A stretch of DNA of 64,000 nt from Eubacterium sp. 1001713B170207_170306_E7 (lineage in GTDB: Bacteria; Bacillota; Clostridia; Eubacteriales; Eubacteriaceae). Made by a program: the position numbers and the translations under genes. The notes beneath the pieces were generated by a model. It saw only the letters and a list, made by a program, of their open reading frames with translations. It searched no databases and was not told the DNA's origin. Shown piece after piece: positions 1 to 64,000 of the stretch; within the stretch, counting starts at the first letter, position 1, and every line of letters begins with the position of its first letter. Where the stretch lies: NCBI RefSeq assembly GCF_015547515.1, contig NZ_JADMVE010000003.1:62001-126000 (forward strand), in the 5' to 3' direction.

Positions 1-538
1 AGAAAGCGTACAGGTAAAGCATGTAACGGAAGGCTTCGACATCGCCGGTTGCAGAAAGTCCTGCATAAATGCCGGAGGCAATAAAACCAAGGGTCATTCC
101 GAGCAGCCCGTTGAAGGCAAACATGAAACCATACATTTTTCCCTGTTCGTGTTCCTCACCGATAGTATGGGTAAATTTTACGAAAGCACCGTAAAAAGTA
201 CAGACAACTGTTACAGCAAAGCCCATCTGGATGGCCAGCATGATGGGATAGCTGGGCAGAGTCGCCATAAGCAGGATCAGGGCCCCGGTTCCAAAGCTTG
301 AGATGAGCAGCAGTGGCTTGAGCGGAAAACGGTCGGAGAGAATACCGGCGATAATATACATAAAGACTGCAATAATGCCAAAAACCGTGATCAGCATCCC
401 AAGCTGCCCGTCGGTATAGTCGAGGGCCCCCTGCATGGCTTTGTAATAGTAAGTTGAAAACCAGGGCATGACGTTTTGGGAAGAGTAAAGCATTCCCATA
501 AAGAACATGAGAATATAACGTTTTTTCTTAAGGTCCAT
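1..538 (-). CDS. MFS transporter, N-terminal part (truncated by window edge)
   Basis: I translated this leftward reading frame by hand; it has no stop before base 1, so the C-terminal part lies outside. It starts MDLKKKRYILMFFMGMLYSS and gives about 179 residues with hydrophobic helices and a cytoplasmic motif AGILSDRFPLK after helix 2, typical of major facilitator superfamily loop 2-3 (G-x-x-x-D-R). The start is set by AAAGGAAATGAAACA just upstream. A TATAAT -10 lies at 616-621 without a good -35. Substrate cannot be told from this part. Family call is solid, specificity unknown. Confidence 0.8.
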   Translation of the reverse strand, partial: MDLKKKRYILMFFMGMLYSSQNVMPWFSTYYYKAMQGALDYTDGQLGMLITVFGIIAVFMYIIAGILSDRFPLKPLLLISSFGTGALILLMATLPSYPIMLAIQMGFAVTVVCTFYGAFVKFTHTIGEEHEQGKMYGFMFAFNGLLGMTLGFIASGIYAGLSATGDVEAFRYMLYLYAF

Positions 539-766
539 TGTTTCATTTCCTTTCTAAAAAGTGTTTCAGATCTCTGATGCCAATATGTTAATGCAAGATG
601 CGTGCCATGAAATGTATTATAATATAAAATTATGAAAATACGGGCTGTTAAAGGTGGTTTTGAAAGTGAATAGAAAATAAAAAGGTATAAATTACAAAAA
701 ATAACAGAAAATGAGTCTGAAATGAATCGGATTTTCACAAAAAGAACTCAAATTAGAAATAGCAAA

Positions 767-799
767 AAATAAAAAAACGGAGGCAAAACAACCTCCGGT
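767..799 (-). terminator. Terminator of the importer-xdhC operon
   Basis: On the minus strand CCGGAGG and CCTCCG form a 6-7 bp stem around an A/T-rich loop, followed by a run of seven T and then more T. It lies right after the XdhC stop codon and ends the leftward operon. Confidence 0.8.
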
Positions 800-815
800 A
801 AATAACGCATACAAA

Positions 816-1607
816 TCATAAATCCTTCAGATGTACGCCGCTTCGCTTATATTTGACAGCGAGCATTTCAGCAACGATCGAAATGGCAATTTCCTCAGGT
901 GTTTCTCCGCCAATATCCATGCCAATGGGGGCATAGACGGCTTCCAGTTGGTCGTTGCTAAAGCCTTCTGATCGAAGCTTTTCATAGACCGCCGCGATTT
1001 TTTTACGGCTGCCGATCATCCCGAGATAGGCGGCCTTTTTAGTTAAAGCTGCCGCCAGAGCCTCTTTATCGAAACGGTGTCCATAGGTAGTAATGACGAT
1101 AAATGCACCTGCCGGAACGGGCAGCGACATAACGCCCTCGTAAAATTCTGTGACCGGGACATAGGTATCCGCCAAAGCGATCGCCTCGCCGATCTGGTCT
1201 TCACCGCGGGTATCAACCAGGGTGATATCAAATCCGGCCAGGCGAGCTGTTTTCATCAGGGCGGTGCCCACATGGCCAGCGCCGCAGAGCAGCAGACGCG
1301 GCCTTGGGTTTTCAACCTCGATAAATACAGAGAAGTCGCCACCGCAGACCATACCATTTTCGCTGTTCAGAACATAATCCTTAACGGCGTTTTCACCATA
1401 GCGGATACATGCCTGAGCGTCCTGTATGGCCAGCAGCTCCGAACTGCCGCCGCCAATGGTGCCAATGCTGTTGCCGTCAGCAGTTACCAGCATTTTGCCG
1501 CTTTTTCTTGGAACTGCGCCGTCTGCACGGATAATGGTTATTATCGCGTAGGGACGTCCGGCTTCCTCCAACTTAAGCTGTTCTTCCAGTAATTTCTTTG
1601 GATTCAT
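816..1607 (-). CDS. XdhC/CoxI family protein (molybdo-enzyme maturation)
   Basis: 263 residues. The N-terminal part has the XdhC-type segment GGSSELLAIQDA and a conserved cysteine region (MVCGGDFSVFIE). The C-terminal part is a Rossmann-like XdhC_C domain beginning LLLCGAGHVG at about residue 105, with IVITTYGHRFD, YLGMIGSRKK and PIGMDIGGETPEEIA. Family members bind and deliver molybdenum cofactor, often after sulfuration, to xanthine dehydrogenase-like hydroxylases; no such hydroxylase is in the window. It is the last gene of the operon, 14 bp after the ATPase gene. Linkage suggests the importer carries molybdate, tungstate or a related metal species (inference). Confidence 0.85.
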   Translation of the reverse strand: MNPKKLLEEQLKLEEAGRPYAIITIIRADGAVPRKSGKMLVTADGNSIGTIGGGSSELLAIQDAQACIRYGENAVKDYVLNSENGMVCGGDFSVFIEVENPRPRLLLCGAGHVGTALMKTARLAGFDITLVDTRGEDQIGEAIALADTYVPVTEFYEGVMSLPVPAGAFIVITTYGHRFDKEALAAALTKKAAYLGMIGSRKKIAAVYEKLRSEGFSNDQLEAVYAPIGMDIGGETPEEIAISIVAEMLAVKYKRSGVHLKDL

Positions 1608-1621
1608 GGTAAACCTCCATT

Positions 1622-2398
1622 TTATAGTTTTGGTGCAAAGCAGACTCGGCGGCCGACAGAGGTGATATCCTCAAGCCGAAGGTCTATGCCGTAAAGATGA
1701 TTGAGAAAGGGCTCTGTCAATACCTCCCTGCAATCACCAAAGGTAAAGGTACCGTCCCGTTCCAGGACAGCCAGCTGGTCGCCCAGAAGCAGGGCATGGT
1801 CGGGATTGTGTGTGGTCAGCGCGATACCATAGCCCTGAGAAGCCATTGAGCGGATGGTCTTGAGCACTTGAATCTGATTGCCGTAGTCCAGATGAGCGGT
1901 GGGCTCATCCATCAGGATAAAGGCAGGCTTTTGGGCCAGGGCACGCGCAATGCTGACCTGCTGGCGTTCGCCGCCGCTGATTTCATTGTAGGGCTTATCC
2001 TTGAGAGCCACAATGCCCATTTTTTCCAAAGCAGCCATGGCAGCGTCAAAATGGACTTGTTTTGGCCGTTCAAAGGTACCGATATGCGGGGCACAGCCCG
2101 TCACCACATAGTCCAGAACGGAGTAGGAAAAAGTAGGAACAATGATCTGCGGAACATAGCCAATAATTTTTGCAACCTCCCGATGGGAAAGGCGATCCAT
2201 ATTTTTTCCATCAATTAAAATATTTCCCTTCAAGGGCTTAAAAAGCCCGGCAATACAGTTGAGAAGCGTCGTCTTTCCCGCACCGTTTGGCCCGAGGATA
2301 GAGATCACCCGGCCTGAAGAAAGGGTAAAGCCAATATTTTTCAACAACGGAGCAGAATCAGAATAAGAAAAAGACAGGTTTTCAATTTGTATTTTCAT
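1622..2398 (-). CDS. FecCD-type ABC importer, ATP-binding protein
   Basis: 258 residues. Walker A GPNGAGKTT at about residue 37, signature ISGGERQQVSIARALAQ, Walker B FILMDEPTAHLD and the switch histidine in LTTHNPDHALLLGD. It powers the adjacent FecCD permease. Its ATG overlaps the permease stop (TGATG), so the two are translationally coupled. Family members carry siderophores, haem, cobalamin or, in MolBC-type systems, molybdate. Substrate is not readable from the ATPase itself. Confidence 0.92.
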   Translation of the reverse strand: MKIQIENLSFSYSDSAPLLKNIGFTLSSGRVISILGPNGAGKTTLLNCIAGLFKPLKGNILIDGKNMDRLSHREVAKIIGYVPQIIVPTFSYSVLDYVVTGCAPHIGTFERPKQVHFDAAMAALEKMGIVALKDKPYNEISGGERQQVSIARALAQKPAFILMDEPTAHLDYGNQIQVLKTIRSMASQGYGIALTTHNPDHALLLGDQLAVLERDGTFTFGDCREVLTEPFLNHLYGIDLRLEDITSVGRRVCFAPKL

Positions 2399-3405
2399 CA
2401 GCTCACCTTTGCTTTCTGCCGGTATAAAAGCCAGGCAAAGAAGGGGGCACCGATGAGGCCTGTCAAAACAGAAAGCGGTATTTCCAGAGAGGTAGCTGTG
2501 CGGGCAATGGTGTCGATGAGAAGCAGGAAAATACTGCCCATCAGCATGGTTACTGGAAGGGATTTGATATGGTCAGAGCCTGCCAGCATCCTTGCAAGAT
2601 GTGGCATAATCAGCCCGATCCAGGCAATGGTTCCGCTGATGCAGACCGCGCTGGCAGTCAACAGGCTGGCGATTAGAATAATGATCCATCGGATTTTTTT
2701 TACATTGACACCAAGGCTCTGCGCTTCAATATCACCAAAAGAAAGAATATTGATCCGAAAGGAGAGACTCAGCAAAATAAAAGCACCAATCGCAAAAACG
2801 GGCAGTACAGAAAGAATTTCATTAACCTTTATGGCAGCCAGACTGCCCATCTGCCAGAAAACAATGGCGGCAAGGTCTGTGTCGTTTTCGGAGGTAAATT
2901 TCATAAGCCCAAGAATCGAATCCATAAAGCCACTGGTGATGATACCGGCCAGCACTAAAACAAGGTTGGACTGGTTGCGCAGAAGCTTGGGAAAGGTCAT
3001 GGTCATGAGCATGGCGATGATGCCGAAAGCAAAGGCAGACACCTGACGCGCAAGCATGCCGCCGCCCAGCAGGATTGCCAGCGCAGCGCCTACACAGGCA
3101 CCTTTGGACACACCAAGTAAATCCGGCGATACCAGTGGGTTTTTGAAAATGCCCTGATAAACGGCGCCGCAAAGTGAAAGCACCGCACCGATGCTGACCG
3201 CGGCAATGACACGGGGCAGCCGAATGACAAAAAAGACGTTTTCCATGGCCAGATTCCCGGGCTCGCCCGTGATTTTGGTCTGGAGGGCATGAAGCATATC
3301 CTGGGGGTTTACCGTGTAGCGCCCTACGCAGCAGGCAATAACCATGAGCAAGAGCAATATGGCGGTTAATACAAAAATGAGATGTCGATGTTTTGTGTTC
3401 TTCAT
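2398..3405 (-). CDS. FecCD-type ABC importer, permease
   Basis: About 335 residues starting MKNTKHRHLIF, with some ten membrane helices and the BtuC/FecCD family signatures FFVIRLPRVIAAVSIGAVLSL, SPDLLGVSKGA and GLIMPHLARML. It forms the membrane channel with the ATPase downstream. The frame is open for ten more codons (from 3435), but those codons lie in an intercistronic hairpin, so I place the start at the inner ATG. No clear Shine-Dalgarno precedes either choice, so the start is uncertain. Confidence 0.88.
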   Translation of the reverse strand: MKNTKHRHLIFVLTAILLLLMVIACCVGRYTVNPQDMLHALQTKITGEPGNLAMENVFFVIRLPRVIAAVSIGAVLSLCGAVYQGIFKNPLVSPDLLGVSKGACVGAALAILLGGGMLARQVSAFAFGIIAMLMTMTFPKLLRNQSNLVLVLAGIITSGFMDSILGLMKFTSENDTDLAAIVFWQMGSLAAIKVNEILSVLPVFAIGAFILLSLSFRINILSFGDIEAQSLGVNVKKIRWIIILIASLLTASAVCISGTIAWIGLIMPHLARMLAGSDHIKSLPVTMLMGSIFLLLIDTIARTATSLEIPLSVLTGLIGAPFFAWLLYRQKAKVS

Positions 3406-3421
3406 AGTGGATAAAATGAAA

Positions 3422-3454
3422 GGGCCGGCAGGCATTCATTGAGCCTGCCAGCCC
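3422..3454 (-). terminator. Intercistronic hairpin between binding protein and permease
   Basis: GGGCtGGCAGGC pairs with GCCTGCCgGCCC around a 9-nt loop and is followed on the minus strand by TTTCATTTT. It is a GC-rich stem with a weak U-tract. It probably acts as partial terminator or 3'-end stabiliser, giving more binding protein than permease, a common arrangement in importer operons (inference). Confidence 0.6.
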
Positions 3455-3469
3455 GCAAGTCCTCAGCGC

Positions 3470-4507
3470 TTATTGAAGCCCAAGCTGTTCCTTGGTAAAG
3501 CTTTTGCCATAGACCATCTGATAGAAGGCATCGACATCCTTCATAAAATCATCAGAACTATAAAGATCGCCGTGAAGGTTATTTGCTGCCCAGCAGACAC
3601 CGAGAACAGAGGAGGCCGTCGGGTAATCCCACGGTTCCAGTGCAGACGGAAAAACATAAACGGCTTTGTCCTGAACAGCCTTAATACTGCTCCAGGCCGG
3701 ATCATTCAGAATATCATCCACTTTATATTTGGCGTAGGAAGGTATCCAGATGATATCTGGATTCCAGCCAACGATCTGCTCAATGCTGACATCGGCAAAT
3801 TCGCCCTTCTTATCCAGACCGCTGACTGCGTTGCTTCCGCCGGCTTTTTCGATAATATAGGTCTGAATCATGGCATCAGGGGCGACGGTCAACTGGCTGG
3901 TACCGCCTAAGAACAGGATAGACGGCTTTTCAGAAGCCGAGCCTACCTTCTTGTTGACATCGGTGATTTTATCATTAATAAAAGAAGTGATTTCTTCGGC
4001 GCGGTTGTCTTCTCCCAATGCCTTACCGACGATTTTTAAGGAATTTGTGACGGTATCAAAGCTTTCGTCGTTAGGAAGTGCAACGATGGCCGGAACATTT
4101 ACTTCGGCGAACTGGTCAGCTTGACCGGCAAAACGTTCAGGCAGAATCGCAAGGTCTGCACCTAACTCCATAACCGTCTCCATATTGATATCCTTACTCT
4201 TGCCGATCTGTGGAAGATCATCGTATCCGTCAATAACCTGCTCATACAGGCCCCGGGCCATGTCCTTGTTGCCAAAGCCGGCGATATACTTGCCGCCGCC
4301 AATGACAACTGCGGTGTTTAAGGATGGGTTATGTGTCCCAACGACCTTGGTCGCCGGCGCAGGAAGGGTGACCTCTCGCCCGATGGCGTCTGTGACTTTG
4401 ATTTCACCAGAGGTTTTATCGGCCGATGTATCCTGCTTCGGGCTGCAGGCAGTCACGCTTAAAATTAATGTAAGGGCCAGAATCATACATAACAGTTTTT
4501 TTCTCAT
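3470..4507 (-). CDS. FecB-type ABC importer, substrate-binding lipoprotein
   Basis: 345 residues. Lipoprotein signal peptide MRKKLLCMILALTLILSVTAC, with the lipobox cysteine at about residue 21. The mature part is a class III binding protein (TroA/FecB fold) starting ITVDAIGR-like: VTDAIGREVTLPAPATKVVGT, two lobes joined by a long helix. The true start is the ATG at 4507 behind GGAGGAAAAA; the frame stays open ten codons upstream but without a ribosome site. First gene of the operon; a TATAAT at 4637-4642 may be its -10. The tail residues WDYPTASSVLGVCWAANNLH resemble those of iron-complex and MolA-type proteins. Substrate unresolved. Confidence 0.88.
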   Translation of the reverse strand: MRKKLLCMILALTLILSVTACSPKQDTSADKTSGEIKVTDAIGREVTLPAPATKVVGTHNPSLNTAVVIGGGKYIAGFGNKDMARGLYEQVIDGYDDLPQIGKSKDINMETVMELGADLAILPERFAGQADQFAEVNVPAIVALPNDESFDTVTNSLKIVGKALGEDNRAEEITSFINDKITDVNKKVGSASEKPSILFLGGTSQLTVAPDAMIQTYIIEKAGGSNAVSGLDKKGEFADVSIEQIVGWNPDIIWIPSYAKYKVDDILNDPAWSSIKAVQDKAVYVFPSALEPWDYPTASSVLGVCWAANNLHGDLYSSDDFMKDVDAFYQMVYGKSFTKEQLGLQ

Positions 4508-4698
4508 TTTTTCCTCCTTTTCAAGTACGGAAGGCACAGTCGTTTCCAGCAGTACCCTATTGTGGTAAAACCGTGAACAGATGATTTTGGGAAGCCTGTT
4601 TTTAGGACAATACCATCAGAGACTTTTCATAAATTCATTATAGCACGGTTTGATAACGTTTTAAAGGAGAAAAACAACAGGATGAATGAATAGAAAAT

Positions 4699-4732
4699 AA
4701 AACCCCGCTTTCACTGAGGAGAGTGGGGTTTT
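4699..4732 (-). terminator. Terminator of the DHH gene
   Basis: AAAACCCC pairs with GGGGTTTT around a partly paired loop; on the minus strand the stem is followed by ATTTTCTATT. It sits 20 bp after the DHH stop. Confidence 0.65.
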
Positions 4733-4750
4733 GTGGATAGTCCGTTTTTA

Positions 4751-5662
4751 CTAAGGATTTACAAGTTCGTCCAATAATTTGGGAAGCTTTTCTTGAATTT
4801 CTTCATCCTTAAACTGGCAGGTACCGACAGCCTTGTGACCGCCGCCGCCATATTTAAGCATTAAGCTGCCAACGTCAATACAGGAGGTCCGGTTTAAGAC
4901 TGAGTAACCAACGGCTACCGAGCAGCCCAGCCCCCCCTTACCGCTGACAATCCAGGCTGAGATGTTCTGTTCTGGGTACATACTGTAAATAAGAAAGCGA
5001 TTCCCGGTATAAATCGGGTCTACACCACGCAGGTCGGAGATAATGACATCACCTTCGGTATGGGTATATTTTTCAATCATTTTCTTAAATTTGGCAGTTT
5101 GTTCAAAATAAATTTCGATACGTTCCTGAACATCCGGAAGATTCAAAATCTCATTTGTGGACATGGTCCGGCAGGCGTCGATCAGCTTTTCCATCAGCTG
5201 ATAGTTGGAGATGGTAAAATTGCGCCAGCGTCCCAGACCTGTTCTGGGATCCATCAGAAAACCGATTAATATCCAGCCTTCTGGGTTTTGAATTTCATCA
5301 ATGGTTAAATTGCCAGAATCCACTTTATCGACAGCGGCCAGCATTTCGTTGAAATGTGAAAAACGTTCCTCTCCGCCGTAGTATTCGTAAATAATTCTCG
5401 CACAGGATGGTGTGATACGGCTTTCGCCTTTATATTTTCCAGTGAGCTGATTACGCTCAAATTCGCTGGAATGGTGGTCAAACCATAGGCCACAGCCCTC
5501 TACAAAGGGGACGTTTGCCAGACAGTCATCTTCGTTAACCTCTACCAGACCATCCTGCAAGTCTTTAGGATGGGCGAATTTCCAATGATCAATGATTCCG
5601 GCTTCCTTGAGCAGCGCGCCGCAGACAAGGCCGTCGAAGTCAGAACGGGTAATTAATCTCAT
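4751..5662 (-). CDS. DHH family phosphoesterase
   Basis: 303 residues from the ATG at 5662, which follows GGGAGAG at 8 nt; the open frame extends 13 codons upstream without a ribosome site. Visible metal-binding motifs of the DHH superfamily: RSDFDGLVCGA at the N-terminus, WFDHHSSEF at about residue 75, DKVDSGN near 124, and a C-terminal glycine-rich YGGGGHKAVGTC for substrate phosphate binding. Related proteins hydrolyse polyphosphate, oligonucleotides or cyclic dinucleotides. The RSDFDG variant is seen in exopolyphosphatase-like members, but the substrate cannot be fixed here. Single-gene transcription unit. Confidence 0.85.
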   Translation of the reverse strand: MRLITRSDFDGLVCGALLKEAGIIDHWKFAHPKDLQDGLVEVNEDDCLANVPFVEGCGLWFDHHSSEFERNQLTGKYKGESRITPSCARIIYEYYGGEERFSHFNEMLAAVDKVDSGNLTIDEIQNPEGWILIGFLMDPRTGLGRWRNFTISNYQLMEKLIDACRTMSTNEILNLPDVQERIEIYFEQTAKFKKMIEKYTHTEGDVIISDLRGVDPIYTGNRFLIYSMYPEQNISAWIVSGKGGLGCSVAVGYSVLNRTSCIDVGSLMLKYGGGGHKAVGTCQFKDEEIQEKLPKLLDELVNP

Positions 5663-5903
5663 AATGTTTGCTCTCCCTTTTTTAGATATTATAATCATCA
5701 AAACAGATGGTTTATTGCCTGTATGACAATTATAGTTGATAACAGCAAGGACTTCAACTTGATTCTAAAGTAAAATTTAGATAAAGATGGGAATGAATCC
5801 TTGTTGTGAAAAGTATGGGTACAAAAAAGAACCGTTTTTGAAAAATATGCAATTTCCAGAGATTTTTGGGTATGAATACTTAAAAGAACAGGAGATGATA
5901 AAG

Positions 5904-6647
5904 ATGAAGCTTGTACTTTTAAGACATGGTGAAAGTGAATGGAACCGACTGAACCTGTTTACAGGGTGGACGGATGTAATTTTATCGAATAAAGGGATCA
6001 AAGAAGCCGCTGACGCGGGAAATATGCTCAAAGGAAAGGGCTATGATTTTGATATCTGCTATACCTCTTTTTTGAAGAGGGCTGTGGATACCTTAAATGT
6101 GGTTCTGGATACAATGGATCGGGCATGGCTGCCGGTTATTAAGGACTGGAAGCTTAACGAACGCCATTATGGTGCGTTACAGGGGCTTAATAAGGCAGAA
6201 ACGGCTGAAAAATACGGAGAGGAACAGGTCAAAATTTGGCGGCGTTCCTTTGATGTCCGTCCTCCAGAGCTGGAGCCGGAGGACCCGAGAAATCCACAGT
6301 TGCAGGAACAGTACCGAAATGTGGAGAAAAGTGAGCTGCCCCTGGCAGAAAGCCTTAAGGATACCATTGCCCGTGTGATCCCATATTATGAAAAAGTGAT
6401 TAAGAAGGATATGCAGGAGGGCAGACGTGTTCTGCTGGTTGCGCACGGCAACTCGATCCGGGCTCTGGTTAAGTATTTTGAAGGACTGTCAGAGGATGAG
6501 ATCATGGGCGTCAACATTCCAACGGGTATTCCTCTGGTTTATGAATTTGACGATGACTTTAATATGACAGACCACTATTATCTGGGGGATCAGTCCATCA
6601 TTGAAACACGGATGAAGAAAGTAGCCGAGCAGGGTAAGGCAAAATAA
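5904..6647 (+). CDS. gpmA: 2,3-bisphosphoglycerate-dependent phosphoglycerate mutase
   Basis: 247 residues, the usual length of d[24 protein letters not shown] carries the phosphohistidine (RHGES), [22 protein letters not shown] the substrate loop, and [13 protein letters not shown] the second catalytic histidine. It interconverts 3- and 2-phosphoglycerate in glycolysis/gluconeogenesis. AGGAG at 5890-5894 fits the ATG at 5904 (9 nt) better than the ATG at 5895. The frame is open upstream to 5787, but that part lacks a ribosome site and family similarity. Confidence 0.95.
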
Positions 6648-6650
6648 AGA

Positions 6651-6679
6651 AAAACGGCGATACCATTCGCCGTTTTTTT
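6651..6679 (+). terminator. gpmA terminator
   Basis: AAAACGGCG and CGCCGTTTTTTT form a perfect stem with a 7-nt loop and a T7 tail, starting 4 bp after the gpmA stop. Confidence 0.9.
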
Positions 6680-6691
6680 GATGGATTAAAG

Positions 6692-6726
6692 CGATGCTGT
6701 TTTTAACAGGATATAAACAGCATCGT
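6692..6726. other. Long inverted repeat between gpmA and the histidine kinase
   Basis: GATGCTGTTT is repeated as AAACAGCATC with a 13-nt spacer. There is no long T-run, so it is either a second weak terminator or an operator upstream of the kinase promoter at 6765. Confidence 0.5.
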
Positions 6727-6764
6727 CATTTTAAGGACTGGTTGAACTCAGTGAGGGGTCAACT

Positions 6765-6793
6765 TTGCATCTTGTGTCTTTTTCCGATATAAT
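6765..6793 (+). promoter_or_regulatory. Promoter of the GHKL kinase gene
   Basis: TTGCAT, 17-bp spacer, TATAAT. The -10 ends 27 bp before the start codon. Confidence 0.75.
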
Positions 6794-6820
6794 AGTAGCA
6801 AAAGTGGGGAGGAAACAGAT

Positions 6821-8125
6821 ATGAATGCATTCAGTTTATGGAAAATCATTATCACTGCGCCATTCGGCATTGTTTATTTCCTGCTTTTATCAAATTGGCG
6901 TTTTTCAAGAACAAAAACTTTTCTGATTACCGGAGCTGGAATTCTTGCGGTAATCATTCTTGATATCTTATTGGAACTCAGGCTTCCTGAAAGCATAAGC
7001 GATCTGGAATTTCGACTGCTTCACATTGTGATCGCCATTGGTTTTAATATACTTCTGTCACGCTATAATGATGCGAGAACCTTTTTCTCATTTCTTATGT
7101 CCTGTAGCTTTGTGGCCATTCAGGATTTGTTTTGCGGGATTTTGGCATCATATTTGCCCGATGTCGCCGGAGAGCTTCTGAGCCAGGTGGTGGTATTCTT
7201 TATACTGGCGCTGGTTATTATAAGGTTTATCCGGAAACCACTCCTCGAGACATTGGAGCAGTTGCAAACCGGCTGGATACGTTTATCGCTGATTCCGATC
7301 TGTCTGCTGCTTTCATTTTTAAACATAGCTTCTTATCCGGCACCGCTAAATGAGCGCCCTGAGAGTATTCCGGCGGCCATTGGTCTTTGTGTTGCCATTG
7401 TTTTATACAATGGAACAATCTATACAATCCTTAAGCAGCAGAGCAGCTATTTTGAGAGCACAAGGGAGCTTTCCTCCATGCAGCTTCAGATGACATCATT
7501 GAAAAAGCATATGCAGGCCATTGCCGAGAGCGAGGAGAATCTTAGGATTTTCCAGCATGATCTTCGCCATCTTACCACCGCGCTAACCGCGTGTATTAAG
7601 ACACACAGTGATGATGAGGCGCTGGCTATTTTAGCCTCCATGAACAATACCATTGAAAAGATAAGCCGGCCAGCAGTCTGTTATTGCGAGGATGAGGTGT
7701 TGAACGCAGTGCTGTCAGTTTATGGACAGATGGCTGAAAATGTGGGCATAACAGTTAGCATAAGGGTTAATCTTCCTGAAAAACTGTCCATCAGCGTAGA
7801 AGAGCTGTCGCTGGTTTTTGCCAATGGTATCGAAAATGCCATCAATGCCTGTAATCAGATGAACAGCGCCGACGCGCGCAGAATCTCAGTTGTATGTTCA
7901 CGTGTGGGGTCACAGCTGTTTATTGAAATTACCAATACTTACACAGGCGAGATTATGTTTAATGCTGAAACCGGATATCCGGAAACCATAGTGAAAGACC
8001 ACGGCTTTGGAACACAGAGCATCTCGATTTTTGCCAGACGATACGGTGGTTTGCTGAGGTATAAAGCGGAGGATGGTATGTTTTCAATGCGGCTTATTTT
8101 GCCGGTTTGTGAGGATAAAAGCTGA
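6821..8125 (+). CDS. AgrC-like sensor histidine kinase (GHKL family), orphan
   Basis: 434 residues. About six membrane helices fill residues 1-210, then a coiled segment, then the H-box FQHDLRHLTTAL with phospho-acceptor His246. The C-terminal GHKL ATPase domain shows the N-box FANGIENAINACNQM and the G-box DHGFGTQSISIF. This layout matches kinases of peptide quorum-sensing systems such as AgrC. No response regulator, peptide or processing protease is adjacent, so the partner must be elsewhere. Ribosome site GGGGAGGAAACAG. The nitroreductase gene follows after 35 bp and may be cotranscribed. Confidence 0.85.
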   Translation: MNAFSLWKIIITAPFGIVYFLLLSNWRFSRTKTFLITGAGILAVIILDILLELRLPESISDLEFRLLHIVIAIGFNILLSRYNDARTFFSFLMSCSFVAIQDLFCGILASYLPDVAGELLSQVVVFFILALVIIRFIRKPLLETLEQLQTGWIRLSLIPICLLLSFLNIASYPAPLNERPESIPAAIGLCVAIVLYNGTIYTILKQQSSYFESTRELSSMQLQMTSLKKHMQAIAESEENLRIFQHDLRHLTTALTACIKTHSDDEALAILASMNNTIEKISRPAVCYCEDEVLNAVLSVYGQMAENVGITVSIRVNLPEKLSISVEELSLVFANGIENAINACNQMNSADARRISVVCSRVGSQLFIEITNTYTGEIMFNAETGYPETIVKDHGFGTQSISIFARRYGGLLRYKAEDGMFSMRLILPVCEDKS

Positions 8126-8160
8126 ATAATGCTTTAGTCAATTATTAAAAGGGGTAAATA

Positions 8161-8718
8161 ATGAAGAAAAACGAAACATTACAGACAATTTTAAAGCGGA
8201 GAAGTATCCGAAGCTACCTGGCAGATCCGGTTGATGAGGAGACGCTTAAGGACATTCTTGAAGCCGGGATGTATGCACCCAATGCGGGAGGCCAGAGCTG
8301 GCACTTCACCGTGATTCAAAACAAAAAAATGCTCAACCGGATGAGTAAGCTGGCAAAGGAAACGGCCAGACAGCTTGGCGGCCACCTGGCAGATTTAGGA
8401 AATGATCCTGATTTTAATTGCCTTTATGGTGCGCCTGCCCTGATTGTGGTATCAAGCTCTGAGGAAAATGTGGGCTTGGACTATGACTGCTCTGCCGCCA
8501 TGGAAAATATGCTTCTGGCCGCAGAGTCATTGGAAATCGGAAGCTGCTGGATTTATTTTGTTTTATTGGCCTTTTTCTCACAGGAGGGTGTGCTGCTGAA
8601 AAAAGAGCTAAAGATACCTGAGGGATATAAACCATCTACCGCAGCGGTTTTTGGGCATAAAGCTGAGGCAGCCGAGCCGGCAGCCCGCAAACAAGATTTA
8701 GTCACCTGGATTTTTTGA
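8161..8718 (+). CDS. Nitroreductase family protein
   Basis: 185 residues. ILKRRSIRSYLADPVDEETL and AGMYAPNAGGQSWHF are the FMN-phosphate and ribityl-binding motifs of the nitroreductase superfamily. The C-terminal EIGSCWIYFV followed by LKIPEGYKPSTAAVFGHKA is the second conserved block. Members reduce nitro compounds, quinones or flavins with NAD(P)H as homodimers. The natural substrate is not predictable. Confidence 0.9.
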   Translation: MKKNETLQTILKRRSIRSYLADPVDEETLKDILEAGMYAPNAGGQSWHFTVIQNKKMLNRMSKLAKETARQLGGHLADLGNDPDFNCLYGAPALIVVSSSEENVGLDYDCSAAMENMLLAAESLEIGSCWIYFVLLAFFSQEGVLLKKELKIPEGYKPSTAAVFGHKAEAAEPAARKQDLVTWIF

Positions 8719-8727
8719 ATTGTTGAT

Positions 8728-8773
8728 AAAGCCTGCATGCAGACACATTTGCGATGGCCTGCCTGCAGGCTTT
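8728..8773. terminator. Convergent terminator
   Basis: AAAGCCTGCA pairs with TGCAGGCTTT; both strands have modest T-tracts. It lies between the convergent nitroreductase and methyltransferase genes. Confidence 0.65.
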
Positions 8774-8777
8774 ATGC

Positions 8778-9455
8778 TTACCAGATATAAGGGATCAAGC
8801 GGTATTTTACCTGGCGGGCATAGCTTGAATAGCCAGGAAAAGAAGCCATCAAGGATTGATCCTCATAATAAGTCCGGAGGATGAGAAGAAGAATAATTAA
8901 AGCGGACATAATGCCTGTGGCCCATCCGAAAATCATCGCGACTGTGACGGCCCAGAAAATCATAAAAAGATAGCCTGGATGCCGTACAAAACGATAGGGA
9001 CCGCTGGAACAGACAGTGGGCTGGGTATCCTTAAGCATGGGAGTATCCGATTCATAATACTTGTTTGAGAGCAGCGCCCAAGACATCAGCAGATTGGCGA
9101 TAAGGCTGAGGATAAGCCCCGCAGCTATCACAGGCTGGGGCACCAAAGACCAGTGAAAACGGATTTCCAGCCCGGCGATAATGTAGATGCCATAAAAAGC
9201 CAGAGGACTGCAAAAATTACGCAGGGTGATATCTGCTCCGGCTGCCTTTTCAGCGCCTTTTTCTGGAAAAGACAGCGCATCTGGATTGCGGTGTAACAAA
9301 ACAGCCAGCGTAGCGGCCATGACCGTCAGATACAGAATAAAATAAATCCAGCCCCGCAGGCAGTTCAGAGTTCCGGCAGCGATTAAGAAACAGGACAGAC
9401 TCAGTATTTTTTGAAGCATTGCCAGAGCGGCAAAGCCAATGGTTTGTTTTTTCAT
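8778..9455 (-). CDS. Isoprenylcysteine methyltransferase-like membrane protein
   Basis: 225 residues, about five membrane helices. The C-terminal block GPYRFVRHPGYLFMIFWA followed by a late YYEDQSLMASFPGYSSYARQVKYRLIPYIW is the SAM-binding signature of the ICMT/PEMT family. These integral membrane enzymes methylate carboxyl groups or lipids; bacterial members mostly have unknown substrates. Ribosome site CAGGAGA before the ATG at 9455. Single gene. Confidence 0.85.
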   Translation of the reverse strand: MKKQTIGFAALAMLQKILSLSCFLIAAGTLNCLRGWIYFILYLTVMAATLAVLLHRNPDALSFPEKGAEKAAGADITLRNFCSPLAFYGIYIIAGLEIRFHWSLVPQPVIAAGLILSLIANLLMSWALLSNKYYESDTPMLKDTQPTVCSSGPYRFVRHPGYLFMIFWAVTVAMIFGWATGIMSALIILLLILRTYYEDQSLMASFPGYSSYARQVKYRLIPYIW

Positions 9456-9622
9456 CGGGCAATCTCCTGATAGAAATGTTTAAACTTTTAAAATGCTGTT
9501 ATTATACCATACCGAGTAAAGCTTATATAGTGGTGAAGGCTGATTTTATAACTTGTTTAGCTGAAATGATTAATTTTAAGTGAAAAAATGTGGTATACTA
9601 AAAATAAAAGGAGGTTTTAGCG

Positions 9623-10351
9623 ATGGAACAAATTGGTCGATTACAAAAAATTATTGATGAGAGCAAAAGCATTGTTTTTTTTGGCGGAGCTGGCGTTTCA
9701 ACTGAAAGTGGAATTCCTGATTTTCGCAGCAGTAACGGTCTTTACATGCAAGAGTATCGTTATCCGCCTGAACAGGTTGTGAGCCACAGCTTTTTTGAAA
9801 ATCATACAGAAGCCTTTTATGATTTTTACAAAAATAAAATGATGTTTCTGGATGCTAAGCCAAACGCTGCCCATATGAAGCTGGCAGAGCTTGAAAAATG
9901 CGGCAGGCTAAAGGCAGTGGTGACACAGAATATTGACGGCCTGCACCAGGCCGCGGGCAGCCAGGCAGTTTATGAGCTGCATGGCAGTATTCACCGCAAT
10001 TTTTGCCAGAAGTGTGGAAAATTTTTTGATGCTGCCTATGTTAAAAACACTGAGAGTATTCCGAAATGTGACGCTTGCGGAGGCAGAATCAAGCCAGATG
10101 TGGTACTCTACGAGGAGGCGCTTGACTCTGAGACCATTCAAAGGGCAGTGCAGGCAATCAGCGAGGCAGATACCCTGATTATCGGAGGAACCTCTTTAGT
10201 CGTTTATCCGGCAGCAGGTTTTATTGATTATTTCAGAGGAAAAAGTCTGGTGGTTATCAATAAGGATGCCACCGCCAGAGAATCAGATGCCACATTGACA
10301 ATCCATGACGCCATTGGAAAAGTTATGGAGCAGATTAAAGCTGAGTGTTAG
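9623..10351 (+). CDS. NAD-dependent protein deacylase, Sir2 family
   Basis: 242 residues. GAGVSTESGIPDFRS binds NAD, TQNIDGLH and ELHG carry the catalytic histidine, and two CxxC pairs (CQKCGK and CDACGG) form the zinc ribbon. Late GTSLVVYPAA and VINKDAT complete the Rossmann fold. It removes acetyl or related acyl groups from lysines, using NAD. Ribosome site AAAGGAGG. Single gene with its own terminator. Confidence 0.94.
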   Translation: MEQIGRLQKIIDESKSIVFFGGAGVSTESGIPDFRSSNGLYMQEYRYPPEQVVSHSFFENHTEAFYDFYKNKMMFLDAKPNAAHMKLAELEKCGRLKAVVTQNIDGLHQAAGSQAVYELHGSIHRNFCQKCGKFFDAAYVKNTESIPKCDACGGRIKPDVVLYEEALDSETIQRAVQAISEADTLIIGGTSLVVYPAAGFIDYFRGKSLVVINKDATARESDATLTIHDAIGKVMEQIKAEC

Positions 10352-10360
10352 AATGAAAAA

Positions 10361-10397
10361 AGGAGCTGCGCGGTTAGCCGCGCAGCTCCTCTTTTTT
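10361..10397. terminator. Bidirectional terminator overlapping the end of the EamA gene
   Basis: AGGAGCTGCGCGG and CCGCGCAGCTCCT form a perfect 13-bp stem with a 4-nt loop, flanked by a T-run on both strands. The left arm on the minus strand follows the stop, while the right arm encodes the last EamA codons (EELRG-stop). Confidence 0.92.
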
Positions 10398-11303
10398 ATT
10401 TAATGATTTTTGACGTTTGAGACTAAGCCGGCTTTCTGAAAGGAACAGCCCTGCGATGGTCAGCACAATACCTAAAATTGCCGGCAGGGTAACATGCTCG
10501 TGCAGAATAATCACAGAGGTGACCACGGTAATGACAGGCACCATATAAATATACACGCTGGTTTTAACCGGACCCAGGAGCTTTACCGCCAGATTCCAGG
10601 TAACAAAGCAAAGCGCTGATGCGCCAAAGCCCAAAAATAATATATTGGCCAGATTTTTGAATTCAGTAAAAACTGAAAAATCCAGGTGAAAACCAAAAAC
10701 AAACAGAGCGGGAATCATAAAAAGCAGGCCATAAAAAAAGATTCTTCGGGTGGTTTGGATGGTTCCGTAACCAAAGGTGCTGATCTTTTTAGTAAAGGTT
10801 GAGTATCCGGCCCAGACAACAGCGGCGGCAATGGCCAGCAGATCGCCGGCTGGATTAAGCTGTACCGTGCTGTCACCGCGAAAGCTGATAAGGCAAATAC
10901 CTGTAATTGCGACAACAAATCCAATAAAGAACCGCAGGCCAGGCTTTTCTCCATGGAGGAAAAAATAGTCAAACAGTGCAGTAAAAAAGGGTGCAATGGC
11001 AATGATTACCCCAACGTTTGCTGCCAGCGTAAAGGTAAGGGCAAAATTTTCCAAAAGAAAATAGAGTGTGACGCCCAGAAGGCCGGCAGCCATGAAATAG
11101 AACTCCTGCTTTCGGCTGTTTAGCTTCAGATTTCTGGGAGCAACCAGCCATAATACCAGATAGCCAAGAAAAAAACGGTAAAAAAGAATTTCAACGGGTG
11201 TGAGTACCCGCAGAAGTACTTTTGTGGCAATAAAGGTGGTTCCCCAGATGATAATGGTAAAAAAGGCGGCAATGTGCCCAATGGACGCACTTTTAGTATT
11301 CAT
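10374..11303 (-). CDS. EamA/DMT family transporter
   Basis: 309 residues, ten predicted helices arranged as two EamA repeats. The first starts at AAFFTIIIWGTTFIATKVLL and the second at LLAIAAAVVWAGYSTFTKK. Drug/metabolite transporter family; members export amino acids or metabolites. Its ATG overlaps the 3' end of the AraC gene by 11 bp, with AAGGAGG inside that gene, so the two are coupled. The regulator probably controls this exporter. Confidence 0.9.
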   Translation of the reverse strand: MNTKSASIGHIAAFFTIIIWGTTFIATKVLLRVLTPVEILFYRFFLGYLVLWLVAPRNLKLNSRKQEFYFMAAGLLGVTLYFLLENFALTFTLAANVGVIIAIAPFFTALFDYFFLHGEKPGLRFFIGFVVAITGICLISFRGDSTVQLNPAGDLLAIAAAVVWAGYSTFTKKISTFGYGTIQTTRRIFFYGLLFMIPALFVFGFHLDFSVFTEFKNLANILFLGFGASALCFVTWNLAVKLLGPVKTSVYIYMVPVITVVTSVIILHEHVTLPAILGIVLTIAGLFLSESRLSLKRQKSLNKKEELRG

Positions 11304-12153
11304 TGGAAGATACCTCCTTCTCTGAATCCTTTTGTGGTTGGAAAATTTTTTGGTATTGCCGTGGAGTCAAACCAATAAAATCCTTGAAAAAGCGTGAAAA
11401 ATGACTCTGATCCGAAAAACCGGTCATGGCCGCAGTATCAATGGCCGGGATACCCTGCTCCAGCAGTTTTTTAGCCCGCTCAATACGAATGGACTGGAGA
11501 TAACGATATGGAGAGACACCAACCTGTTTTGTGAACAGCAGCAGAAAATATGACTTACTGAGCCCGGCTAGAGCTGTTAAGTCATCTAACGAGATGTTGT
11601 CCGAAAAATGGTCTTCCATATAGGTACAAACAGTTTTAATTTTATTGTCTGGCTCGATCATATTGCTCTGTTCAAAAGGAGAACTGTATTCGCGGAATAG
11701 CTGTTCTAAAAGCAGAAAGAAAGCCTCATCCTTTTCAAAACGTGATGACAGCTCAACGATGCCTGTGTAAAGGTCATTCAGAGCGGTTATAATATCACTT
11801 TGATAGACGACATTTTGGGTGAAAAATGGGGTATAGGACTGGCCGGTGATTTCACGGGCGGCGCTTTGCATAACCTCAATGGGGATATTAACCGCTCTGT
11901 AATCCAGAATTTCTCCGTTTCTTGGAGAGCAGCGATGGCTGTCTCGTGGGTTGAAAAGTATCAAATCTCCGGCACTCAGATCATATTCCTGATCTTTACA
12001 CCATAAATGACGGCGCCCGCCTTCCACAAAACCGATAACGTAATAATCATGAAAATGGTTGGGAAAAGGCTGGACAATTCCAGTTAAGTGGTATGCTTCA
12101 ATTTTTAGATCTGTATCATAATAAACATGTCTTTGTTCTTGTTCGAATGTCAT
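11293..12153 (-). CDS. AraC family transcriptional regulator
   Basis: 286 residues. The N-terminal cupin (about 10-110) contains PFPNHFHDYYVIGFVEGG and RHLWCKDQEYDLSAGDLILFNPRDSH. The C-terminal AraC domain (about 180-280) has two HTH motifs, ISLDDLTALAGLSKSYFLLLF and AAMTGFSDQSHFSRFFKDF. It should sense a small molecule in the cupin and activate nearby promoters, most likely its own operon with the EamA exporter. Ribosome site GAGGAG. Confidence 0.92.
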   Translation of the reverse strand: MTFEQEQRHVYYDTDLKIEAYHLTGIVQPFPNHFHDYYVIGFVEGGRRHLWCKDQEYDLSAGDLILFNPRDSHRCSPRNGEILDYRAVNIPIEVMQSAAREITGQSYTPFFTQNVVYQSDIITALNDLYTGIVELSSRFEKDEAFFLLLEQLFREYSSPFEQSNMIEPDNKIKTVCTYMEDHFSDNISLDDLTALAGLSKSYFLLLFTKQVGVSPYRYLQSIRIERAKKLLEQGIPAIDTAAMTGFSDQSHFSRFFKDFIGLTPRQYQKIFQPQKDSEKEVSSNEY

Positions 12154-12288
12154 GTAGTCTCCTCACTTTCTGGTTTTATTTTAACAGAAGTGCCAACCTG
12201 TGTCTTGTATGATCTTCCAGATGATGTGTGAAAATTTAATCAAAGAATTGAATGACTCTATATAGTGTTTTCGGTCATAAGAAATGGA

Positions 12289-12317
12289 TTGCACACAAGT
12301 TGTAATGGTGCTATAAT
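12289..12317 (+). promoter_or_regulatory. Promoter of the GGDEF-EAL gene
   Basis: TTGCAC, 17-bp spacer, TATAAT. This leaves an untranslated leader of about 135 nt before the start at 12459. The rest of the 305-bp gap (12154-12458) is AT-rich, and I see no other element in it. Confidence 0.7.
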
Positions 12318-12458
12318 AAGAATGGTTTATATTTCATGAAAAGTTTTAAACTAGAATTCATGACAACCAAGCAATTTTTTAAACTGTATTATATTAAGTG
12401 ATTAAATACCTTAATATGAAAGGTTTGAACTGAGCTGAAATGAAGGAGCCGGTAATCA

Positions 12459-14249
12459 ATGGAAAATCGAAAGAATATTGTCCTATATACTGTAATCTGG
12501 CTTGTCGGAGCTGTTATTTTGCTGTTTTTTTTATTTCAAAATGCCGGCGATTCGAGAATTATAAATTATACCGGGATTGTCAGAGGAGCAACACAGAAGC
12601 TGGTTAAAAATGAGATCAGCGGAGATCCGAACGCTCCACTAATGGATCGCCTGGACGGTATTCTTTATGATTTGCAGACCGGTGATGGCGATTACCAGCT
12701 GAATAAATGCGGCGACAGTGATTATCAGGCTAAGCTTCTTGAAATTCAGGAAGTGTGGAAAGATATAAAGCTCGAGATTGATGTGGTCCGAAGTGGAACT
12801 GGCAGGGAGAATCTTTATCAGCTCAGTGAGCAGCACTTTAAGCTATCTGACCAGGCTGTGTCTCTGGCTGAACAATATTCAGACAGAAAACTTTATCGTA
12901 CCTTTATAATACTGATTGTATATATTCTGGTTTCGAGCGTCTGGGTGATTTTCAGAGAACGTAAAAGATATAAGGATTTCAGACAAATTTACTATCACGA
13001 TACTTTGACGGGAATTCCCAATTATTTGGCTTTTATTCAGGGAACAGAAACGATTTTAAACCGTCGTGACCGCTCTGATTATATTATTGTCAATATGGAT
13101 ATTGATGATTTTAAGTATATCAATGATCTCTATGGCTACCAGATGGGGGATAACATTCTTAGAAATATCGGGTTTGGTCTCTCAAAAAAGTTTGAGGGTG
13201 AATTGTGCGCCCGTGTATCTGCCAATAATTTTATCATCCTCACGAAAAAGACTCAGAGTATTGACAAAGAAATTCGTGATTATCTTAACCAGCTTATTTC
13301 TAAAAAAATGGATTTTTTAGAAAAGCTTTCTTTTTCTTTTGGTATCTATAAGGTAGAGGCGGGGGAAGAATCCGTTGAGGCGATGATTGACAAATCAGCT
13401 TTTGCTCACAAAATCGCCAAAAATGGAAAGCGGGCGACCACTGTATGGTATGATGAAGCATTGCTGGAGCAGCTGACACGTGAGACAAGACTGACGAAAT
13501 CTGCGGACAAAGCTTTGGAAATGGAAGAGTTCAAGGTTTATTTACAGCCAAAGGTAGATATTCTTAGCGGCAGTGTTATTGGCGCTGAGGCGCTGGTGAG
13601 GTGGGTATCACAGGAATATGGATTTTTGCCGCCGGATGAGTTCATCCCGCTTTTTGAGAGCAATGGTTTTATAACAAAACTTGATTTTTACATGCTTGAA
13701 AAAGTTTGTTTGCTGGTGCGGCAGGCTTTGGATGATCCGGAAAAAACAGCGCTTCCGGTTTCAGTGAACTTTTCAAGAATAACAGTGCGTCAGATGGATT
13801 TTGTACGTCAGTTTCAGCAAATCGTCGAAACCTATAACATTCCACCCTGTTATGTTGAAGCGGAGGTCACCGAGAGTGCCTTTGGAACAAATCCTGAAAA
13901 GGTCGTTAAAACAATGGAAGTACTTCAGAAAAATGGCTTTTTAATCGTTATGGATGATTTTGGAGCAGGCTATTCATCTTTGAATTTACTCATGTCTCTG
14001 CCCATTGATGTTTTAAAACTGGATAAAGAGTTTTTGCTGGAAGGTACGAGCGTAAAAAGGGCTCAGATCATTATAAAAAATATCGTTGATATGGCAGAAT
14101 ACCTGGGTATTCAAGTCGTTTGTGAAGGTGTGGAAACAGAGGAACATCTCCGGTTTTTAAAAGAGATCGGCTGTGAGATCGGACAGGGTTACTACTTTTC
14201 AAAGCCCCTGCCGGTCAGTGCCTTTCGGGAAAAATACCATATTTTTTAA
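12459..14249 (+). CDS. Membrane c-di-GMP phosphodiesterase: degenerate GGDEF plus intact EAL
   Basis: 596 residues. Helix 7-26, an extracellular sensor of about 120 residues (27-145), a second helix near 147-165, a GGDEF domain (about 170-335) and an EAL domain (about 345-590). The GGDEF signature is replaced by ARVSANNF, so cyclase activity is unlikely. The EAL domain keeps GAEALVRW, the Asn in VNFSR, EVTES, MDDFGAGYSSL, LKLDKEF and CEGVETEEH, so hydrolysis of c-di-GMP to pGpG is expected. The degenerate GGDEF may bind GTP as an allosteric site. A c-di-GMP riboswitch lies at 55.8 kb in the same window. Confidence 0.93.
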   Translation: MENRKNIVLYTVIWLVGAVILLFFLFQNAGDSRIINYTGIVRGATQKLVKNEISGDPNAPLMDRLDGILYDLQTGDGDYQLNKCGDSDYQAKLLEIQEVWKDIKLEIDVVRSGTGRENLYQLSEQHFKLSDQAVSLAEQYSDRKLYRTFIILIVYILVSSVWVIFRERKRYKDFRQIYYHDTLTGIPNYLAFIQGTETILNRRDRSDYIIVNMDIDDFKYINDLYGYQMGDNILRNIGFGLSKKFEGELCARVSANNFIILTKKTQSIDKEIRDYLNQLISKKMDFLEKLSFSFGIYKVEAGEESVEAMIDKSAFAHKIAKNGKRATTVWYDEALLEQLTRETRLTKSADKALEMEEFKVYLQPKVDILSGSVIGAEALVRWVSQEYGFLPPDEFIPLFESNGFITKLDFYMLEKVCLLVRQALDDPEKTALPVSVNFSRITVRQMDFVRQFQQIVETYNIPPCYVEAEVTESAFGTNPEKVVKTMEVLQKNGFLIVMDDFGAGYSSLNLLMSLPIDVLKLDKEFLLEGTSVKRAQIIIKNIVDMAEYLGIQVVCEGVETEEHLRFLKEIGCEIGQGYYFSKPLPVSAFREKYHIF

Positions 14250-14345
14250 GCTCAGATCATAATGTTTAGATATTGCGGATCGGGGTATATAAATAAAGCA
14301 ATATCATACCAAACCCTTATCTTTGATAATCTCGGACAACACAGA

Positions 14346-14384
14346 AAAGACTGCTCGCACTTTCCCACGCTGGCAGTCTTTTTT
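14346..14384 (+). terminator. Terminator after the GGDEF-EAL gene
   Basis: AAAGACTGC and GCAGTCTTTTTT form a stem with an 18-nt loop and a T-tail. The surrounding gap 14250-14500 holds nothing else that I recognise; the open frame at 14262-14522 is spurious. Confidence 0.75.
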
Positions 14385-14500
14385 GTGGTTAAAGAAGAAT
14401 TTGTTTTCCCGTATAGCAGGTGTCTGTGTTATAATTTTGAGAGACTAAACAATGACGGGTCTGCTGCTCTAAGGTACAAGACCGTAAAGGGGAGAATAAA

Positions 14501-15822
14501 ATGGATAAAAACCAACTGGTGACACAGCCGGTTCAAAAACTGTTCTTTCACTATCTGCTTCCTGCGATCAGTGGGACGATGGTAACCTCTATTTATATTT
14601 TAGCGGATACAATCATTATTGGAAAAGGTATCGGAACGGAGGCAATGGCAGCCCTGAACATTGTGCTGCCCGTCTTTAACCTTGTTTTTGGCACAGGATT
14701 ATTATTTGGTGTAGGCGGCTCTGTGCTGATGTCTATCAGCAGAGGGCGGGGAGAAGAAAAAAGGGTCAGCAGTATTTTACCACGGCCTTTATACTTAATT
14801 TGCTGGCAGGCATTATTTACATAATGGTCTTTTTTATTTTTGGTGAAAAGATCATGCTTTTTCTGGGCGGAACAACGGTTACCATGCCCTATATTATGAA
14901 ATATGCTCCTTATATTGCGGGCGGAGCGCTGATCTTTAGCTTTTCATCATTTTTACAGGCCTTTGTTCGTAATGATGGCGCCCCCAGGCGCGCAATGGCA
15001 GCTGTCATTGCCGGCGGCATATTTAATATTATTTTTGATATACTGCTGGTTTTTCCATTTCAAATGGGCATGGCCGGTGCTGCGCTGGCCAGTGTGATGG
15101 GGTCTGTTTTGACTGATTGTATACTGGTTTCTCATTTTTTCTCTAAGAAAAACGGGCTTTGTTTTCGGTTCAGAGGGCTGACTTTCTCCTTTTTCAGAGC
15201 AGTGTTTGCAAATGGTGTAACCAGTTTTCTTATTGAAATTTCAGCCGGAATTGTTATTTTTGCATTTAATCATCAGCTTTTACGCTACGTGGGGGATATT
15301 GGTGTGAGTGCTTACGGTGTTATCACGAATACAGCCTTTGTGGTCACAGCCTTAAGCAACGGAGTCAGCCAGGCGGCCCAGCCAATTTTATCCACCAATT
15401 ATGGCGCGGGAAGGTTTGACCGTATCTATAAGGTACGTGCCCTTGGGATTAAAACGGCTTTGGCTGTCTGTGCTCTTCCGGCTGTTTTAGGACTTCTTGT
15501 ACCAGATCTGTTTACTTATATTTTTTTAAATCCTTCATCGGAGGTACTTGCGCTGTCTGCGACAGCCATACGTATTTATTTTATTGGTTTTTTTGTCACA
15601 GGGACCAACATGTTTATTATCAATTACTTTCAGGCCATTGTCCGTCCGGGAATTTCCCTGGCTCTTTGCTTGTTTAGAGGATGTGTTTTCAACCTGATAT
15701 TGGTCAGTGTGCTGCCGCTCTTATTAGGCGTAACGGGCATCTGGATGGCCGTACCTTTAACGGAATTTATATCAATGGGCGCAGGTGTTTTTTTAATAAA
15801 GAAAATATCGGTTAAACACTGA
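14501..15822 (+). pseudogene. MATE family efflux transporter with a single-base frameshift
   Basis: The first frame (14501-14824) encodes the N-terminal helices MDKNQLVTQPVQKLFFHYLL up to ISRGRGEEK. The rest of the MATE protein continues in the -1 frame (QQYFTTAFILNLLAG onward, to 15822), joining at the run of six A at 14757-14762. One more A would restore a normal protein of about 440 residues. The downstream part is fully conserved, with no further stops. Options are a real recent mutation, phase variation, ribosomal or polymerase slippage on the A-run, or a sequencing error. Intact members export cationic drugs with Na+ or H+. Confidence 0.85.
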
Positions 15823-15837
15823 CAAAAGTTTTAAAAT

Positions 15838-15870
15838 AAAGACCTGGGCACGTAGCCCAGGTCTTTATTT
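15838..15870. terminator. Bidirectional terminator between MATE and parvulin genes
   Basis: AAAGACCTGGGC and GCCCAGGTCTTT form a perfect 12-bp stem with a short loop, with T-rich sequence on either side. It serves both convergent genes. Confidence 0.88.
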
Positions 15871-16630
15871 AGAATAAGCCGATTTTTACATCGACGTTAT
15901 ATTCATTTTTCAGTTCATCGACACGGTCGAGGAAAGCACGGTTTTGTTTTTGCCCGAGAAGATACTGACGGGCATTTTCCTTAACCACATCATAAGGAAT
16001 GGTTTCAGAGGTTTTGCTGTCAGTTACCTTGATGATGTGCCAGCCAAAATCCGTTTTAACCGGTTCGTCGCTCATTTCACCGACTTTCATGGCAAAAGCG
16101 GCATTTTCAAATTGTGGAACCATTTTTCCTTTTGAAAAATAACTCAGGTCGCCGCCCTGCTCCCTGGACGGGCAGACAGAGTAAGCTTTTGCAGCTTCTT
16201 CAAAGGTTTTGCCGCCATCCTTGATTTCCTGAATAATATCAATGGCCTGCTGTTCTGAGGGAAGCAGAATATGACTCGCGCGAATGCTGTCCGGAGCAAT
16301 GAACTGTTTTGGGTTTTCGTCGTAAAACTTTTTAACTTCTTCATCGCTCACTTCAATATTTTTCATAAATTTAGCAATCATATGTGATTTCAGCAGTTTT
16401 TCTTTTGCGTCCTCCACCAGGGCGAGATACTCCTCAGTTTCATCCTCATGGTTTTTTTTACCTTCAAGATAAAAAAGTTCCTGAGCAACCAGCTCCTCAA
16501 GTAATTTTCTGCGGCCTTCCTTTGTGCGGAACTGGCCTTGCTGCTCCTGAGGTAATTGTTGTATTAAAGCTTCCAGGTCGGTATTGTAAATTTCTTTACC
16601 TTCGACGACGGCTACGACTTGTTTTTCCAT
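15869..16630 (-). CDS. Parvulin-type peptidyl-prolyl cis-trans isomerase
   Basis: 253 residues. An N-terminal SurA/PrsA-like helical part (1-110) is followed by a parvulin domain (about 120-220) with IRASHILLPSEQQA, CPSREQGGDLSYFSKGKMVPQFENAAFA and TDFGWHIIKV. No signal peptide or lipobox is present, unlike PrsA, so it is probably cytoplasmic and acts as a folding factor or trigger-like chaperone. Single gene. Confidence 0.92.
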   Translation of the reverse strand: MEKQVVAVVEGKEIYNTDLEALIQQLPQEQQGQFRTKEGRRKLLEELVAQELFYLEGKKNHEDETEEYLALVEDAKEKLLKSHMIAKFMKNIEVSDEEVKKFYDENPKQFIAPDSIRASHILLPSEQQAIDIIQEIKDGGKTFEEAAKAYSVCPSREQGGDLSYFSKGKMVPQFENAAFAMKVGEMSDEPVKTDFGWHIIKVTDSKTSETIPYDVVKENARQYLLGQKQNRAFLDRVDELKNEYNVDVKIGLF

Positions 16631-16692
16631 TTAGAAAATCTCCTTCTATTAATAGTCATTAAATTAAATATTATAGTTTATAGTTCTCTTTG

Positions 16693-17706
16693 TCAAGGGG
16701 CGGCTTGGTATACAATGATTTTTTCAGATTTTACAAAGCTTTTCAAATCATTTGTTATTTGCTCGATCAACGGTTCGTTATCACTATAGCCGATACCATA
16801 GGCATTTTCTGTCAAGGGCCAGGCGAAAACCGGGCAGGTGGGATCTTTTTTATAAAAAGATTTAAACTGTTTACCACTGATCCGAAATCCGCCGACATTA
16901 ATATCCAGCAAGCGGTTTAAATCTAATTGCTTATTTAAAAAGCAGATAAAGTCGTGATAGATGTTTGTGCTATTGTAAATGGGCATTACCGGTTCGATGG
17001 AAAATCGAACGGTGGCCCCGGCGTCAAGCGCCTGAGAAGCAGCTTTTAACCGCGTTGTCAGGGAAGGCGTATGGCGCTCGTATCGGCGTATTACGGAGTC
17101 AGGAAGCAGCGACCAGGCGAAAATAACATTTTGAGGGGGATCTGCGATGGGAAACCGCCCAGCCTTTGTTTTTACCTCAATAGTAAGCTGAGGGTACCTT
17201 TTAGCCAAGGCCAGCCATGGACTCAGAAAATTGGTCAGCGGATCAAGAGCCATTAAATCACTATCGTAGGATATGGCCAGATAAAGCGGTTCACTGCCTG
17301 TCAATAAATCCTGCTCCACGGAGGCAATAAAATCCTCGTTATTGACGAAAACAACCATGTGTCCTGAAGGGTAAATACTTTTCAAATAACAATAGCTGCA
17401 ATCATAGAGACAGTTCATGATAATGACCGTATAGTAAAAACGTGTGTGCCCAAAGTTTTCACAGTAGGGTGAGCCTTTATAATAGAAATCCTGTTTCTTT
17501 TGAGCCAGAATAAGATTGGGGGAACGCTTCTGAGCGACGAAGTCCTGATGATGCCGGTTGAAGATCTGGGAATAGTTATCAATATAAATAAGACTGTCAT
17601 AATTGAGCTTACTTAAGATAGCTTGAGTATTTGGATGACAGGCCACTCTTTTCTCAAGATAAACATGGGAAAAGGGTTTAAGCCCAGAGCGTTTTGAGCA
17701 AGGCAT
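16693..17706 (-). CDS. Spore photoproduct lyase-like radical SAM protein
   Basis: About 337 residues from the ATG at 17706 (MPCSKRSGLK). The radical SAM cluster motif CX3CX2C is at C99, C103 and C106 (CLYDCSYCYL). Upstream KRSPNLILAQKKQDFYYKGSPYCENFGHTRFYY and the later SYDSDLMALDPLT match the SPL (SplB) family. SPL reverses the thymine photodimer of UV-damaged spore DNA by SAM radical chemistry. AAAGGAG lies 11-12 nt upstream; an alternative TTG start at 17739 is possible. It overlaps the upstream gene by 29 bp. A related SPL-like activity cannot be excluded. Confidence 0.8.
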   Translation of the reverse strand: MPCSKRSGLKPFSHVYLEKRVACHPNTQAILSKLNYDSLIYIDNYSQIFNRHHQDFVAQKRSPNLILAQKKQDFYYKGSPYCENFGHTRFYYTVIIMNCLYDCSYCYLKSIYPSGHMVVFVNNEDFIASVEQDLLTGSEPLYLAISYDSDLMALDPLTNFLSPWLALAKRYPQLTIEVKTKAGRFPIADPPQNVIFAWSLLPDSVIRRYERHTPSLTTRLKAASQALDAGATVRFSIEPVMPIYNSTNIYHDFICFLNKQLDLNRLLDINVGGFRISGKQFKSFYKKDPTCPVFAWPLTENAYGIGYSDNEPLIEQITNDLKSFVKSEKIIVYQAAP

Positions 17707-18211
17707 TAAAAACAGCGCTCCTTTCTTTTTTAGCAGCAACTTTAAGCTCCGTATAGGGCAGCAGTGAATTTAAAAGGCGATTTTCACTTCTAAGCTTTTG
17801 GGAGATGCAGGCTTTTGTAAAAACAATTTTCTGTGATTCAGTCAAGCGGAGCGCCGCTTTTGTTTTTTCCATCATCAGCGATTCCTCCGGGGTAAAGAAT
17901 GGATGATTATTGCTTTCAAGAGTGGCTTTCCAGTGAGAAAAGGCCTTTTGCCATTCAGGATTGCTGTTAATTCTCAATAATACAATACGGTGGGGCGGAA
18001 GCTTTTTAAAAGCTGTTTCCAGGGCAGAGGCAAGCTCTGCGCTTAAGGAGTCATTGATCGTAAGACATAAAGAGCCCTCGTCAAAGGGATGACGGTAAAG
18101 AATATCCGGAAAATACCAATTTGTTTTCCCAGCCTTTATAATCGACACCTGATTGACGAGGGTCCAGTTTTGTATGTTTTGATCGTTAATGAGCAGGTAA
18201 AAATGTTTCAT
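17678..18211 (-). CDS. Hypothetical protein coupled to the SPL-like gene
   Basis: 177 residues, soluble, no signal peptide, no family I recognise. The N-terminal half is beta/alpha (MKHFYLLINDQ...). The C-terminal 60 residues are helical and basic with RLTESQKIVFTKACISQKLRSENRLL. It starts behind a strong AAAGGAGG and its end overlaps the SPL-like gene, so the two are almost certainly made together. An accessory role in the same DNA-repair or photolesion process is a guess from context only. Confidence 0.7.
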   Translation of the reverse strand: MKHFYLLINDQNIQNWTLVNQVSIIKAGKTNWYFPDILYRHPFDEGSLCLTINDSLSAELASALETAFKKLPPHRIVLLRINSNPEWQKAFSHWKATLESNNHPFFTPEESLMMEKTKAALRLTESQKIVFTKACISQKLRSENRLLNSLLPYTELKVAAKKERSAVFNALLKTLWA

Positions 18212-18255
18212 GTCAGCCTCCTTTGAGATTATTTTACCTCAAAGAGGGCAGTTTG

Positions 18256-18558
18256 TCATCTGCGGTTACTTTCAATCATATGTTTGACCACTAAAACAGG
18301 ATGATGAAGAAGCATTCTGGGTCCTGAAAAGCGCATAACCTCCTGTACCCGCTTTCGCATCGCTGGTTTGTAGCAGTGAACCGGACAATGACTGCAAAAT
18401 GACTTTGAATCCTGAAAAGGACATCGTTCCAGGCGGCCCAGCGCGTAATCGAGAAGTGCCTGGCAGTCAGGACACAGTGCTTTGTGATGGTGTTTTTTTG
18501 AGCAATAGAGGCGGATCATTTCTTCAACAATACGCTGTTCAGATTTTACACATGCCAT
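18256..18558 (-). CDS. YgbA-like 'nitrous oxide-stimulated promoter' family protein
   Basis: 100 residues with seven cysteines, including CSKKHH, LCPDCQALL, RCPF, FCSHCPVHC and the conserved tail YKPAMRKRVQEVMRFSGPRMLLHHP. This pattern belongs to the YgbA_NO family, whose E. coli member is induced by nitrosative stress; the cysteines could bind metal. Start ATG overlaps the stop of the ABC gene upstream (TGATG), so it belongs to the exporter operon. Confidence 0.8.
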   Translation of the reverse strand: MACVKSEQRIVEEMIRLYCSKKHHHKALCPDCQALLDYALGRLERCPFQDSKSFCSHCPVHCYKPAMRKRVQEVMRFSGPRMLLHHPVLVVKHMIESNRR

Positions 18559-20210
18559 CAGGAGAGCCTCCCATTTTCTATCGAATAATCAAGATCAGTG
18601 ATACCCATGGTGGAACGCCTGTGAGAAACCAGTACAACCGTATGATCAGCGGCATGCTCCCGGATGGATTTCAAAATAATCCCTTCATTCAGGCTGTCCA
18701 GATTACTGGTCGGCTCATCCAGCAGGATAAAGGGCGCCTGGTGCAAAAAGGCACGGGCCAGCCCAATACGCTGGCGCTCTCCCCCTGACAGGGACTCACC
18801 AAGTTCGCCTACCGGCGTATCGTAGCCTTTTGGAAGCTGGGAAATAAAGTCATGAATAGAGGCTTTTTTGGCGGCTTCGGCGACTTCTTTATCACTGGCG
18901 TTTAAACGTGCAATACGGATATTTGCTCCAATGGTATCATTAAAGAGGTAAGTGCTTTGAGTGACATAGCTTTCATTTTCACGCAGACTATGTGTATTGA
19001 CTTCGCGGATATCATGACCAGACAACTGGAGACTGCCAGACTGGCGGTCCCAGAAGCGCATGAGCAGTTTAAGTAAGGTAGACTTCCCTGAACCGCTCTT
19101 TCCATGAATGCCGATAACTTTGGAGTCTGGAAAATCCATGGTAATCTTGTCAAGGATTGTTTCGGCGTCGTAGGAAAAGGACAGGTCTTTACATGCCCCT
19201 CCGTCAAACGTGATGTCTGCGCCGTTTTCTACGACCCGGACAACCGGGCTCTCATCCAGAATATCCAGCACCCGTTCCCCGGCGGCAAAGGTTTGAAGCA
19301 GATTGTTTGAAAGACTGCTGAGCGCTGCGGTTGGACCAAAGGAGCTAAACAAAGCAATAACCGGAATTAATACGCCCTCAAAGCCAAGAAGCCCCTGGCG
19401 CATTAATAGAATAGACGTAAAGAGCATTGCAAGATCAAAAAACAAAATAGCTGTATTGGTGACAGCGGCAGACAAACCCTCCTGGCTTTTCAGCGCTTTT
19501 TGCTGAATATCGAGCTCATCGGACTGACGTGTGATTTCAGTTAGGCGTGAAGGTCCGGAATGGTACTGGATACATTCTTTTAAACCGCGCAGGCTGTCCA
19601 GAAAATAAGTATTAAGCGCACCAAAAAGTCTGCGATAGCTTCTTCCTTTTTCTGAGCCCAGGTGAGAGGCGGCCGCGGGAATGACGAACCCGACGCAAAG
19701 GTAAGCAATGGCCGCGATGAGGCCAAGCAAAGGGTGGAAGTGCCCAATAAAGATGACCATAATTAAGGAGGTGATTATGGCAATGGCAATCGGAGCAATA
19801 GTGTGCGCATAAAATACCTCAAGAAGCTCGATGTCACCGGTAATAACTGCGATCAAATTGCCTTTATCGCGTCCTTCCAGCTTTGCAGGGGAGAGCTTGC
19901 GTATGGCTTTAAAGACCTTGTCACGGATAATAGCAAGAAGCTTAAAGGCAATATAGTGGCCGCTGGCCTGCTCAATGTAATGAAGGATGCCGCGCATAAG
20001 TCCCAGAATCAGGATGATGATAAAAAGCAGCCCCAAATCGAATTTTATAATATCTAAAACAGAGAGAATGCCATAACCACCCAAAATGGTAATAAAGATC
20101 GCGCATAAATAGCCTGCGATTCCCATAAGAATGGTAAGCAGCATGATGTGAATTAATGGTTTAACCAGCCCGATAAGCCGTGCCATGATTGAGATGGGAT
20201 TTCTGCGCAT
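18558..20210 (-). CDS. ABC exporter half-transporter (second of a pair)
   Basis: About 550 residues from MRRNPISIMARLIG, behind AAGGAG at 10 nt; the open frame upstream of that is not expected to be translated. Six-helix ABC-exporter membrane domain (1-310) and an ATPase domain with Walker A GKSGSGKST, signature SLSGGERQRIGLARA, Walker B FILLDEPTSNLD and switch VLVSHRRS. It overlaps the preceding half-transporter gene by 50 bp and surely forms a heterodimer with it. The pair looks CydDC-like in layout, but no cytochrome bd genes are near. Position in the iron-linked operon suggests transport of a metal, haem or thiol compound (inference). Confidence 0.88.
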   Translation of the reverse strand: MRRNPISIMARLIGLVKPLIHIMLLTILMGIAGYLCAIFITILGGYGILSVLDIIKFDLGLLFIIILILGLMRGILHYIEQASGHYIAFKLLAIIRDKVFKAIRKLSPAKLEGRDKGNLIAVITGDIELLEVFYAHTIAPIAIAIITSLIMVIFIGHFHPLLGLIAAIAYLCVGFVIPAAASHLGSEKGRSYRRLFGALNTYFLDSLRGLKECIQYHSGPSRLTEITRQSDELDIQQKALKSQEGLSAAVTNTAILFFDLAMLFTSILLMRQGLLGFEGVLIPVIALFSSFGPTAALSSLSNNLLQTFAAGERVLDILDESPVVRVVENGADITFDGGACKDLSFSYDAETILDKITMDFPDSKVIGIHGKSGSGKSTLLKLLMRFWDRQSGSLQLSGHDIREVNTHSLRENESYVTQSTYLFNDTIGANIRIARLNASDKEVAEAAKKASIHDFISQLPKGYDTPVGELGESLSGGERQRIGLARAFLHQAPFILLDEPTSNLDSLNEGIILKSIREHAADHTVVLVSHRRSTMGITDLDYSIENGRLS

Positions 20211-21945
20211 AAACGGGTTTCTCCTTTCCATAGTTTTCAAGGGATGTCTGAGTAAAGCAGAGATCAGCATAATAGCTGCTGTTTTCCAGAAGTTCAGGGT
20301 GTGTTCCAGACGCGATGATACGTCCTTTATATAAAACATAAATCTGATCAGCTGAACGCACATTGGCCAGCCGGTGGGAAATCAGTATAACGGTTTTGGT
20401 ATGGGCCAGAGCTTCGATAACGGACATGATTTGTTCCTCGCTTTCCGCGTCTATATTGGAAGTTGCCTCATCGAAAATATAGATTTCGGAGTTGTGGAGC
20501 AGCGCTCTGGCAAGGGCGAGCCGCTGACTTTGTCCGCCGGAGAGGTTTGAGCCGTTCTCCAGTATACAGGTATCCAGCCCCTGCTGCTCCATAAGAAAAT
20601 CATAAAGGCAAACGCGTTTAAGCGTATTATACAGCACTTCATCACTGGCGGTTGGCTGAGCGATCAAAAGATTATCCCGAACGCTTCCCTTGAAGATCAT
20701 ACTGTTATGGCTAATGAGGGTGATGTTTTCCATAATGCTGGCTTCAGACAGGGATTTTAGATTTTGCTGTCCAATGCAGATATCCCCGCTGTAACTCTGA
20801 TGAGCGCCCATAATCAGCGAAGCAATGGTACTTTTGCCACTACCAGATTCTCCGACAATGGATATAAATTTCCCCTTTGGAATGCTCAAAGAGACGTCTT
20901 CCAGGACAGGGCGTTCGGCGTCGTAAGAAAACGCGATATGACGCAGATGAATATCCGCATTTTGGGGATCAACGATGCCGTCAGCTTGAGCAGGTTCTTC
21001 AAGGTTAAGCAATCGGAAAATTTTATCCGATGCGGCCATTCCGTTCATTGCGATGTGGAAAAAAGAACCCAGCAGGCGCAGTGGAATAAAAAACTCTGCA
21101 GAAAGCATAATCAACGCAAAGGTACCGCCAAAAGAGATATTTCCTTTCATAAATTCTGTGATCGCTAAAATAATACCAATGGCAGCGCCGCCATATGCAA
21201 TAATGTCCATGACGGTTACGGAGTTTAACTGCATGGTGAGAACCTTCATGGTGATTTTTCGGAATTTTTCAGATTGAGCATTCATTTCTTCATTTTTATA
21301 CTGGTCGGCTTCGTAAATTTTAAGGGTTGTTAATCCCTGAAGATTTTCCAGAAAGCTGTCACCCAATTCTGTATAGGTACTCCAATATTTTGAAAGAAGT
21401 CTTTTGGCAATTTTCTGTACAGCCACGATTGAAACAGGGATAAGCGGTACACAAATCAGAAGAATCAGCGCTGTTTTCAGATTAATAAAAGACAAAACAG
21501 CAAAAAGCGTTATGGGGGCAAGAAGACTATAAAACAGCTGGGGAAGATATTTACCAAAATAAATATCTAATTGTTCAACGCCTTCTACGGAAACCTGGAC
21601 CACCTCAGCCGTCGAGATTCTTTCGTTGTAGCTTATGCCCAGGCGTAGCAGTTTTTTATATATTTTTTCACGCAGTGTTTTTTTGACACCAGAGGAGGCC
21701 GCATAGGACATTTTTGATGCCATGAGAGTAGCGGCAAAACGCACAATCAGAGCGATGAAAATGATTATCAGAGAGCCGGATATCTCAATGCTTTCAATAC
21801 CACCCGTTAAAATGTTCTGTAGTAACCAGGCGATAGTAAAAATAATTGTCATATTTGCCAAAAGGCAAACCCAGTTAAAAAAAACATTTAAGAAAATATA
21901 CCGGTTAGCCTTGCCCATCATTTGTGTCAGGCGTTTATCAATCAT
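20161..21945 (-). CDS. ABC exporter half-transporter (first of a pair)
   Basis: 594 residues. Six-helix membrane domain with KKTLREKIYKKLLRLGISYNERISTAEVVQVSVEGVEQ (coupling region), then an ATPase domain: Walker A GESGSGKST, signature NLSGGQSQRLALARA, Walker B IYIFDEATSNID, switch ILISHRLANV. The start overlaps the end of the DUF454 gene by 8 bp. The C-terminal tail (about 35 residues after the ATPase) is read in the same stretch as the start of the next gene. Confidence 0.88.
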   Translation of the reverse strand: MIDKRLTQMMGKANRYIFLNVFFNWVCLLANMTIIFTIAWLLQNILTGGIESIEISGSLIIIFIALIVRFAATLMASKMSYAASSGVKKTLREKIYKKLLRLGISYNERISTAEVVQVSVEGVEQLDIYFGKYLPQLFYSLLAPITLFAVLSFINLKTALILLICVPLIPVSIVAVQKIAKRLLSKYWSTYTELGDSFLENLQGLTTLKIYEADQYKNEEMNAQSEKFRKITMKVLTMQLNSVTVMDIIAYGGAAIGIILAITEFMKGNISFGGTFALIMLSAEFFIPLRLLGSFFHIAMNGMAASDKIFRLLNLEEPAQADGIVDPQNADIHLRHIAFSYDAERPVLEDVSLSIPKGKFISIVGESGSGKSTIASLIMGAHQSYSGDICIGQQNLKSLSEASIMENITLISHNSMIFKGSVRDNLLIAQPTASDEVLYNTLKRVCLYDFLMEQQGLDTCILENGSNLSGGQSQRLALARALLHNSEIYIFDEATSNIDAESEEQIMSVIEALAHTKTVILISHRLANVRSADQIYVLYKGRIIASGTHPELLENSSYYADLCFTQTSLENYGKEKPVYAQKSHLNHGTAYRAG

Positions 21946-22312
21946 TCTGGACCTCCCGGATCGTTTTAATCCTGAAAATAAAATAGTAATATTTAAAGAT
22001 TATTACCGCAATGATAAGAATGCGCGCATAAATAACATCTACCAGACAAAATGCAAGAATCAGCATCGCAGACGCAAAGGATAAAAGAGAAATCTTAGTT
22101 TTTAAAGTCATGGAGCGTTCCTTAACAAAGCTGTCCAAATGCTTTTGATAAATGCGGGTGCTTAGAAACCAATCATTAAACCGCTTACTGCCACGTGCGA
22201 AGCAATAGCTTGCGACAAGAAGAAAAGGGGTGGTTGGGAGCACCGGCAATATAACGCCGATAGCCCCAAGACCAAAAAATAAAAAACCAATAATAAGGTA
22301 CAGTGTTTTCAT
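21938..22312 (-). CDS. DUF454 (YbaN-like) inner membrane protein
   Basis: 124 residues with the family pattern: helix 3-30 containing GAIGVILPVLPTTPFLLVASYCFARGSKRF, then WFLSTRIYQKHLDSFVKERSMTLKTKISLL and two close helices at 75-112. Function of the family is unknown; it recurs near haem and iron genes. It lies between the P-type ATPase gene (22 bp) and the ABC pair (overlap), so all are one operon. Confidence 0.88.
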   Translation of the reverse strand: MKTLYLIIGFLFFGLGAIGVILPVLPTTPFLLVASYCFARGSKRFNDWFLSTRIYQKHLDSFVKERSMTLKTKISLLSFASAMLILAFCLVDVIYARILIIAVIIFKYYYFIFRIKTIREVQND

Positions 22313-22334
22313 AAAATTCCTTTCAGATAATCAA

Positions 22335-24425
22335 TCACACAGGCGCCTTTAAACAGGGCCGCATACTGGCCGCACTGATAAACATTGTAGAAAAATTGTG
22401 TAAAAAAGCAGAGGTAGCCGGTGGAATAAATCCGACCAGTCCGCCCGCCAGCAGAAGGCTGTTAAATCCAATAATAATATAAAAATTTTTCTGAATACGT
22501 TCCAGTAGAGACTGGCTAAGGCGCCGCAGAGTAATCAGCTCTCTGAGATCTGTGCTGAGTAAAGTGATATCTGCAACCTCACGGGCAATGTCCGAAGAAT
22601 CTTTCATGGAAACAGAGACATTTGCGGCCGCCAAAGCTGGTGAGTCGTTAATACCATCTCCTACCATGATAACCTTGTGACCATCTTCCTTTAAACCTTT
22701 GATGACCGAGGCTTTATCTTCCGGTAATATTTGAGCCTGATACTCAGTAATGCCAAGCTGGGCTGAGACATCCCGGGCGGCTTCGTCACTGTCGCCAGTA
22801 AGCATAATAATTTTATCTATGCCTGATTTACGGAGTGCCTGTATTGTCTCAGCAGCTTCGGGCCGGAGTGGATCATCAATACAAATCATACCGGCCAATG
22901 CGTCACCCAGAGCCAGAAAAATCGTCGATTTGCCATGCCATTTTTCCAGGATAATGGACTTTTGTTCAGGTGTTACAGGGATCCCTTCATCTTCCACAAT
23001 GAAATGGTAGCTGCCAATCAGCGCTTTTTTATTGTGAAGCTTTGAACGTATCCCATGTGCGACAATATACTCTACTTCAGCATGTTCTTCGCGGTGCTTT
23101 AAATTTTCCTCCTCTGCTTTACGAACAATGGCGTGGGCAACACTGTGGGGAAAATGTTCTTCAAGACATGCAGAAGTTCGCAGAACTTCGGTCCTGTCGT
23201 ATGGTGGAAAGGGAATGACTTCACCAACACTGGGGGAAGCAACCGTAAGTGTACCTGTTTTGTCAAAAACAATGGTGTCGGCCTGAGCATAGGACTCAAG
23301 GAATTTTCCGCCTTTTATGACGATTTTATGGTTAGCCGCTTCATGCATGGCAGAGATAACAGAGATCGGGGTCGCAAGCTTAATGGCGCAGGAGTAATCA
23401 ACCAGCAGGACAGAGGCGGCTTTTGTTGCGTTTCTGGTGAACAAAAACGCCAAACCAGAGGCTAAAAAACTAAAGGGTACAATCGAATCTGCTAATTTTT
23501 CAGCACGACTTTGGACATCAGCCTTCAGGCTTTCTGACTGGTCAATGAGCTCAATAATTTTGTTCATACGGGTTCCATTTCCAATGGCACGAACCTTTAT
23601 AACAATGCTGCCGTCTTCAATGACAGTTCCGGCATAAACAGAATCATCTTCTTTTTTTAAGACGGATTGGGATTCGCCGGTCATGCAGGCCTCATTAATA
23701 TAGGCTTCACCTTTACAGATGCTGCCATCTACGGGGATAGTACCGCTGGTACGAACGATAATAATATCGTTTTCTTCGAGCTGGCCGATTGGTGTGCTGA
23801 TAAATTCACCTGAGTGGTCTTGTTTCCACACAGTATCAACATTGACAGACAAACTGCCTGCCAAAGCCAGCTTGGTTTTTTTTCTGGTATAGTCTTCCAG
23901 TAAATCTGAGAGCGAAAGAAGAAACATAATAGAGCTGGCGGTTCCATAATCTCCCTGCATTAAAGAAACCCCAATGGAAGACGCGTCTAAAACATCAACA
24001 TTAACATGGAAATTAAGCAAACTTTTTATACCGCGTAAGACATAGGGGACAGCGCGTAACAAAGTGATCGCATGGCGCACGGGAGAAGGAAGAAACCCTC
24101 GAAAAAGAAAGCGGCGTACAATCTTAAATGCAAGCGCATATTGAAAATCCGCGTCAACTTCAGTGGTGGTGTCTCTTTCGGATTGAGGTATGACAGGAAG
24201 CTTTGCCGGCACCAGAGCGTCAATAAAATCTAGAAGCAGGGAGCGAGAGTCATCGACATAAAAAATTAAAAGGCTTCCGTTAACACTGGAAGCCTTTGCG
24301 TCGGTAACTATGGTTTGCGCCATCAAAACAGAAGTTATACTGTAGCCTTCATCAGGGGAAAAAGCATTACGTCCGCAACGCAGACGAATGCGTCCGGGCA
24401 GATCGTGAACGATGGTGTATTTCAT
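22335..24425 (-). CDS. P1B-type metal ATPase with SCA motif (P1B-6, ferrosome FezB-like)
   Basis: 696 residues. N-terminal HMA-like domain (1-75, HDLPGRIRLRC) without a CxxC metal site, then a helix-rich part, the actuator loop CMTGES at about 245, the membrane metal motif SCA at 345-347 (DYSCAIKLATP), phosphorylation site DKTGT with Asp388, GDSDEAA and GDGINDSPAL. In the published subgrouping, SCA marks P1B-6, the ATPase type found in ferrosome (Fez) gene clusters, where it loads iron into membrane-bound iron phosphate granules. The DUF6110 gene upstream and DUF454 downstream are tightly spaced. Metal specificity is inferred, not shown. Confidence 0.85.
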   Translation of the reverse strand: MKYTIVHDLPGRIRLRCGRNAFSPDEGYSITSVLMAQTIVTDAKASSVNGSLLIFYVDDSRSLLLDFIDALVPAKLPVIPQSERDTTTEVDADFQYALAFKIVRRFLFRGFLPSPVRHAITLLRAVPYVLRGIKSLLNFHVNVDVLDASSIGVSLMQGDYGTASSIMFLLSLSDLLEDYTRKKTKLALAGSLSVNVDTVWKQDHSGEFISTPIGQLEENDIIIVRTSGTIPVDGSICKGEAYINEACMTGESQSVLKKEDDSVYAGTVIEDGSIVIKVRAIGNGTRMNKIIELIDQSESLKADVQSRAEKLADSIVPFSFLASGLAFLFTRNATKAASVLLVDYSCAIKLATPISVISAMHEAANHKIVIKGGKFLESYAQADTIVFDKTGTLTVASPSVGEVIPFPPYDRTEVLRTSACLEEHFPHSVAHAIVRKAEEENLKHREEHAEVEYIVAHGIRSKLHNKKALIGSYHFIVEDEGIPVTPEQKSIILEKWHGKSTIFLALGDALAGMICIDDPLRPEAAETIQALRKSGIDKIIMLTGDSDEAARDVSAQLGITEYQAQILPEDKASVIKGLKEDGHKVIMVGDGINDSPALAAANVSVSMKDSSDIAREVADITLLSTDLRELITLRRLSQSLLERIQKNFYIIIGFNSLLLAGGLVGFIPPATSAFLHNFSTMFISAASMRPCLKAPV

Positions 24426-24439
24426 AGTTTGGATACCTC

Positions 24440-24682
24440 TTATTCTCCAGCAGATTCAGCTTTTTTTGACTCAAGCTTTGCTTCATAACAGAGGTCAACA
24501 GCATCTTCTTTAATATTTTCGTACATCACTTTGGCATCATCCTGTAATTTCATGCCAGAAGCTAATGTGTTTACAAAAAACTTATGGGCGCACTTACTCT
24601 TTAATGCCTTCACCCCCAAAGTAGCGGCGGCAATGCCACCAATAAAAAAAGTTAACTTGTCATTCTCTAAAATATTTTTCAC
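24440..24682 (-). CDS. DUF6110-like small membrane protein
   Basis: About 80 residues from the GTG at 24682, which follows AAAGGAG at 8 nt (a TTG two codons earlier is less well placed). One hydrophobic glycine-rich segment FFIGGIAAATLGVKALK is followed by an acidic/basic amphipathic tail with two cysteines. It lies 14 bp before the P1B-6 ATPase gene. Small glycine-rich membrane proteins next to such ATPases are a feature of ferrosome loci, so a structural or partner role is plausible. The family assignment is from memory of such neighbourhoods. Confidence 0.7.
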   Translation of the reverse strand: MKNILENDKLTFFIGGIAAATLGVKALKSKCAHKFFVNTLASGMKLQDDAKVMYENIKEDAVDLCYEAKLESKKAESAGE

Positions 24683-24736
24683 TATCAATACTCCTTTAAT
24701 TAGTTCTTTCTATTTTTGTTTTACGATCTGCACATA

Positions 24737-24752
24737 ATTAGAATAGGCTAAC
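24737..24752. promoter_or_regulatory. Candidate operator upstream of DUF6110-ATPase
   Basis: On the minus strand GTTAG-N6-CTAAT, one mismatch from the GTTAG-N6-CTAAC palindrome at 25445. I see no convincing promoter hexamers around it, so this is the weakest of the four related sites. Confidence 0.4.
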
Positions 24753-24772
24753 AGTTGCGCAAAAAAATAAAA

Positions 24773-24994
24773 CTACTCAACAATAATGCTTTCAGCATCC
24801 GCCTTTCTGAGGGAAAGCTCATAGCCGCGTACGGTTACTTCAATAGGATCGCCTAAGGGAGCAACTTTTCGGACAAAAATATCCACGCCTTTTGTAATGC
24901 CCATATCCATAATACGGCGCTTGATTGGTCCTTTGTTTTCAATTTTAACAACCTTTACTGTCTGACCACATGGAGTGGCTTTTAAAGTTTTCAT
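24773..24994 (-). CDS. FeoA domain protein
   Basis: 73 residues from the ATG at 24994 (AAGGAG 8 nt upstream; an ATG two codons earlier is too close). SH3-like FeoA fold with IENKGPIKRRIMDMGITKGVDIFVRKVAPLGDPIEVTVRGYELSLRKADAESI, matching family hallmarks. FeoA normally supports FeoB ferrous iron import, but no feoB is in the window. Second gene of a FeoA pair; the P1B-6 ATPase operon follows 90 bp downstream. Confidence 0.92.
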   Translation of the reverse strand: MKTLKATPCGQTVKVVKIENKGPIKRRIMDMGITKGVDIFVRKVAPLGDPIEVTVRGYELSLRKADAESIIVE

Positions 24995-25006
24995 ATTCAT
25001 ATCTCC

Positions 25007-25225
25007 TTATTCGTTGATCATTATACGGTTGGCCATAGATTTATCGATAGCAACGCGTGTATCTTTAACATTGATGATCATGTTGCCGCCTAATTGTGAA
25101 ACAACAGTGACATTATCACCAATAACAAATCCCAAGCTATTCAAGAAACGTTTTGTTTCTTCTTTACCATTGATTTTCATTATTCTAACGGGTTCTCCCA
25201 TACGGGCCATGCTTAACGGCATCAT
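25007..25225 (-). CDS. FeoA domain protein (divergent paralogue)
   Basis: 72 residues (71 if the second ATG is used; AGGAGG is 5 and 8 nt away respectively). FeoA pattern MARMGEPVRIMKINGKEETKRFLNSLGFVIGDNVTVVSQLGGNMIINVKDTRVAIDKSMANRIMI. It differs strongly from the next FeoA, so the two may play distinct roles or form a heteromer. First gene of the leftward unit, with its own TTGACA promoter at 25289-25317. Confidence 0.9.
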   Translation of the reverse strand: MMPLSMARMGEPVRIMKINGKEETKRFLNSLGFVIGDNVTVVSQLGGNMIINVKDTRVAIDKSMANRIMINE

Positions 25226-25288
25226 TCATACCTCCTAATTCAGTTAGATGTTCATAAGAGTGTTAGTCGAATCTCATATCTTGCTTAA

Positions 25289-25317
25289 AGTTTAACCTTT
25301 TGTGATAATATTGTCAA
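25289..25317 (-). promoter_or_regulatory. Promoter of the feoA pair
   Basis: Minus strand TTGACA (25312-25317), 17-bp spacer, TAAACT (25289-25294). The leader of about 55 nt contains CTAAC half-sites, but not the full palindrome seen at the neighbouring promoters. Confidence 0.75.
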
Positions 25318-25404
25318 GAAAAATTTGGCGATTGATTCAATTTTATTTAGGAAAATGGAGCAGTATTAATTAATTTATAATGATTCTTATTTACGGGAAG
25401 GGTA

Positions 25405-25433
25405 TTGACAGAATAAAAAGCACATGCTAAGAT
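25405..25433 (+). promoter_or_regulatory. Promoter of DUF3793-flavodoxin
   Basis: TTGACA at 25405-25410, 17-bp spacer, TAAGAT at 25428-25433; expected start of transcription near 25440. Confidence 0.8.
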
Positions 25434-25444
25434 GTTTCCAGTTA

Positions 25445-25460
25445 GTTAGCTAGCTCTAAC
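25445..25460. promoter_or_regulatory. Operator palindrome at DUF3793-flavodoxin promoter
   Basis: GTTAGCTAGCTCTAAC: GTTAG and CTAAC arms with a 6-bp centre, placed at about +5 to +20. Its position after the -10 suits a repressor. Same layout at 27571 and 29313. Confidence 0.65.
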
Positions 25461-25516
25461 AATTACTTCGAAGTTAACATGAAACTACTGAACATGTAAA
25501 AGGGGAAATAAGACAA

Positions 25517-26080
25517 ATGCTAAATGATTTTGATAAATTACTGGGCTTTCATTGTGCCCCAACCCTAATGGGAATAAAAGAAGCAAACCTTATTTGCTGT
25601 GCCAAGAAGCAGTTTGCAGATATTTCGGTTTTACTGTCAGAATATAATGCTTTTATGAATTATAAAGACTTATATCTTGAACCGTTATGGGAAACAGAAC
25701 GGCGTATATTGATCCTGGTTTATCAAAAGAAAAGGCTTATGAAAAGTCTTAAAGACCCAAAAGTGATAGAATTTTTAAATAAATATGGTTATCAAGAGAA
25801 GATGAGCTTTAATGAACTGCTGGACAATCTTAAAAGAAATGTAAGTGCAGCGGGAGATTTTCCACATGAAATTGGCGTTTTTTTAGGATATCCCATAGAA
25901 GATGTTGAGGGATTTATTCTCAATAAAGGAAAAAATTGCCAGGCGTGTGGTTGTTGGAAGGTATATTCAGACGTTGAGAACAAATTAAAGCTTTTTGAAA
26001 AATATACCAAATGCCGTGATGTAGTTTGCAGCTACATTAATCGCGGAACGTCAATCAGACAATTGTTTCAGACTGGTTGA
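25517..26080 (+). CDS. DUF3793 family protein
   Basis: 187 residues. Diagnostic blocks: the N-terminal FHCAPTLMGIKEANLICCAKK, the central PHEIGVFLGYPIEDVEGFILNKGKNCQACGCWKVYSD, and LFEKYTKCRDVVCSYINRGTSIRQLF. The family is restricted largely to anaerobic Firmicutes, has many conserved cysteines, is often paired with a flavodoxin and iron genes, and has no known function. The flavodoxin gene follows after 23 bp. The conserved Cys set and pairing suggest a redox or metal-linked role (inference). Confidence 0.88.
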   Translation: MLNDFDKLLGFHCAPTLMGIKEANLICCAKKQFADISVLLSEYNAFMNYKDLYLEPLWETERRILILVYQKKRLMKSLKDPKVIEFLNKYGYQEKMSFNELLDNLKRNVSAAGDFPHEIGVFLGYPIEDVEGFILNKGKNCQACGCWKVYSDVENKLKLFEKYTKCRDVVCSYINRGTSIRQLFQTG

Positions 26081-26103
26081 AAAATGATTAAAGGAGAAAA
26101 ATA

Positions 26104-26532
26104 ATGGATAAAATTGCAGTTGTTTATTGGAGCGGTACAGGAAATACTGAGTTGATGGCGAATCGCATTGCGGACGGAATTGAAAAGGGCGGAAAAACCG
26201 CAGAGACATTTTTTGTAACAGATTTTAGTAAAGATAAAATTGCTGATTATGATCATATTGTCTTTGGATGTCCGTCTATGGGGGCAGAGGTGCTTGAAGA
26301 AGGCGACTTTGATCCGTTTTTTACTGATATTGAAGGAAGCTTGAGGGATAAAAAAGTAGCTTTATTTGGCTCTTATGGCTGGGGAGATGGCGAATGGATG
26401 AGAGATTGGGAAGACCGTGTCCGTGAGGCCGGTGCAGTGCTTTACGACGAAGGCTTGACGATTCAGGAAACGCCGGATAGTGACGGAGAGGAAGAGTGTG
26501 TTGATTTCGGGAAAGGATTTGCACAGTTTTAA
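26104..26532 (+). CDS. Flavodoxin
   Basis: 142 residues, short-chain flavodoxin. FMN phosphate loop YWSGTGNTELMA at 9-20, second loop FGCPSMGAEVLEEGDFDPFF near 60, third loop FGSYGWGDGEWM near 87. Electron carrier that replaces ferredoxin under iron limitation in many bacteria. Ribosome site AAAGGAG. Placement behind an operator-bearing promoter and beside feoA genes fits iron-responsive control. Confidence 0.95.
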   Translation: MDKIAVVYWSGTGNTELMANRIADGIEKGGKTAETFFVTDFSKDKIADYDHIVFGCPSMGAEVLEEGDFDPFFTDIEGSLRDKKVALFGSYGWGDGEWMRDWEDRVREAGAVLYDEGLTIQETPDSDGEEECVDFGKGFAQF

Positions 26533-26539
26533 TTTTACA

Positions 26540-26562
26540 GGCCGGTAGACTCCGGCCTTTTA
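26540..26562 (+). terminator. Terminator after flavodoxin
   Basis: GGCCGG and CCGGCC stem with a 6-nt loop and TTTT tail, 8 bp after the stop. It is a short stem, so read-through to the next gene is possible. Confidence 0.7.
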
Positions 26563-26586
26563 TCATTTATTTTGAAAGGACATAAT

Positions 26587-27201
26587 ATGAGAGCAGCAAT
26601 CAATAAACAAATGCTATTTAAGAAATGCAGAACATTGTTGTTGGAAATGCTTGGAACAGAAAGAGGCGGCCAGGTTTACAGCACTTTTAAGCTGGGCTAT
26701 GATGCTTTACTGTTAGAAGAATTACCGGAAAGTGAAAAGGCTGAGCTGCCACAAATGCGGGAGATTGTATTGCGTACCATCGCGCTATACCACGCATTGC
26801 TTGAAATAAAGATATCATGGCAGCAGACTGAAGAAATATTGAAAACACTTATGAAGGTGTACGTGGACTTACTTGCCGGGGAATTAGAGAGGTTATCATC
26901 TACCCCGTTTTTCTTTGCAAACTATCGAAAAAAAGTGACAACAGAGTACACTCATTATTTTTCTGATAAAAAATGGGATATTGATTTGATTGAAAACACA
27001 CGCCGTAAGCTGAGCTTTGATATTAAGGCCTGCCTGTTTTTTGATGTCCTAAAAGAGAATAATTGCATTATACTGGCGCCTTTGTTCTGTGAATTTGAAA
27101 AAAATATTTTTCAGGGAATGGAGGATAAGGTTGAATTTAGCAGACCGAGTTACAAAGGTCAGGGAGATGATTACTGCGAATTAAGCTTCTATAAGCTTTA
27201 A
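26587..27201 (+). CDS. ATC hydrolase-like fold protein (tentative)
   Basis: 204 residues from the ATG at 26587 (GAAAGGA 6 nt upstream). Mostly helical. The C-terminus GQGDDYCELSFYKL resembles the closing GGxxCDF motif of the L-2-amino-thiazoline-4-carboxylate hydrolase family (PF14196), many of whose members have unknown function. The rest gives no motif I can name. It lies downstream of DUF3793-flavodoxin, separated by a short terminator, and converges on the ncRNA candidate. Confidence 0.6.
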   Translation: MRAAINKQMLFKKCRTLLLEMLGTERGGQVYSTFKLGYDALLLEELPESEKAELPQMREIVLRTIALYHALLEIKISWQQTEEILKTLMKVYVDLLAGELERLSSTPFFFANYRKKVTTEYTHYFSDKKWDIDLIENTRRKLSFDIKACLFFDVLKENNCIILAPLFCEFEKNIFQGMEDKVEFSRPSYKGQGDDYCELSFYKL

Positions 27202-27203
27202 AT

Positions 27204-27590
27204 AAAAAAAGCCTGTCAGAATAGCCTGCAGGCTGTTAAATGAACAATGAATGCTAGCATTCATTAATTCAAGAGAGGTTTGTTGGATGTGTTGGGAAAG
27301 GGGCCTGCCTGCCCTTGGCAGACCCCGAAAGAAGGAGTATCATTTCCCGAAACACTTTTGAAGAAATTAATAAGTTAGTCTTAGCAGCTTTCGAAAGTGG
27401 ATTAAACAATTCATTGGTATTTGAACGAAGTTGATTGTTAAAAGGATTTGTCTTAATAGGAATACATCTCGCATGTTACGGTGAGTGATTATCGCTGTGC
27501 TTCGATAATCTTCATCTGATTGGCTGCATTAATCAGAGAGAGTGTGTTGTTGTTCAGTTTAGCTGCTTAAGTTAAGTTAAACTAACTTAT
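27204..27590 (-). ncRNA. Candidate structured regulatory RNA with operator-controlled promoter
   Basis: A 687-bp gap between convergent/divergent genes holds a complete leftward transcription unit: promoter 27597-27625, operator 27571-27586, and terminator 27204-27234 (GCCTG/CAGGC stem and T7). No credible coding frame exists between them; the longest is 35 codons with no ribosome site. Hairpins visible on the minus strand: CTGATT/AATCAG near 27518-27538, GATTATCG/CGATAATC near 27487-27510, a GGGG/CCCC plus CTGCC/GGCAG stem near 27300-27327, and a perfect 20-bp palindrome around 27248-27267. C/U-rich single-stranded stretches (e.g. ACTCCTTCTTTC, AACCTCTC) could pair with Shine-Dalgarno sites. 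Length about 385 nt. Function inferred only. Confidence 0.6.
27571..27586. promoter_or_regulatory. Operator palindrome at the ncRNA promoter
   Basis: GTTAAGTTAAACTAAC, GTTA and TAAC arms with an 8-bp centre; the palindrome extends to AAGTTA/TAACTT at 27569-27588. It sits at about +4 to +20 of the leftward promoter. Confidence 0.6.
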
Positions 27591-27596
27591 GAAATA

Positions 27597-27625
27597 AGTA
27601 TACAACAAAGAAAAAGAGCTGTCAA
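27597..27625 (-). promoter_or_regulatory. Promoter of the candidate ncRNA
   Basis: Minus strand TTGACA (27620-27625), 17-bp spacer, TATACT (27597-27602). Close to consensus, yet no protein gene lies downstream. Confidence 0.8.
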
Positions 27626-27807
27626 GTATAAAACATAAAAAAATTATTTTTATTTTATTACTAAATGAAATTTCTTCGTATAAACTATTGCTTCCTTTAT
27701 CAAAGACTGTAACTCTATAGGATTTATACATTTAAATATGAATTAAGTGATCGTCAGAAAAGAACTTAAAAAAGGTTCAAAAGACAAGCTTTTGCTAAGA
27801 TTAGTTG

Positions 27808-27836
27808 TTGTTATCGCGAGAATCAAATGGTACAAT
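27808..27836 (+). promoter_or_regulatory. Promoter of the TetR gene
   Basis: TTGTTA, 17-bp spacer, TACAAT. The stretch 27626-27807 upstream is AT-rich and shows nothing else. Confidence 0.65.
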
Positions 27837-27844
27837 TACTGTAT

Positions 27845-27860
27845 TGGAAATGATATTCCA
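27845..27860. promoter_or_regulatory. Palindrome, likely TetR autoregulatory operator
   Basis: TGGAA-N6-TTCCA placed just after the -10 of the TetR promoter, as expected for negative autoregulation. Confidence 0.6.
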
Positions 27861-27888
27861 TTAGTAATTAAAGAAAGCAGGGTGAAGT

Positions 27889-28545
27889 ATGGCCGAAAAA
27901 TTAACAACTAAAGGGAAAAAGACCCGAGAGAATATAATGAATACTGCAAAAAAGCTGTTTTATGAACGCGGTTATACCAATACAGGGATCCAGGATATTG
28001 CTGAAGAGGCCGGTGTTAAGCTTGGCACAATGACTTACTATTTCAAAAAAAAGACAGATTTAGTCGGCGAGATTTACAATACATATTTTATGGGCCTTTA
28101 TAATTCTATTAGCGAGACATTAGGACAGGAAGCAACCTTATTTACAAAGTATTGTTTTACGTTGATATGCTTTTTTGACGATATTCTTAAGGATTCAAAA
28201 AATGCGCGGTTTTATTATGAGATATTGGAAAAAAACGCCAGCCGTAAAGAACGTCTTTATTTAATTAAAACATTTAATCGATCATGTCTTGATTTTTTCA
28301 ATAAATCTTATGAAAAAGATGATCTGGATGCTTATGCTATTACAAATTATGGCGCGCAAAAAGAAATATACATGGATTATTATGACCGGGAGCTTCCTTT
28401 TGACGCACATAAGGTTGTAGAGTATCTGGTACGCAATACATTTCGTATTTTAGCTATTGATAAAGAAACACTCGACAATACGATTGAGCAGGCTTTTCGC
28501 TTTTCTGAAAGTGGCCAGCTGTCAGAAATCCGTTTTCTGATTTAA
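27889..28545 (+). CDS. TetR/AcrR family transcriptional regulator
   Basis: 218 residues. HTH at about 10-60: TRENIMNTAKKLFYERGYTNTGIQDIAEEAGVKLGTMTYYFKKKTDL, a near-perfect TetR_N domain. The C-terminal ligand domain is diverse and aromatic-rich. An inverted repeat overlaps its promoter. No divergent target gene is adjacent, so the regulated genes are unknown; the HAD gene follows after 36 bp and may be cotranscribed. Confidence 0.92.
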   Translation: MAEKLTTKGKKTRENIMNTAKKLFYERGYTNTGIQDIAEEAGVKLGTMTYYFKKKTDLVGEIYNTYFMGLYNSISETLGQEATLFTKYCFTLICFFDDILKDSKNARFYYEILEKNASRKERLYLIKTFNRSCLDFFNKSYEKDDLDAYAITNYGAQKEIYMDYYDRELPFDAHKVVEYLVRNTFRILAIDKETLDNTIEQAFRFSESGQLSEIRFLI

Positions 28546-28581
28546 GTATAAAGATAATAAAGTTGTTTTTAAGGAGATGAA

Positions 28582-29238
28582 ATGATCGAGGCAGTCATTT
28601 TTGATATGGACGGAGTTATTATTGATTCTGAGACAGATTATCAACAAATTGAACTGGACATGTATGCCGAAATGGGCTTGGACATGTCTGAAGAGGACGC
28701 GGTAAAAAGCATGGGCAGAGTAACCGTTGACTGGTGGCGGGAGCTGAAGGAACGGTTTGGTTTTGCGCAGAGCGCGGAGGAGCTTGCAGAATACGAAAAC
28801 AAGCTTTATCTGGATTTTTTGTTCAGTGATGAACAGCAGAAAACCATGATGGAAGGCGTGGATGTTTTCCTGAAGACCCTGAAGGATAAAGGATATCGTC
28901 TGGCGATCGCATCTTCCTCGACAGTTCCCGCGATTAACCGTGTGCTGGAGCTATTTGGTTTGGAGCAGGTGTTTGACGTGAGGGTATCAGGCGATCATGT
29001 TGCTATCGGGAAGCCAGCGCCGGATATTTTTTTACGTGCTGCAGAACTATTGAACGTTGAGCCAGAAAAATGTATGGTCATTGAGGACTCGGGCAGCGGT
29101 ATTCTTGCAGCAAAACGGGCCGGGATGAAATGTACGGCGTATCTTAGTGCGCCGGACGGGCAGGTTGACTACCGGCTGGCAGATTATCAAGTCGCGCATT
29201 TTGACCGCTTTTTTGAAACCGTAACGGTTATGGATTAA
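28582..29238 (+). CDS. HAD superfamily hydrolase, beta-phosphoglucomutase-like
   Basis: 218 residues. Motif I FDMDGVIIDSE at 7-17, cap domain 18-80, motif II IASSSTVP near 111, Lys in SGDHVAIGKPAPDIF (motif III) and VIEDSGSGILAAKRAGM (motif IV). Subfamily IA, similar to sugar-phosphate phosphatases and beta-phosphoglucomutase. The exact substrate is not predictable. Confidence 0.9.
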   Translation: MIEAVIFDMDGVIIDSETDYQQIELDMYAEMGLDMSEEDAVKSMGRVTVDWWRELKERFGFAQSAEELAEYENKLYLDFLFSDEQQKTMMEGVDVFLKTLKDKGYRLAIASSSTVPAINRVLELFGLEQVFDVRVSGDHVAIGKPAPDIFLRAAELLNVEPEKCMVIEDSGSGILAAKRAGMKCTAYLSAPDGQVDYRLADYQVAHFDRFFETVTVMD

Positions 29239-29271
29239 CTTAATTAAAACTTTAGGTACAGAAGCCCTGTC

Positions 29272-29300
29272 TTGACACCTCGTCGGGATAGGGCTATAAT
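29272..29300 (+). promoter_or_regulatory. Consensus promoter of the marR gene
   Basis: TTGACA, 17-bp spacer, TATAAT: a perfect sigma-A consensus. Expected transcription start near 29307. Confidence 0.9.
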
Positions 29301-29312
29301 TATGTCTGTAAA

Positions 29313-29329
29313 GTTAGGTTAATGCTAAC
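29313..29329. promoter_or_regulatory. Operator palindrome at the marR promoter
   Basis: GTTAG-N7-CTAAC at about +6 to +22. Same placement as at 25445 and 27571, with a spacer one base longer. It probably mediates autorepression by the MarR protein it precedes. Confidence 0.65.
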
Positions 29330-29357
29330 TAATTAATCTTGGTAAAAGGTGGACAAA

Positions 29358-29777
29358 ATGACATGTAAAAGACATGAGCTCTATCAAGCATACATGAAGC
29401 TTTTAGAAGTAGGAAGCCAGTGTAGTGAGACCATCAGCCACGAGTGTCAGGCGAAAGCATTGACCCGTAAGCAGGTTTATTATTTACGGATCATTGATGA
29501 AAATAATGATATGACCTTTAGTAAACTGGCTGATTTTACATCAAATTCCAAGCCAACCATAACAGAAGTGATCAATAAGTTTATTTCCTGGGATTGTGTT
29601 TACAAAGAAAAATCGGATAAAGATAGAAGGGTGTGCTATATCCACCTGACACCTAAAGGAAAACGCATTGCTCGGGCAGAGGAAATGACGCAGCTTCGTC
29701 TGATTGAACGGATTGAAGCTTGTCTGGATGAGTCGGAAATTAATACGCTTATCAACCTGTTGAATAAACTAAATTGA
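29358..29777 (+). CDS. MarR family transcriptional regulator
   Basis: 139 residues from the ATG at 29358 (AAAGG at 8 nt; a GTG three codons earlier is less likely). Winged helix: LTRKQVYYLRIIDENNDMTFSKLADFTSNSKPTITEVINKFISWDCVYKEKSDKDRRVCYIHLTPKGKRI, a standard MarR DNA-binding core with the wing DKDRR. N-terminal cysteines (MTCKRHE, GSQCSE, HECQ) could serve as a metal or redox sensor. It is the natural candidate for binding the GTTA..TAAC palindromes here. Lon follows after 35 bp, possibly cotranscribed. Confidence 0.9.
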   Translation: MTCKRHELYQAYMKLLEVGSQCSETISHECQAKALTRKQVYYLRIIDENNDMTFSKLADFTSNSKPTITEVINKFISWDCVYKEKSDKDRRVCYIHLTPKGKRIARAEEMTQLRLIERIEACLDESEINTLINLLNKLN

Positions 29778-29812
29778 GATGATGGTTTTAAATAAAACTG
29801 AGGAGGACATTT

Positions 29813-32200
29813 ATGAATTTAGAAATGAAGCATACAGCAATCATTCCCATTACTGAGACGGTTATCTATCCTGGTGTAGCAAGCCGTATTTTTGTAAATG
29901 AGGTGATTGGCCAGAATATAAAAAAATTGATCGTTCGGAATGACACGTTAGCTGTCGGTGTAACGACAAAAGATTATCATGCATACGACCTTCTGACGGG
30001 AGAATCTTTTTATTCCGTTGGAGTGCTTATGAATTTTGACAACATTCAGCGGGCAGACAACGGCTATATTATTGATATTAATACGTTGGGAAGGGTTCGT
30101 ATCAGCAATATCGTCAATGACGGTGAGGGCCTCGTAGGCGATTACTATGAGCTTGAGGATATTCACGATCTGGATGAAACCGAACAGACGGAAATGATTG
30201 AATATATCAAGGGGATCATGGGAGACATCGGCCGTAATTTCAAAGGAGCAGATTATTTTGTCAAGCTGCTTGAGGGATTTCATTCGATTGAAGAGGTAAT
30301 CGGCTATACGGTTCCTATGATGGGAATTCCGATTTCCAGCAAACAGGAGCTTTTGGAGATTGATTCAGAAAAAGAGCGGGCGCTTAAGTTTATTGATTAT
30401 GTTATCCGTGAAAAAGATTCTGTTCATCTCCAGCTGGAGATCAGCAAAAAATACTCTAAACAAAAGGATAAAGCTTATCGTGAAGCCATGCTTAGAGAGC
30501 AGCTGAAAAATATTCGGGCAGAGCTGGGTGAGATGGATATTGAAGAGGAAGAAGATGCGGACTACAGAAAACGCATTGAAGAGTCCGATATGCCTGAAAA
30601 AGTCCGGAAAGTGGCCATGAAAGAGCTTAAAAAGCTGGAGGCTGCTGCCCAGGGAAGTGCTGAGATCAACGTCATCCAGAATTATCTGGATCTGCTGCTG
30701 GAACTGCCATGGCACAGCGAAATTAAGGAAATTGATATTGATAAAGCCAGAAAAGTGCTTGATTCGCACCATTATGGTATCGACGATGTAAAAAAACGTA
30801 TAATCGAGCATTTAGCAGTTATGAAGCTGAAGGAAGATAAACAGGGTTCTATTCTCCTGTTAGCGGGACCTCCGGGAACAGGCAAGACAAGCCTCGGCAA
30901 GAGCATTGCCGAAGCGTTGGACCGTGAATATGTACGTGTCAGCCTTGGCGGCGTCCGGGATGAATCCGAAATCCGCGGCCATCGCCGAACCTATGTTGGC
31001 GCGCTGCCGGGCCGCGTTATTAAGGGAATCAACGACGCCGGGACCATGAATCCGGTTTTCATCCTTGACGAAATTGATAAGCTGGGAATTTCAAATCAGG
31101 GTGACCCATCAGCGGCACTTTTGGAAGTTTTAGATCCAGAACAGAACAACACCTTTGCGGACCACTATCTGGAGGTTCCTTATGATTTATCAGACGTCTT
31201 CTTCATTGCGACCGCTAATGATTTAAGCACCATTCCGGCACCGCTTTTAGACAGAGCTGAAATCATCGAGCTTTCAAGCTATACAAACCGTGAAAAACTG
31301 CACATTGCCAAGGATCATCTGATTCCGAAAGTATTAGACGACCATGGTCTTAGCGCAAGTCAGCTGACTATCAGCGATGAAGCGCTGCTCCAGATCATTG
31401 AAGACTATACCGCAGAAGCGGGCGTCCGAGGACTGACCAAGCAACTGGCAAAAATTGCCCGTGTGGCAACGGAACGGATTGTTTCCGGAACCTGCGAGGA
31501 GCTGGCAGTCACAAAAGACAATTTACGAGAAGTTCTTGGCAATAAAACAAGACGGCACGAAAAGGCTGGTGAAAACAATAAACCAGGGGTCGTAACCGGT
31601 ATGGCATGGACAGCTGTTGGCGGCGAAATCCTTTTTACCGAAGCCACTATTATGCCAGGGAACGGCAAATTGACCTTAACGGGACAGCTGGGTGATGTTA
31701 TGAAGGAAAGTGCGACCATTGCCATGAGCCTGATCCGCTCCCGTCTTGGCGGCGAAGACACTGGGTTCAACTATTTTTCCTATGACACACATATCCACGT
31801 GCCTTCAGGCGCGACACCAAAGGATGGACCGAGTGCCGGCGTAACATTAACAACCGCCCTGGCATCTCTGGTGCTTGGGAAGCCAGTAGACAGCAAGCTG
31901 TCCATGACTGGTGAAATTACCCTGAGCGGTCAGGTGCTGCCAGTTGGTGGAATTAAGGAAAAGGTTATTGCGGCCCATCGAAGCGGTATTGAAAAAGTGC
32001 TGCTGCCAAAAGAAAATCAAAAAGATATCGAGGATATTCCTGAAGAAGTGCGAAATGAATTAACTTTCGTCTTTGTTGACACCATAGAGGATGTGCTGAA
32101 AGAAGCCCTTGGTGTTGATTTGCCGGAATGCGATTTGAAATTTGACGTTTTGCTGAACAAACCGGAAGAGAAGGATCATACGCCTTCGATGATTCTGTAA
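29813..32200 (+). CDS. lon: ATP-dependent protease Lon (LonA)
   Basis: 795 residues, full family length. N-terminal LON domain (about 8-200), coiled helical part, AAA+ module with Walker A GPPGTGKTS near 350 and Walker B FILDEIDK, then the protease domain with catalytic Ser674 (PKDGPSAGVT) and Lys717 (GGIKEKVIAA). Degrades misfolded and regulatory proteins in the cytoplasm. Ribosome site GAGGAGG. Has its own terminator; could share the marR promoter. Confidence 0.97.
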   Translation: MNLEMKHTAIIPITETVIYPGVASRIFVNEVIGQNIKKLIVRNDTLAVGVTTKDYHAYDLLTGESFYSVGVLMNFDNIQRADNGYIIDINTLGRVRISNIVNDGEGLVGDYYELEDIHDLDETEQTEMIEYIKGIMGDIGRNFKGADYFVKLLEGFHSIEEVIGYTVPMMGIPISSKQELLEIDSEKERALKFIDYVIREKDSVHLQLEISKKYSKQKDKAYREAMLREQLKNIRAELGEMDIEEEEDADYRKRIEESDMPEKVRKVAMKELKKLEAAAQGSAEINVIQNYLDLLLELPWHSEIKEIDIDKARKVLDSHHYGIDDVKKRIIEHLAVMKLKEDKQGSILLLAGPPGTGKTSLGKSIAEALDREYVRVSLGGVRDESEIRGHRRTYVGALPGRVIKGINDAGTMNPVFILDEIDKLGISNQGDPSAALLEVLDPEQNNTFADHYLEVPYDLSDVFFIATANDLSTIPAPLLDRAEIIELSSYTNREKLHIAKDHLIPKVLDDHGLSASQLTISDEALLQIIEDYTAEAGVRGLTKQLAKIARVATERIVSGTCEELAVTKDNLREVLGNKTRRHEKAGENNKPGVVTGMAWTAVGGEILFTEATIMPGNGKLTLTGQLGDVMKESATIAMSLIRSRLGGEDTGFNYFSYDTHIHVPSGATPKDGPSAGVTLTTALASLVLGKPVDSKLSMTGEITLSGQVLPVGGIKEKVIAAHRSGIEKVLLPKENQKDIEDIPEEVRNELTFVFVDTIEDVLKEALGVDLPECDLKFDVLLNKPEEKDHTPSMIL

Positions 32201-32209
32201 GAACGAACT

Positions 32210-32239
32210 GGACCAGGGCTCAGGCCTTGGTCCTTTTTT
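32210..32239 (+). terminator. lon terminator
   Basis: GGACCAGGGC and GCCTTGGTCC stem with a 4-nt loop followed by six T, 9 bp after the stop. Confidence 0.9.
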
Positions 32240-32362
32240 AATGATGAAATTTTATATGATGTTGACGGGATTTTTCCTTCTAAAAGATGAGGTGAAAGGT
32301 TAAAATAGACCAATATTCTATCTGGAAGCTTTACGTTAATGAATAAATACCAGGAGGCTAAC

Positions 32363-33478
32363 ATGGAAGTTTTTGAACTAAACACAAAGGTCATCAGTGG
32401 TGTTGACTGCCTTGAATATTTTAACCAATACAAAAAACAAGGGATTTTCATTGTCTGTGACAAATTTCTGGCAGAAAATCAGTCGATAATTAAGATTTTG
32501 AAAGAGATAGATGATTCAAATAAAGTTGAATTGTTTACCGATGTTGTGCCAGATCCACCGCTCGAAGAGGTCGCGGCTGGTATGAAACGGCTCATGGCCA
32601 GCAGCTTTGATGTAATTGTGGCGTTTGGCGGCGGATCGGCCATTGATGCGGCAAAAGCCATCCTGTTCTTTACTGCCAGGCAAACAGGCAAGGTTTTTGA
32701 ATTTATTGCAATCCCAACCACGAGCGGCACCGGTTCTGACGCGACAGCCGCCACGGTTATTACCGATTTACAGGCAAAAGTAAAGCATCTTTTTGCAGAC
32801 CCAATGATGCTGCCGGCTGTGGCGCTTTTAAACCCGGATTTCACAAGAAGCGTGCCCAAACCAATCGTAGCCAATACAGGTATCGATGTAATGACACATG
32901 CGCTGGAGGCCTACGTTGCCCAGGGAAGAGATAATTTCTCGGATTGCTTTGCGGAAAAATCAGTTCAGATCATCACACAGTCGTTGTTAATCACGTACAA
33001 TGATCCAGATAATACCTATCACCGTGAACAGATGCAGGTAGCTTCAACCATGGCTGGTATGGCATTTAACAAGGCTGGACTCGGTATTAACCACGGTATT
33101 GCCCATAATCTGGGCGGTATGTTTCATATTCCACATGGGCTGGCCAATGCAATTTTGCTGCCGCATGTCGTTGCCTTTAACAGCCGTGATGAGCAATGCC
33201 TAAGCCGTTATGCCCAACTGGCAAAGGTTACGGGGATCGCGTTGTTTACAGATACGGCCCGAATCGCTGTGGATAAGCTTATCGCCTATATCCGGGATAT
33301 TATGGAGAAAATGGCGATGCCAACCTCTCTGATTGCCTGGGGGATGGACCGGAATGAATTTGAGTCCGGAAAACGACAGTTAGCTGAGAATGCACTGGTC
33401 GATACCTGTACCCAGACAACCCCGCTTATGCCCACGGTCGATGAAGTGCTGGAAATTCTTAATAATATCTCTAAATAA
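32363..33478 (+). CDS. Iron-containing alcohol dehydrogenase (1-propanol dehydrogenase-like)
   Basis: 371 residues from the ATG at 32363, placed 5 nt after AGGAGG. Group III Fe-ADH: NAD loop VAFGGGSAIDAAKA, PTTSGTGSDATAATVIT, metal-binding GIDVMTHALEAYVAQG, GINHGIAHNLGGMFHIPHGLANAILLPHV. Length and sequence flavour resemble PduQ/EutG enzymes that reduce propionaldehyde or acetaldehyde with NADH. Single gene, not inside a microcompartment operon here, so the physiological aldehyde is uncertain. Confidence 0.9.
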   Translation: MEVFELNTKVISGVDCLEYFNQYKKQGIFIVCDKFLAENQSIIKILKEIDDSNKVELFTDVVPDPPLEEVAAGMKRLMASSFDVIVAFGGGSAIDAAKAILFFTARQTGKVFEFIAIPTTSGTGSDATAATVITDLQAKVKHLFADPMMLPAVALLNPDFTRSVPKPIVANTGIDVMTHALEAYVAQGRDNFSDCFAEKSVQIITQSLLITYNDPDNTYHREQMQVASTMAGMAFNKAGLGINHGIAHNLGGMFHIPHGLANAILLPHVVAFNSRDEQCLSRYAQLAKVTGIALFTDTARIAVDKLIAYIRDIMEKMAMPTSLIAWGMDRNEFESGKRQLAENALVDTCTQTTPLMPTVDEVLEILNNISK

Positions 33479-33495
33479 ATTATGACACGCACAAG

Positions 33496-33520
33496 CCGGG
33501 CTTTAAACGCCCGGTTTTTT
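33496..33520 (+). terminator. Terminator of the alcohol dehydrogenase gene
   Basis: CCGGGC and GCCCGG with a 7-nt loop and T6. Confidence 0.88.
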
Positions 33521-33564
33521 GTGCTCTGACAGCAGAAAACAGAAAAAAAGAAAAACTGTAATCC

Positions 33565-33593
33565 TTGCCAGAATGTCGGGGCTGTGCTATACT
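33565..33593 (+). promoter_or_regulatory. Promoter of the NMT1-type ABC operon
   Basis: TTGCCA, 17-bp spacer, TATACT; transcription would start near 33600, giving a 170-nt leader. Confidence 0.75.
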
Positions 33594-33599
33594 AAAAAC

Positions 33600-33726
33600 G
33601 ATGGAATACCCTAACAGAGAAGGTGTAGCAGCCTGATTTGAAAGGAAGATGAAATCAAAAAAACACATGCTGTGCATGGGTTCCTTTTAGGTTGCATACT
33701 TCCTGCCTTGGCTGGAAGTTTTTTTG
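33600..33726 (+). promoter_or_regulatory. Structured leader with terminator, candidate riboswitch
   Basis: CCTAA and AAGG near 33609-33622 pair with CCTT and TTAGG near 33683-33691, closing a junction that contains two hairpins: GATTT/AAATC (33636-33657) and CATGC/GCATG (33665-33677). After it comes a terminator, ACTTCC/GGAAGT with T7 (33698-33726). This aptamer-plus-terminator arrangement upstream of an importer operon looks like a riboswitch. I could not match TPP, guanidine, purine, preQ1, THF or other consensus cores by eye. Confidence 0.5.
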
Positions 33727-33771
33727 ATTTAATGGGTATACATTCAAAATAACGTTTAAAGGAGTTTTGAA

Positions 33772-34776
33772 ATGAAGAAGAAAAAATGGCTTGCGGTTGT
33801 CGGATGCTTTCTGGCAGTGGTTTTAATGAGTGCTGGCTGCTCAACCAAACAGGTTGAGGAAGAGCCAAAGCCCGAACCACAAACGGTAAAAATCGCAGCA
33901 TTATCCGGCCCGACCGGAATGGGAATGGCGGAGATGATCGCCGAAGGTGTGCAGCTGGGTGAACAGGTGAATCCTGAATGGACTATTGCGACAGCGCCCG
34001 ACCAGGTTACAGCCGGGATTATCAACGGTGACTACCAGATCGCAGCGGTGCCAACCAATCTGGCGGCGACGCTCTACAACAAAACAGAAGGTAAGGTCAT
34101 ACTAGGCGCTGTTAACACTTTGGGAACTTTATCCATTGTGGCGGATCAAAATGAAAATATCAGCTCGATAGCTGATCTTAGGGGTAAAACTCTTTATGCA
34201 ACCGGACAGGGCTCTACGCCTGAGTATGTCCTGAATTATCTACTGGACAAAAATGGTTTGACACCGGGGAGTGATGTAACCATTGAATGGTTCGGTGAAC
34301 ACAGTGAAGCCGCCGCTAAGCTTGCGTCGGGAGAAGGATCCATTGCCATGCTGCCACAGCCCTTTGCCACAGCAACGCTTGCCAAAAACCAGAACCTCAA
34401 GATTGCTGTTGATATGACGGACGCGTGGGAAAAAGCAACGGATGGAACAAAACTGGAGATGGGCTGCGTGGTTGTGAACAGGGAATGGGCTGAAAAGAAC
34501 CCAACCGTTGTTAGAAAGTTTATGGAAGCATACAAAACTTCGGTTGAGACCATTAATGTTGCCGACGAGCGGGCCGCAAACGACGTTGTAGAAGCCGGAA
34601 TTATGGATAATCAGCAAATGGCTCAGAAAGCCATCCCGAATTGCAGCATTGTCTTTATTACGCCGTCTGACGCAAAAAGCGACCTGCAAAAATACTTTGA
34701 CGTTTTGGTTTCTTTTGAACCAAAATCGGTAGGAGGAAAGGTACCGGGTGAAGATTTTTACGGGCTCACATATTAA
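33772..34776 (+). CDS. NMT1/SsuA-type ABC importer, substrate-binding lipoprotein
   Basis: 334 residues. Signal peptide with lipobox MSAGC (Cys about 23). The mature protein is a type II periplasmic binding fold: VKIAALSGPTGMGMAEMI, GDYQIAAVPTNLAATLYN, LRGKTLYATGQGSTPEYVLNYLL and EGSIAMLPQPFAT. Family members bind nitrate, sulfonates, thiamine precursors or other small organic compounds. Substrate unknown; the leader upstream may hold the key. Ribosome site AAAGGAG. Confidence 0.88.
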   Translation: MKKKKWLAVVGCFLAVVLMSAGCSTKQVEEEPKPEPQTVKIAALSGPTGMGMAEMIAEGVQLGEQVNPEWTIATAPDQVTAGIINGDYQIAAVPTNLAATLYNKTEGKVILGAVNTLGTLSIVADQNENISSIADLRGKTLYATGQGSTPEYVLNYLLDKNGLTPGSDVTIEWFGEHSEAAAKLASGEGSIAMLPQPFATATLAKNQNLKIAVDMTDAWEKATDGTKLEMGCVVVNREWAEKNPTVVRKFMEAYKTSVETINVADERAANDVVEAGIMDNQQMAQKAIPNCSIVFITPSDAKSDLQKYFDVLVSFEPKSVGGKVPGEDFYGLTY

Positions 34777-35530
34777 AAAAGTACCGCCAGGGGTTTTGAA
34801 GCTCCTGGCAATCCTTTTTTGGATTGGAATCTGGCAGCTTGGGGCCAGCATGGTGGGAAACAGCCTTGTTCTGCCGTCGCCGTGGGTAACGCTTGCCGGT
34901 GTGGCGGCGGTGGTTGGCGAGAATGGATTTTTCAAGGACCTCGGGATGACACTGGTCCGGGTTTTTGGAGGCATTGCCATATCTGTGGCGCTTGGTATGG
35001 CAGTGGGGATGCTCAGCGGGCTTAATCGCGTTCTCTATGAGCTGATGCTTCCTTTTGTTACAGTTGTGCGGACTCTGCCGGTCGTATCGGTCAGTATCTT
35101 GATTAACCTTTGGATTCAGTCGGGCTGGGTGCCGCTGATGGTCACTTTTTTAGTTTGCTTTCCGATTACCTGGACAAACGTGGTGGAGGGCATCCAGAAT
35201 ACCAGCAGCAATCTGCTGGAGATGGCCGCGCTCTACCATGTGCCCTTTAACCGGGTTCTTAAAGATATTTATCTGCCAACGTTAAAGCCTTATTTTGCAT
35301 CTGCATTAATGAATGTTATCGGGATGGGCTGGCGTTCGACAGTTACCTCTGAGGTTTTAGCCAATGCGCTCCCGTCGGTTGGAATGAATTTGTACTACGC
35401 TAAGGTATATCTGGAGACAGAAACGCTGTTTTCCTGGACTTTAATTGTGGTAATCTGCAGCTTTACGCTTGAAAAGCTGACGGTTTGGTTTTTGAGAAAA
35501 ATAAAGGCCGGTGATGACTATGGATATTAA
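34748..35530 (+). CDS. NitT/TauT-type ABC importer, permease
   Basis: 260 residues, GTG start overlapping the binding-protein gene by 29 bp, with AGGAGG about 11 nt upstream. Six helices and the BPD_transp_1 coupling motif ENTSSNLLEMAALYHV-type (NTSSNLLEMAALYHVPFNR) characteristic of SsuC/TauC permeases. Works with the binding protein and ATPase of this operon. Confidence 0.88.
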   Translation: MKIFTGSHIKKVPPGVLKLLAILFWIGIWQLGASMVGNSLVLPSPWVTLAGVAAVVGENGFFKDLGMTLVRVFGGIAISVALGMAVGMLSGLNRVLYELMLPFVTVVRTLPVVSVSILINLWIQSGWVPLMVTFLVCFPITWTNVVEGIQNTSSNLLEMAALYHVPFNRVLKDIYLPTLKPYFASALMNVIGMGWRSTVTSEVLANALPSVGMNLYYAKVYLETETLFSWTLIVVICSFTLEKLTVWFLRKIKAGDDYGY

Positions 35531-36128
35531 GATAAAAAGTTTGGAAAAAGCTTATGGAAATGAAGTGATTTATCACGATTTCAGCATTGTTTTTCCTGAG
35601 AATAAGATCACCGGTATTATGGGGCCATCCGGCAGTGGGAAAACGACACTTTTAAATCTGCTGGCTGGTGTCACAGCACCGGACAGTGGTATGATTGAAG
35701 GGGTGGAGGACGGAAAAATTTCCTATATTTTTCAGGAGGACCGTCTCCTGCCCTGGCGAACAGTAAAGCAAAATCTGCTTTTTGTTCTGGACAAAGAAAA
35801 GGAGGCTGTAGTGGCGTCAATCCTTGAGATGGTAGGACTGGCGGACTACGCTGATTATTATCCCAAGGCTCTGAGCGGCGGCATGCGGCAGCGTGTTTCC
35901 ATTGCCAGGGCTTTTTGTTATCCTTCGACTCTGCTGCTGATGGATGAGCCTTTCAGCAGTTTGGATTTTGAACTTAAGGACCGCCTGACTGAAGATTTCA
36001 AGCGCCTTTGGCAGCTCGACCCTAAAACAGTTATCTATGTAAGCCACAACCGGGATGAGCTCACAAAGATTTGCGATTCGATCTACAGGCTAAAAGAAAA
36101 ACCTGTGAAGCTTGAGAAAATTACATAA
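35511..36128 (+). CDS. NitT/TauT-type ABC importer, ATP-binding protein
   Basis: 205 residues, compact. Walker A GPSGSGKTT, Q-loop YIFQEDRLLPWRTV (typical of SsuB/TauB), signature ALSGGMRQRVSIARA, Walker B LLLMDEPFSSLD, switch YVSHNRDE. The reading frame offers starts at 35511, 35514 and 35520 overlapping the permease end; the true one is not decidable. Last gene of the operon. Confidence 0.92.
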   Translation: MMTMDIKIKSLEKAYGNEVIYHDFSIVFPENKITGIMGPSGSGKTTLLNLLAGVTAPDSGMIEGVEDGKISYIFQEDRLLPWRTVKQNLLFVLDKEKEAVVASILEMVGLADYADYYPKALSGGMRQRVSIARAFCYPSTLLLMDEPFSSLDFELKDRLTEDFKRLWQLDPKTVIYVSHNRDELTKICDSIYRLKEKPVKLEKIT

Positions 36129-36184
36129 TATCAAAGGGAAAAGTGTTATAATTAAAAGAAAACAGGATTAACAGGAGGATCACT

Positions 36185-38074
36185 ATGGATTTTGGCGATT
36201 ATAATGTATATCATATTTTTACAATGGGCTTTGCCGGTGCAGAGGAATATCAGGATCAGTGCGCACAGACCGAGCACCGTCTGGGAAAAATTGAGAACCT
36301 CCTGGGGTATTTGAAAAAACTGGGTATGAATACCATCTTGCTTGGCCCTTTGTTCAGTTCGGTATCTCACGGATATGATACAACGGATTACTATACTGTT
36401 GACAGACGTTTAGGAACAAACGGGGATTTAACGACGCTTGTGGAGAGACTGCACAATAATGGTTTTAAGGTGGTGCTGGACTGTGTGTTTAATCATGTTG
36501 GAAGAGATTTTTTCGCCTTTCAGGATATGAAGCAAAATCGGGAAAATTCGCGCTATAAGGACTGGTTTCTGGGTGTTAACTTTTGGGGAAACAACAGCTT
36601 TAATGATGGCCTCAGCTATGAGAACTGGGCCGGTCATGACAATCTTGTCAAGCTGAACCTTTATAATCCTGAGGTAAAGGACTATTTGAAAGAGGTTATG
36701 CATTTTTGGATCGACACCTTCCATATTGACGGTGCCCGAATGGATGCCGCCAATGTCATGAACACTGAATTTTTAAGAGAGCTCAGTGATTATTCCAAAA
36801 GTTTAAAGCAGGATTTTTGGTTTGTGGGCGAGAGTGTCCATGGTGATTACAATGTGCTGGTGCAGCAGGGCCATCTGGACTCTGTCACCAATTATGAGGA
36901 TTATAAAGGGCTTTATTCCAGTCTTAACACAAAAAACTATTTTGAGATTTCATTTTCGCTGAACCGTCTTTTTGGAGATTACGGTATTTATAAAAATTTC
37001 TATACCTTTAATTTTGTAGATAACCATGATGTAGACAGGGTCGCATCGACCCTGTCCTGTGAAGCGTGGCTGTATCCACTCTACCTTATGCTTTATACGA
37101 TGCCAGGTATCCCCTCCATTTATTATGGGAGTGAACAGGGAGCTAAGGGCATGAAGGGCAATGGGACAGACGCGCCGCTCAGGCCAAGCTACGAAAGCAT
37201 GCATTTTGACGAGCATTGTGATCTATATCAGAAAATCTGCCGTATGGCAGCGGTGCGAAAGGCATCGAGGGCGCTGCGCTACGGCGATTATAAAGAGCTG
37301 TTTGTAAAGTCACAGCAGATGGGGTTTGTAAGAAGCTTTGAAAATGAACGGGTTTACGTGTTGTTTAACAGTGAGGAAGCGCCTGTCAGCGTCGAACACA
37401 ATGAGCTGAGAGGAAAATTTAGAGATCTGTATCACGACGAAATTGTGGAATGTGACGGTTATGTAGAAATCCCCGGAGTTTCTGGCCGTGTTTTGGCCGA
37501 TGCGGGCTGTGGCCTTGTCATTGAGGAAGCTGTGGAACAGCTGGCGGATAAGATTTTGCAGGAAACAGAAGCAGAGAGTACCAGCGGAGTGGCGGAATAT
37601 GACCAGAACGCGAAGAAGCCCGAAGGGCTGACAATGCAGGATATTATGGCAAAAGCCATAGAAGAGGCTGAGAAGGGCATTACAGAGGGCGAGGTTCCTG
37701 TCGGCGCGGTTATGATGCGGGAGGGGGCGATTATCGCAGCCGCTCATAACCAGAAGGAAACCCTGCAGGATCCAACTGCCCATGCCGAAATGCTGGTAAT
37801 CCGTGCTGCCGCCCAGAAGCTTGGGCGCTGGCGGCTGGATGACTGCGAGCTCTATGTCACAGCAGAACCGTGCCCCATGTGTATGGGGGCGGTGATCCAG
37901 AGCAGAATCAGGAAACTGGTTTATGGAACATGGGAGACCCGATTCGGCGGGGTTGAGACCACAGTCGAGCTTGGAAAGCACCCCATGCTCTCAAATGCAA
38001 CTGAAATCTATTCCGGCATCTGTGAAGAAAAATGCCAGGAGCTGTTGGAGCGGTTTTTTCAAAATAACCGGTAA
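36185..38074 (+). CDS. GH13 alpha-amylase-like protein fused to a TadA-type deaminase
   Basis: 629 residues in one uninterrupted frame. Residues 1-440 form a GH13 (beta/alpha)8 glycosidase with region I DCVFNHVG (99-106), II GARMDAAN with nucleophile Asp187, III Glu216 (FVGES), IV DNHD with Asp282, plus a short C-terminal beta domain. No signal peptide, so it is cytoplasmic, probably acting on maltodextrin. A linker (445-483) leads to a cytidine/adenosine deaminase domain (484-629) with HAE at 533-535 and PCPMC at 562-566, the zinc site of tRNA adenosine deaminase TadA, which makes inosine-34. Met484 has only a weak AAGGG upstream, so separate translation is unproven. Confidence 0.9.
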   Translation: MDFGDYNVYHIFTMGFAGAEEYQDQCAQTEHRLGKIENLLGYLKKLGMNTILLGPLFSSVSHGYDTTDYYTVDRRLGTNGDLTTLVERLHNNGFKVVLDCVFNHVGRDFFAFQDMKQNRENSRYKDWFLGVNFWGNNSFNDGLSYENWAGHDNLVKLNLYNPEVKDYLKEVMHFWIDTFHIDGARMDAANVMNTEFLRELSDYSKSLKQDFWFVGESVHGDYNVLVQQGHLDSVTNYEDYKGLYSSLNTKNYFEISFSLNRLFGDYGIYKNFYTFNFVDNHDVDRVASTLSCEAWLYPLYLMLYTMPGIPSIYYGSEQGAKGMKGNGTDAPLRPSYESMHFDEHCDLYQKICRMAAVRKASRALRYGDYKELFVKSQQMGFVRSFENERVYVLFNSEEAPVSVEHNELRGKFRDLYHDEIVECDGYVEIPGVSGRVLADAGCGLVIEEAVEQLADKILQETEAESTSGVAEYDQNAKKPEGLTMQDIMAKAIEEAEKGITEGEVPVGAVMMREGAIIAAAHNQKETLQDPTAHAEMLVIRAAAQKLGRWRLDDCELYVTAEPCPMCMGAVIQSRIRKLVYGTWETRFGGVETTVELGKHPMLSNATEIYSGICEEKCQELLERFFQNNR

Positions 38075-38081
38075 ATGAATT

Positions 38082-38134
38082 AAAGCATTGCAGAGTGGAT
38101 GCGGGCAAATCAAATCCATTCTGTGGTGCTTTTA
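38082..38134 (+). terminator. Probable terminator after the amylase-deaminase gene
   Basis: AAAGCA...CAGA.TGGAT pairs imperfectly with ATCCA..CTG..GTGCTTTT; long loop, four T. It lies in the 573-bp gap before ilvC, the rest of which is the T-box leader and about 90 bp of AT-rich sequence. Confidence 0.5.
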
Positions 38135-38225
38135 AGATTTAGGACTCTAAAGTGTCAAAATAAAAATAATTTGACAGGGGTAAGCGGTTTCAGGCTGTTA
38201 AAATTAAAACAAGTAAAAATAAGTG

Positions 38226-38254
38226 TTGACAAAGGTTTTAGAAACAGATATAAT
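38226..38254 (+). promoter_or_regulatory. Promoter of the branched-chain amino acid operon
   Basis: TTGACA, 17-bp spacer, TATAAT, a perfect consensus; transcription would start near 38261. Confidence 0.9.
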
Positions 38255-38261
38255 CTTTTCA

Positions 38262-39637
<1,376 letters not shown>

Positions 39638-39662
39638 TTGTCCAGTTAACGCTTATTCACCA

Positions 39663-39695
39663 AGAAGGCAGAAGGTTATCCTTTTGCCTTCTTTC
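39663..39695 (+). terminator. Weak terminator or attenuator between ilvC and cimA
   Basis: GAAGGCAgAAGG pairs with CCTTtTGCCTTC, followed by TTTC. The U-tract is short, so partial read-through is likely and may raise ilvC over the distal genes. Confidence 0.6.
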
Positions 39696-39753
39696 ATAAA
39701 ATAAACCAATTGCTAAAGTCCCTTCATGATGGAGTGTAGAAAGAGGAAGAACA

Positions 39754-41349
39754 ATGTCCGAAAAAATAATTTTATTCGATTCTACCCTTAGGGATGGAGC
39801 CCAGGCAGAAGGAATATCTTTTTCTGTAGAGGATAAAATCCGGGTACTGGAAACGCTGGACCGGGTAGGGATTGATATCATCGAAGCGGGAAATCCCGGA
39901 TCAAATCCGAAGGATATCGATTTTTTTGAGCGCGTAAAGGATATCGAGCTGAAGCATTCAAAGCTTTGCGCATTTGGCAGCACGAGAAGAAGCAGCATTG
40001 ATGTGGAAGACGATACAAACCTGCAGGCGATTATCCAGGCAGATACGCCGGCGGTTGCCATTTTTGGCAAAGCATGGCCCTTTCATATTACAGAAATCAT
40101 CAAAACAACCCTGGATGAAAATCTTGCAATGGTTGAGGATACAATGGTTTTTCTAAAAGCCAACGGTAAGGCTGTAACCTTTGACGCAGAGCATTTTTTC
40201 GATGGCTATAAAATGGACCCGGTTTATGCCATTGAAGTTTTAAAAGCAGCGCAGCGCGGTGGAGCGGAATGTGTCGCACTCTGCGATACCAACGGCGGAA
40301 CCCTCCCCATGGAAATCATGGAGATCGTAAAGCATGTCGTCAGTGAGGTGGACATAGCGGTTGGCATTCACTGCCATAATGACAGTGGTCTGGGCGTGGC
40401 AAACAGTATTATGGCGGTACAGGCCGGAGCAAGACAGGTGCAGGGAACCTTTTTAGGCTATGGAGAACGGTGTGGAAACGCCAATCTCTCCTCGATTATT
40501 CCAAATCTTCAGCTAAAGCTGGGTTATGACTGTCTGAGTCTAGAGTCTATGGAAAAGCTGACCAGCTCGGCCATTCGCATAGCGGAAATTTCGAATTATG
40601 TTTTATCCGGAAGAGAGCCCTTTGTGGGCAAAAGCGCTTTTGCCCACAAAGGTGGCATGCATATTGACGCAGTACTTAAAGCGCCAACCTCTTTTGAACA
40701 TATTCCGCCGGAATCTGTCGGGAACCAGCGACGCATTCTCATGTCCGAGGTTGCCGGGCGCAGTACCATTATCCAGCTGATCAATGAGATTGATCCGAAC
40801 CTGACAAAAAAATCAGAGGAAACCACGCGGGTGATGGATAAAATCAAAGAGCTCGAATACCAGGGCTATCAGTTTGAAGGCGCCGAAAGCAGCATCAAGC
40901 TTTTGATCCGTAAAGAGCTCGGGAAATACCGTCCGTTTTTTCAGATTGAAGACTTTAAAACCATTGGTGAAAAACCCGTCGAGGGCCGCGCTCTCAGCGC
41001 ATCCGCCGTTGTAAAGGTCAATGTCGAAGGACAGTCCGAGATCAACGCTGCAGAAGGTGACGGTCCTGTAAATGCTTTGGATAAAGCGCTCAGAAAAGCT
41101 CTGGAGGTCTTTTACCCCAAGATTAAAGAGGTTCGCCTGACAGACTTTAAGGTCCGCGTGATTGATAAAGGCGCGACGGCTTCTAAGGTCCGGGTGTTAA
41201 TTGAAAGTACCGACGGTGAGGATATCTGGACCAACGTGGGTGTTTCCACCGACGTGATTGAGGCCAGCCTTATCGCGTTAATCGATTCGATTGAGTATAA
41301 GCTTCTCAACGATATGGAAAGAAAATTGAAAGAGTTTAAATTTATATAA
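39754..41349 (+). CDS. cimA: (R)-citramalate synthase
   Basis: 531 residues. HMGL-like TIM barrel with [13 protein letters not shown] at 8-20, [24 protein letters not shown] and [19 protein letters not shown]. The C-terminal LeuA dimer/allosteric domain begins near 400. The AQAEG version of the RDG motif, FFDGYK and the total length fit CimA rather than 2-isopropylmalate synthase. Condenses pyruvate and acetyl-CoA to citramalate, the threonine-independent route to 2-ketobutyrate and isoleucine. C-terminal domain probably mediates isoleucine feedback. Confidence 0.9.
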
Positions 41350-41372
41350 AACGAAGAAGGAGTGTGATCATT

Positions 41373-42635
41373 TTGGGTATGACAATGACTCAGAAAATAT
41401 TGGCGGCACATGCCGGTCTGGAATCCGTAAAACCGGGTGATTTGATCATGGCAGACCTGGACCTGGTGTTGGGGAACGACATTACCTCACCGGTAGCCAT
41501 CAATGTTTTTAAAAATATTAACAAGGAAACGGTTTTTGATAAGGATAAGGTCGCTCTGGTTCCAGACCATTTTGCGCCAAACAAGGATATTAAGGCTGCT
41601 GAGCAGTGCAAGCAGGTTCGCTGCTTCGCCTGTGAACAGGATGTCACCAACTACTTTGAAATCGGTGAGATGGGCGTAGAACACGCACTGCTGCCGGAAA
41701 AAGGACTGGTGGTTGCTGGCGACGTGGTGATCGGGGCAGATTCCCATACCTGTACCTATGGCGCTTTGGGCGCCTTCTCGACTGGTGTTGGCTCGACGGA
41801 TATGGCAGTTGGTATGGCGACAGGCAAAGCATGGTTTAAAGTGCCGCCTGCAATCAAGTTTAATCTGACCGGCGCTTTTAAAGAAGGCGTTTCAGGGAAA
41901 GACCTGATTCTTCACATTATCGGTATGATCGGTGTGGACGGAGCACTTTATAAATCAATGGAATTTGCGGGAGAGGGCGTATCAAATCTGACCATGGATG
42001 ACCGCTTTACCATTGCGAATATGGCCATTGAAGCCGGGGGCAAGAATGGCATTTTCCCGGTTGACGATAAAACCATCGAATACATGAAGGCCCATTCTAC
42101 CAAGGAATACAAAACCTTTGAAGCCGACGCGGATGCCGAATATGACACGGTATACGACATTAATCTGGCAGAGATCAAATCCACAGTGGCTTTCCCGCAT
42201 TTGCCGGAAAACACGAAAACCGTTGACGAAATCACCGAACCGGTTAAGATTGACCAGGTCGTTATTGGTTCCTGTACCAATGGCCGCTTTTCGGATTTTA
42301 AAAAAGCCGCGGATCTGATGCGCGGTAAGCATGTTGCCAAGGGAATCCGTGTTTTGATTATTCCGGCAACTCAGCAGATTTATCTGGATTGTATGGAAGC
42401 AGGTTATTTGAAAGACTTTATTGAAGCTGGCGCGACGGTTAGCACCCCAACCTGCGGACCATGTCTGGGCGGACATATGGGGATTCTGGCAGCGGGTGAG
42501 CGTTGTGTTTCCACAACAAACCGTAACTTTGTCGGACGTATGGGCCACGTGGATTCAGAAGTCTATCTGGCAAGCCCAGAGGTTGCAGCAGCGTCTGCCA
42601 TCTTAGGCCGTATTGCCGGACCGGAAGAATTATAA
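41373..42635 (+). CDS. leuC: 3-isopropylmalate/citramalate dehydratase, large subunit
   Basis: 420 residues from the TTG at 41373 (10 nt after AAGGAG); a GTG at 41364 is too close to that site. [4Fe-4S] ligands are in [29 protein letters not shown] and [12 protein letters not shown]. The HacA/LeuC2 short type. With LeuD isomerises citramalate (and isopropylmalate) via dehydration. Confidence 0.95.
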
Positions 42636-42651
42636 GAAGGAGGAACGCACA

Positions 42652-43143
42652 ATGAAAGCAAAAGGAAAAGTATTTAAATATGGCAACAATGTTGACACCG
42701 ACGTTATTATACCGGCAAGATACCTGAACACCAGCGATCCTCTTGAATTAGCAGAGCACTGTATGGAGGATATTGACAAGGATTTTGTCAAACGCGTGGA
42801 AGATGGTGATATCATCGTCGCGGATGATAATTTTGGCTGCGGCTCCTCGAGAGAGCATGCCCCCATCGCAATCAAGGCCTCAGGTGTATCCTGCGTCATT
42901 GCCAATAGCTTTGCGCGTATTTTTTACCGCAATGCCATCAATATCGGACTGCCGATTCTGGAATGTCCGGAAGCGGTAGCGGCCATCGAAGCAGGCGACG
43001 AAGTAGAAGTGGATTTTGACTCTGGCGTTATCACTGACGTGACCAAAGGACAGAGCTTCCAGGGACAGGCTTTCCCCGAATTTATGCAGAAATTAATCGC
43101 GGCGGGCGGTCTGGTAAATTACGTCAACGAAAATCTCATTTAG
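42652..43143 (+). CDS. leuD: 3-isopropylmalate/citramalate dehydratase, small subunit
   Basis: 163 residues, ATG at 42652 after [22 protein letters not shown] at 11-25 and [18 protein letters not shown] near 60 are family hallmarks of the small swivelling subunit. 16 bp from leuC. Confidence 0.96.
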
Positions 43144-43154
43144 TTTCATCACGA

Positions 43155-43190
43155 CAGGCTGGAGCTTTCAAAGCGCTCAGCCTGTTCTTT
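43155..43190 (+). terminator. Intercistronic hairpin between leuD and leuB
   Basis: CAGGCTGGAGC pairs with GCgCTCAGCCTG, followed by TTCTTTG. A weak U-tract suggests partial termination or mRNA protection. Confidence 0.5.
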
Positions 43191-43224
43191 GAAAATTTTG
43201 AGCAGATACGAAGGAGAAAAACCA

Positions 43225-44286
43225 ATGAATTTTAAAATAGCAGTTATTAAAGGGGACGGAATTGGTCCTGAAATCGTAGAAGCCAGCATGAAGGTGCTGG
43301 ACAAAATCGGTGAAAAATACAGCCACACTTTTGATTATACGGAAGTTCTGGCAGGAGGAGCGGCCATTGATGCCTGCGACACACCGCTGCCGCAGGAAAC
43401 AGTGGACATCTGTAAAGCCAGCGACGCTGTACTGTTAGGCGCGCTCGGCGGTCCTAAATGGGACAACCTGCCAGGGGATAAACGTCCGGAGGCCGGCCTT
43501 TTAGGAATCCGCAAGGCGTTGGGTTTGTTTGCAAATTTACGGCCCGCCATGCTTTTTGAGGAGCTGAGAGACGCTTCTCCATTGAAATCTGAAATTATTG
43601 GCGATGGTCTGGACGTTCTGGTGGTGCGTGAGCTGACAGGTGACGTCTATTTTGGAGAAAAGAAAAAAGACGGCGATTTTGGGGCTTCGGACTTAATGAA
43701 TTACACGCGTCCAGAGGTGGAAAGAATTGCCCGCGTGGCCTTTGACAGTGCGAGAAAACGCGGCGGAAAAGTGACCAGCGTGGATAAGGCAAATGTCCTT
43801 GAAACCTCTCGCTTCTGGCGTTCGGTTGTCCTCGAAATTGCCAAGGAATACCCGGACGTTGAGCTGGACCACTTATATGTTGATAATGCGGCGATGCAGC
43901 TTGTTATCAACCCGCATCAGTTTGATGTCATTTTAACTGGAAATCTTTTTGGGGATATTTTATCTGATGAAGCCAGCATGCTTACCGGTTCTATCGGTAT
44001 GCTGCCCTCTGCCAGCCTTGGCGAAGGCAAGTTTGGTATGTATGAGCCGATCCACGGCTCTGCGCCTGATATTGCAGGCCAGGATAAGGCTAACCCGATC
44101 GCCACAGTGCTGTCTGTTGCGATGATGCTGCGCTATTCCTTAGGACTTGCGGACGAAGCGAATAATATCGAAGAAGCGGTGAAAAAAACGCTTGCCCAGG
44201 GGTACCGCACTGGTGATATTGCCAGTGAAAATACCAATGTAATTGGTTGTGTGGAAATGGGCGAAAAAATTATTTCTAATTTATAA
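43225..44286 (+). CDS. leuB: 3-isopropylmalate dehydrogenase
   Basis: 353 residues from the ATG at 43225 (AAGGAG). [19 protein letters not shown], the ALGGPKWD loop, [12 protein letters not shown] with the catalytic Tyr, [13 protein letters not shown] with Lys, and [11 protein letters not shown] metal site. Oxidatively decarboxylates 3-isopropylmalate and, in this pathway, 3-methylmalate to 2-ketobutyrate. Confidence 0.96.
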
Positions 44287-44304
44287 TCGATAAGGAGAAA
44301 AATT

Positions 44305-45963
44305 ATGCGTAGTGATTCCGTAAAATCAGGAATGCAGAATGTGCCGAAACGGGCGCTTCTGAGAGCGCTTGGTTTGACAGAAGAAGAAATGACAAGACCT
44401 TTAGTCGGTGTTGTCAATTCTTTTAACGAAGTGGTCCCGGGTCATATGAATCTCGATAAAATTACAGAAGCGGTAAAGGCCGGTGTACGTCTGGCCGGCG
44501 GGGTTCCTTTGGAATTTCCGGCCATCGCTGTTTGTGACGGGATCGCCATGGGCCATCAGGGTATGAAGTATTCCCTGGTTACCCGTGACTTGATCGCCGA
44601 CTCAACCGAAGCCATGGCGATGGCCCACGCCTTTGATGCCATGGTTATGATTCCGAACTGTGATAAGAACGTACCAGGCCTCTTGATGGCCGCTGCCCGC
44701 CTTAATCTTCCGACGATTTTTGTGAGCGGGGGTCCAATGCTGGCTGGACGTGTGGGAGATCTGAGAACAAGCTTTTCCAGTATGTCTGAAGCTGTCGGAT
44801 CATATACGGCTGGAAAAATGTCCAAGGAAACCCTGGAAGAATATGAATGTAACACCTGCCCGACCTGCGGCTCCTGCTCTGGGATGTACACCGCCAACAG
44901 TATGAATTGCCTGACCGAGGTTTTAGGAATGGGTCTGCGTGGCAATGGGACAGTTCCGGCTGTTTATTCCGAGCGTCTGCGCCTGGCCAAGCGTGCGGGT
45001 ATGCAGGTTATGAAGCTGCTCGAAAAAGACATCCGTCCAAAGGATATTATGACAGAGGATGCGTTCAGAAATGCTCTGACAATGGATATGGCGTTGGGAT
45101 GCAGTACGAATTCGATGCTTCACCTGCCAGCGGTCGCCCATGAATGTGGCGTAGACCTGAATCTGGAAATTGCCAATGAGATTAGCGAAAAAACCCCGAA
45201 CCTGTGCCATCTGGCGCCAGCAGGCCATACTTATGTCGAAGATCTGAACGCTGCCGGTGGAATCTATGCGGTTATGGGTGAAATTAATAAGCTCAGCCTT
45301 TTAAAAACAGATTTAATGACGGTTACAGGCAAAACTGTAGGCGAAAATATCGAGGGTGTTCAGAACCTGAATCCTGAGGTGATCCGTCCAGTGGAGAACC
45401 CTTACAGCAAAACAGGCGGAATTGCTGTGCTGAAGGGCAGCCTGGCGCCGGACACCTGTGTGGTTAAGCAGTCTGCCGTTGTGCCGGAAATGCTTAAGCA
45501 CGAGGGGCCTGCCAGAGTGTTTGAAAGCGAGGAGGCGGCCCAGGAAGCCATCAATAATGACCAGATTAATGCTGGCGATGTCGTGGTTATCCGCTATGAA
45601 GGACCAAAGGGCGGCCCGGGCATGCGGGAAATGCTGAATCCGACCTCGGCGATTATGGGAAGAGGGCTCGGCAGCTCGGTTGCGCTGATCACTGATGGCC
45701 GTTTCAGCGGCGCCACCAGAGGCGCCTGCGTCGGCCATGTTTCCCCCGAAGCTGCTGCCGGTGGACCAATCGCGTTTGTAGAGGAAGGCGACATCATCGC
45801 CATTGATATTCCAAACCGCAGCATCGAGCTGAAGGTCAGCGAGGAAGAACTGGCTAAGCGCAAGGAATGCTGGACACCAAAAGAACCGGATATTAAAACC
45901 GGATATCTGGCCCGTTACGCAAAGCTCGTTTCTTCTGCAAATAAGGGAGCCATTTTAGAATAG
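44305..45963 (+). CDS. ilvD: Dihydroxy-acid dehydratase
   Basis: 552 residues. Fe-S cluster cysteines in [10 protein letters not shown] and [19 protein letters not shown], Mg site near KTVGENI, and the C-terminal signature [27 protein letters not shown]. Converts dihydroxy acids to branched 2-keto acids. 18 bp after leuB. Confidence 0.97.
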
Positions 45964-45988
45964 TCAAGTTAGCACCTGCTGTGAAAAT

Positions 45989-46019
45989 CATACTGCCGGT
46001 ATTGCTTGCCGGCAGTATG
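45989..46019 (+). other. Perfect inverted repeat between ilvD and ilvB
   Basis: CATACTGCCGG and CCGGCAGTATG with a 9-nt spacer and no T-tract. Likely an mRNA-stabilising or processing hairpin rather than a terminator. Confidence 0.6.
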
Positions 46020-46063
46020 ATGAATTTATAGCGGCTGTTAACGAGAGAATAGAGGAGAGAACT

Positions 46064-47731
46064 ATGAAAAAAGCAGAAAAATTATTAGGATCAGAGATTG
46101 TCGTGCGCTGTCTCGAGGAACTGGGGGTTGAACACGTTTTCTCTTTTCCGGGCGGCGTTGTCATTCCACTTTTTGATGCTTTCTACCGGATGGATCATAC
46201 GATTACCCAGATAGAACCTTGTCATGAGCAAAATGGCGTGCATGCTGCTGATGGCTATGCGCGTGTCAGCGGGAAAGTGGGCGTGGCGATTACCACATCC
46301 GGTCCGGGAGCCACCAACGCCATCACCGGGATCGCCAATGCTTATCTGGACTCTGTGCCATTGGTGGTTTTTACCGGGCAGGTAGCCCAGTCGCTTTTGG
46401 GAAAGGATTCCTTCCAGGAAATTGATATTGTCAGTGTGACGATGCAGATTACAAAGCACAGCTTCCAGGTAAGGGACGTCTCGATGCTGGCGCCTTCTAT
46501 CTATGAGGCGTTTAATATCGCCTCCACAGGCCGGCCGGGCCCTGTTGTCATTGACATTCCCAAAGACATTTTTATGACCGAAACAGAATATGTGCCTCTG
46601 AGTGATGAACGGAAGCCAGTTAATTATTTTCCAACGCCGAGCCGTGACGCGCTGGTTCGCTCCGCTGAGTTTATTAATCGCGCAGAGCGTCCCATGATCT
46701 ACGCCGGCGGCGGTGTCTTAAAATCCGGCGCGAGTGAGGAGCTGGTCGCTTTTGCCGAAAAAGCAGGAATTCCAGTCGCCAATTCTTTGATGGGTCTGGG
46801 CTGTATCCCGAGAGATAATCCGCTTTCTCTGGGCTTTGTCGGGATGCATGGTTCTCAGGAGTGTAATCTGGCGGTCATTAATTGCGATACCCTGATCGCC
46901 ATCGGGGCCCGTTTCAGCGACCGGGTTACCGGAAATATCAACGAATTCATGCGGGATAAAAAGATTATCCATATTGATATCGACCCGACAGAATTTGAAA
47001 AGAATATTCAGGTTAATGTGCATATCCAGGCAAACATTAAGGATGTACTGCCGGCGCTTTCCAAGCTGGTAGAGGAAAAGAAACACCCGGAATGGTATAA
47101 ACAGATTGCGGAATGGCCGCTGCCTGAACCTCCGAAGGATGCGTACAATCCTAAGAATATGCTGGAGCACATCAACGATGTCTTTGATGATGCCTATGTT
47201 GTAACAGAGGTAGGCCAGCATCAGATGTGGGTAGGCCAGTATTGGCGGTTTAAGTTCCCGGGCCAGTACGTCACCTCTGGTGGACTTGGGACCATGGGCT
47301 TTGGCTTAGGTGCTGCGGTAGGCGTCCAGCTTGCCAAACCGGATAAGGATGTGATTCTGGTTGCCGGTGATGGCAGCTTCCGCATGAACTGTCAGGAGCT
47401 GATCACGGTGAAGCGCTATAATCTGCCCATCAAGATATTCCTGTTTGATAACCAGACGCTCGGTATGGTTCGCCAGTGGCAGAAGCTTTTTAATGAAAAG
47501 CGCTATGCCGAGACAGATTTAGACCAGGGCACAACGGATTATTTAAAACTGGCGGCTGCCAGCGGTATCAAGGGCTTTGAGGTTAATAGCCTTGAGGAGC
47601 TGGATGACGCGCTTGAAAAGATCAAAGACATGAAAGAGCCAGTACTTGTCCACTGTAATATTTCCAAGGAAGAGGGTGTATACCCTATGGTTCCTGCGGG
47701 AAAACCGATTGACGAAATTTACTATGAATAA
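46064..47731 (+). CDS. ilvB: Acetolactate synthase, large (catalytic) subunit
   Basis: 555 residues. FSFPGGVVIPLFDAF and EQNGVHAADGYARVSGKVGV with the catalytic Glu; GPGATNAITGIANAYLDSVPLVV; FAD-region GGGVLKSGA; ThDP motif GDGSFRMNCQELITVKRYNLPIKIFLFDNQTLGMVRQWQ. Makes acetolactate or acetohydroxybutyrate, biosynthetic type. No ilvN (regulatory subunit) follows; the next gene is unrelated. Terminator follows directly. Confidence 0.95.
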   Translation: MKKAEKLLGSEIVVRCLEELGVEHVFSFPGGVVIPLFDAFYRMDHTITQIEPCHEQNGVHAADGYARVSGKVGVAITTSGPGATNAITGIANAYLDSVPLVVFTGQVAQSLLGKDSFQEIDIVSVTMQITKHSFQVRDVSMLAPSIYEAFNIASTGRPGPVVIDIPKDIFMTETEYVPLSDERKPVNYFPTPSRDALVRSAEFINRAERPMIYAGGGVLKSGASEELVAFAEKAGIPVANSLMGLGCIPRDNPLSLGFVGMHGSQECNLAVINCDTLIAIGARFSDRVTGNINEFMRDKKIIHIDIDPTEFEKNIQVNVHIQANIKDVLPALSKLVEEKKHPEWYKQIAEWPLPEPPKDAYNPKNMLEHINDVFDDAYVVTEVGQHQMWVGQYWRFKFPGQYVTSGGLGTMGFGLGAAVGVQLAKPDKDVILVAGDGSFRMNCQELITVKRYNLPIKIFLFDNQTLGMVRQWQKLFNEKRYAETDLDQGTTDYLKLAAASGIKGFEVNSLEELDDALEKIKDMKEPVLVHCNISKEEGVYPMVPAGKPIDEIYYE

Positions 47732-47739
47732 ACATAAGT

Positions 47740-47769
47740 AGCCTCATGCTTGAATGAGGCTCTTTTTTT
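47740..47769 (+). terminator. Terminator of the ilv-leu operon
   Basis: AGCCTCAT and ATGAGGCT stem with a 6-nt loop and T7. Confidence 0.9.
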
Positions 47770-47835
47770 GCGTGGAAAACCATGAGAATATTTCGTTAAT
47801 TGTTTATAAAAAGTAAGAATGGGTATATAATGGAA

Positions 47836-47864
47836 TTGACAAAGGTTGTTTTTTAAATTAAAAT
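47836..47864 (+). promoter_or_regulatory. Promoter of the rubredoxin-flavoprotein gene
   Basis: TTGACA, 17-bp spacer, TAAAAT. Confidence 0.75.
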
Positions 47865-47923
47865 TATTCTAAAATGTTTTATAATTGAGAGTAGAAAATT
47901 AAAAGAAAGTGGTGAAAACTTTG

Positions 47924-48646
47924 AAAAAATGGAGATGCACAGTCTGCGGTTATATTCATGAAGGGGATACACCGCCGGAAGAATGCCCGATTTGCGGTGT
48001 GGGGCCGGACAAATTTGAATTAGTTGAGGAAGAAAAGCCTAAGAGATGGCGTTGTACGGTTTGCAATTACATTCATGAGGGCGATACACCGCCGGAGAAA
48101 TGCCCAATCTGTGGTGTGGGTCCAGATAAGTTTGTGCTGGTGGAGGACGAGCCAGAGGATGGTCTTTCTAAAGAAGAAAAAGATATGCTGCAGGGCCTGC
48201 TGTTTAATTTGAGCTATGGCTTGTACATCATCTCATCCAAGGAGGGCGACAAAATTAACGGTATGACCTCCAACAGCTTTATCCAGATTACCGATACGCC
48301 GCTGCGCGGCAGTGTCTGCATTAATAAAGGAACCCGCACAGCTGAAATGATCGAAAAATCCGGCGTGTTTGGCGTTTCAGTCCTTGGCCAGAATAACCAT
48401 GACCTGGTAACACATTTTGGTTTTCAGAGTGGACACACCGTAGACAAGTTTAAGAATGTATCTTACATCACAGGTGAAAAAACAGGTTGTCCTGGCCTGC
48501 CGGGTACCCTTTGCTTTATCGAGCTGGAGGTTGAAAAAGTGGTTGATCTCGGCACGCACAATATGTTTATCGGTAAGGTAGTTGGCGGTGAGGCTTTTCA
48601 TAAAGCAGAACCGATGACCTACGCCTATTACCGGGCGACGCGCTAA
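47924..48646 (+). CDS. Tandem rubredoxin-like domains fused to a flavin reductase domain
   Basis: About 240 residues, probably from the TTG at 47924 (MKKWRC); a GTG at 47909 is possible. Two near-identical iron-site modules, each CTVC-x-YIHEGDTPP-CPICGVGPDKF, occupy 1-80. They are followed by a flavin reductase/FMN-binding domain (about 95-240) with NGMTSNSFIQITDTPLRGSVCINK and CPGLPGTLCFIELEVEKVVDLGTHNMFIGKV. Resembles the high-molecular-weight rubredoxin of acetogens, used for electron transfer to oxygen- or NO-detoxifying flavodiiron enzymes, but with the rubredoxin part N-terminal and duplicated. Single gene. Confidence 0.88.
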   Translation, partial: KKWRCTVCGYIHEGDTPPEECPICGVGPDKFELVEEEKPKRWRCTVCNYIHEGDTPPEKCPICGVGPDKFVLVEDEPEDGLSKEEKDMLQGLLFNLSYGLYIISSKEGDKINGMTSNSFIQITDTPLRGSVCINKGTRTAEMIEKSGVFGVSVLGQNNHDLVTHFGFQSGHTVDKFKNVSYITGEKTGCPGLPGTLCFIELEVEKVVDLGTHNMFIGKVVGGEAFHKAEPMTYAYYRATR

Positions 48647-48655
48647 AATAATTAT

Positions 48656-48684
48656 AAATCCGCCATGCTGGCGGATTTTTTTTA
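48656..48684 (+). terminator. Terminator of the rubredoxin-flavoprotein gene
   Basis: AAATCCGCC and GGCGGATTT with a 5-nt loop and T8. Confidence 0.92.
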
Positions 48685-48713
48685 TTGACATTAAACCAGT
48701 TTAAATTTATAAT
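48685..48713 (+). promoter_or_regulatory. Consensus promoter of the MATE gene
   Basis: TTGACA, 17-bp spacer, TATAAT; abuts the preceding terminator on one side and the operator on the other. Confidence 0.9.
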
Positions 48714-48732
48714 TAGTTTCGTATGAAACTAA
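48713..48732. promoter_or_regulatory. Perfect operator palindrome at the MATE promoter
   Basis: TTAGTTTC-gtat-GAAACTAA, 8-bp arms, starting at the last base of the -10 and covering the transcription start. Fits a MarR- or TetR-type repressor that releases the exporter gene when a ligand binds. Confidence 0.75.
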
Positions 48733-48765
48733 TCGTTGGATATTTTTAACAAGAGAGGAGAGAGT

Positions 48766-50178
48766 ATGTCGGAAGAAATGATTGAAAATCGGGACAGCTC
48801 GTATTTTGCGACTGAGCGTATTGGAAAGCTCATCGCCAAATTTGCGGTTCCCTGTGTTGTGTCAATGCTGGTAAATGCCCTTTATAATATTGTCGATCAG
48901 ATATTTATCGGCCAGGGCGTGGGATATCTCGGGAATGCTGCTACAAATGTGGCCTTTCCCCTGGTGACTATTTCTTTGGCCATTGCGCTGCTCATCGGCG
49001 ATGGCTGCGCGGCTTATTTCAGCTTAAAGCTGGGTCAGGGAAAAAATGAGGAGGCAGCCAGAGGTGTTGGCAATGCGATCTCAATGCTGACCTTGGCGGG
49101 AATTCTTTTTTTTGTGTTTGGGATGCTTTTATTAAAGCCGATGCTTCATTTGTTCGGTGCAACGGAAACTGTTTTTCCTTATGCTGAAGCTTATACACGC
49201 ATTATTATTATCGGGCTTCCTTTTGTGCTGGTCGGTGCGGGGTTGAACTCTGTCGTTCGGGCAGACGGAAGTCCGCGGTTTTCCATGATCGCGATGATTG
49301 TGGGGGCGGTTATTAATACCATTCTGGACCCGATCTTTATTTTTATTTTTGGATGGGGTGTAGCGGGCGCCGCCTTTGCGACGATTCTGGGCCAGATCGC
49401 TACCTTTGTTATTACCATGTTTTATCTGGTGCGTTTCAAGAACATTACCTTAAAAAAGGAGTACTTGAAACTAAAGGGGAAAATCTGCAAAATGGTCTGC
49501 TCGCTCGGGATCTCGAGCTGTGTTAACCAGCTGGCCGTCACAGTGGTGGTGATTGTCACCAACAATGTGTTGGCGTACTATGGCGCAATGTCACCATATG
49601 GGGCTGAGATTCCTTTATCGGCCATTGGAATTGTTATGAAGGTAAACCAGATACTGATGTCAATTCTTATTGGTATCGGCGTGGGTTCACAGCCGATCAT
49701 CGGTTATAATTATGGCGCACAGAATTATGAACGGGTGAAAAAAACCTTTTTTATGTCGGCGGGAATTGCCACGGTGTTCGCCTGTATCGGTTTTGTTTTA
49801 TTTCAATTCTGCACACAGGGGATCGTTAATATCTTTGGGCAGGAGGACGCACTGTACAATGATTTTGCCCTCAGGACCTTCCGCGTGTTTCTGGCAGTTT
49901 GTTTTCTGAATGGTTTTCAGATGGTGACCTCGATATTTTTCCAGGCCATCGGCAAGCCGCTAAAGGCTACTTTGATTTCACTTTCAAGGCAGATTCTTTT
50001 CCTTTTGCCGTTGTTTGTTATTCTTCCTGCGTTTACAGGTGTCACCGGCGCTTTATACGCTGGTCCGATTGCGGATGCTATGGCTTTTCTACTTGCTTTG
50101 GTTTTGGTTATGTTTGAAATGAAACACTTGAATTTATTGGTAAAAACAGGTAAACTAGAGTTAGAAACCAATGAATAA
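48766..50178 (+). CDS. MATE family multidrug efflux transporter
   Basis: 470 residues from the ATG at 48766 (GAGGAGAGAG). Twelve helices in two MATE halves: KFAVPCVVSMLVNALYNIVDQIFIG and, in the second half, GISSCVNQLAV...NQILMSILIGIGVGSQPIIGYNYGAQ. The latter is the conserved MatE block. Intact, unlike the frameshifted copy at 14.5 kb. The cytidylate-kinase-like gene follows after 14 bp. Confidence 0.93.
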   Translation: MSEEMIENRDSSYFATERIGKLIAKFAVPCVVSMLVNALYNIVDQIFIGQGVGYLGNAATNVAFPLVTISLAIALLIGDGCAAYFSLKLGQGKNEEAARGVGNAISMLTLAGILFFVFGMLLLKPMLHLFGATETVFPYAEAYTRIIIIGLPFVLVGAGLNSVVRADGSPRFSMIAMIVGAVINTILDPIFIFIFGWGVAGAAFATILGQIATFVITMFYLVRFKNITLKKEYLKLKGKICKMVCSLGISSCVNQLAVTVVVIVTNNVLAYYGAMSPYGAEIPLSAIGIVMKVNQILMSILIGIGVGSQPIIGYNYGAQNYERVKKTFFMSAGIATVFACIGFVLFQFCTQGIVNIFGQEDALYNDFALRTFRVFLAVCFLNGFQMVTSIFFQAIGKPLKATLISLSRQILFLLPLFVILPAFTGVTGALYAGPIADAMAFLLALVLVMFEMKHLNLLVKTGKLELETNE

Positions 50179-50192
50179 AGGGGGAAGCAAAC

Positions 50193-50834
50193 ATGAGTGA
50201 ACGTATTATTATAACCATTGCCCGCCAGTTTGGCAGCGGTGGAAGAAACATTGGAAAGAAGCTGGCAAAGGCACTGGATATTCCGTTTTACGATCAGGAG
50301 CTTATTGACGAGGGCGCTAAGGAAAGCGGGATTAATCCGGAAATGGTTAAGGACCTGGAAGAAACACCGACCAATTCTTTGTTGTACTCCATTGCGACCA
50401 GCTCATTCTTTGGTGCAGGACATTTTTCACCAACGGTTGAGCTGCCAATGACCGACCGTTTGTTTTTAGCCCAGTCTGACGTTATCCGGAAATTTGCCGC
50501 CGAAGGCTCCTGCGTGATTGTGGGGCGCTGTGCCAACTATGTTCTCAGGGATGACGAGGATACGGTGGATGTTTTTATTCACCGTGATTTTGAAGAGCGC
50601 GTGAATCAGGTATCTAAAATTTATGATTTGAATTTGAAAAAGTCAGAGGAAACCGTTAAGAAGATTGATAAAAGGCGGAGTAATTATTACAGCTATTATT
50701 CAGACAAAAAATGGGGTCAGGCCGATAATTATGACCTGTGCCTGAACAGCGGTGCTTTAGGCGAAGACAGCTGTGTGGATATTATCAAAGCCTTCATTGA
50801 AAAACGGAATATACGTAAAAGAGCAAGAGGTTAA
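50193..50834 (+). CDS. Cytidylate kinase-like protein
   Basis: 213 residues. P-loop ITIARQFGSGGRNIGKKLAKAL at 7-28 followed by IPFYDQELIDEGAKESG. Later VIVGRCANYVLRDDEDTVDVFIH and KKIDKRRSNYYSYYSDKKWG match the cytidylate_kin2 family. These proteins resemble CMP kinase, but their substrate is not established. Cotranscribed with the MATE gene. Confidence 0.88.
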   Translation: MSERIIITIARQFGSGGRNIGKKLAKALDIPFYDQELIDEGAKESGINPEMVKDLEETPTNSLLYSIATSSFFGAGHFSPTVELPMTDRLFLAQSDVIRKFAAEGSCVIVGRCANYVLRDDEDTVDVFIHRDFEERVNQVSKIYDLNLKKSEETVKKIDKRRSNYYSYYSDKKWGQADNYDLCLNSGALGEDSCVDIIKAFIEKRNIRKRARG

Positions 50835-50844
50835 AAACCTTTGC

Positions 50845-50880
50845 GCCCATTGGATTTTCCAATGGGCTTTTTTATTTTTT
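50845..50880 (+). terminator. Terminator of the MATE operon
   Basis: GCCCATTGG and CCAATGGGC stem, 5-nt loop, T-rich tail of 13 nt. Confidence 0.92.
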
Positions 50881-50945
50881 GGGTATAAAGGAAATATGGA
50901 GTCAAAACAAAAAAAGCTTTTATGAAAACGTGACATTTTAGAGCC

Positions 50946-50988
50946 TTAACCTGATCGTAATACGCCCTTAACATGGGTTCGCTATAAT
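50946..50988 (+). promoter_or_regulatory. Upstream Pho-box-like repeats with -10
   Basis: TTAACC at 50946 and TTAACA at 50968 are 22 bp apart (two helical turns), with TATAAT at 50983-50988. Looks like a first PhoP-dependent promoter in the 364-bp gap before pstS. Between here and 51090 I see nothing further. Confidence 0.5.
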
Positions 50989-51089
50989 GAAGGAGTCCTG
51001 AAGAGAAAAATAAGAGCGTGATCAGACGAAGCGGGGCAGTCTTAAGGCAAAAAACACGTTATGACTGGCTGGAATATAAACGGTGCGAT

Positions 51090-51117
51090 TTAACCTGATT
51101 TTAACATTGGTTTAACA
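51090..51117 (+). promoter_or_regulatory. Pho box: three TTAACA-type direct repeats
   Basis: TTAACC (51090), TTAACA (51101), TTAACA (51112), exactly 11 bp apart, as in Firmicute PhoP-binding sites. A CATAAT -10 candidate lies about 40 bp downstream. Indicates phosphate-starvation induction of pstSCAB-phoU. Confidence 0.8.
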
Positions 51118-51198
51118 TTCTTTGCACGAATCTGGCGGCTTTCTTTGATATGATTACCATAATGTTAAATTTAGGTTAATCGTGAAGGAGAATGAATA

Positions 51199-52035
51199 AT
51201 GAAAAAATCTTTGTCTTGGACGGCGGCATTGATGGTTTTAATCCTGCTGGCTTTTGCACTTTCCGGCTGCGGCAATGAGGAAACGCCCGTCGGTTTAAGT
51301 GAAATTTCGGGAGAAATTAATGGCGGTGGTTCCACCTCTGTTCAAAAAATTATCGACGCCGAAGGCGCGGAGTTTGGGGCCCTGCATCCAGCGGTAAAGT
51401 TTACCTACAGTGGGACAGGCTCATCCGACGGCATCAAAAACGCGGCGAATGGAACCTATTCCTTCGGCTGTGCCTCCAGAGAGCTCAAGGCGCCTGAACA
51501 GGAAGGCCTGACAGAGCTGATATTTGCCTATGACGGAATTGCGGTGATTGTCAATGATAAGAATCCTGTGGAAAACCTGACAAAGGATCAGATTAAAGGT
51601 ATCTATACCGGGAAGATTACCAACTGGAAGGAAGTTGGCGGCGCGGACCGCCCCATCGCGGTGGTATCGAGAGAGGACGGCGCCGGAACGCGGACAGCGG
51701 TTGAAGAGCTTTTAGATTTTACGGAACAGCTGAAGCCCAGCGCTACGGTTAAGGAGGGCAACGGAAATGTCCAGTCTACGGTCGCGGCCAACCCCAATGC
51801 CATCGGCTATGTTTCCATCACCTTTGTTGACCGTTCGGTTAAGCCCCTGATGGTGGATGATGTGGAGGCAACCATGGACAATGTGTTAAATAAAAGCTAT
51901 GGTCTGTCACGGCCATTTCTGGCGCTTTATAATGAAAAAAACATCACTCCACAGACCAGGGCCTTTCTCGACTTTATCATGACAGATGAAGGACAGACCA
52001 TTGTGGAAAAAAATGGCGGAATCAGCGTGAGGTAG
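51199..52035 (+). CDS. pstS: Phosphate ABC transporter, phosphate-binding lipoprotein
   Basis: 278 residues. Signal peptide and lipobox ALSGC (Cys about 24). Phosphate-binding motifs GGGSTSVQKI, YSGTGSSDGIKNA, and SREDGAGTRTAVEELL, then IGYVSI. Captures phosphate outside the membrane. First gene of the operon, behind the Pho box. Confidence 0.96.
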   Translation: MKKSLSWTAALMVLILLAFALSGCGNEETPVGLSEISGEINGGGSTSVQKIIDAEGAEFGALHPAVKFTYSGTGSSDGIKNAANGTYSFGCASRELKAPEQEGLTELIFAYDGIAVIVNDKNPVENLTKDQIKGIYTGKITNWKEVGGADRPIAVVSREDGAGTRTAVEELLDFTEQLKPSATVKEGNGNVQSTVAANPNAIGYVSITFVDRSVKPLMVDDVEATMDNVLNKSYGLSRPFLALYNEKNITPQTRAFLDFIMTDEGQTIVEKNGGISVR

Positions 52036-52083
52036 CATTCTGCTTTTTAAATAAAATTCTTTAAAGAAAGTGAGATCATTTAC

Positions 52084-52965
52084 TTGGAAGAAAAGAAACA
52101 AACCAAAGTAGGCGAGAAAGTTGTTGAAAAGATTTTTTTACTTTGCGCCCTTGTATCGATCATCAGCGTCGTTACCATTACCATTTACGTATTTGTCAAC
52201 GGGCTGCAGCCTTTTGTGAACGGCTCATACTCCTTCTGGAAGTTCATTTCCGGCACAGAATGGCGGCCCGGGTCCGATATGTATGGTGTTTTTTACATGA
52301 TCGTCGGTTCAATTTACGCCACCTTGGGAGCCATTGTCATTGGCGTGCCTATCGCGCTGTTAACGGCGGTATTTATCTCTGAGCTGGCAGGTACGCGGAT
52401 TGGAAAAATCGTCCGTTTCGCGGTTGAGCTGCTGGCCGGAATTCCCTCCGTGCTGTATGGTGTTTTTGGGCTTGGGATCATTGTCCCCTATGTGTTAAAA
52501 GTTTCTCCCATGGCTCAGGGTGAATCGCTCCTGGCGACGATCATTGTTTTAGCGGTCATGATCCTGCCAACCGTGGTCAGTATCTCCGAAACCTCCATAT
52601 CCGCGGTTCCCGAAGCGTACCGTGAGGGTTCTTTGGCCCTTGGCGCGTCCAAGATTCAGACAATCTTCAAGGTGATTATCCCGGCGGCTAAATCGGGGAT
52701 TATCACAGGCATTATTCTGGGGATCGGGCGGGCCATTGGGGAAACCATGGCAGTTATGCTGGTATGTGGTAACCCCATTGCGGGCATACCGACCAGCATT
52801 TTTGACCAGATAAGGCCGTTAACCACGAACATCGCCCTTGAGATGGGCTACGCCTCCGGTGTGCATCAGCAGCTTCTGTTCTCAACCGGTGTGGTTCTGT
52901 TTGTATTTATTATGATCATCAATTTTATTGTGAATAAATTTGTCGAATCGAAAATTGGAGGCTGA
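52084..52965 (+). CDS. pstC: Phosphate ABC transporter, permease PstC
   Basis: 293 residues from a TTG (MEEKKQTKVGEK) at 52084. Six helices; family blocks GTEWRPGSDMYGVFYMIVGS, ELLAGIPSVLYGVFGL and the coupling motif [31 protein letters not shown]. One half of the transmembrane channel. Confidence 0.95.
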   Translation: MEEKKQTKVGEKVVEKIFLLCALVSIISVVTITIYVFVNGLQPFVNGSYSFWKFISGTEWRPGSDMYGVFYMIVGSIYATLGAIVIGVPIALLTAVFISELAGTRIGKIVRFAVELLAGIPSVLYGVFGLGIIVPYVLKVSPMAQGESLLATIIVLAVMILPTVVSISETSISAVPEAYREGSLALGASKIQTIFKVIIPAAKSGIITGIILGIGRAIGETMAVMLVCGNPIAGIPTSIFDQIRPLTTNIALEMGYASGVHQQLLFSTGVVLFVFIMIINFIVNKFVESKIGG

Positions 52966-52970
52966 GGACC

Positions 52971-54176
52971 ATGAGCAGAAAAGTAAAAGACAATTGCGTA
53001 AAAGGAATTATCTACGCGGCCACAGCCATTACACTGGGTATTTTGCTCTTTATTATTGGTTTTATCTTTGTCAAGGGAATCGGTATGGTGGACTGGAACT
53101 TTATCACCCGCGATTTTAACGATAAGGTGGGCTACCAGATAGCGGAAAAGAAAGAAGTGCCGCTCTCGATTAATAAGGCGGATCTTTTGGCAAAATCGGA
53201 TTACTATAAAAAATATGAAACACCGGACGGCGAGCCGCTCTATATCGAGTCTCTGGGAGCCGCCATTATGAAGGTTGATTATTCAAAGCGAAACGACCAG
53301 CATAAGCAGGTGATTTTCAGTTATATTGAAAAAGACTCAAGCCTCAATACCACGAAGGACACCACCGGAAAGGGCACATCGGTTAAGACCGACTATGTGC
53401 TTGAAAGTGTGGACGGCACCGATGTGGAGGAGCTGTCGCTTCAGGAAATCGCCCAGCTGGTTGATGATGGCGGCAGTACGGTCAAGCTGAAGGTGGTCAA
53501 TCCGGGGGGCGGTATTTTCAGCAATATTATCACGACATTGTACATGGTGTTTCTGTCGTTGATCATTGCGCTGCCGATTGGTATTTTGGCGGCCATTTAC
53601 ATGACCGAATACGCCAAGCCCGGACGGCTGGTCAATGCGATTCGGTTTGCGACCGAATGCCTGTCGGGGATTCCATCCATTATTTTCGGCCTCTTCGGCA
53701 TGGCGTTTTTCGTGGTCGCCCTGAAATTTCAGATATCCTTACTGTCGGGGAGCTTAACGGTGGCAATCATTCTGCTTCCTGTAATCATACGAAGCACAGA
53801 GGAAGCGCTTAAAACTGTTCCGGTCAGCTACCGCGAGGGCTCGCTGGCTCTGGGAGCGACCAAGCTGCAGACGGTGTTCAGGGTGGTGCTGCCATCCGCA
53901 GTTCCCGGCATTGTCACCGCGGTGCTCCTGAGTATTGGCCGTGTGATCGGCGAATCTGCAGCGCTGCTGCTTACCGCCGGCACGGTTGCACAGATTCCGG
54001 GAACCCTGTTTTCACCGGGAAGCACATTGACGGTTCAGGCCTACTATGTGGCGAAAGAAGAAGGAAATATCGAACTGGCCTGCGCCATTGGTATTATCAT
54101 TGTGTTGATTGTCATTGTATTGAATATTTTATCAAGACTGGCAGCGGACAAGCTGGATGTTGCCCATAAAAAATAG
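52971..54176 (+). CDS. pstA: Phosphate ABC transporter, permease PstA with a PDZ-like insertion
   Basis: 401 residues versus about 280-300 usual for PstA. Helix 1 is at 13-35. A soluble stretch of roughly 130 residues (about 50-180) then interrupts before helix 2. The last part of the insertion, [35 protein letters not shown], has the look of a PDZ peptide-binding fold. The remainder is canonical: [16 protein letters not shown] and [31 protein letters not shown]. By topology the insertion should face outside the membrane. 5 bp after pstC. Confidence 0.92.
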
Positions 54177-54187
54177 ACGAGGTTAAA

Positions 54188-54949
54188 ATGGATAAGAAGA
54201 AAAAATTTGATGTGAAGGATCTGGATTTGTACTATGGTGATTTTCAGGCCTTGAAAAAAATCAATATTGATATTTATGAAAATGAAGTAACCGCTTTTAT
54301 TGGTCCGTCGGGCTGTGGCAAATCCACGTTTTTGCGCTGCCTGAACCGCATGAACGACCTTATCGATTCGGTTCGTATTGAGGGGACGCTGAATTTTGAC
54401 GGCAAAAATATCTATGAAAAGAACACCGATGTCATTCAGCTCAGAACAAAGGTGGGCATGGTTTTTCAAAAGCCCAACCCGTTTCCGATGAGTATCTATG
54501 ATAATATTGCCTATGGCCCGAAATGCCAGGGCTTGAAAGATAAGAAAAAACTTGATAAAATTGTACACGACAGTCTGGTGGCCGCGGCTCTGTGGGACGA
54601 GGTGAGCGACCGGCTTAACAAGTCTGCCTTGGGCCTTTCCGGCGGACAGCAGCAGCGTCTGTGTATCGCCCGGACCATTGCCATGCAGCCGGAGGTTATT
54701 TTGATGGATGAGCCTACCTCGGCCCTGGACCCGATCGCGACTTCAAAGATTGAAGACCTGATGGAGGAGCTTAAAAAGGAATATACCATCATCATCGTCA
54801 CACACTCCATGCAGCAGGCCGCCAGAATTTCGGACAGAACGGCGTTCTTTCTGATGGGAGAAATTATTGAATATAATGAAACGAATACCATTTTCATGAA
54901 TCCGGAAGATAAACGGACTGAAGATTATATTACCGGACGATTCGGTTGA
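54188..54949 (+). CDS. pstB: Phosphate ABC transporter, ATP-binding protein
   Basis: 253 residues. Walker [10 protein letters not shown] with [12 protein letters not shown]-loop [22 protein letters not shown], signature [16 protein letters not shown], Walker [15 protein letters not shown]. The PNPFPMSI stretch is diagnostic of PstB. Confidence 0.97.
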
Positions 54950-54963
54950 TAAAGGAGCAAACC

Positions 54964-55641
54964 ATGAGAGAAGTTTACAATGAAGAATTAAAAACCATAA
55001 AAAATGAAATTCTATTAATGTCTTCCCAGGCAGAACGAATGCTGTCGGACTCGATTACAGCGCTGGAAGAACAGAATGTCAAGCTGGCCAGAAGCGTGAT
55101 CAGCCGGGATGATATTGTGGATTTAAAGGAAATCCAGCTCCAGCAGATTGTCAGCGAGGTGATCGCAAGACAGCAGCCGGTCGCCGGAGATTTAAGAAGG
55201 CTTTCCTCCACCTATAAAATTATTACAAACCTTGAAAGAATCGCTGATCTGGCGGTAAATATCTGCCAGAAGGTGATCTGCCTGCGCAAGGAAGAATACT
55301 ATAAAAAGCTCGATAATATTCCACAGATGGCAAAAATGGTCGAAGATCAGCTGAAAATGTGTATCCAGGCTTATATTGATGAGGATATCAGCAGAATGGA
55401 CGATGTGATCCGTTATGAGGATGAGATCGACCGTCTGAACAATACGCTGCACAGCGATTGTATTGCAGAGATTAACAAAAATCCGGAAATGGCGCTTCAG
55501 GCCATGAGCTTTTCCTTTATCGGAAGCCATTTGGAAAGAATTGGCGATCATGCCACCAATATTTTTGAGACTGTGTATTTTATCGTTACCGGAAATTATA
55601 TGGATTTTAATGACTTAAACACCCTTCCTGAGGACGAATAA
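54964..55641 (+). CDS. phoU: Phosphate signalling protein PhoU
   Basis: 225 residues from the ATG at 54964 (AAAGGAG, 6 nt). Two PhoU three-helix repeats: MSSQAERMLSDSITALEEQN... with DIVDLKEIQLQQIVSEVIARQQPVAGDLRR, and a second set with ERIGDHATNIFETVYFIVTG. Links Pst activity to PhoR/PhoP signalling. Last gene of the operon. Confidence 0.96.
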   Translation: MREVYNEELKTIKNEILLMSSQAERMLSDSITALEEQNVKLARSVISRDDIVDLKEIQLQQIVSEVIARQQPVAGDLRRLSSTYKIITNLERIADLAVNICQKVICLRKEEYYKKLDNIPQMAKMVEDQLKMCIQAYIDEDISRMDDVIRYEDEIDRLNNTLHSDCIAEINKNPEMALQAMSFSFIGSHLERIGDHATNIFETVYFIVTGNYMDFNDLNTLPEDE

Positions 55642-55665
55642 GCCTCAGGCTTTGCTAAGACCATA

Positions 55666-55700
55666 AGACCAGTGCCGCTTCCCGCGCTGGTCTTTTTCTT
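55666..55700 (+). terminator. Terminator of the pst operon
   Basis: AGACCAGtGC and GCgCTGGTCT stem, 8-nt loop, TTTTCTT tail. Confidence 0.85.
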
Positions 55701-55725
55701 ATTTATGCAAAATAATCAAAGAATC

Positions 55726-55754
55726 TTGACGTGGAGAATCGCGCCTGATATAAT
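55726..55754 (+). promoter_or_regulatory. Promoter of the riboswitch-controlled surface operon
   Basis: TTGACG, 17-bp spacer, TATAAT. Confidence 0.82.
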
Positions 55755-55802
55755 GAGTTATAGTCTATACTGATTTTAATTTAATAATGTTTTTAATACA
55801 TA

Positions 55803-55885
55803 AAAAGGGCAAATCTGCTGAAAGGCAGAGACGCAAAACTAAAGGGCCTAAAACCGCTAAGCGGTAACGGCAGCCAGCTGCTATG
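55803..55885 (+). promoter_or_regulatory. Cyclic di-GMP-I riboswitch (GEMM)
   Basis: The core reads GGGCAAAtc, a hairpin capped by GAAA (TGC-tGAAAG-GCA), GACGCAAA, GGGCCTAA, then CCGC/GCGG and CGGCAGCC. GGGCAAA, GACGCAAA and GGCCTAA in this order, with the GAAA tetraloop, are the class I signature. The GGCAGCC arm can pair with GGCTGC in the terminator that follows, giving a clear route for ligand-dependent switching. The sign (on or off) is not decided from sequence. Confidence 0.9.
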
Positions 55886-55912
55886 GAAATCCATCATTAC
55901 AGATGGCTCTTG

Positions 55913-55946
55913 AATGGCTGCGCCTTTTTGCAGCCATTTTTTATTT
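55913..55946 (+). terminator. Riboswitch expression-platform terminator
   Basis: AATGGCTGC and GCAGCCATT stem, 8-nt loop, T6 tail, located between the aptamer and the peptidase gene. Confidence 0.88.
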
Positions 55947-56002
55947 AAAAAAACAGTGTTTGATGAAAGATCATTTATTTAGAAAATGAAAGGAAAAAGA
56001 AC

Positions 56003-59000
56003 ATGAAAAAATGGTTAGCTTGTTTTATGTCAGTTGTGATGCTGTTTGCGAGCTTTCCGGTATCCATTCTCGCAGAGGAAGCCACACAGGAAGCCCCGGC
56101 TGAAATAACTGAGAATGATATCGTGACAGAAAATCGGGAAGAAGACGGGCCGGAAGAGGACGCAGGGTCTGCTTTTTCTGCGGATGCTGAAGTTTTGGAG
56201 CCTCTGGCGGAAAGCGAAGAGGATACTGCGATCCGCGCTGGCGGGCCTGCAGAGCTTGTGGGGAATATAGAGGTGGAAATACACTTTGCCCAGCCAAGAA
56301 CAAAGCTGCTTGAGACCGCAGTCCTGACGCTGACATCCGAAGATGGCACGGCAAAGGAAATTTCGCTGAAAGATATTGTGAATGAAAAAACCTCGACTGA
56401 TTTTGGCGGCCGAAATATTCAATATAAGACATTGCTTTTTGACAAGGCTGCCGACAACGGGGACAGCAGCAATGTTTTTTATGATGCGCAGAATCCGGAC
56501 GCGAGGGTTTATTTTGCCAATGTCAATTTTTATCATCTGCCCGTTGGTGATTATTCGTTAACCTTTTCGGATAAGGGTATGGTATCAGCCCAGGCTCAGG
56601 TAAGTCTTCAGGGGAGTTCTAAGCGCGTCGAATTTATGGGCGGCGCTATTTTAACCGGAGATGTAGACCAAAACGGTACCATCGACGATGCCGACTACGA
56701 TGCTGTGTTGGGAAAGCTGGGCTCTTCCGAAAAAGATTATGATTTGAACGGAGACGGAAGTGTCGATATTGTCGATCTGGTCTACCTGCAGGAAAATATG
56801 GGCGCGGCCTATGATCCTGAGAAGGTACAAATCAGCGATACGTCTCCGATTGTAGATCCGGGAAATGTGGTGGTTGAAAAAAACGAAGCAAACCCTGTCA
56901 CAGTAAAAAGCGGCGATATTGCCCAGCTTTTCAGCACAGCTTCCGACCAGGCGGCTTCAGTCCAGTTTGCCAAAGAAAATGAAGGTGTGATTTCTGAGGA
57001 TGAACCGCTGGAGATTCCACTTGTCATGCAGGAACCAGTTGTGGCGACAGAGCTGCGGATTGCTCCCAGCGAGCTTGGCCTTGAAAACGCCCCGAAAAAG
57101 GGCAGGATTGAAATTATCGACGACCAGGGGACGGAAGCGCTTTATGATTTTGACCTCCAGGACAAGGTGGATTATCTCTTTTTAACGGATGAAGCTTCCC
57201 CATCGACCATTGTCATTAACCTGAATAAACAGGTCGCCATCAAAAAGGTTACCATCTTTGTGACAGAGACCAACAGGGCGAGCAGCAATCTGGTGGAAAT
57301 TTCAAAGGTCGAGTTTTTAAATAATACCAAAGATAAAATTGTCGAGCAGGTCACGAGCATACCCACAAATGTCAGGGTGGCTTCTGGCAATGAAAGCCTG
57401 ACGGTCAGCTGGGAGGCGCAGGCCAATGTGACCGGCTATGAAGTGAAGATGAGCTTCATAAACCCCAAAACCGGTAAAAATGAAACCACATTGACTCCGG
57501 TGGACGGAACCTCTCTGACTGTCAGCGATTTAATCAATTTTGTGGCATATACTATTTCGGTCCAGTCGGTTAACCGCTCTGAAAGTGGAAACTGGGAAAG
57601 TGGTTTCAGCGCGCCGGTTATCGGAACGCCTATGCCAACCTCAGTGCCTGAAAGACCAGAGGGTATAACCCTGAAGGGCGGGTACCGCCAAATCACGGTC
57701 AACTGGGAAAAACAGAAGAATTCTACGGGCTACAATGTCTATTACCGTGAAAAAGGACAAGGGGAATACACAAAGGCCGGGGATTTAAGCGGCACCAGCT
57801 ACGTGATTGAGAATCTTAAGGACCAGTCGGAATATGAGGTTTACCTGACCGGTTATAACGCCATCGGCGAGGGCGCGAAATCACCGGTATATACCTGCGC
57901 CACCGAATCCATTGAACCGCCGGTTACCTCAAACTATAAACTGATCAACCGGGCCGGGGAGGTAAATCAGCCGACTGCCCATATTAAGGACGTCACCTAT
58001 CCTTATTTAAAAGAGAGTGATTACGAAAAGGCTTTCGATAAATTTGATATTGTGGATAATGATTACACCTCATACTGGAACTATGGTGGCTGGAATGCCG
58101 GCGGCTGGTCGGGCACGCTTCAGGCGCCTGTCGTCGAATTTGACCAGACCTATGAGATGAATGATATTGTGCTGGTGCGCGGCGAGGGCGAACCGAGTAC
58201 ATACAACGCTTATATGAAAATCCGCTGGTGGGATGAAAACGGACAGGTCTATAATCTGAATATTGGCAATGACTTTGCGGTTCAGTCCAAGAAAAGCACG
58301 AATGGCAAGGAATATTACCGTATCCGTCTGAATGAAAAAATCAAGCCTGCTAAAATTCAGATTAATCCGGCGCTTTACTGGGCCGGCGCACCCAACGCGC
58401 GCTGCCGGATTTCGGAAATAAAATTTTATGAGTACGACAGTCTGGCAGATGAGACCAGCGCCCTGTTTATGGACGATCTGCATGTGGAACTGAAAGACAG
58501 CGTGACCATGGCGTATGTGGATAAGCTCATTGAGCGCGCCAATACACCAGACCCAGTCAGCGGTGAGTTCCATCCGGATAAGGATTCCATTCTTTCTGAA
58601 CTGACGCTGGCAAAAGCTATTTTGAGTGAAACGAATATTGACGATACGGTTCTGGTGGACCAGAACGTATCAAACGCCAAAAATGGAAACCTGGGCTTTG
58701 CAATGGCCCTGAATGACTTCCAGCCTCTGGGTCTGGCGGCCAGAGCGGGAGACACCATCAATGTCTATGTGGGGACAGAGGGAAATGTCCTGCCGCAGCT
58801 TGTTTATACCCAGTATCACCCGGATGTTAAAACAGGGTGGAGCAAAACCGTTAGCCTGAAGAAGGGCAAGAATGAAATTACCCTCGACCAGATCGGCGGG
58901 GAAGACAGCGAACGCGGTGGCGCGCTGTATATCCGTTATCCCAATGCCAGCCCGTCCGGTAGGGACATCAAGGTGAGAGTAGCGGGCGCCACAAAGGTTC

Positions 59001-61240
59001 CCTGCTTAAATCTGACGGGTGTTACAGATGAAAATGAAGCAAAAGACGCGATTCAGTCCTATGTTAAGGAGCTGAAGGACTTTGTTGCCAGGGTACCGGA
59101 GCTGTACGCAGGCGAGGACTCGAAATACCAATGGGATAAAAAGTCCAGTGTCTATAATAGTACAGACATTATGACAGACCAGATGCTGTTGTCCGTGCCG
59201 GCGACAGCTGTGCTGGAGGCCCTATCCGGTTCCGAAAGCGAACAGATTGAGCAGCTCTATCAGAACAGCCTGGCCATGGAGCAGCTGATGGACATCACTT
59301 ATCAGTCCAAGGGGCTGTCCCGAGACGCGAAAGACGCAAAGGACAAATGGCCTGGTTCCAGAATTAACATTCGTTATACCCGCATGTTTACCGGTGCTTT
59401 TATGTACGCGACCGGCCAGCATATCGGTATTGAGTATGGCTCTGTCGGCGGCATGACCCACGGGGAGCCGCATACAAAACAGGCCGACGGAACCATGAGC
59501 GGCGGAAAGCTTTATGGCTGGGGCATCGCCCATGAAATCGGGCATGTGACCGATGAGGGAGATATGGTATACGGCGAGACCTCCAATAATATTCTGTCTC
59601 AGCTGGTTAAAACCTTTGATGAAAAAGAAGCCGCACGTGCGGACTATCCCGCGATATATCAAAAGGTTACATCCGGTACAAAGGGCTACGCGAGCAATGT
59701 CTTCACACAGCTTGGCATGTTCTGGCAGCTGCATCTGGCTTACGACGATACCTATAACAATCTCGATGATTCCAACAGCTTCTATGGCCGCATGTACCAG
59801 AATTACCGGAGAAACACGGTAAAGACAGACAAGGATAACCTGTTAATCCGGATGGCGAGCGATACAGCGCAGAAGGATTTGACCGCCTACTTTGAAAAAT
59901 GGGGCTTGACGCCAAACGATGAAACCATCGCCTATGTGAGCAAATACCCCAAAGAGGAGCGGGCCATCTACTATCTGAACGATAACGCAAGACATAAACG
60001 CATTGAAAAAGCGCCGGCAATGGACAAGAATACCAAGGTCGAAGCCACGCTGAACCATAGCGTGGAAAATGGAAAGGATCCAAAACAGGTTACCTTTAAT
60101 TTAGGCGTAAACAAAAATCCCGAAACGATTTTAGGCTATGAAATTATCCGAAACGGTGAGGCGGTTGGCTTTACAACCGACACTACCTACACAGATGTGG
60201 TATCCTCCGTGAACAACCGCGTGCTGAGATATGAGGTGGTCGCCTATGACAATTACCTGAACAAAACCGAGGCCCTGGCCTTGGAACCGATCAAAATCCA
60301 GCACGATGGCAGCATTGCCAAAACAAAATGGACCATGGATACAGATATGACCTCGGAAGGGGATACTTACATTGAGGACTGTACAGGCTCAGGCTTAAAC
60401 CATCCGGCCCTGGCCAGTCTTTATGACGATGATTACAGCAACCTTTATCAGGGAGTAAAAGGCACCGGCAATGCACAGATTACCATTAATCTGCATGAAA
60501 ATATGCCCGTTGTCGGGTTTAAATACACAGCGGCTGTCGAGGACGGAGCCCTTGTGGAAAATACCATTAAAGGCTACACCATCCAGGTAAGCGAGGATGG
60601 CTCCAACTGGCAGGATGCCGCGAAGGGGAGCTTCGTGCTAACGGCTGAAAACCGCGAAGCGAAGGTTTACTTTAACGAAAAAGACCAGGAAGGTGCGAAT
60701 CAGCTGATTACCTACCGCGCAGAATATATGCGTATCATCGCAAATGGCGCGTCTGGCATAAGCGCGGCAGAATTTGACATTATCGGACCGCCGGGAGATA
60801 ACGTAGAGCTTGAACAGAGTGGCATAGGACTGTTGGAGGCGGATTTCGTCTATGATCCGGCTCAGCCCGCCATCAAAGCAGGCTCGCTCATCTTTACCGG
60901 CAGCTACCGCGGTCATCCGGGCTTTAACGCCATACTGCTGAAGGATCAGGACGGCAACAACGTTGTCGGCAAAAATAATAAAGCCGCAAGTATCTTTATG
61001 GCAAACATACCGGGAAACGGCAATGTCGGCGAAATCAGCCAGGGTAACTGGATTTACTGGATTGACAAGGACCAGCTGGATATGAAAAAGCTCCCCAAAA
61101 CCGTCAGGGTTGAGCTGTACCGCGTCAACAATATGGAAACCAACGAAGGCCAGCGGCTGACAAGCGACACCTTTGCTGTGGCATTACCCGACAGCCTGCC
61201 GAGTATCAGGCTGACCGATGGACAGATACCAGAGAAATAG
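56003..61240 (+). CDS. Secreted M60-type metallopeptidase with dockerin, FN3 and F5/8C-like domains
   Basis: 1745 residues. Signal peptide 1-25. Dockerin-like pair of calcium loops at about 219-272 (DVDQNGTIDDADYD and DLNGDGSVDIVD). Two fibronectin III domains (about 451-540 and 546-638), a discoidin-like carbohydrate-binding domain (about 643-812), the M60/enhancin-type catalytic region (about 896-1333) with HEIGH at 1177-1181 and likely third zinc ligand Glu1192, and a second F5/8C-like domain (about 1436-1596). Such enzymes cleave mucin-type glycoproteins. No wall-anchor motif at its C-terminus. Controlled by the c-di-GMP riboswitch upstream. Confidence 0.9.
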   Translation: MKKWLACFMSVVMLFASFPVSILAEEATQEAPAEITENDIVTENREEDGPEEDAGSAFSADAEVLEPLAESEEDTAIRAGGPAELVGNIEVEIHFAQPRTKLLETAVLTLTSEDGTAKEISLKDIVNEKTSTDFGGRNIQYKTLLFDKAADNGDSSNVFYDAQNPDARVYFANVNFYHLPVGDYSLTFSDKGMVSAQAQVSLQGSSKRVEFMGGAILTGDVDQNGTIDDADYDAVLGKLGSSEKDYDLNGDGSVDIVDLVYLQENMGAAYDPEKVQISDTSPIVDPGNVVVEKNEANPVTVKSGDIAQLFSTASDQAASVQFAKENEGVISEDEPLEIPLVMQEPVVATELRIAPSELGLENAPKKGRIEIIDDQGTEALYDFDLQDKVDYLFLTDEASPSTIVINLNKQVAIKKVTIFVTETNRASSNLVEISKVEFLNNTKDKIVEQVTSIPTNVRVASGNESLTVSWEAQANVTGYEVKMSFINPKTGKNETTLTPVDGTSLTVSDLINFVAYTISVQSVNRSESGNWESGFSAPVIGTPMPTSVPERPEGITLKGGYRQITVNWEKQKNSTGYNVYYREKGQGEYTKAGDLSGTSYVIENLKDQSEYEVYLTGYNAIGEGAKSPVYTCATESIEPPVTSNYKLINRAGEVNQPTAHIKDVTYPYLKESDYEKAFDKFDIVDNDYTSYWNYGGWNAGGWSGTLQAPVVEFDQTYEMNDIVLVRGEGEPSTYNAYMKIRWWDENGQVYNLNIGNDFAVQSKKSTNGKEYYRIRLNEKIKPAKIQINPALYWAGAPNARCRISEIKFYEYDSLADETSALFMDDLHVELKDSVTMAYVDKLIERANTPDPVSGEFHPDKDSILSELTLAKAILSETNIDDTVLVDQNVSNAKNGNLGFAMALNDFQPLGLAARAGDTINVYVGTEGNVLPQLVYTQYHPDVKTGWSKTVSLKKGKNEITLDQIGGEDSERGGALYIRYPNASPSGRDIKVRVAGATKVPCLNLTGVTDENEAKDAIQSYVKELKDFVARVPELYAGEDSKYQWDKKSSVYNSTDIMTDQMLLSVPATAVLEALSGSESEQIEQLYQNSLAMEQLMDITYQSKGLSRDAKDAKDKWPGSRINIRYTRMFTGAFMYATGQHIGIEYGSVGGMTHGEPHTKQADGTMSGGKLYGWGIAHEIGHVTDEGDMVYGETSNNILSQLVKTFDEKEAARADYPAIYQKVTSGTKGYASNVFTQLGMFWQLHLAYDDTYNNLDDSNSFYGRMYQNYRRNTVKTDKDNLLIRMASDTAQKDLTAYFEKWGLTPNDETIAYVSKYPKEERAIYYLNDNARHKRIEKAPAMDKNTKVEATLNHSVENGKDPKQVTFNLGVNKNPETILGYEIIRNGEAVGFTTDTTYTDVVSSVNNRVLRYEVVAYDNYLNKTEALALEPIKIQHDGSIAKTKWTMDTDMTSEGDTYIEDCTGSGLNHPALASLYDDDYSNLYQGVKGTGNAQITINLHENMPVVGFKYTAAVEDGALVENTIKGYTIQVSEDGSNWQDAAKGSFVLTAENREAKVYFNEKDQEGANQLITYRAEYMRIIANGASGISAAEFDIIGPPGDNVELEQSGIGLLEADFVYDPAQPAIKAGSLIFTGSYRGHPGFNAILLKDQDGNNVVGKNNKAASIFMANIPGNGNVGEISQGNWIYWIDKDQLDMKKLPKTVRVELYRVNNMETNEGQRLTSDTFAVALPDSLPSIRLTDGQIPEK

Positions 61241-61250
61241 GAGAGCAGGA

Positions 61251-62006
61251 ATGAAGAAAAATAAAAAACTGAGAAAATTAGGGTTAAGCTGCCTGGCAGC
61301 CCTTATGATAATCCTTTTTTCAATGCCGGTCATGGCAGCGGACAACAGCCCTGAGCTGCTGGTCACAAAGGGAGAAAATGCCAATGAAGTGAATCTTTCT
61401 CTGACGAATTTTGGGGATAAAGCCATTAAAGGCTTTTCCCTTGCGTTAAAGATAACTGGCGGAGATGCGGCTTTTACCGGAGCCATTGAGGCGGGGAGCG
61501 CTTTGAACACAGAAGATACCCGTGTAAAACTACGGACAGAGAACGATGGCAGAGAAGCCACGCTGGTGGTTACCAGAAATGGACAGCTGCCGACCGGCCG
61601 TATTGATATCGGCACCCTGAAGGTTAAGGGAAAAAGCGGCGAAAAGTACAGGATTGAGGCCAGCGGCCTTGAGATGGTAAGTGTCGATGATTATCAGAAG
61701 GATACAGTCGAAATGGTGGAAATGGATAAAAACTCTGAGGATGGCCTGGTCATTGAGCGTCAGGACACAGAAGATCCCGATAAAAAACCGGATGCCACGC
61801 CAGAGACTCCGGAAGTAACCCCGGGTGAAGTGGATTCGGCTCATCCGGAAAATCCGGACGGTTCGTCACCTGCCAGGCCTTACGGTCTGGCAAACCCCTC
61901 CACCGGCGTCATCACAGACCCGAACGCCGCGGCATTTGTGTCGGCGGGCATACTTATTGTGATGCTGGCCGGTATGGCGGCTTTTAAACGCAAAAGGTTC
62001 TTATAA
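61251..62006 (+). CDS. Sortase-anchored, cohesin-like surface protein
   Basis: 251 residues from the ATG at 61251 (GGAGAGCAGGA). Signal peptide 1-29, a beta-rich domain (about 32-160) with alternating hydrophobic strands resembling a cohesin-type fold, an acidic/proline linker (165-210), sorting signal NPSTG at 215-219, hydrophobic helix and KRKR tail. It is 10 bp after the peptidase gene and shares its riboswitch. The dockerin on the peptidase and this anchored domain suggest non-covalent display of the enzyme on the wall (inference; cohesin identity is weak). Confidence 0.75.
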   Translation: MKKNKKLRKLGLSCLAALMIILFSMPVMAADNSPELLVTKGENANEVNLSLTNFGDKAIKGFSLALKITGGDAAFTGAIEAGSALNTEDTRVKLRTENDGREATLVVTRNGQLPTGRIDIGTLKVKGKSGEKYRIEASGLEMVSVDDYQKDTVEMVEMDKNSEDGLVIERQDTEDPDKKPDATPETPEVTPGEVDSAHPENPDGSSPARPYGLANPSTGVITDPNAAAFVSAGILIVMLAGMAAFKRKRFL

Positions 62007-62017
62007 AAAAACAGAAA

Positions 62018-62060
62018 CAAAAATCCCGCTGACAAACGCAGCGGGATTTTTGTTTTTTTT
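62018..62060 (+). terminator. Terminator of the surface-protein operon
   Basis: AAAAATCCCGCT and AGCGGGATTTTT stem, 9-nt loop, then a T-rich run. Confidence 0.92.
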
Positions 62061-62171
62061 GAGAAATTGATTAATCTTTTCAGGCATTAAAGCTAGAAAA
62101 AGGGAGGACGGTATTAATAAATAATACACTGTATTTTAATAAATATTGGGAACAGTTTAGTTTGTTTGGGG

Positions 62172-62197
62172 AAAGGGGTGTTACACACCACCCCTTT
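62172..62197. other. Inverted repeat in the 628-bp gap
   Basis: AAAGGGGTG and CACCCCTTT with an 8-nt loop, no T-tract. It could be the far end of the leftward riboswitch transcript if the first terminator is read through. The flanks, 62061-62171 and 62198-62317, show nothing recognisable. Confidence 0.4.
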
Positions 62198-62317
62198 TGG
62201 CGTTTAAAATGGCAGATTTTAATCCCAAACAAGTGTCAAATATTGAGCGATGATTAAATTGTTGGAGATGTAGTTTCTGTGTTCATTGAAGTCCAACCAT
62301 GTACGGGAAGGAGGAGA

Positions 62318-62350
62318 AATAAAAAATCCTTCTCCGGGTGCGAAGAAGGA
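62318..62350 (-). terminator. Terminator of the cobalamin-riboswitch RNA
   Basis: TCCTTCTTCG and CGGAGAAGGA (one G-T pair) with a 4-nt loop, then T6 on the minus strand. CATGTAC/GTACATG flanks extend the inverted symmetry further out. Confidence 0.88.
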
Positions 62351-62418
62351 TAAAAAATACTAACACGGTACATGATAGCTCTTAAACCCTCTAAATCGGA
62401 GGTAATTAAGAATAAACT

Positions 62419-62554
62419 CCTATATAGGTCTTCTGGCTCGGCAATATCATTCCGTTTCCCTTCCCATCCGGCAGGACAGTGGATTGAAACGGGCATTTTG
62501 CCTTACAGCTGCGATTACAGCAAAGGATTTTCACCTTTTTCCCTTGAACATAGG
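62419..62554 (-). ncRNA. Cobalamin riboswitch aptamer, no gene downstream
   Basis: Minus strand: P1 CCTAT/ATAGG, then AAGGGAAaaaGGTGAAAATCC, TTTGCTGTAATCGCAGCTGTAAGGC, CCACTGTCCTGCCGGATGGGAAGG and AGCCAGAAGACC. This is the B12-box core (GGTGAAAATCC, GCTG, CTGTAA, GCCACTG-like and GGGAAGG) in the correct order. It is followed by a stem around 62372-62410 and then the terminator at 62318-62350. Downstream on this strand lie only 300 bp of non-coding DNA and the antisense of the surface-protein gene. Confidence 0.92.
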
Positions 62555-62578
62555 ATCATTCAATATTTAACTAAGGTT

Positions 62579-62607
62579 ATAATACACCAGATATGGTGGT
62601 TTGTCAA
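62579..62607 (-). promoter_or_regulatory. Promoter of the cobalamin-riboswitch RNA
   Basis: Minus strand TTGACA (62602-62607), 17-bp spacer, TATTAT (62579-62584). The transcript to the terminator would be about 255 nt. Confidence 0.85.
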
Positions 62608-62634
62608 GGGTGAAAACGAAAGAATGCTACAATA

Positions 62635-63495
62635 TTAAAAAAAGGCTAAAAAGTAACGGGCACTGCGGCCCAGTGTATGACCCTTTTTCCAGATAAAGGC
62701 GATCTGGGTCTTTAACGCTTTTGCCTCAATGTTTTTGCAGATGGTATTGGCCGAGGTGATGATCCGGCTGGCAGAGCTGGGGATAATGGCGACGCCAATG
62801 CCTGCATTGGCCCACATGAGGGAGGTCCGGGCGTCATCGTTTTTGCAGATGGCCCTGGGGGTCAGGCCCGCCGCGTCAAAGGTCCCCTCAATCAGCGTTT
62901 CAAATCGGCGGTAGTAGATGAGTGGTTTTTGGGCCAGGGCCTGAAGCGTGACCGTGTCAGAGTGAATATCCTCAAAAAAGGCCGGACTACCCACAGCGAC
63001 CATGGGCTCAGATTCCATAAAATGCGTTTCAAAGCCTTCCGAGTGGAAGGGCGTGCGGACAATACCAAGCTCGATAACGCCGGCGTTTAAAAGGTCGATG
63101 ACCTGGAAGGTAGTGCCCTCATGGAGCTCAAAGCGGATATGCGGGTGCAGCGCATGAAAGGCCGGCAGAGCCTCAGATAAAATGATGGCGCCGGACGAGG
63201 AGATGGTGCCAAGGGTAAGCGTACCCTCCAGACCATCGTGAATATCATGGAGTTCCTGGATGGTCTGGTCTGCCAGGGTGAGCAGGGTGCAGGCCTTTTC
63301 ATACAGCGCTCTGCCCGCCGCGTTCAGCGTGATTTTACGGGCGCCCCGCTCCATCAGCTTAATGCCGAGCTCAGTTTCCAGCTGTTTGATCTGCTGGCTG
63401 AGCGGAGGCTGGGAAAGGTTCAGTTTTTTAGCGGCGGCGGAGATTGTCCCCTCCTCCACCACGGTTTTAAAATAAAGCAGCTGTTTAAGATCCAT
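62635..63495 (-). CDS. LysR family transcriptional regulator
   Basis: 286 residues. HTH at the N-terminus: LLYFKTVVEEGTISAAAKKLNLSQPPLSQQIKQLETELGIKLMER. The effector domain begins LTLGTISSSGAIILSEALPAF. Divergent from the ABC exporter gene at 63610, which it probably controls. Its stop lies only 28 bp before the promoter of the riboswitch RNA on the same strand. Confidence 0.93.
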   Translation of the reverse strand: MDLKQLLYFKTVVEEGTISAAAKKLNLSQPPLSQQIKQLETELGIKLMERGARKITLNAAGRALYEKACTLLTLADQTIQELHDIHDGLEGTLTLGTISSSGAIILSEALPAFHALHPHIRFELHEGTTFQVIDLLNAGVIELGIVRTPFHSEGFETHFMESEPMVAVGSPAFFEDIHSDTVTLQALAQKPLIYYRRFETLIEGTFDAAGLTPRAICKNDDARTSLMWANAGIGVAIIPSSASRIITSANTICKNIEAKALKTQIAFIWKKGHTLGRSARYFLAFF

Positions 63496-63552
63496 GGCCG
63501 CACCTTTCTATCTGTTTTTTATATAGAAGCTATACAAACTAAATATTATTCA

Positions 63553-63582
63553 TATGGTTATTTTTATGATATCATAGCCATA
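63553..63582. promoter_or_regulatory. Inverted repeat in the LysR/ABC intergenic region
   Basis: TATGGtTAT and ATAgCCATA arms around a 12-bp centre, next to the ABC start. A candidate regulatory site for the LysR protein or another factor. No clear T-N11-A call made. Confidence 0.4.
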
Positions 63583-63609
63583 ATGAGACGTAAAGACAGG
63601 AGAACAAAA

Positions 63610-64000
63610 ATGTTAGAACTCGCGCGTTATCTTAAGCATTTTAAAAAAGAAATGATCCTCGGTCCATTTTTCAAGCTGACCGAAGCGGTTTTTGAGCTGA
63701 TTGTCCCGCTGGTAATGGCCAGTATTATTGACGTGGGAATAAAAAACGGCGACACTCAGTATGTTTACCGGATGGGCGGCCTGATGGTAGCGCTGGGCGC
63801 ATTGGGGCTGTGCTTTGCCCTGACCGCCCAGTATTTTGCCGCCAGGGCCTCCCAGGGAACCGGTACTTTGATGCGCCGTGATTTTTTTGCGCACATTAAC
63901 CGGCTTTCCTATGCCGAGCTTGACAAAATTGGCACGCCATCCCTCATTACCCGGATTACCAATGACATTGACCAGCTGCAGGTAGCGGTCGCCATGACCA
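63610..64000 (+). CDS. ABC exporter (multidrug type), N-terminal part, cut by window end
   Basis: 130 codons translated by hand from ATG 63610 (MLELARYLKHFKKEMILGP) without a stop to the window edge. Helices at about 17-40, 55-80 and the coupling helix region RRDFFAHINRLSYAELDKIGTPSLITRITNDIDQLQ, typical of the membrane domain of BmrA/YheI-like half-exporters. Ribosome site ACAGGAG. Confidence 0.88.
   Translation, partial: MLELARYLKHFKKEMILGPFFKLTEAVFELIVPLVMASIIDVGIKNGDTQYVYRMGGLMVALGALGLCFALTAQYFAARASQGTGTLMRRDFFAHINRLSYAELDKIGTPSLITRITNDIDQLQVAVAMT

Follow-up and report, generated by a model that had tools for sequence, protein, structure and literature searches.

A conserved RNA gene of the Eubacterium limosum group, predicted to act as an iron-sparing small RNA

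The window analysed here, a 64,000-nt stretch of Eubacterium sp. 1001713B170207_170306_E7 DNA, carries on its minus strand a predicted small-RNA gene that is divergent from a gene for a TetR-family regulator and lies a short distance from a flavodoxin gene and a feoA operon. The elements of the RNA gene and of its surroundings are listed below; G004 denotes a metagenome-assembled Eubacterium whose copy of the gene is far diverged.

27204-27590, minus strand: predicted small RNA of about 387 nt, called on its fold z-score, its presence in five of five genomes of the genus and the lack of an Rfam match
27597-27625, minus strand: sigma-A-type promoter, TTGACA-17 nt-TATACT, with hexamers identical in five of five genomes, the divergent G004 included
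27570-27587, no strand assigned: operator AGTTAGTTTAACTTAACT, an inverted repeat that fits AGTTAG-N6-CTAACT with one mismatch and spans +4 to +21
27204-27234, minus strand: intrinsic terminator, hairpin AGCCUG...CAGGCU followed by T7, present in the folds of every copy
27889-28545, plus strand: divergent TetR-family regulator (PF00440), linked to the RNA gene in five of five genomes
26104-26532, plus strand: flavodoxin (PF00258), located after DUF3793, divergent from the feoA operon and 0.7 kb from the RNA gene
25444-25461, no strand assigned: second copy of the operator motif, with one mismatch, between the feoA operon (minus strand) and DUF3793-flavodoxin (plus strand)

The promoter (27625-27597) matches the consensus at 11 of 12 positions, and the RNA is predicted to start at A27590. 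The first-pass annotation had named the same start and had described a minus-strand unit with a strong promoter, an operator and a terminator, all of which could be located by sequence or by fold. The terminator was missed by a simple scanner and was seen in the folds of all copies. The operator holds the same position in the sRNA gene of the sister species, and its version in G004 is weaker (AGTTAGATGAAATTAACA). A perfect 20-bp palindrome, also claimed at first pass, was found at 27246-27265 (AATGAATGCTAGCATTCATT); in the sister species the hairpin is kept and the perfect palindrome is not.

To describe the fold, we used the 384-nt stretch 27587-27204, for which the minimum free energy is -90.3 kcal/mol (z = -3.98). 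No dinucleotide shuffle was as good, so that the stable hairpins of the earlier description are beyond chance, and the folds of two orthologues gave z-scores of -4.61 and -7.00, the latter for G004. The RNA is predicted to form two domains, with several conserved stretches left largely single-stranded:

27370-27590, minus strand: 5′ domain, closed by P1 (27590-27582 with 27378-27370), with the same architecture in G004
27289-27355, minus strand: 3′ domain, an invariant stem (GUGUU..GGGA/UCCCAACAC) that encloses the Shine-Dalgarno-complementary block and hairpin P6
27328-27344, minus strand: AAUGAUACUCCUUCUUU, a 17-nt invariant block, identical in all copies, predicted unpaired, complementary to Shine-Dalgarno sequences and proposed as the main pairing site
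27435-27446, minus strand: UCCUUUUAACAA, C/U-rich and conserved, with an unpaired probability of 0.59-0.82
27355-27366, minus strand: UUUCUUCAAAAG, conserved and mostly unpaired according to alignment and fold
27273-27279, minus strand: ACCUCUC, C/U-rich and fully unpaired (0.97-1.0 in all copies)

P1 pairs the operator-derived 5′ end with the middle of the RNA. The other helices of the 5′ domain are P2 (27566-27561/27389-27384), P3 (27537-27531/27521-27515) and P4 (27510-27503/27494-27487). The arms of P2 are wholly different in the two diverged sequences (GCAGCU/AGCUGC versus GUCAUUGAAAGU/ACUUUCAAUGAC) with pairing retained; similarly, the arms of P4 differ in G004 yet pair, and the loop of this hairpin, AGCACAG, is unchanged. 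In the 3′ domain, P6 (27326-27317/27309-27300) carries a G-C to A-U double change between close species. G004 and the close copies therefore share one architecture though most stem bases have changed. With three distinct sequences to draw on, formal covariation counts for the 3′ domain are weak, and the covariation support comes from just two really distinct sequences. We speculate that stabilising the RNA, or recruiting a partner, is the probable role of the 5′ domain.

The first-pass annotation had drawn attention to unpaired C/U-rich stretches that are complementary to Shine-Dalgarno sequences. These were recovered, and few parts of the molecule are better conserved or more exposed. Specifically, the last 15 nt of AAUGAUACUCCUUCUUU have a mean unpaired probability of 0.72-0.87, against 0.48 overall, across all copies. 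Iron-sparing sRNAs have a conserved single-stranded pairing region, and in the RNA described here such a region is provided by the 17-nt invariant block, predicted to be unpaired in every copy.

Target prediction against ribosome sites, a check proposed together with the original description, returned Fe-S proteins as its top two predicted targets, a polyferredoxin and a LeuC-type dehydratase. The ranking is based on a genome-wide pattern search and on a sample of 887 genes, about one fifth of the genome. For the pattern search, the complement of AAUGAUACUCCUUCUUU was sought with up to two mismatches in all five genomes. The window genome holds three matches besides the RNA gene itself; two of them lie off ribosome sites, one inside an ftsX-like coding region and the other some 85 nt upstream of a lipoprotein gene. 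The third, AGAGAAGGAGTATCATCATT-ATG, coincides with the ribosome site of a polyferredoxin, which is 131 aa long and contains several 4Fe-4S motifs. Within the limit of two mismatches this is the sole ribosome-site match in the window genome and in G001. The site is also found in G002 and, in a version with one more change, in G003, and the complement search did not find it in G004; in G002 and G003 the start of a purine permease matches as well. The polyferredoxin ribosome site can form 14 contiguous pairs with AAUGAUACUCCUUCUUU, and the predicted duplex (-31.7 kcal/mol, z = -6.6) is the strongest among the 887 sampled genes. When decoy blocks with the same anti-Shine-Dalgarno core were used, 0 of 200 reached z = -6.6 for their own best gene; the sample, assembled with the polyferredoxin already in view, includes it on purpose, and therefore this result overstates the genome-wide significance of the match, which we roughly estimate at a few per cent before the Fe-S identity is counted.

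The second-ranked gene of the sample starts at 41373 and encodes the dehydratase, with the following predicted site:

41355-41372, plus strand: predicted target site, the ribosome site of an aconitase-family (LeuC-type) Fe-S dehydratase, with two-part pairing at -22.8 kcal/mol

This two-part site is retained in three sister genomes. A hydrogenase-like Fe-S protein ranks eighth in the sample, and in G004 three of the seven genes with GAAGGAGTA starts encode Fe-S proteins. Over all genes, Fe-S enrichment among GAAGGAGTA starts was in the right direction and not significant (4/20 versus 4/45, p = 0.19), and over all sampled genes the shift toward Fe-S proteins was slight (p = 0.036, with motif-based labels and the polyferredoxin included). 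When two other C/U-rich stretches were used for pairing searches, the top lists were not rich in Fe-S proteins.

We consider it likely, on sequence evidence, that the locus encodes a trans-acting regulatory sRNA of the iron-starvation response. An RNA of the iron regulon could also be structured for other work, such as binding a protein or sequestering another RNA, with its Shine-Dalgarno-like complementarity incidental. The size of about 387 nt, large for an antisense-type sRNA, would suit such a molecule, as would the elaborate conserved 5′ domain with its AGCACAG loop, for which simple pairing has no need. However, the most conserved parts, which are among the most exposed, are the C/U-rich Shine-Dalgarno complements, and the best genome-wide ribosome-site match is an Fe-S protein; we regard this alternative as unlikely.

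The assignment of a trans-acting sRNA to the iron response follows from its operator. The sequence AGTTAG-N6-CTAACT recurs genome-wide before AraC-feoA-feoB (L020), as paired sites before two AraC-linked transporter loci (L018/L021 and L019/L022), before an ABC/ECF locus (L023) and, with one mismatch, before AhpC-thioredoxin reductase (L033). Exact sites number 13 in the five Eubacterium genomes versus one for the reversed control. In a sister genus and in G004, sites again precede feoA/feoB and AraC-ABC/ECF genes; G004 furthermore repeats the arrangement of operator site, feoA and DUF3793, and the exact-site count in the sister genus is only slightly above that of the control. The motif is thus likely to define an iron regulon in Eubacterium and the sister genus. 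Since the operator of the RNA is an instance of the motif that precedes feo, transporter and AhpC genes, the RNA gene very probably belongs to the iron-starvation regulon. The first-pass annotation had proposed an iron-regulated RNA under a GTTA..TAAC repressor, and the operator motif proved to be common to feo and other iron-uptake genes in two genera; iron would repress the RNA through a repressor bound there.

A classical Fur box reads GATAATGATAATCATTATC. The element at the RNA promoter is AGTTAG-N6-CTAACT and is no classical Fur box, so the repressor need not be Fur; a lineage-specific Fur of altered specificity may fill this role. The genome also encodes two DtxR-family proteins (L053 and L054), neither of which could be tied to the operator, and a DtxR-type repressor is a candidate only; further candidates are the TetR and the MarR-family protein. 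The motif sites, which look like operators of an iron regulon (25444-25461, L018-L023, L060-L075), include some that lie before YbtA-like AraC regulators with ABC exporters. The minus-strand segment 18558-25225 encodes two FeoA proteins, a P-type ATPase and two ABC exporters and has an operator of the same type. Directly before a MarR-family gene (29349) lies AGTTAG-N7-CTAACT (29306-29345), in which the spacer exceeds that of the iron motif by one base; this is possibly the gene's own operator or a related site.

The linkage to tetR in all five genomes and the classical divergent layout raise the question of whether the RNA is a trans-acting sRNA run mainly by the adjacent TetR, with a signal other than iron. 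This appears improbable, as the operator has the motif that precedes feo and other iron genes, including those of a genus without a close TetR orthologue (best identity 45-48%), and as no operator site was found before tetR itself.

Even less can be said for a short coding gene, whether for a small protein read from the RNA strand or for the 24-26-aa frame MCWE...FPKHF opposite. In favour of the opposite frame (24 aa, 27287-27361, plus strand) are an SD-like GAGAGG and the presence of a 26-aa counterpart in G004. However, the differences between G000 and G001 alter its amino acids yet preserve hairpin pairs, and promoter-like sites on this strand are no more frequent than in the shuffle background. 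The RNA strand lacks any conserved SD-led frame, in agreement with the earlier statement that it holds no credible open reading frame. Coding was rejected on either strand, since the frame substitutions favour RNA pairs and the RNA-strand frames are not conserved; the opposite frame is probably a by-product of RNA conservation. Elsewhere, a repetitive 186-aa protein without a Pfam match (L130:74-631; G000 C1:861973 onward), with a repeat unit that ends in ASCKCKKNDPND, resembles a multi-core peptide precursor, and its start-site sequence is also present in three sister species.

The gene for the RNA is present in five of five available genomes of the genus. The copies of three relatives are 94-95% identical, and in G004 a DNA search finds a single block at 77% identity; in the alignment the promoter hexamers of this copy are intact, and much of the operator is retained along with several blocks. 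The flank opposite TetR differs in G004. A covariance search of related genomes, the other computational check originally suggested, confined the RNA to Eubacterium: when 35 other genomes of the family were searched with a model of the 3′ domain, no match was significant (best E 0.096), and three matches from these genomes that were inspected were judged to be chance. Similarly, a pattern scan of GTDB gave two true matches, both in Eubacterium. Its matches L221-L223 do not fit the covariance model, and L221 and L223 fall inside coding sequence; the weak DNA matches L006 and L008 resemble the gene in promoter or operator sequence only and lie in other contexts. In Rfam 15, curated iron sRNA models among its families, the RNA has no gathering-level match and nothing relevant up to E 10. 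The riboswitches that reach the gathering level in the window are of the Moco/tungsten (4498-4633), c-di-GMP-I (55798-55885) and cobalamin (62406-62568) classes. The locus appears to be a real, conserved RNA gene of the Eubacterium limosum group. That it is a non-functional relic or a set of chance hairpins, as its restriction to one genus might suggest, is scarcely credible, because promoter, operator, architecture and 17-nt block outlast a divergence that erased most stem sequence.

For an sRNA of the iron-starvation response, we propose the following model. With ample iron, a repressor loaded with the metal would occupy the operator and block transcription of the RNA. When iron is low, the RNA would be made alongside FeoA/FeoB, the AraC-linked ABC/ECF transporters and probably flavodoxin. 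AAUGAUACUCCUUCUUU would then pair with the ribosome sites of Fe-S mRNAs and block their translation, with the 131-aa polyferredoxin as the best predicted target, followed by the aconitase-family dehydratase. Overall, iron would be spared, and the balance of carriers would tip from iron-sulfur proteins to the flavin protein. Thus the RNA probably saves iron under scarcity, like unrelated RNAs elsewhere. The analysis supports the original reading, an FsrA/RyhB-like but unrelated clostridial sRNA, as largely right; expression, response to iron, repressor and repression are what we infer.

RyhB of Escherichia coli is Hfq-dependent and Fur-controlled. Its iron-sparing logic and an aconitase-family target are predicted for the Eubacterium RNA as well, which differs in having no Rfam match. 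The actinobacterial MrsI, from Mycobacterium tuberculosis, is an iron-sparing sRNA under the DtxR-family repressor IdeR; compared by description and with no evidence of homology, it offers a possible parallel for the regulator. FsrA of Bacillus subtilis is an iron-responsive sRNA with a C-rich motif that binds Shine-Dalgarno sequences (PMC9410917). Both FsrA and the RNA described here come from Firmicutes and have C-rich, Shine-Dalgarno-complementary segments, with the iron response of the latter deduced from its operator; in contrast, the Eubacterium RNA is about 387 nt long, has another operator and matches no Rfam family. IsrR, found throughout the staphylococci, is 174 nt long, has two Fur boxes and an iron-repressed promoter, and uses several single-stranded C-rich regions, pairing at ribosome sites of Fe-S enzyme mRNAs (PMC9410917). 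The Eubacterium RNA is likewise genus-wide, with single-stranded C-rich regions and predicted Fe-S targets at the ribosome site, but its length of about 387 nt and its AGTTAG-N6-CTAACT operator set it apart by description. Iron-sparing RNAs have arisen repeatedly without common ancestry (PMC9410917). We file the present RNA as a probable member of their functional class (RyhB, PrrF, FsrA, IsrR), outside every Rfam family.

The enzymes of acetogens are unusually iron-rich, and in the open-access literature we found no description of an iron-sparing RNA in these organisms. A map of transcription start sites in E. limosum, obtained by dRNA-seq of strain ATCC 8486, includes 100 intergenic starts (PMC5651825), and genes can be deleted in this strain (PMC13390469). 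The flavodoxin encoded at 26104-26532 has a computed mass of 15.81 kDa and a pI of 4.13, equal to the values published for E. limosum Fld (PMC13390469, Table 1), and its gene is almost certainly the canonical E. limosum Fld gene. A 2026 study found that, in metabolising lactate, E. limosum prefers flavodoxin to ferredoxin even when iron is ample (PMC13390469). We lean towards the view that the RNA represents an undescribed two-domain iron-sparing family of about 390 nt, which is confined to Eubacterium sensu stricto, belongs to a regulon with a non-Fur operator and shifts the gut acetogen from polyferredoxin and dehydratase to the flavodoxin whose gene lies at a distance of 0.7 kb, as an independent invention of the RyhB/FsrA type in Clostridia. 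If true, this would add one more independent origin of iron-sparing RNAs. The position of the RNA gene near the Fld gene, the operator type that it has in common with the Fld cluster and the predicted repression of the polyferredoxin would link iron sensing to the choice of electron carrier.

Follow-up and report, generated by a model that had tools for sequence, protein, structure and literature searches.

A stand-alone cobalamin riboswitch RNA of Eubacteriaceae whose completion is predicted to dismantle its own aptamer

The window analysed here (64,000 nucleotides, G000:C3:62001-126000) carries on its minus strand a cobalamin riboswitch that probably constitutes a regulatory RNA gene of its own, switched by B12, the full-length product of which would refold and act in trans under B12 limitation. 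The promoter, full RF00174 aptamer and terminator of the originally predicted orphan B12 riboswitch were confirmed, with no gene behind them. As an orphan the unit indeed stands alone, but it does not end at 62318, since conserved sequence runs on to 62055-62015 (Table 1). In the mechanism that we propose, the L5-L13 pairing would hold the P13 hairpin in the presence of B12, the terminator at 62351-62321 would form and only an RNA of ~250 nt would be made. When B12 is scarce, P13 would pair with the terminator apex, polymerase would read through and a non-coding RNA of ~560 nt would result. The tail of this full-length RNA is predicted to pair with its own 5' end (helix P0), stripping P1 as well as some of the aptamer core. 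The refolded RNA would be locked in a B12-insensitive state, displaying a UGUGUR-loop hairpin and CU-rich stretches, and we infer a trans-acting role for it when B12 is limiting, with base-pairing to mRNAs as the most likely mode. More tentatively, with confidence a little short of even, we propose a one-way riboswitch RNA: the aptamer decides completion, completion dismantles the sensor by 5'-3' end pairing, and the locked RNA regulates B12-dependent metabolism in trans across the Eubacteriaceae, including model acetogens.

Table 1. Sequence features of the element in the window, in order from the promoter.
Feature	Position	Strand	Details
Sigma-70-type promoter TTGACA-17-TATTAT	62607-62579	minus	11 of 12 consensus bases
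P0 5' strand GTTAAATATTGA, at the RNA 5' end	62571-62560	minus	runs into P1 5' strand, 62559-62555
Cobalamin riboswitch aptamer, RF00174	62568-62406	minus	78.8 bits, E 1e-17
P13 hairpin CCTCCGATTTAGAGG	62402-62388	minus	kissing partner of L5; alternative partner is the terminator apex
Intrinsic terminator with T-run, putatively regulated	62351-62321	minus	hairpin 62351-62326
Post-terminator strand TTTCTCCTCCTTCCCGTACATG	62319-62298	minus	predicted pairing with aptamer core in full-length RNA
P0 3' strand	62254-62235	minus	TCAATATTTGAC at 62246-62235, ATCAT at 62254-62250
Post-P0 domain	62230-62164	minus	outer stem GTTTGGG/CCCAAAC around hairpin 62197-62172
Loop GUGUGUAA of the post-P0 hairpin	62188-62181	minus	fold; covariation
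Second, bidirectional terminator; predicted end of full-length RNA	62055-62015	minus	-24.8 kcal/mol, z -8.9

Among promoter-like matches over the 2 kb scanned, this promoter ranks first (predicted +1 at ~62572), and it is 94-97% identical in the sister species. Between its -35 and -10 lies an inverted repeat (ACCA-n7-TGGT, 62600-62585, minus strand), partly kept in G001-G004 and absent from G005, which is a possible repressor site. The aptamer score is well above the curated gathering score of RF00174 (31.5) and the match covers the full model (1-189). L5 (AAUCG, 62516-62512) is complementary to L13 (CGAUU, 62398-62394), and the first terminator hairpin has 11 bp (-14.1 kcal/mol, z -4.3). No minus-strand ORF (at least 95 aa, longest non-overlapping) was found in the 14 kb of the examined stretch that lie beyond the element; the next gene (61218-62006) is on the plus strand and convergent.

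The 4.27-Mb genome of G000 contains 15 cobalamin aptamers. Most of those inspected are followed at a short distance by a gene; directly after the terminator of the window copy and of L010 there is none. Five of the 15, including the window copy, carry the subfamily signature GCTGTAATCGCAGCTGTAA and CTCCGATTTAGAG. The gene-linked loci L007, L011 and L013 of the same genome share the aptamer signature, P13 and terminator design with the element; unlike the element, they have a gene directly behind and no P0 tail. L010 (also L038; G000:C8:139947-140151, minus strand) is a second orphan copy with a tail of type B (see below), and a response-regulator gene lies ~270 nt after it. Two near-identical CbiM-type cobalt-transport loci (L014 and L015, on C12 and C3) each lie behind a short cobalamin aptamer.

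The conserved unit extends ~300 nt past the first terminator, up to a final terminator hairpin that also serves the convergent plus-strand gene. In comparisons of G000 with its three sister species (G001-G003), identity was 98-100% in the first 60 nt past the terminator, 100% in the P0 strand and 98.6-100% in the 70 nt that follow it, compared to 95-97% in the aptamer, 81-82% in the LysR coding sequence (59-61% at third codon positions) and 72-77% in the surface-protein coding sequence. The post-terminator region is thus among the best-conserved DNA of the locus. Acetobacterium tails likewise align over long stretches. A short ORF (MNTETTSPTI) in the tail of the window element was rejected as a conserved feature, being missing from G005 and Acetobacterium. 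The Rfam scan of the tails (E <= 3) gave no named family spanning the tail at a credible score.

The 3' strand of P0 has complementarity to both the 5' end of the RNA and the 5' strand of P1. In each of the 37 elements, [AG]TT[AG]AATA at the 5' end of the RNA is matched by a complementary T[AG]TTT[AG]A[CT] in the tail, a motif pair present in none of six related aptamers without the tail. The P0 octamer occurred in 14/14 clade representatives (1.85 expected from shuffled tails), and the predicted pairing probability of P0 was 0.97-1.0 in 37/37 elements, spanning 265-434 nt. Two-sided change was seen at only one of the 12 P0 pairs and the covariation score was not above shuffles, a count that is weak alone because the P0 core is nearly invariant. 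P0 is supported instead by its first pair, which exchanges G-C, A-U and G-U, by G-U exchanges further in, and by distal parts that differ and keep complementarity: TGATCC/GGATCA in G007, AGATCC/GGATCT in G042 and CTTG/CAAG in Acetobacterium. Duplex-energy z-scores between the 5' end and the tail carried no information, since large internal loops were allowed; the motif, base-pair-probability and octamer tests were used instead.

When the terminated form is folded, nucleotides past the P0 core mostly pair as P1, while in full-length folds the P1 5' strand pairs with the tail in nearly all elements; P0 and the refolding are thermodynamic predictions computed without ligand or kinetics. The exceptions are G005, which retains much of P1, and three g5 genomes, which may retain part of it. 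The full-length fold of the window element (62572-62010) has a z-score of -6.5 and also pairs the tail segment TTTCTCCTCCTTCCC with the aptamer core. With P1 invaded by P0, an RNA that continues past the terminator should take its own aptamer apart.

Wherever P13 and the terminator were both recognised, P13 is complementary to the terminator's apical part. In the window this pairing has -11.3 kcal/mol, and the expression platform and P13 are mutually exclusive. In class I cobalamin riboswitches, L5 and L13 pair in the B12-bound state. Consequently, B12 should favour termination, and the tail would be transcribed when B12 is low. The complementarity should therefore constitute a B12-OFF switch, with full-length RNA made when B12 is low. 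No mid-terminator was recognised in g5 genomes such as G008 and G045, which keep P0, so the switch there must work otherwise; in these genomes the P0/P1 exchange itself may be the output. The g5 elements L029/L047, L085, L079 and L078 have a degenerate P13, no recognised mid-terminator and an intact P0 tail.

Two types of tail were distinguished. In type A (window, Acetobacterium), the hairpin loop GUGUGURA is constant while the stem varies freely, with two-sided changes in 8/8 pairs and a covariation score reached by none of 500 shuffles. At L040 and other Acetobacterium loci of some species, another hairpin with a GUGUGUGA loop is inserted directly behind the terminator, and the motif is therefore duplicated within the RNA. 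Type B (second Eubacterium copy, other genera) contains the motif CATTAA...TCCTC(T)TT, which resembles an anti-ribosome-binding site. Pattern searches for ribosome-binding-site-like complements of the type-B tail returned the elements themselves and scattered matches, with no convincing recurrent gene start; nor did these type-B motif searches, read for base pairing with a distant mRNA, give any recurrent gene start with extended complementarity. The UGUGUR hairpin was also considered as a site common to other mRNAs and rejected: over 12 genomes, its covariance model found only the elements, the remaining matches being scattered with E-values of at least 0.07.

The DNA search gave matches in 35/40 family genomes, in all nine genera. 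These matches include gene-linked relatives, so the loci were checked individually; 37 are orphan elements with a P0-bearing tail, and none of them has a gene directly behind in the manner of the gene-linked relatives. A genome-wide pattern scan gave matches in Eubacteriaceae only. Signature carriers include Eubacterium callanderi (two copies), E. aggregans and E. barkeri, and Acetobacterium woodii, A. wieringae, A. bakii, A. paludosum, A. fimetarium and A. dehalogenans. The element adjoins a LysR gene and a surface-protein gene in G000-G003, upp in G004 and G005, sir2 in several other genera, and a penicillin-binding-protein-like gene and a tRNA in g6. Most Acetobacterium elements lie at the end of a cbiE-cbiT operon; in G021 the element lies between an ABC transporter and cbiJ, and a terminator-like hairpin of the element's own precedes cbiJ. 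The names upp, sir2, cbiT and PBP were assigned from sequence by eye; Pfam supports CbiJ, tetrapyrrole methylase (cbiE), a methyltransferase fold (cbiT) and GATase. Just downstream of the G007 element (L028) lies a Clostridiales-1 RNA (RF01699, 99.4 bits, 1165-1322, minus strand), along with a weaker second match on the same strand (L028, 910-1027).

To our knowledge, few riboswitches control stand-alone RNAs. The described B12 ones (Rli55, EutX, AspocR) act by ANTAR titration or antisense. The literature searched contained no description of the element RNA, nor of a read-through product that removes its own aptamer. Like the element, Rli55 (Listeria) and EutX (Enterococcus) are stand-alone non-coding RNAs with a B12 riboswitch under its own promoter and early termination (PMC8079631). 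Their long form is made without B12 and is about 450 nt in Listeria (PMC8079631); the corresponding arrangement of the element, with a mid-terminator under the B12 aptamer and a longer form beyond, is read from its anatomy. By contrast, the eut-associated aptamers of the Rli55/EutX species have been reported to be class IIb (PMC11477304). The original prediction of a trans-acting B12-sensing RNA is well supported in the stand-alone, B12-switched layout (family-wide orphan arrangement, constrained tail), but not in the ANTAR mechanism it borrowed from these systems, where hairpins of the read-through RNA would sequester EutV and block the ethanolamine genes without B12. G000 does encode EutVW beside eut genes, and the layout is alike. 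However, A1/G4 hexaloops, as defined in PMC8934654, numbered five in 37 tails compared to 8.4 expected, with no dual motif in any tail and no hexaloop in any Eubacterium copy of the element. Moreover, the eut cluster of G000 is on another contig from the element, the element-bearing genomes G001 and G003 have a single ANTAR protein, NasT-like in size, and that of G005, which also has the element, gave no ANTAR match. An ANTAR decoy is thus very unlikely, and the element further differs from Rli55/EutX in that its tail is predicted to pair with the 5' end of the RNA and with P1 and in that it spans the whole acetogen family. The eutVW and eut genes of G000 (L044, G000:C6:206000-225000) adjoin integrase/relaxase-like ORFs and are apparently missing from two sister species (ANTAR search); ethanolamine use was probably acquired by G000 on a mobile element.

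The orphan layout could also be read as what remains of a B12 gene after its deletion, a 5' leader that is still transcribed and functionless. The lack of a gene behind the element agrees with this, as does its position in Acetobacterium downstream of cbiE-cbiT or, in one species, between the ABC transporter and cbiJ. But the same orphan layout recurs across the genera of the family and in several contexts, P0 is retained in 37/37, the tail is 98-100% identical between species though the flanking genes drift, and the synteny comparison found no relative with a B12 gene directly following as the switch target; we consider such a remnant highly improbable. Silencing of the convergent surface-protein gene by read-through antisense RNA, the other option originally raised, would resemble AspocR of Listeria, a non-coding transcript terminated by a B12 riboswitch (PMC8079631) and antisense to pocR. 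The convergent gene does lie just beyond the element, but the RNA would end at the final terminator, outside the coding region, and other genera have a different neighbour or one on the same strand, which leaves this reading scarcely any weight. Inverted repeats flank the unit and its genomic location differs among genera, as might be expected if it were a small mobile DNA element, with P0 as its terminal repeats by coincidence. The repeat, however, begins at the predicted transcription start with the promoter outside, the internal hairpins covary as RNA and only one or two elements of orphan form were found per genome; we give a mobile element practically no credence.

It is also conceivable, though unlikely, that the functional output is the short, B12-bound terminated RNA, or that the element is a conditional terminator for the 3' ends of upstream transcripts, the tail only resetting the fold. 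A same-orientation upstream gene ends 26-310 nt before most elements, and precedents exist in Listeria: the SAM riboswitches SreA and SreB yield a riboswitch-derived RNA that acts on another mRNA, and the LysRS terminator controls the 3' ends of the upstream gene's transcripts (PMC8079631). Against this, the element has a strong promoter of its own, the upstream gene of G005 is on the other strand, and a tail with a covarying hairpin, conserved like the aptamer, would be left unexplained. SreA itself is the terminated product of a gene-linked riboswitch, whereas the element has no linked gene and its extra part would exist in the read-through form only. We retain the full-length RNA as the probable output; its putative action on other mRNAs would resemble that of SreA.

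Acetogen energy metabolism depends on corrinoid enzymes. If the read-through product removes its own aptamer, as it should, the B12 measurement would be made once and then kept. These predictions are testable in cultivated E. limosum, E. callanderi and A. woodii. In the primary transcriptome of E. limosum (dRNA-seq), seven cobalamin riboswitches have intergenic start sites (PMC5651825), a result consistent with a locus of the window type but not specific to it. The present analysis suggests looking past the terminator of riboswitches that carry an orphan or remnant annotation.

Riboswitches of other classes were also seen in the window. A c-di-GMP-I riboswitch (55798-55885, plus strand, 74.4 bits) lies upstream of gene 56003-61240 (plus strand), which encodes a surface protein of 1745 aa (M60-peptidase/fn3/F5_F8). 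The gene after it, 61218-62006, has a sortase-like anchor at its end, and the two are possibly a c-di-GMP-controlled surface-protein pair. A molybdenum/tungsten cofactor riboswitch (Moco RNA motif) was found at 4498-4633 (minus strand, 52.9 bits).
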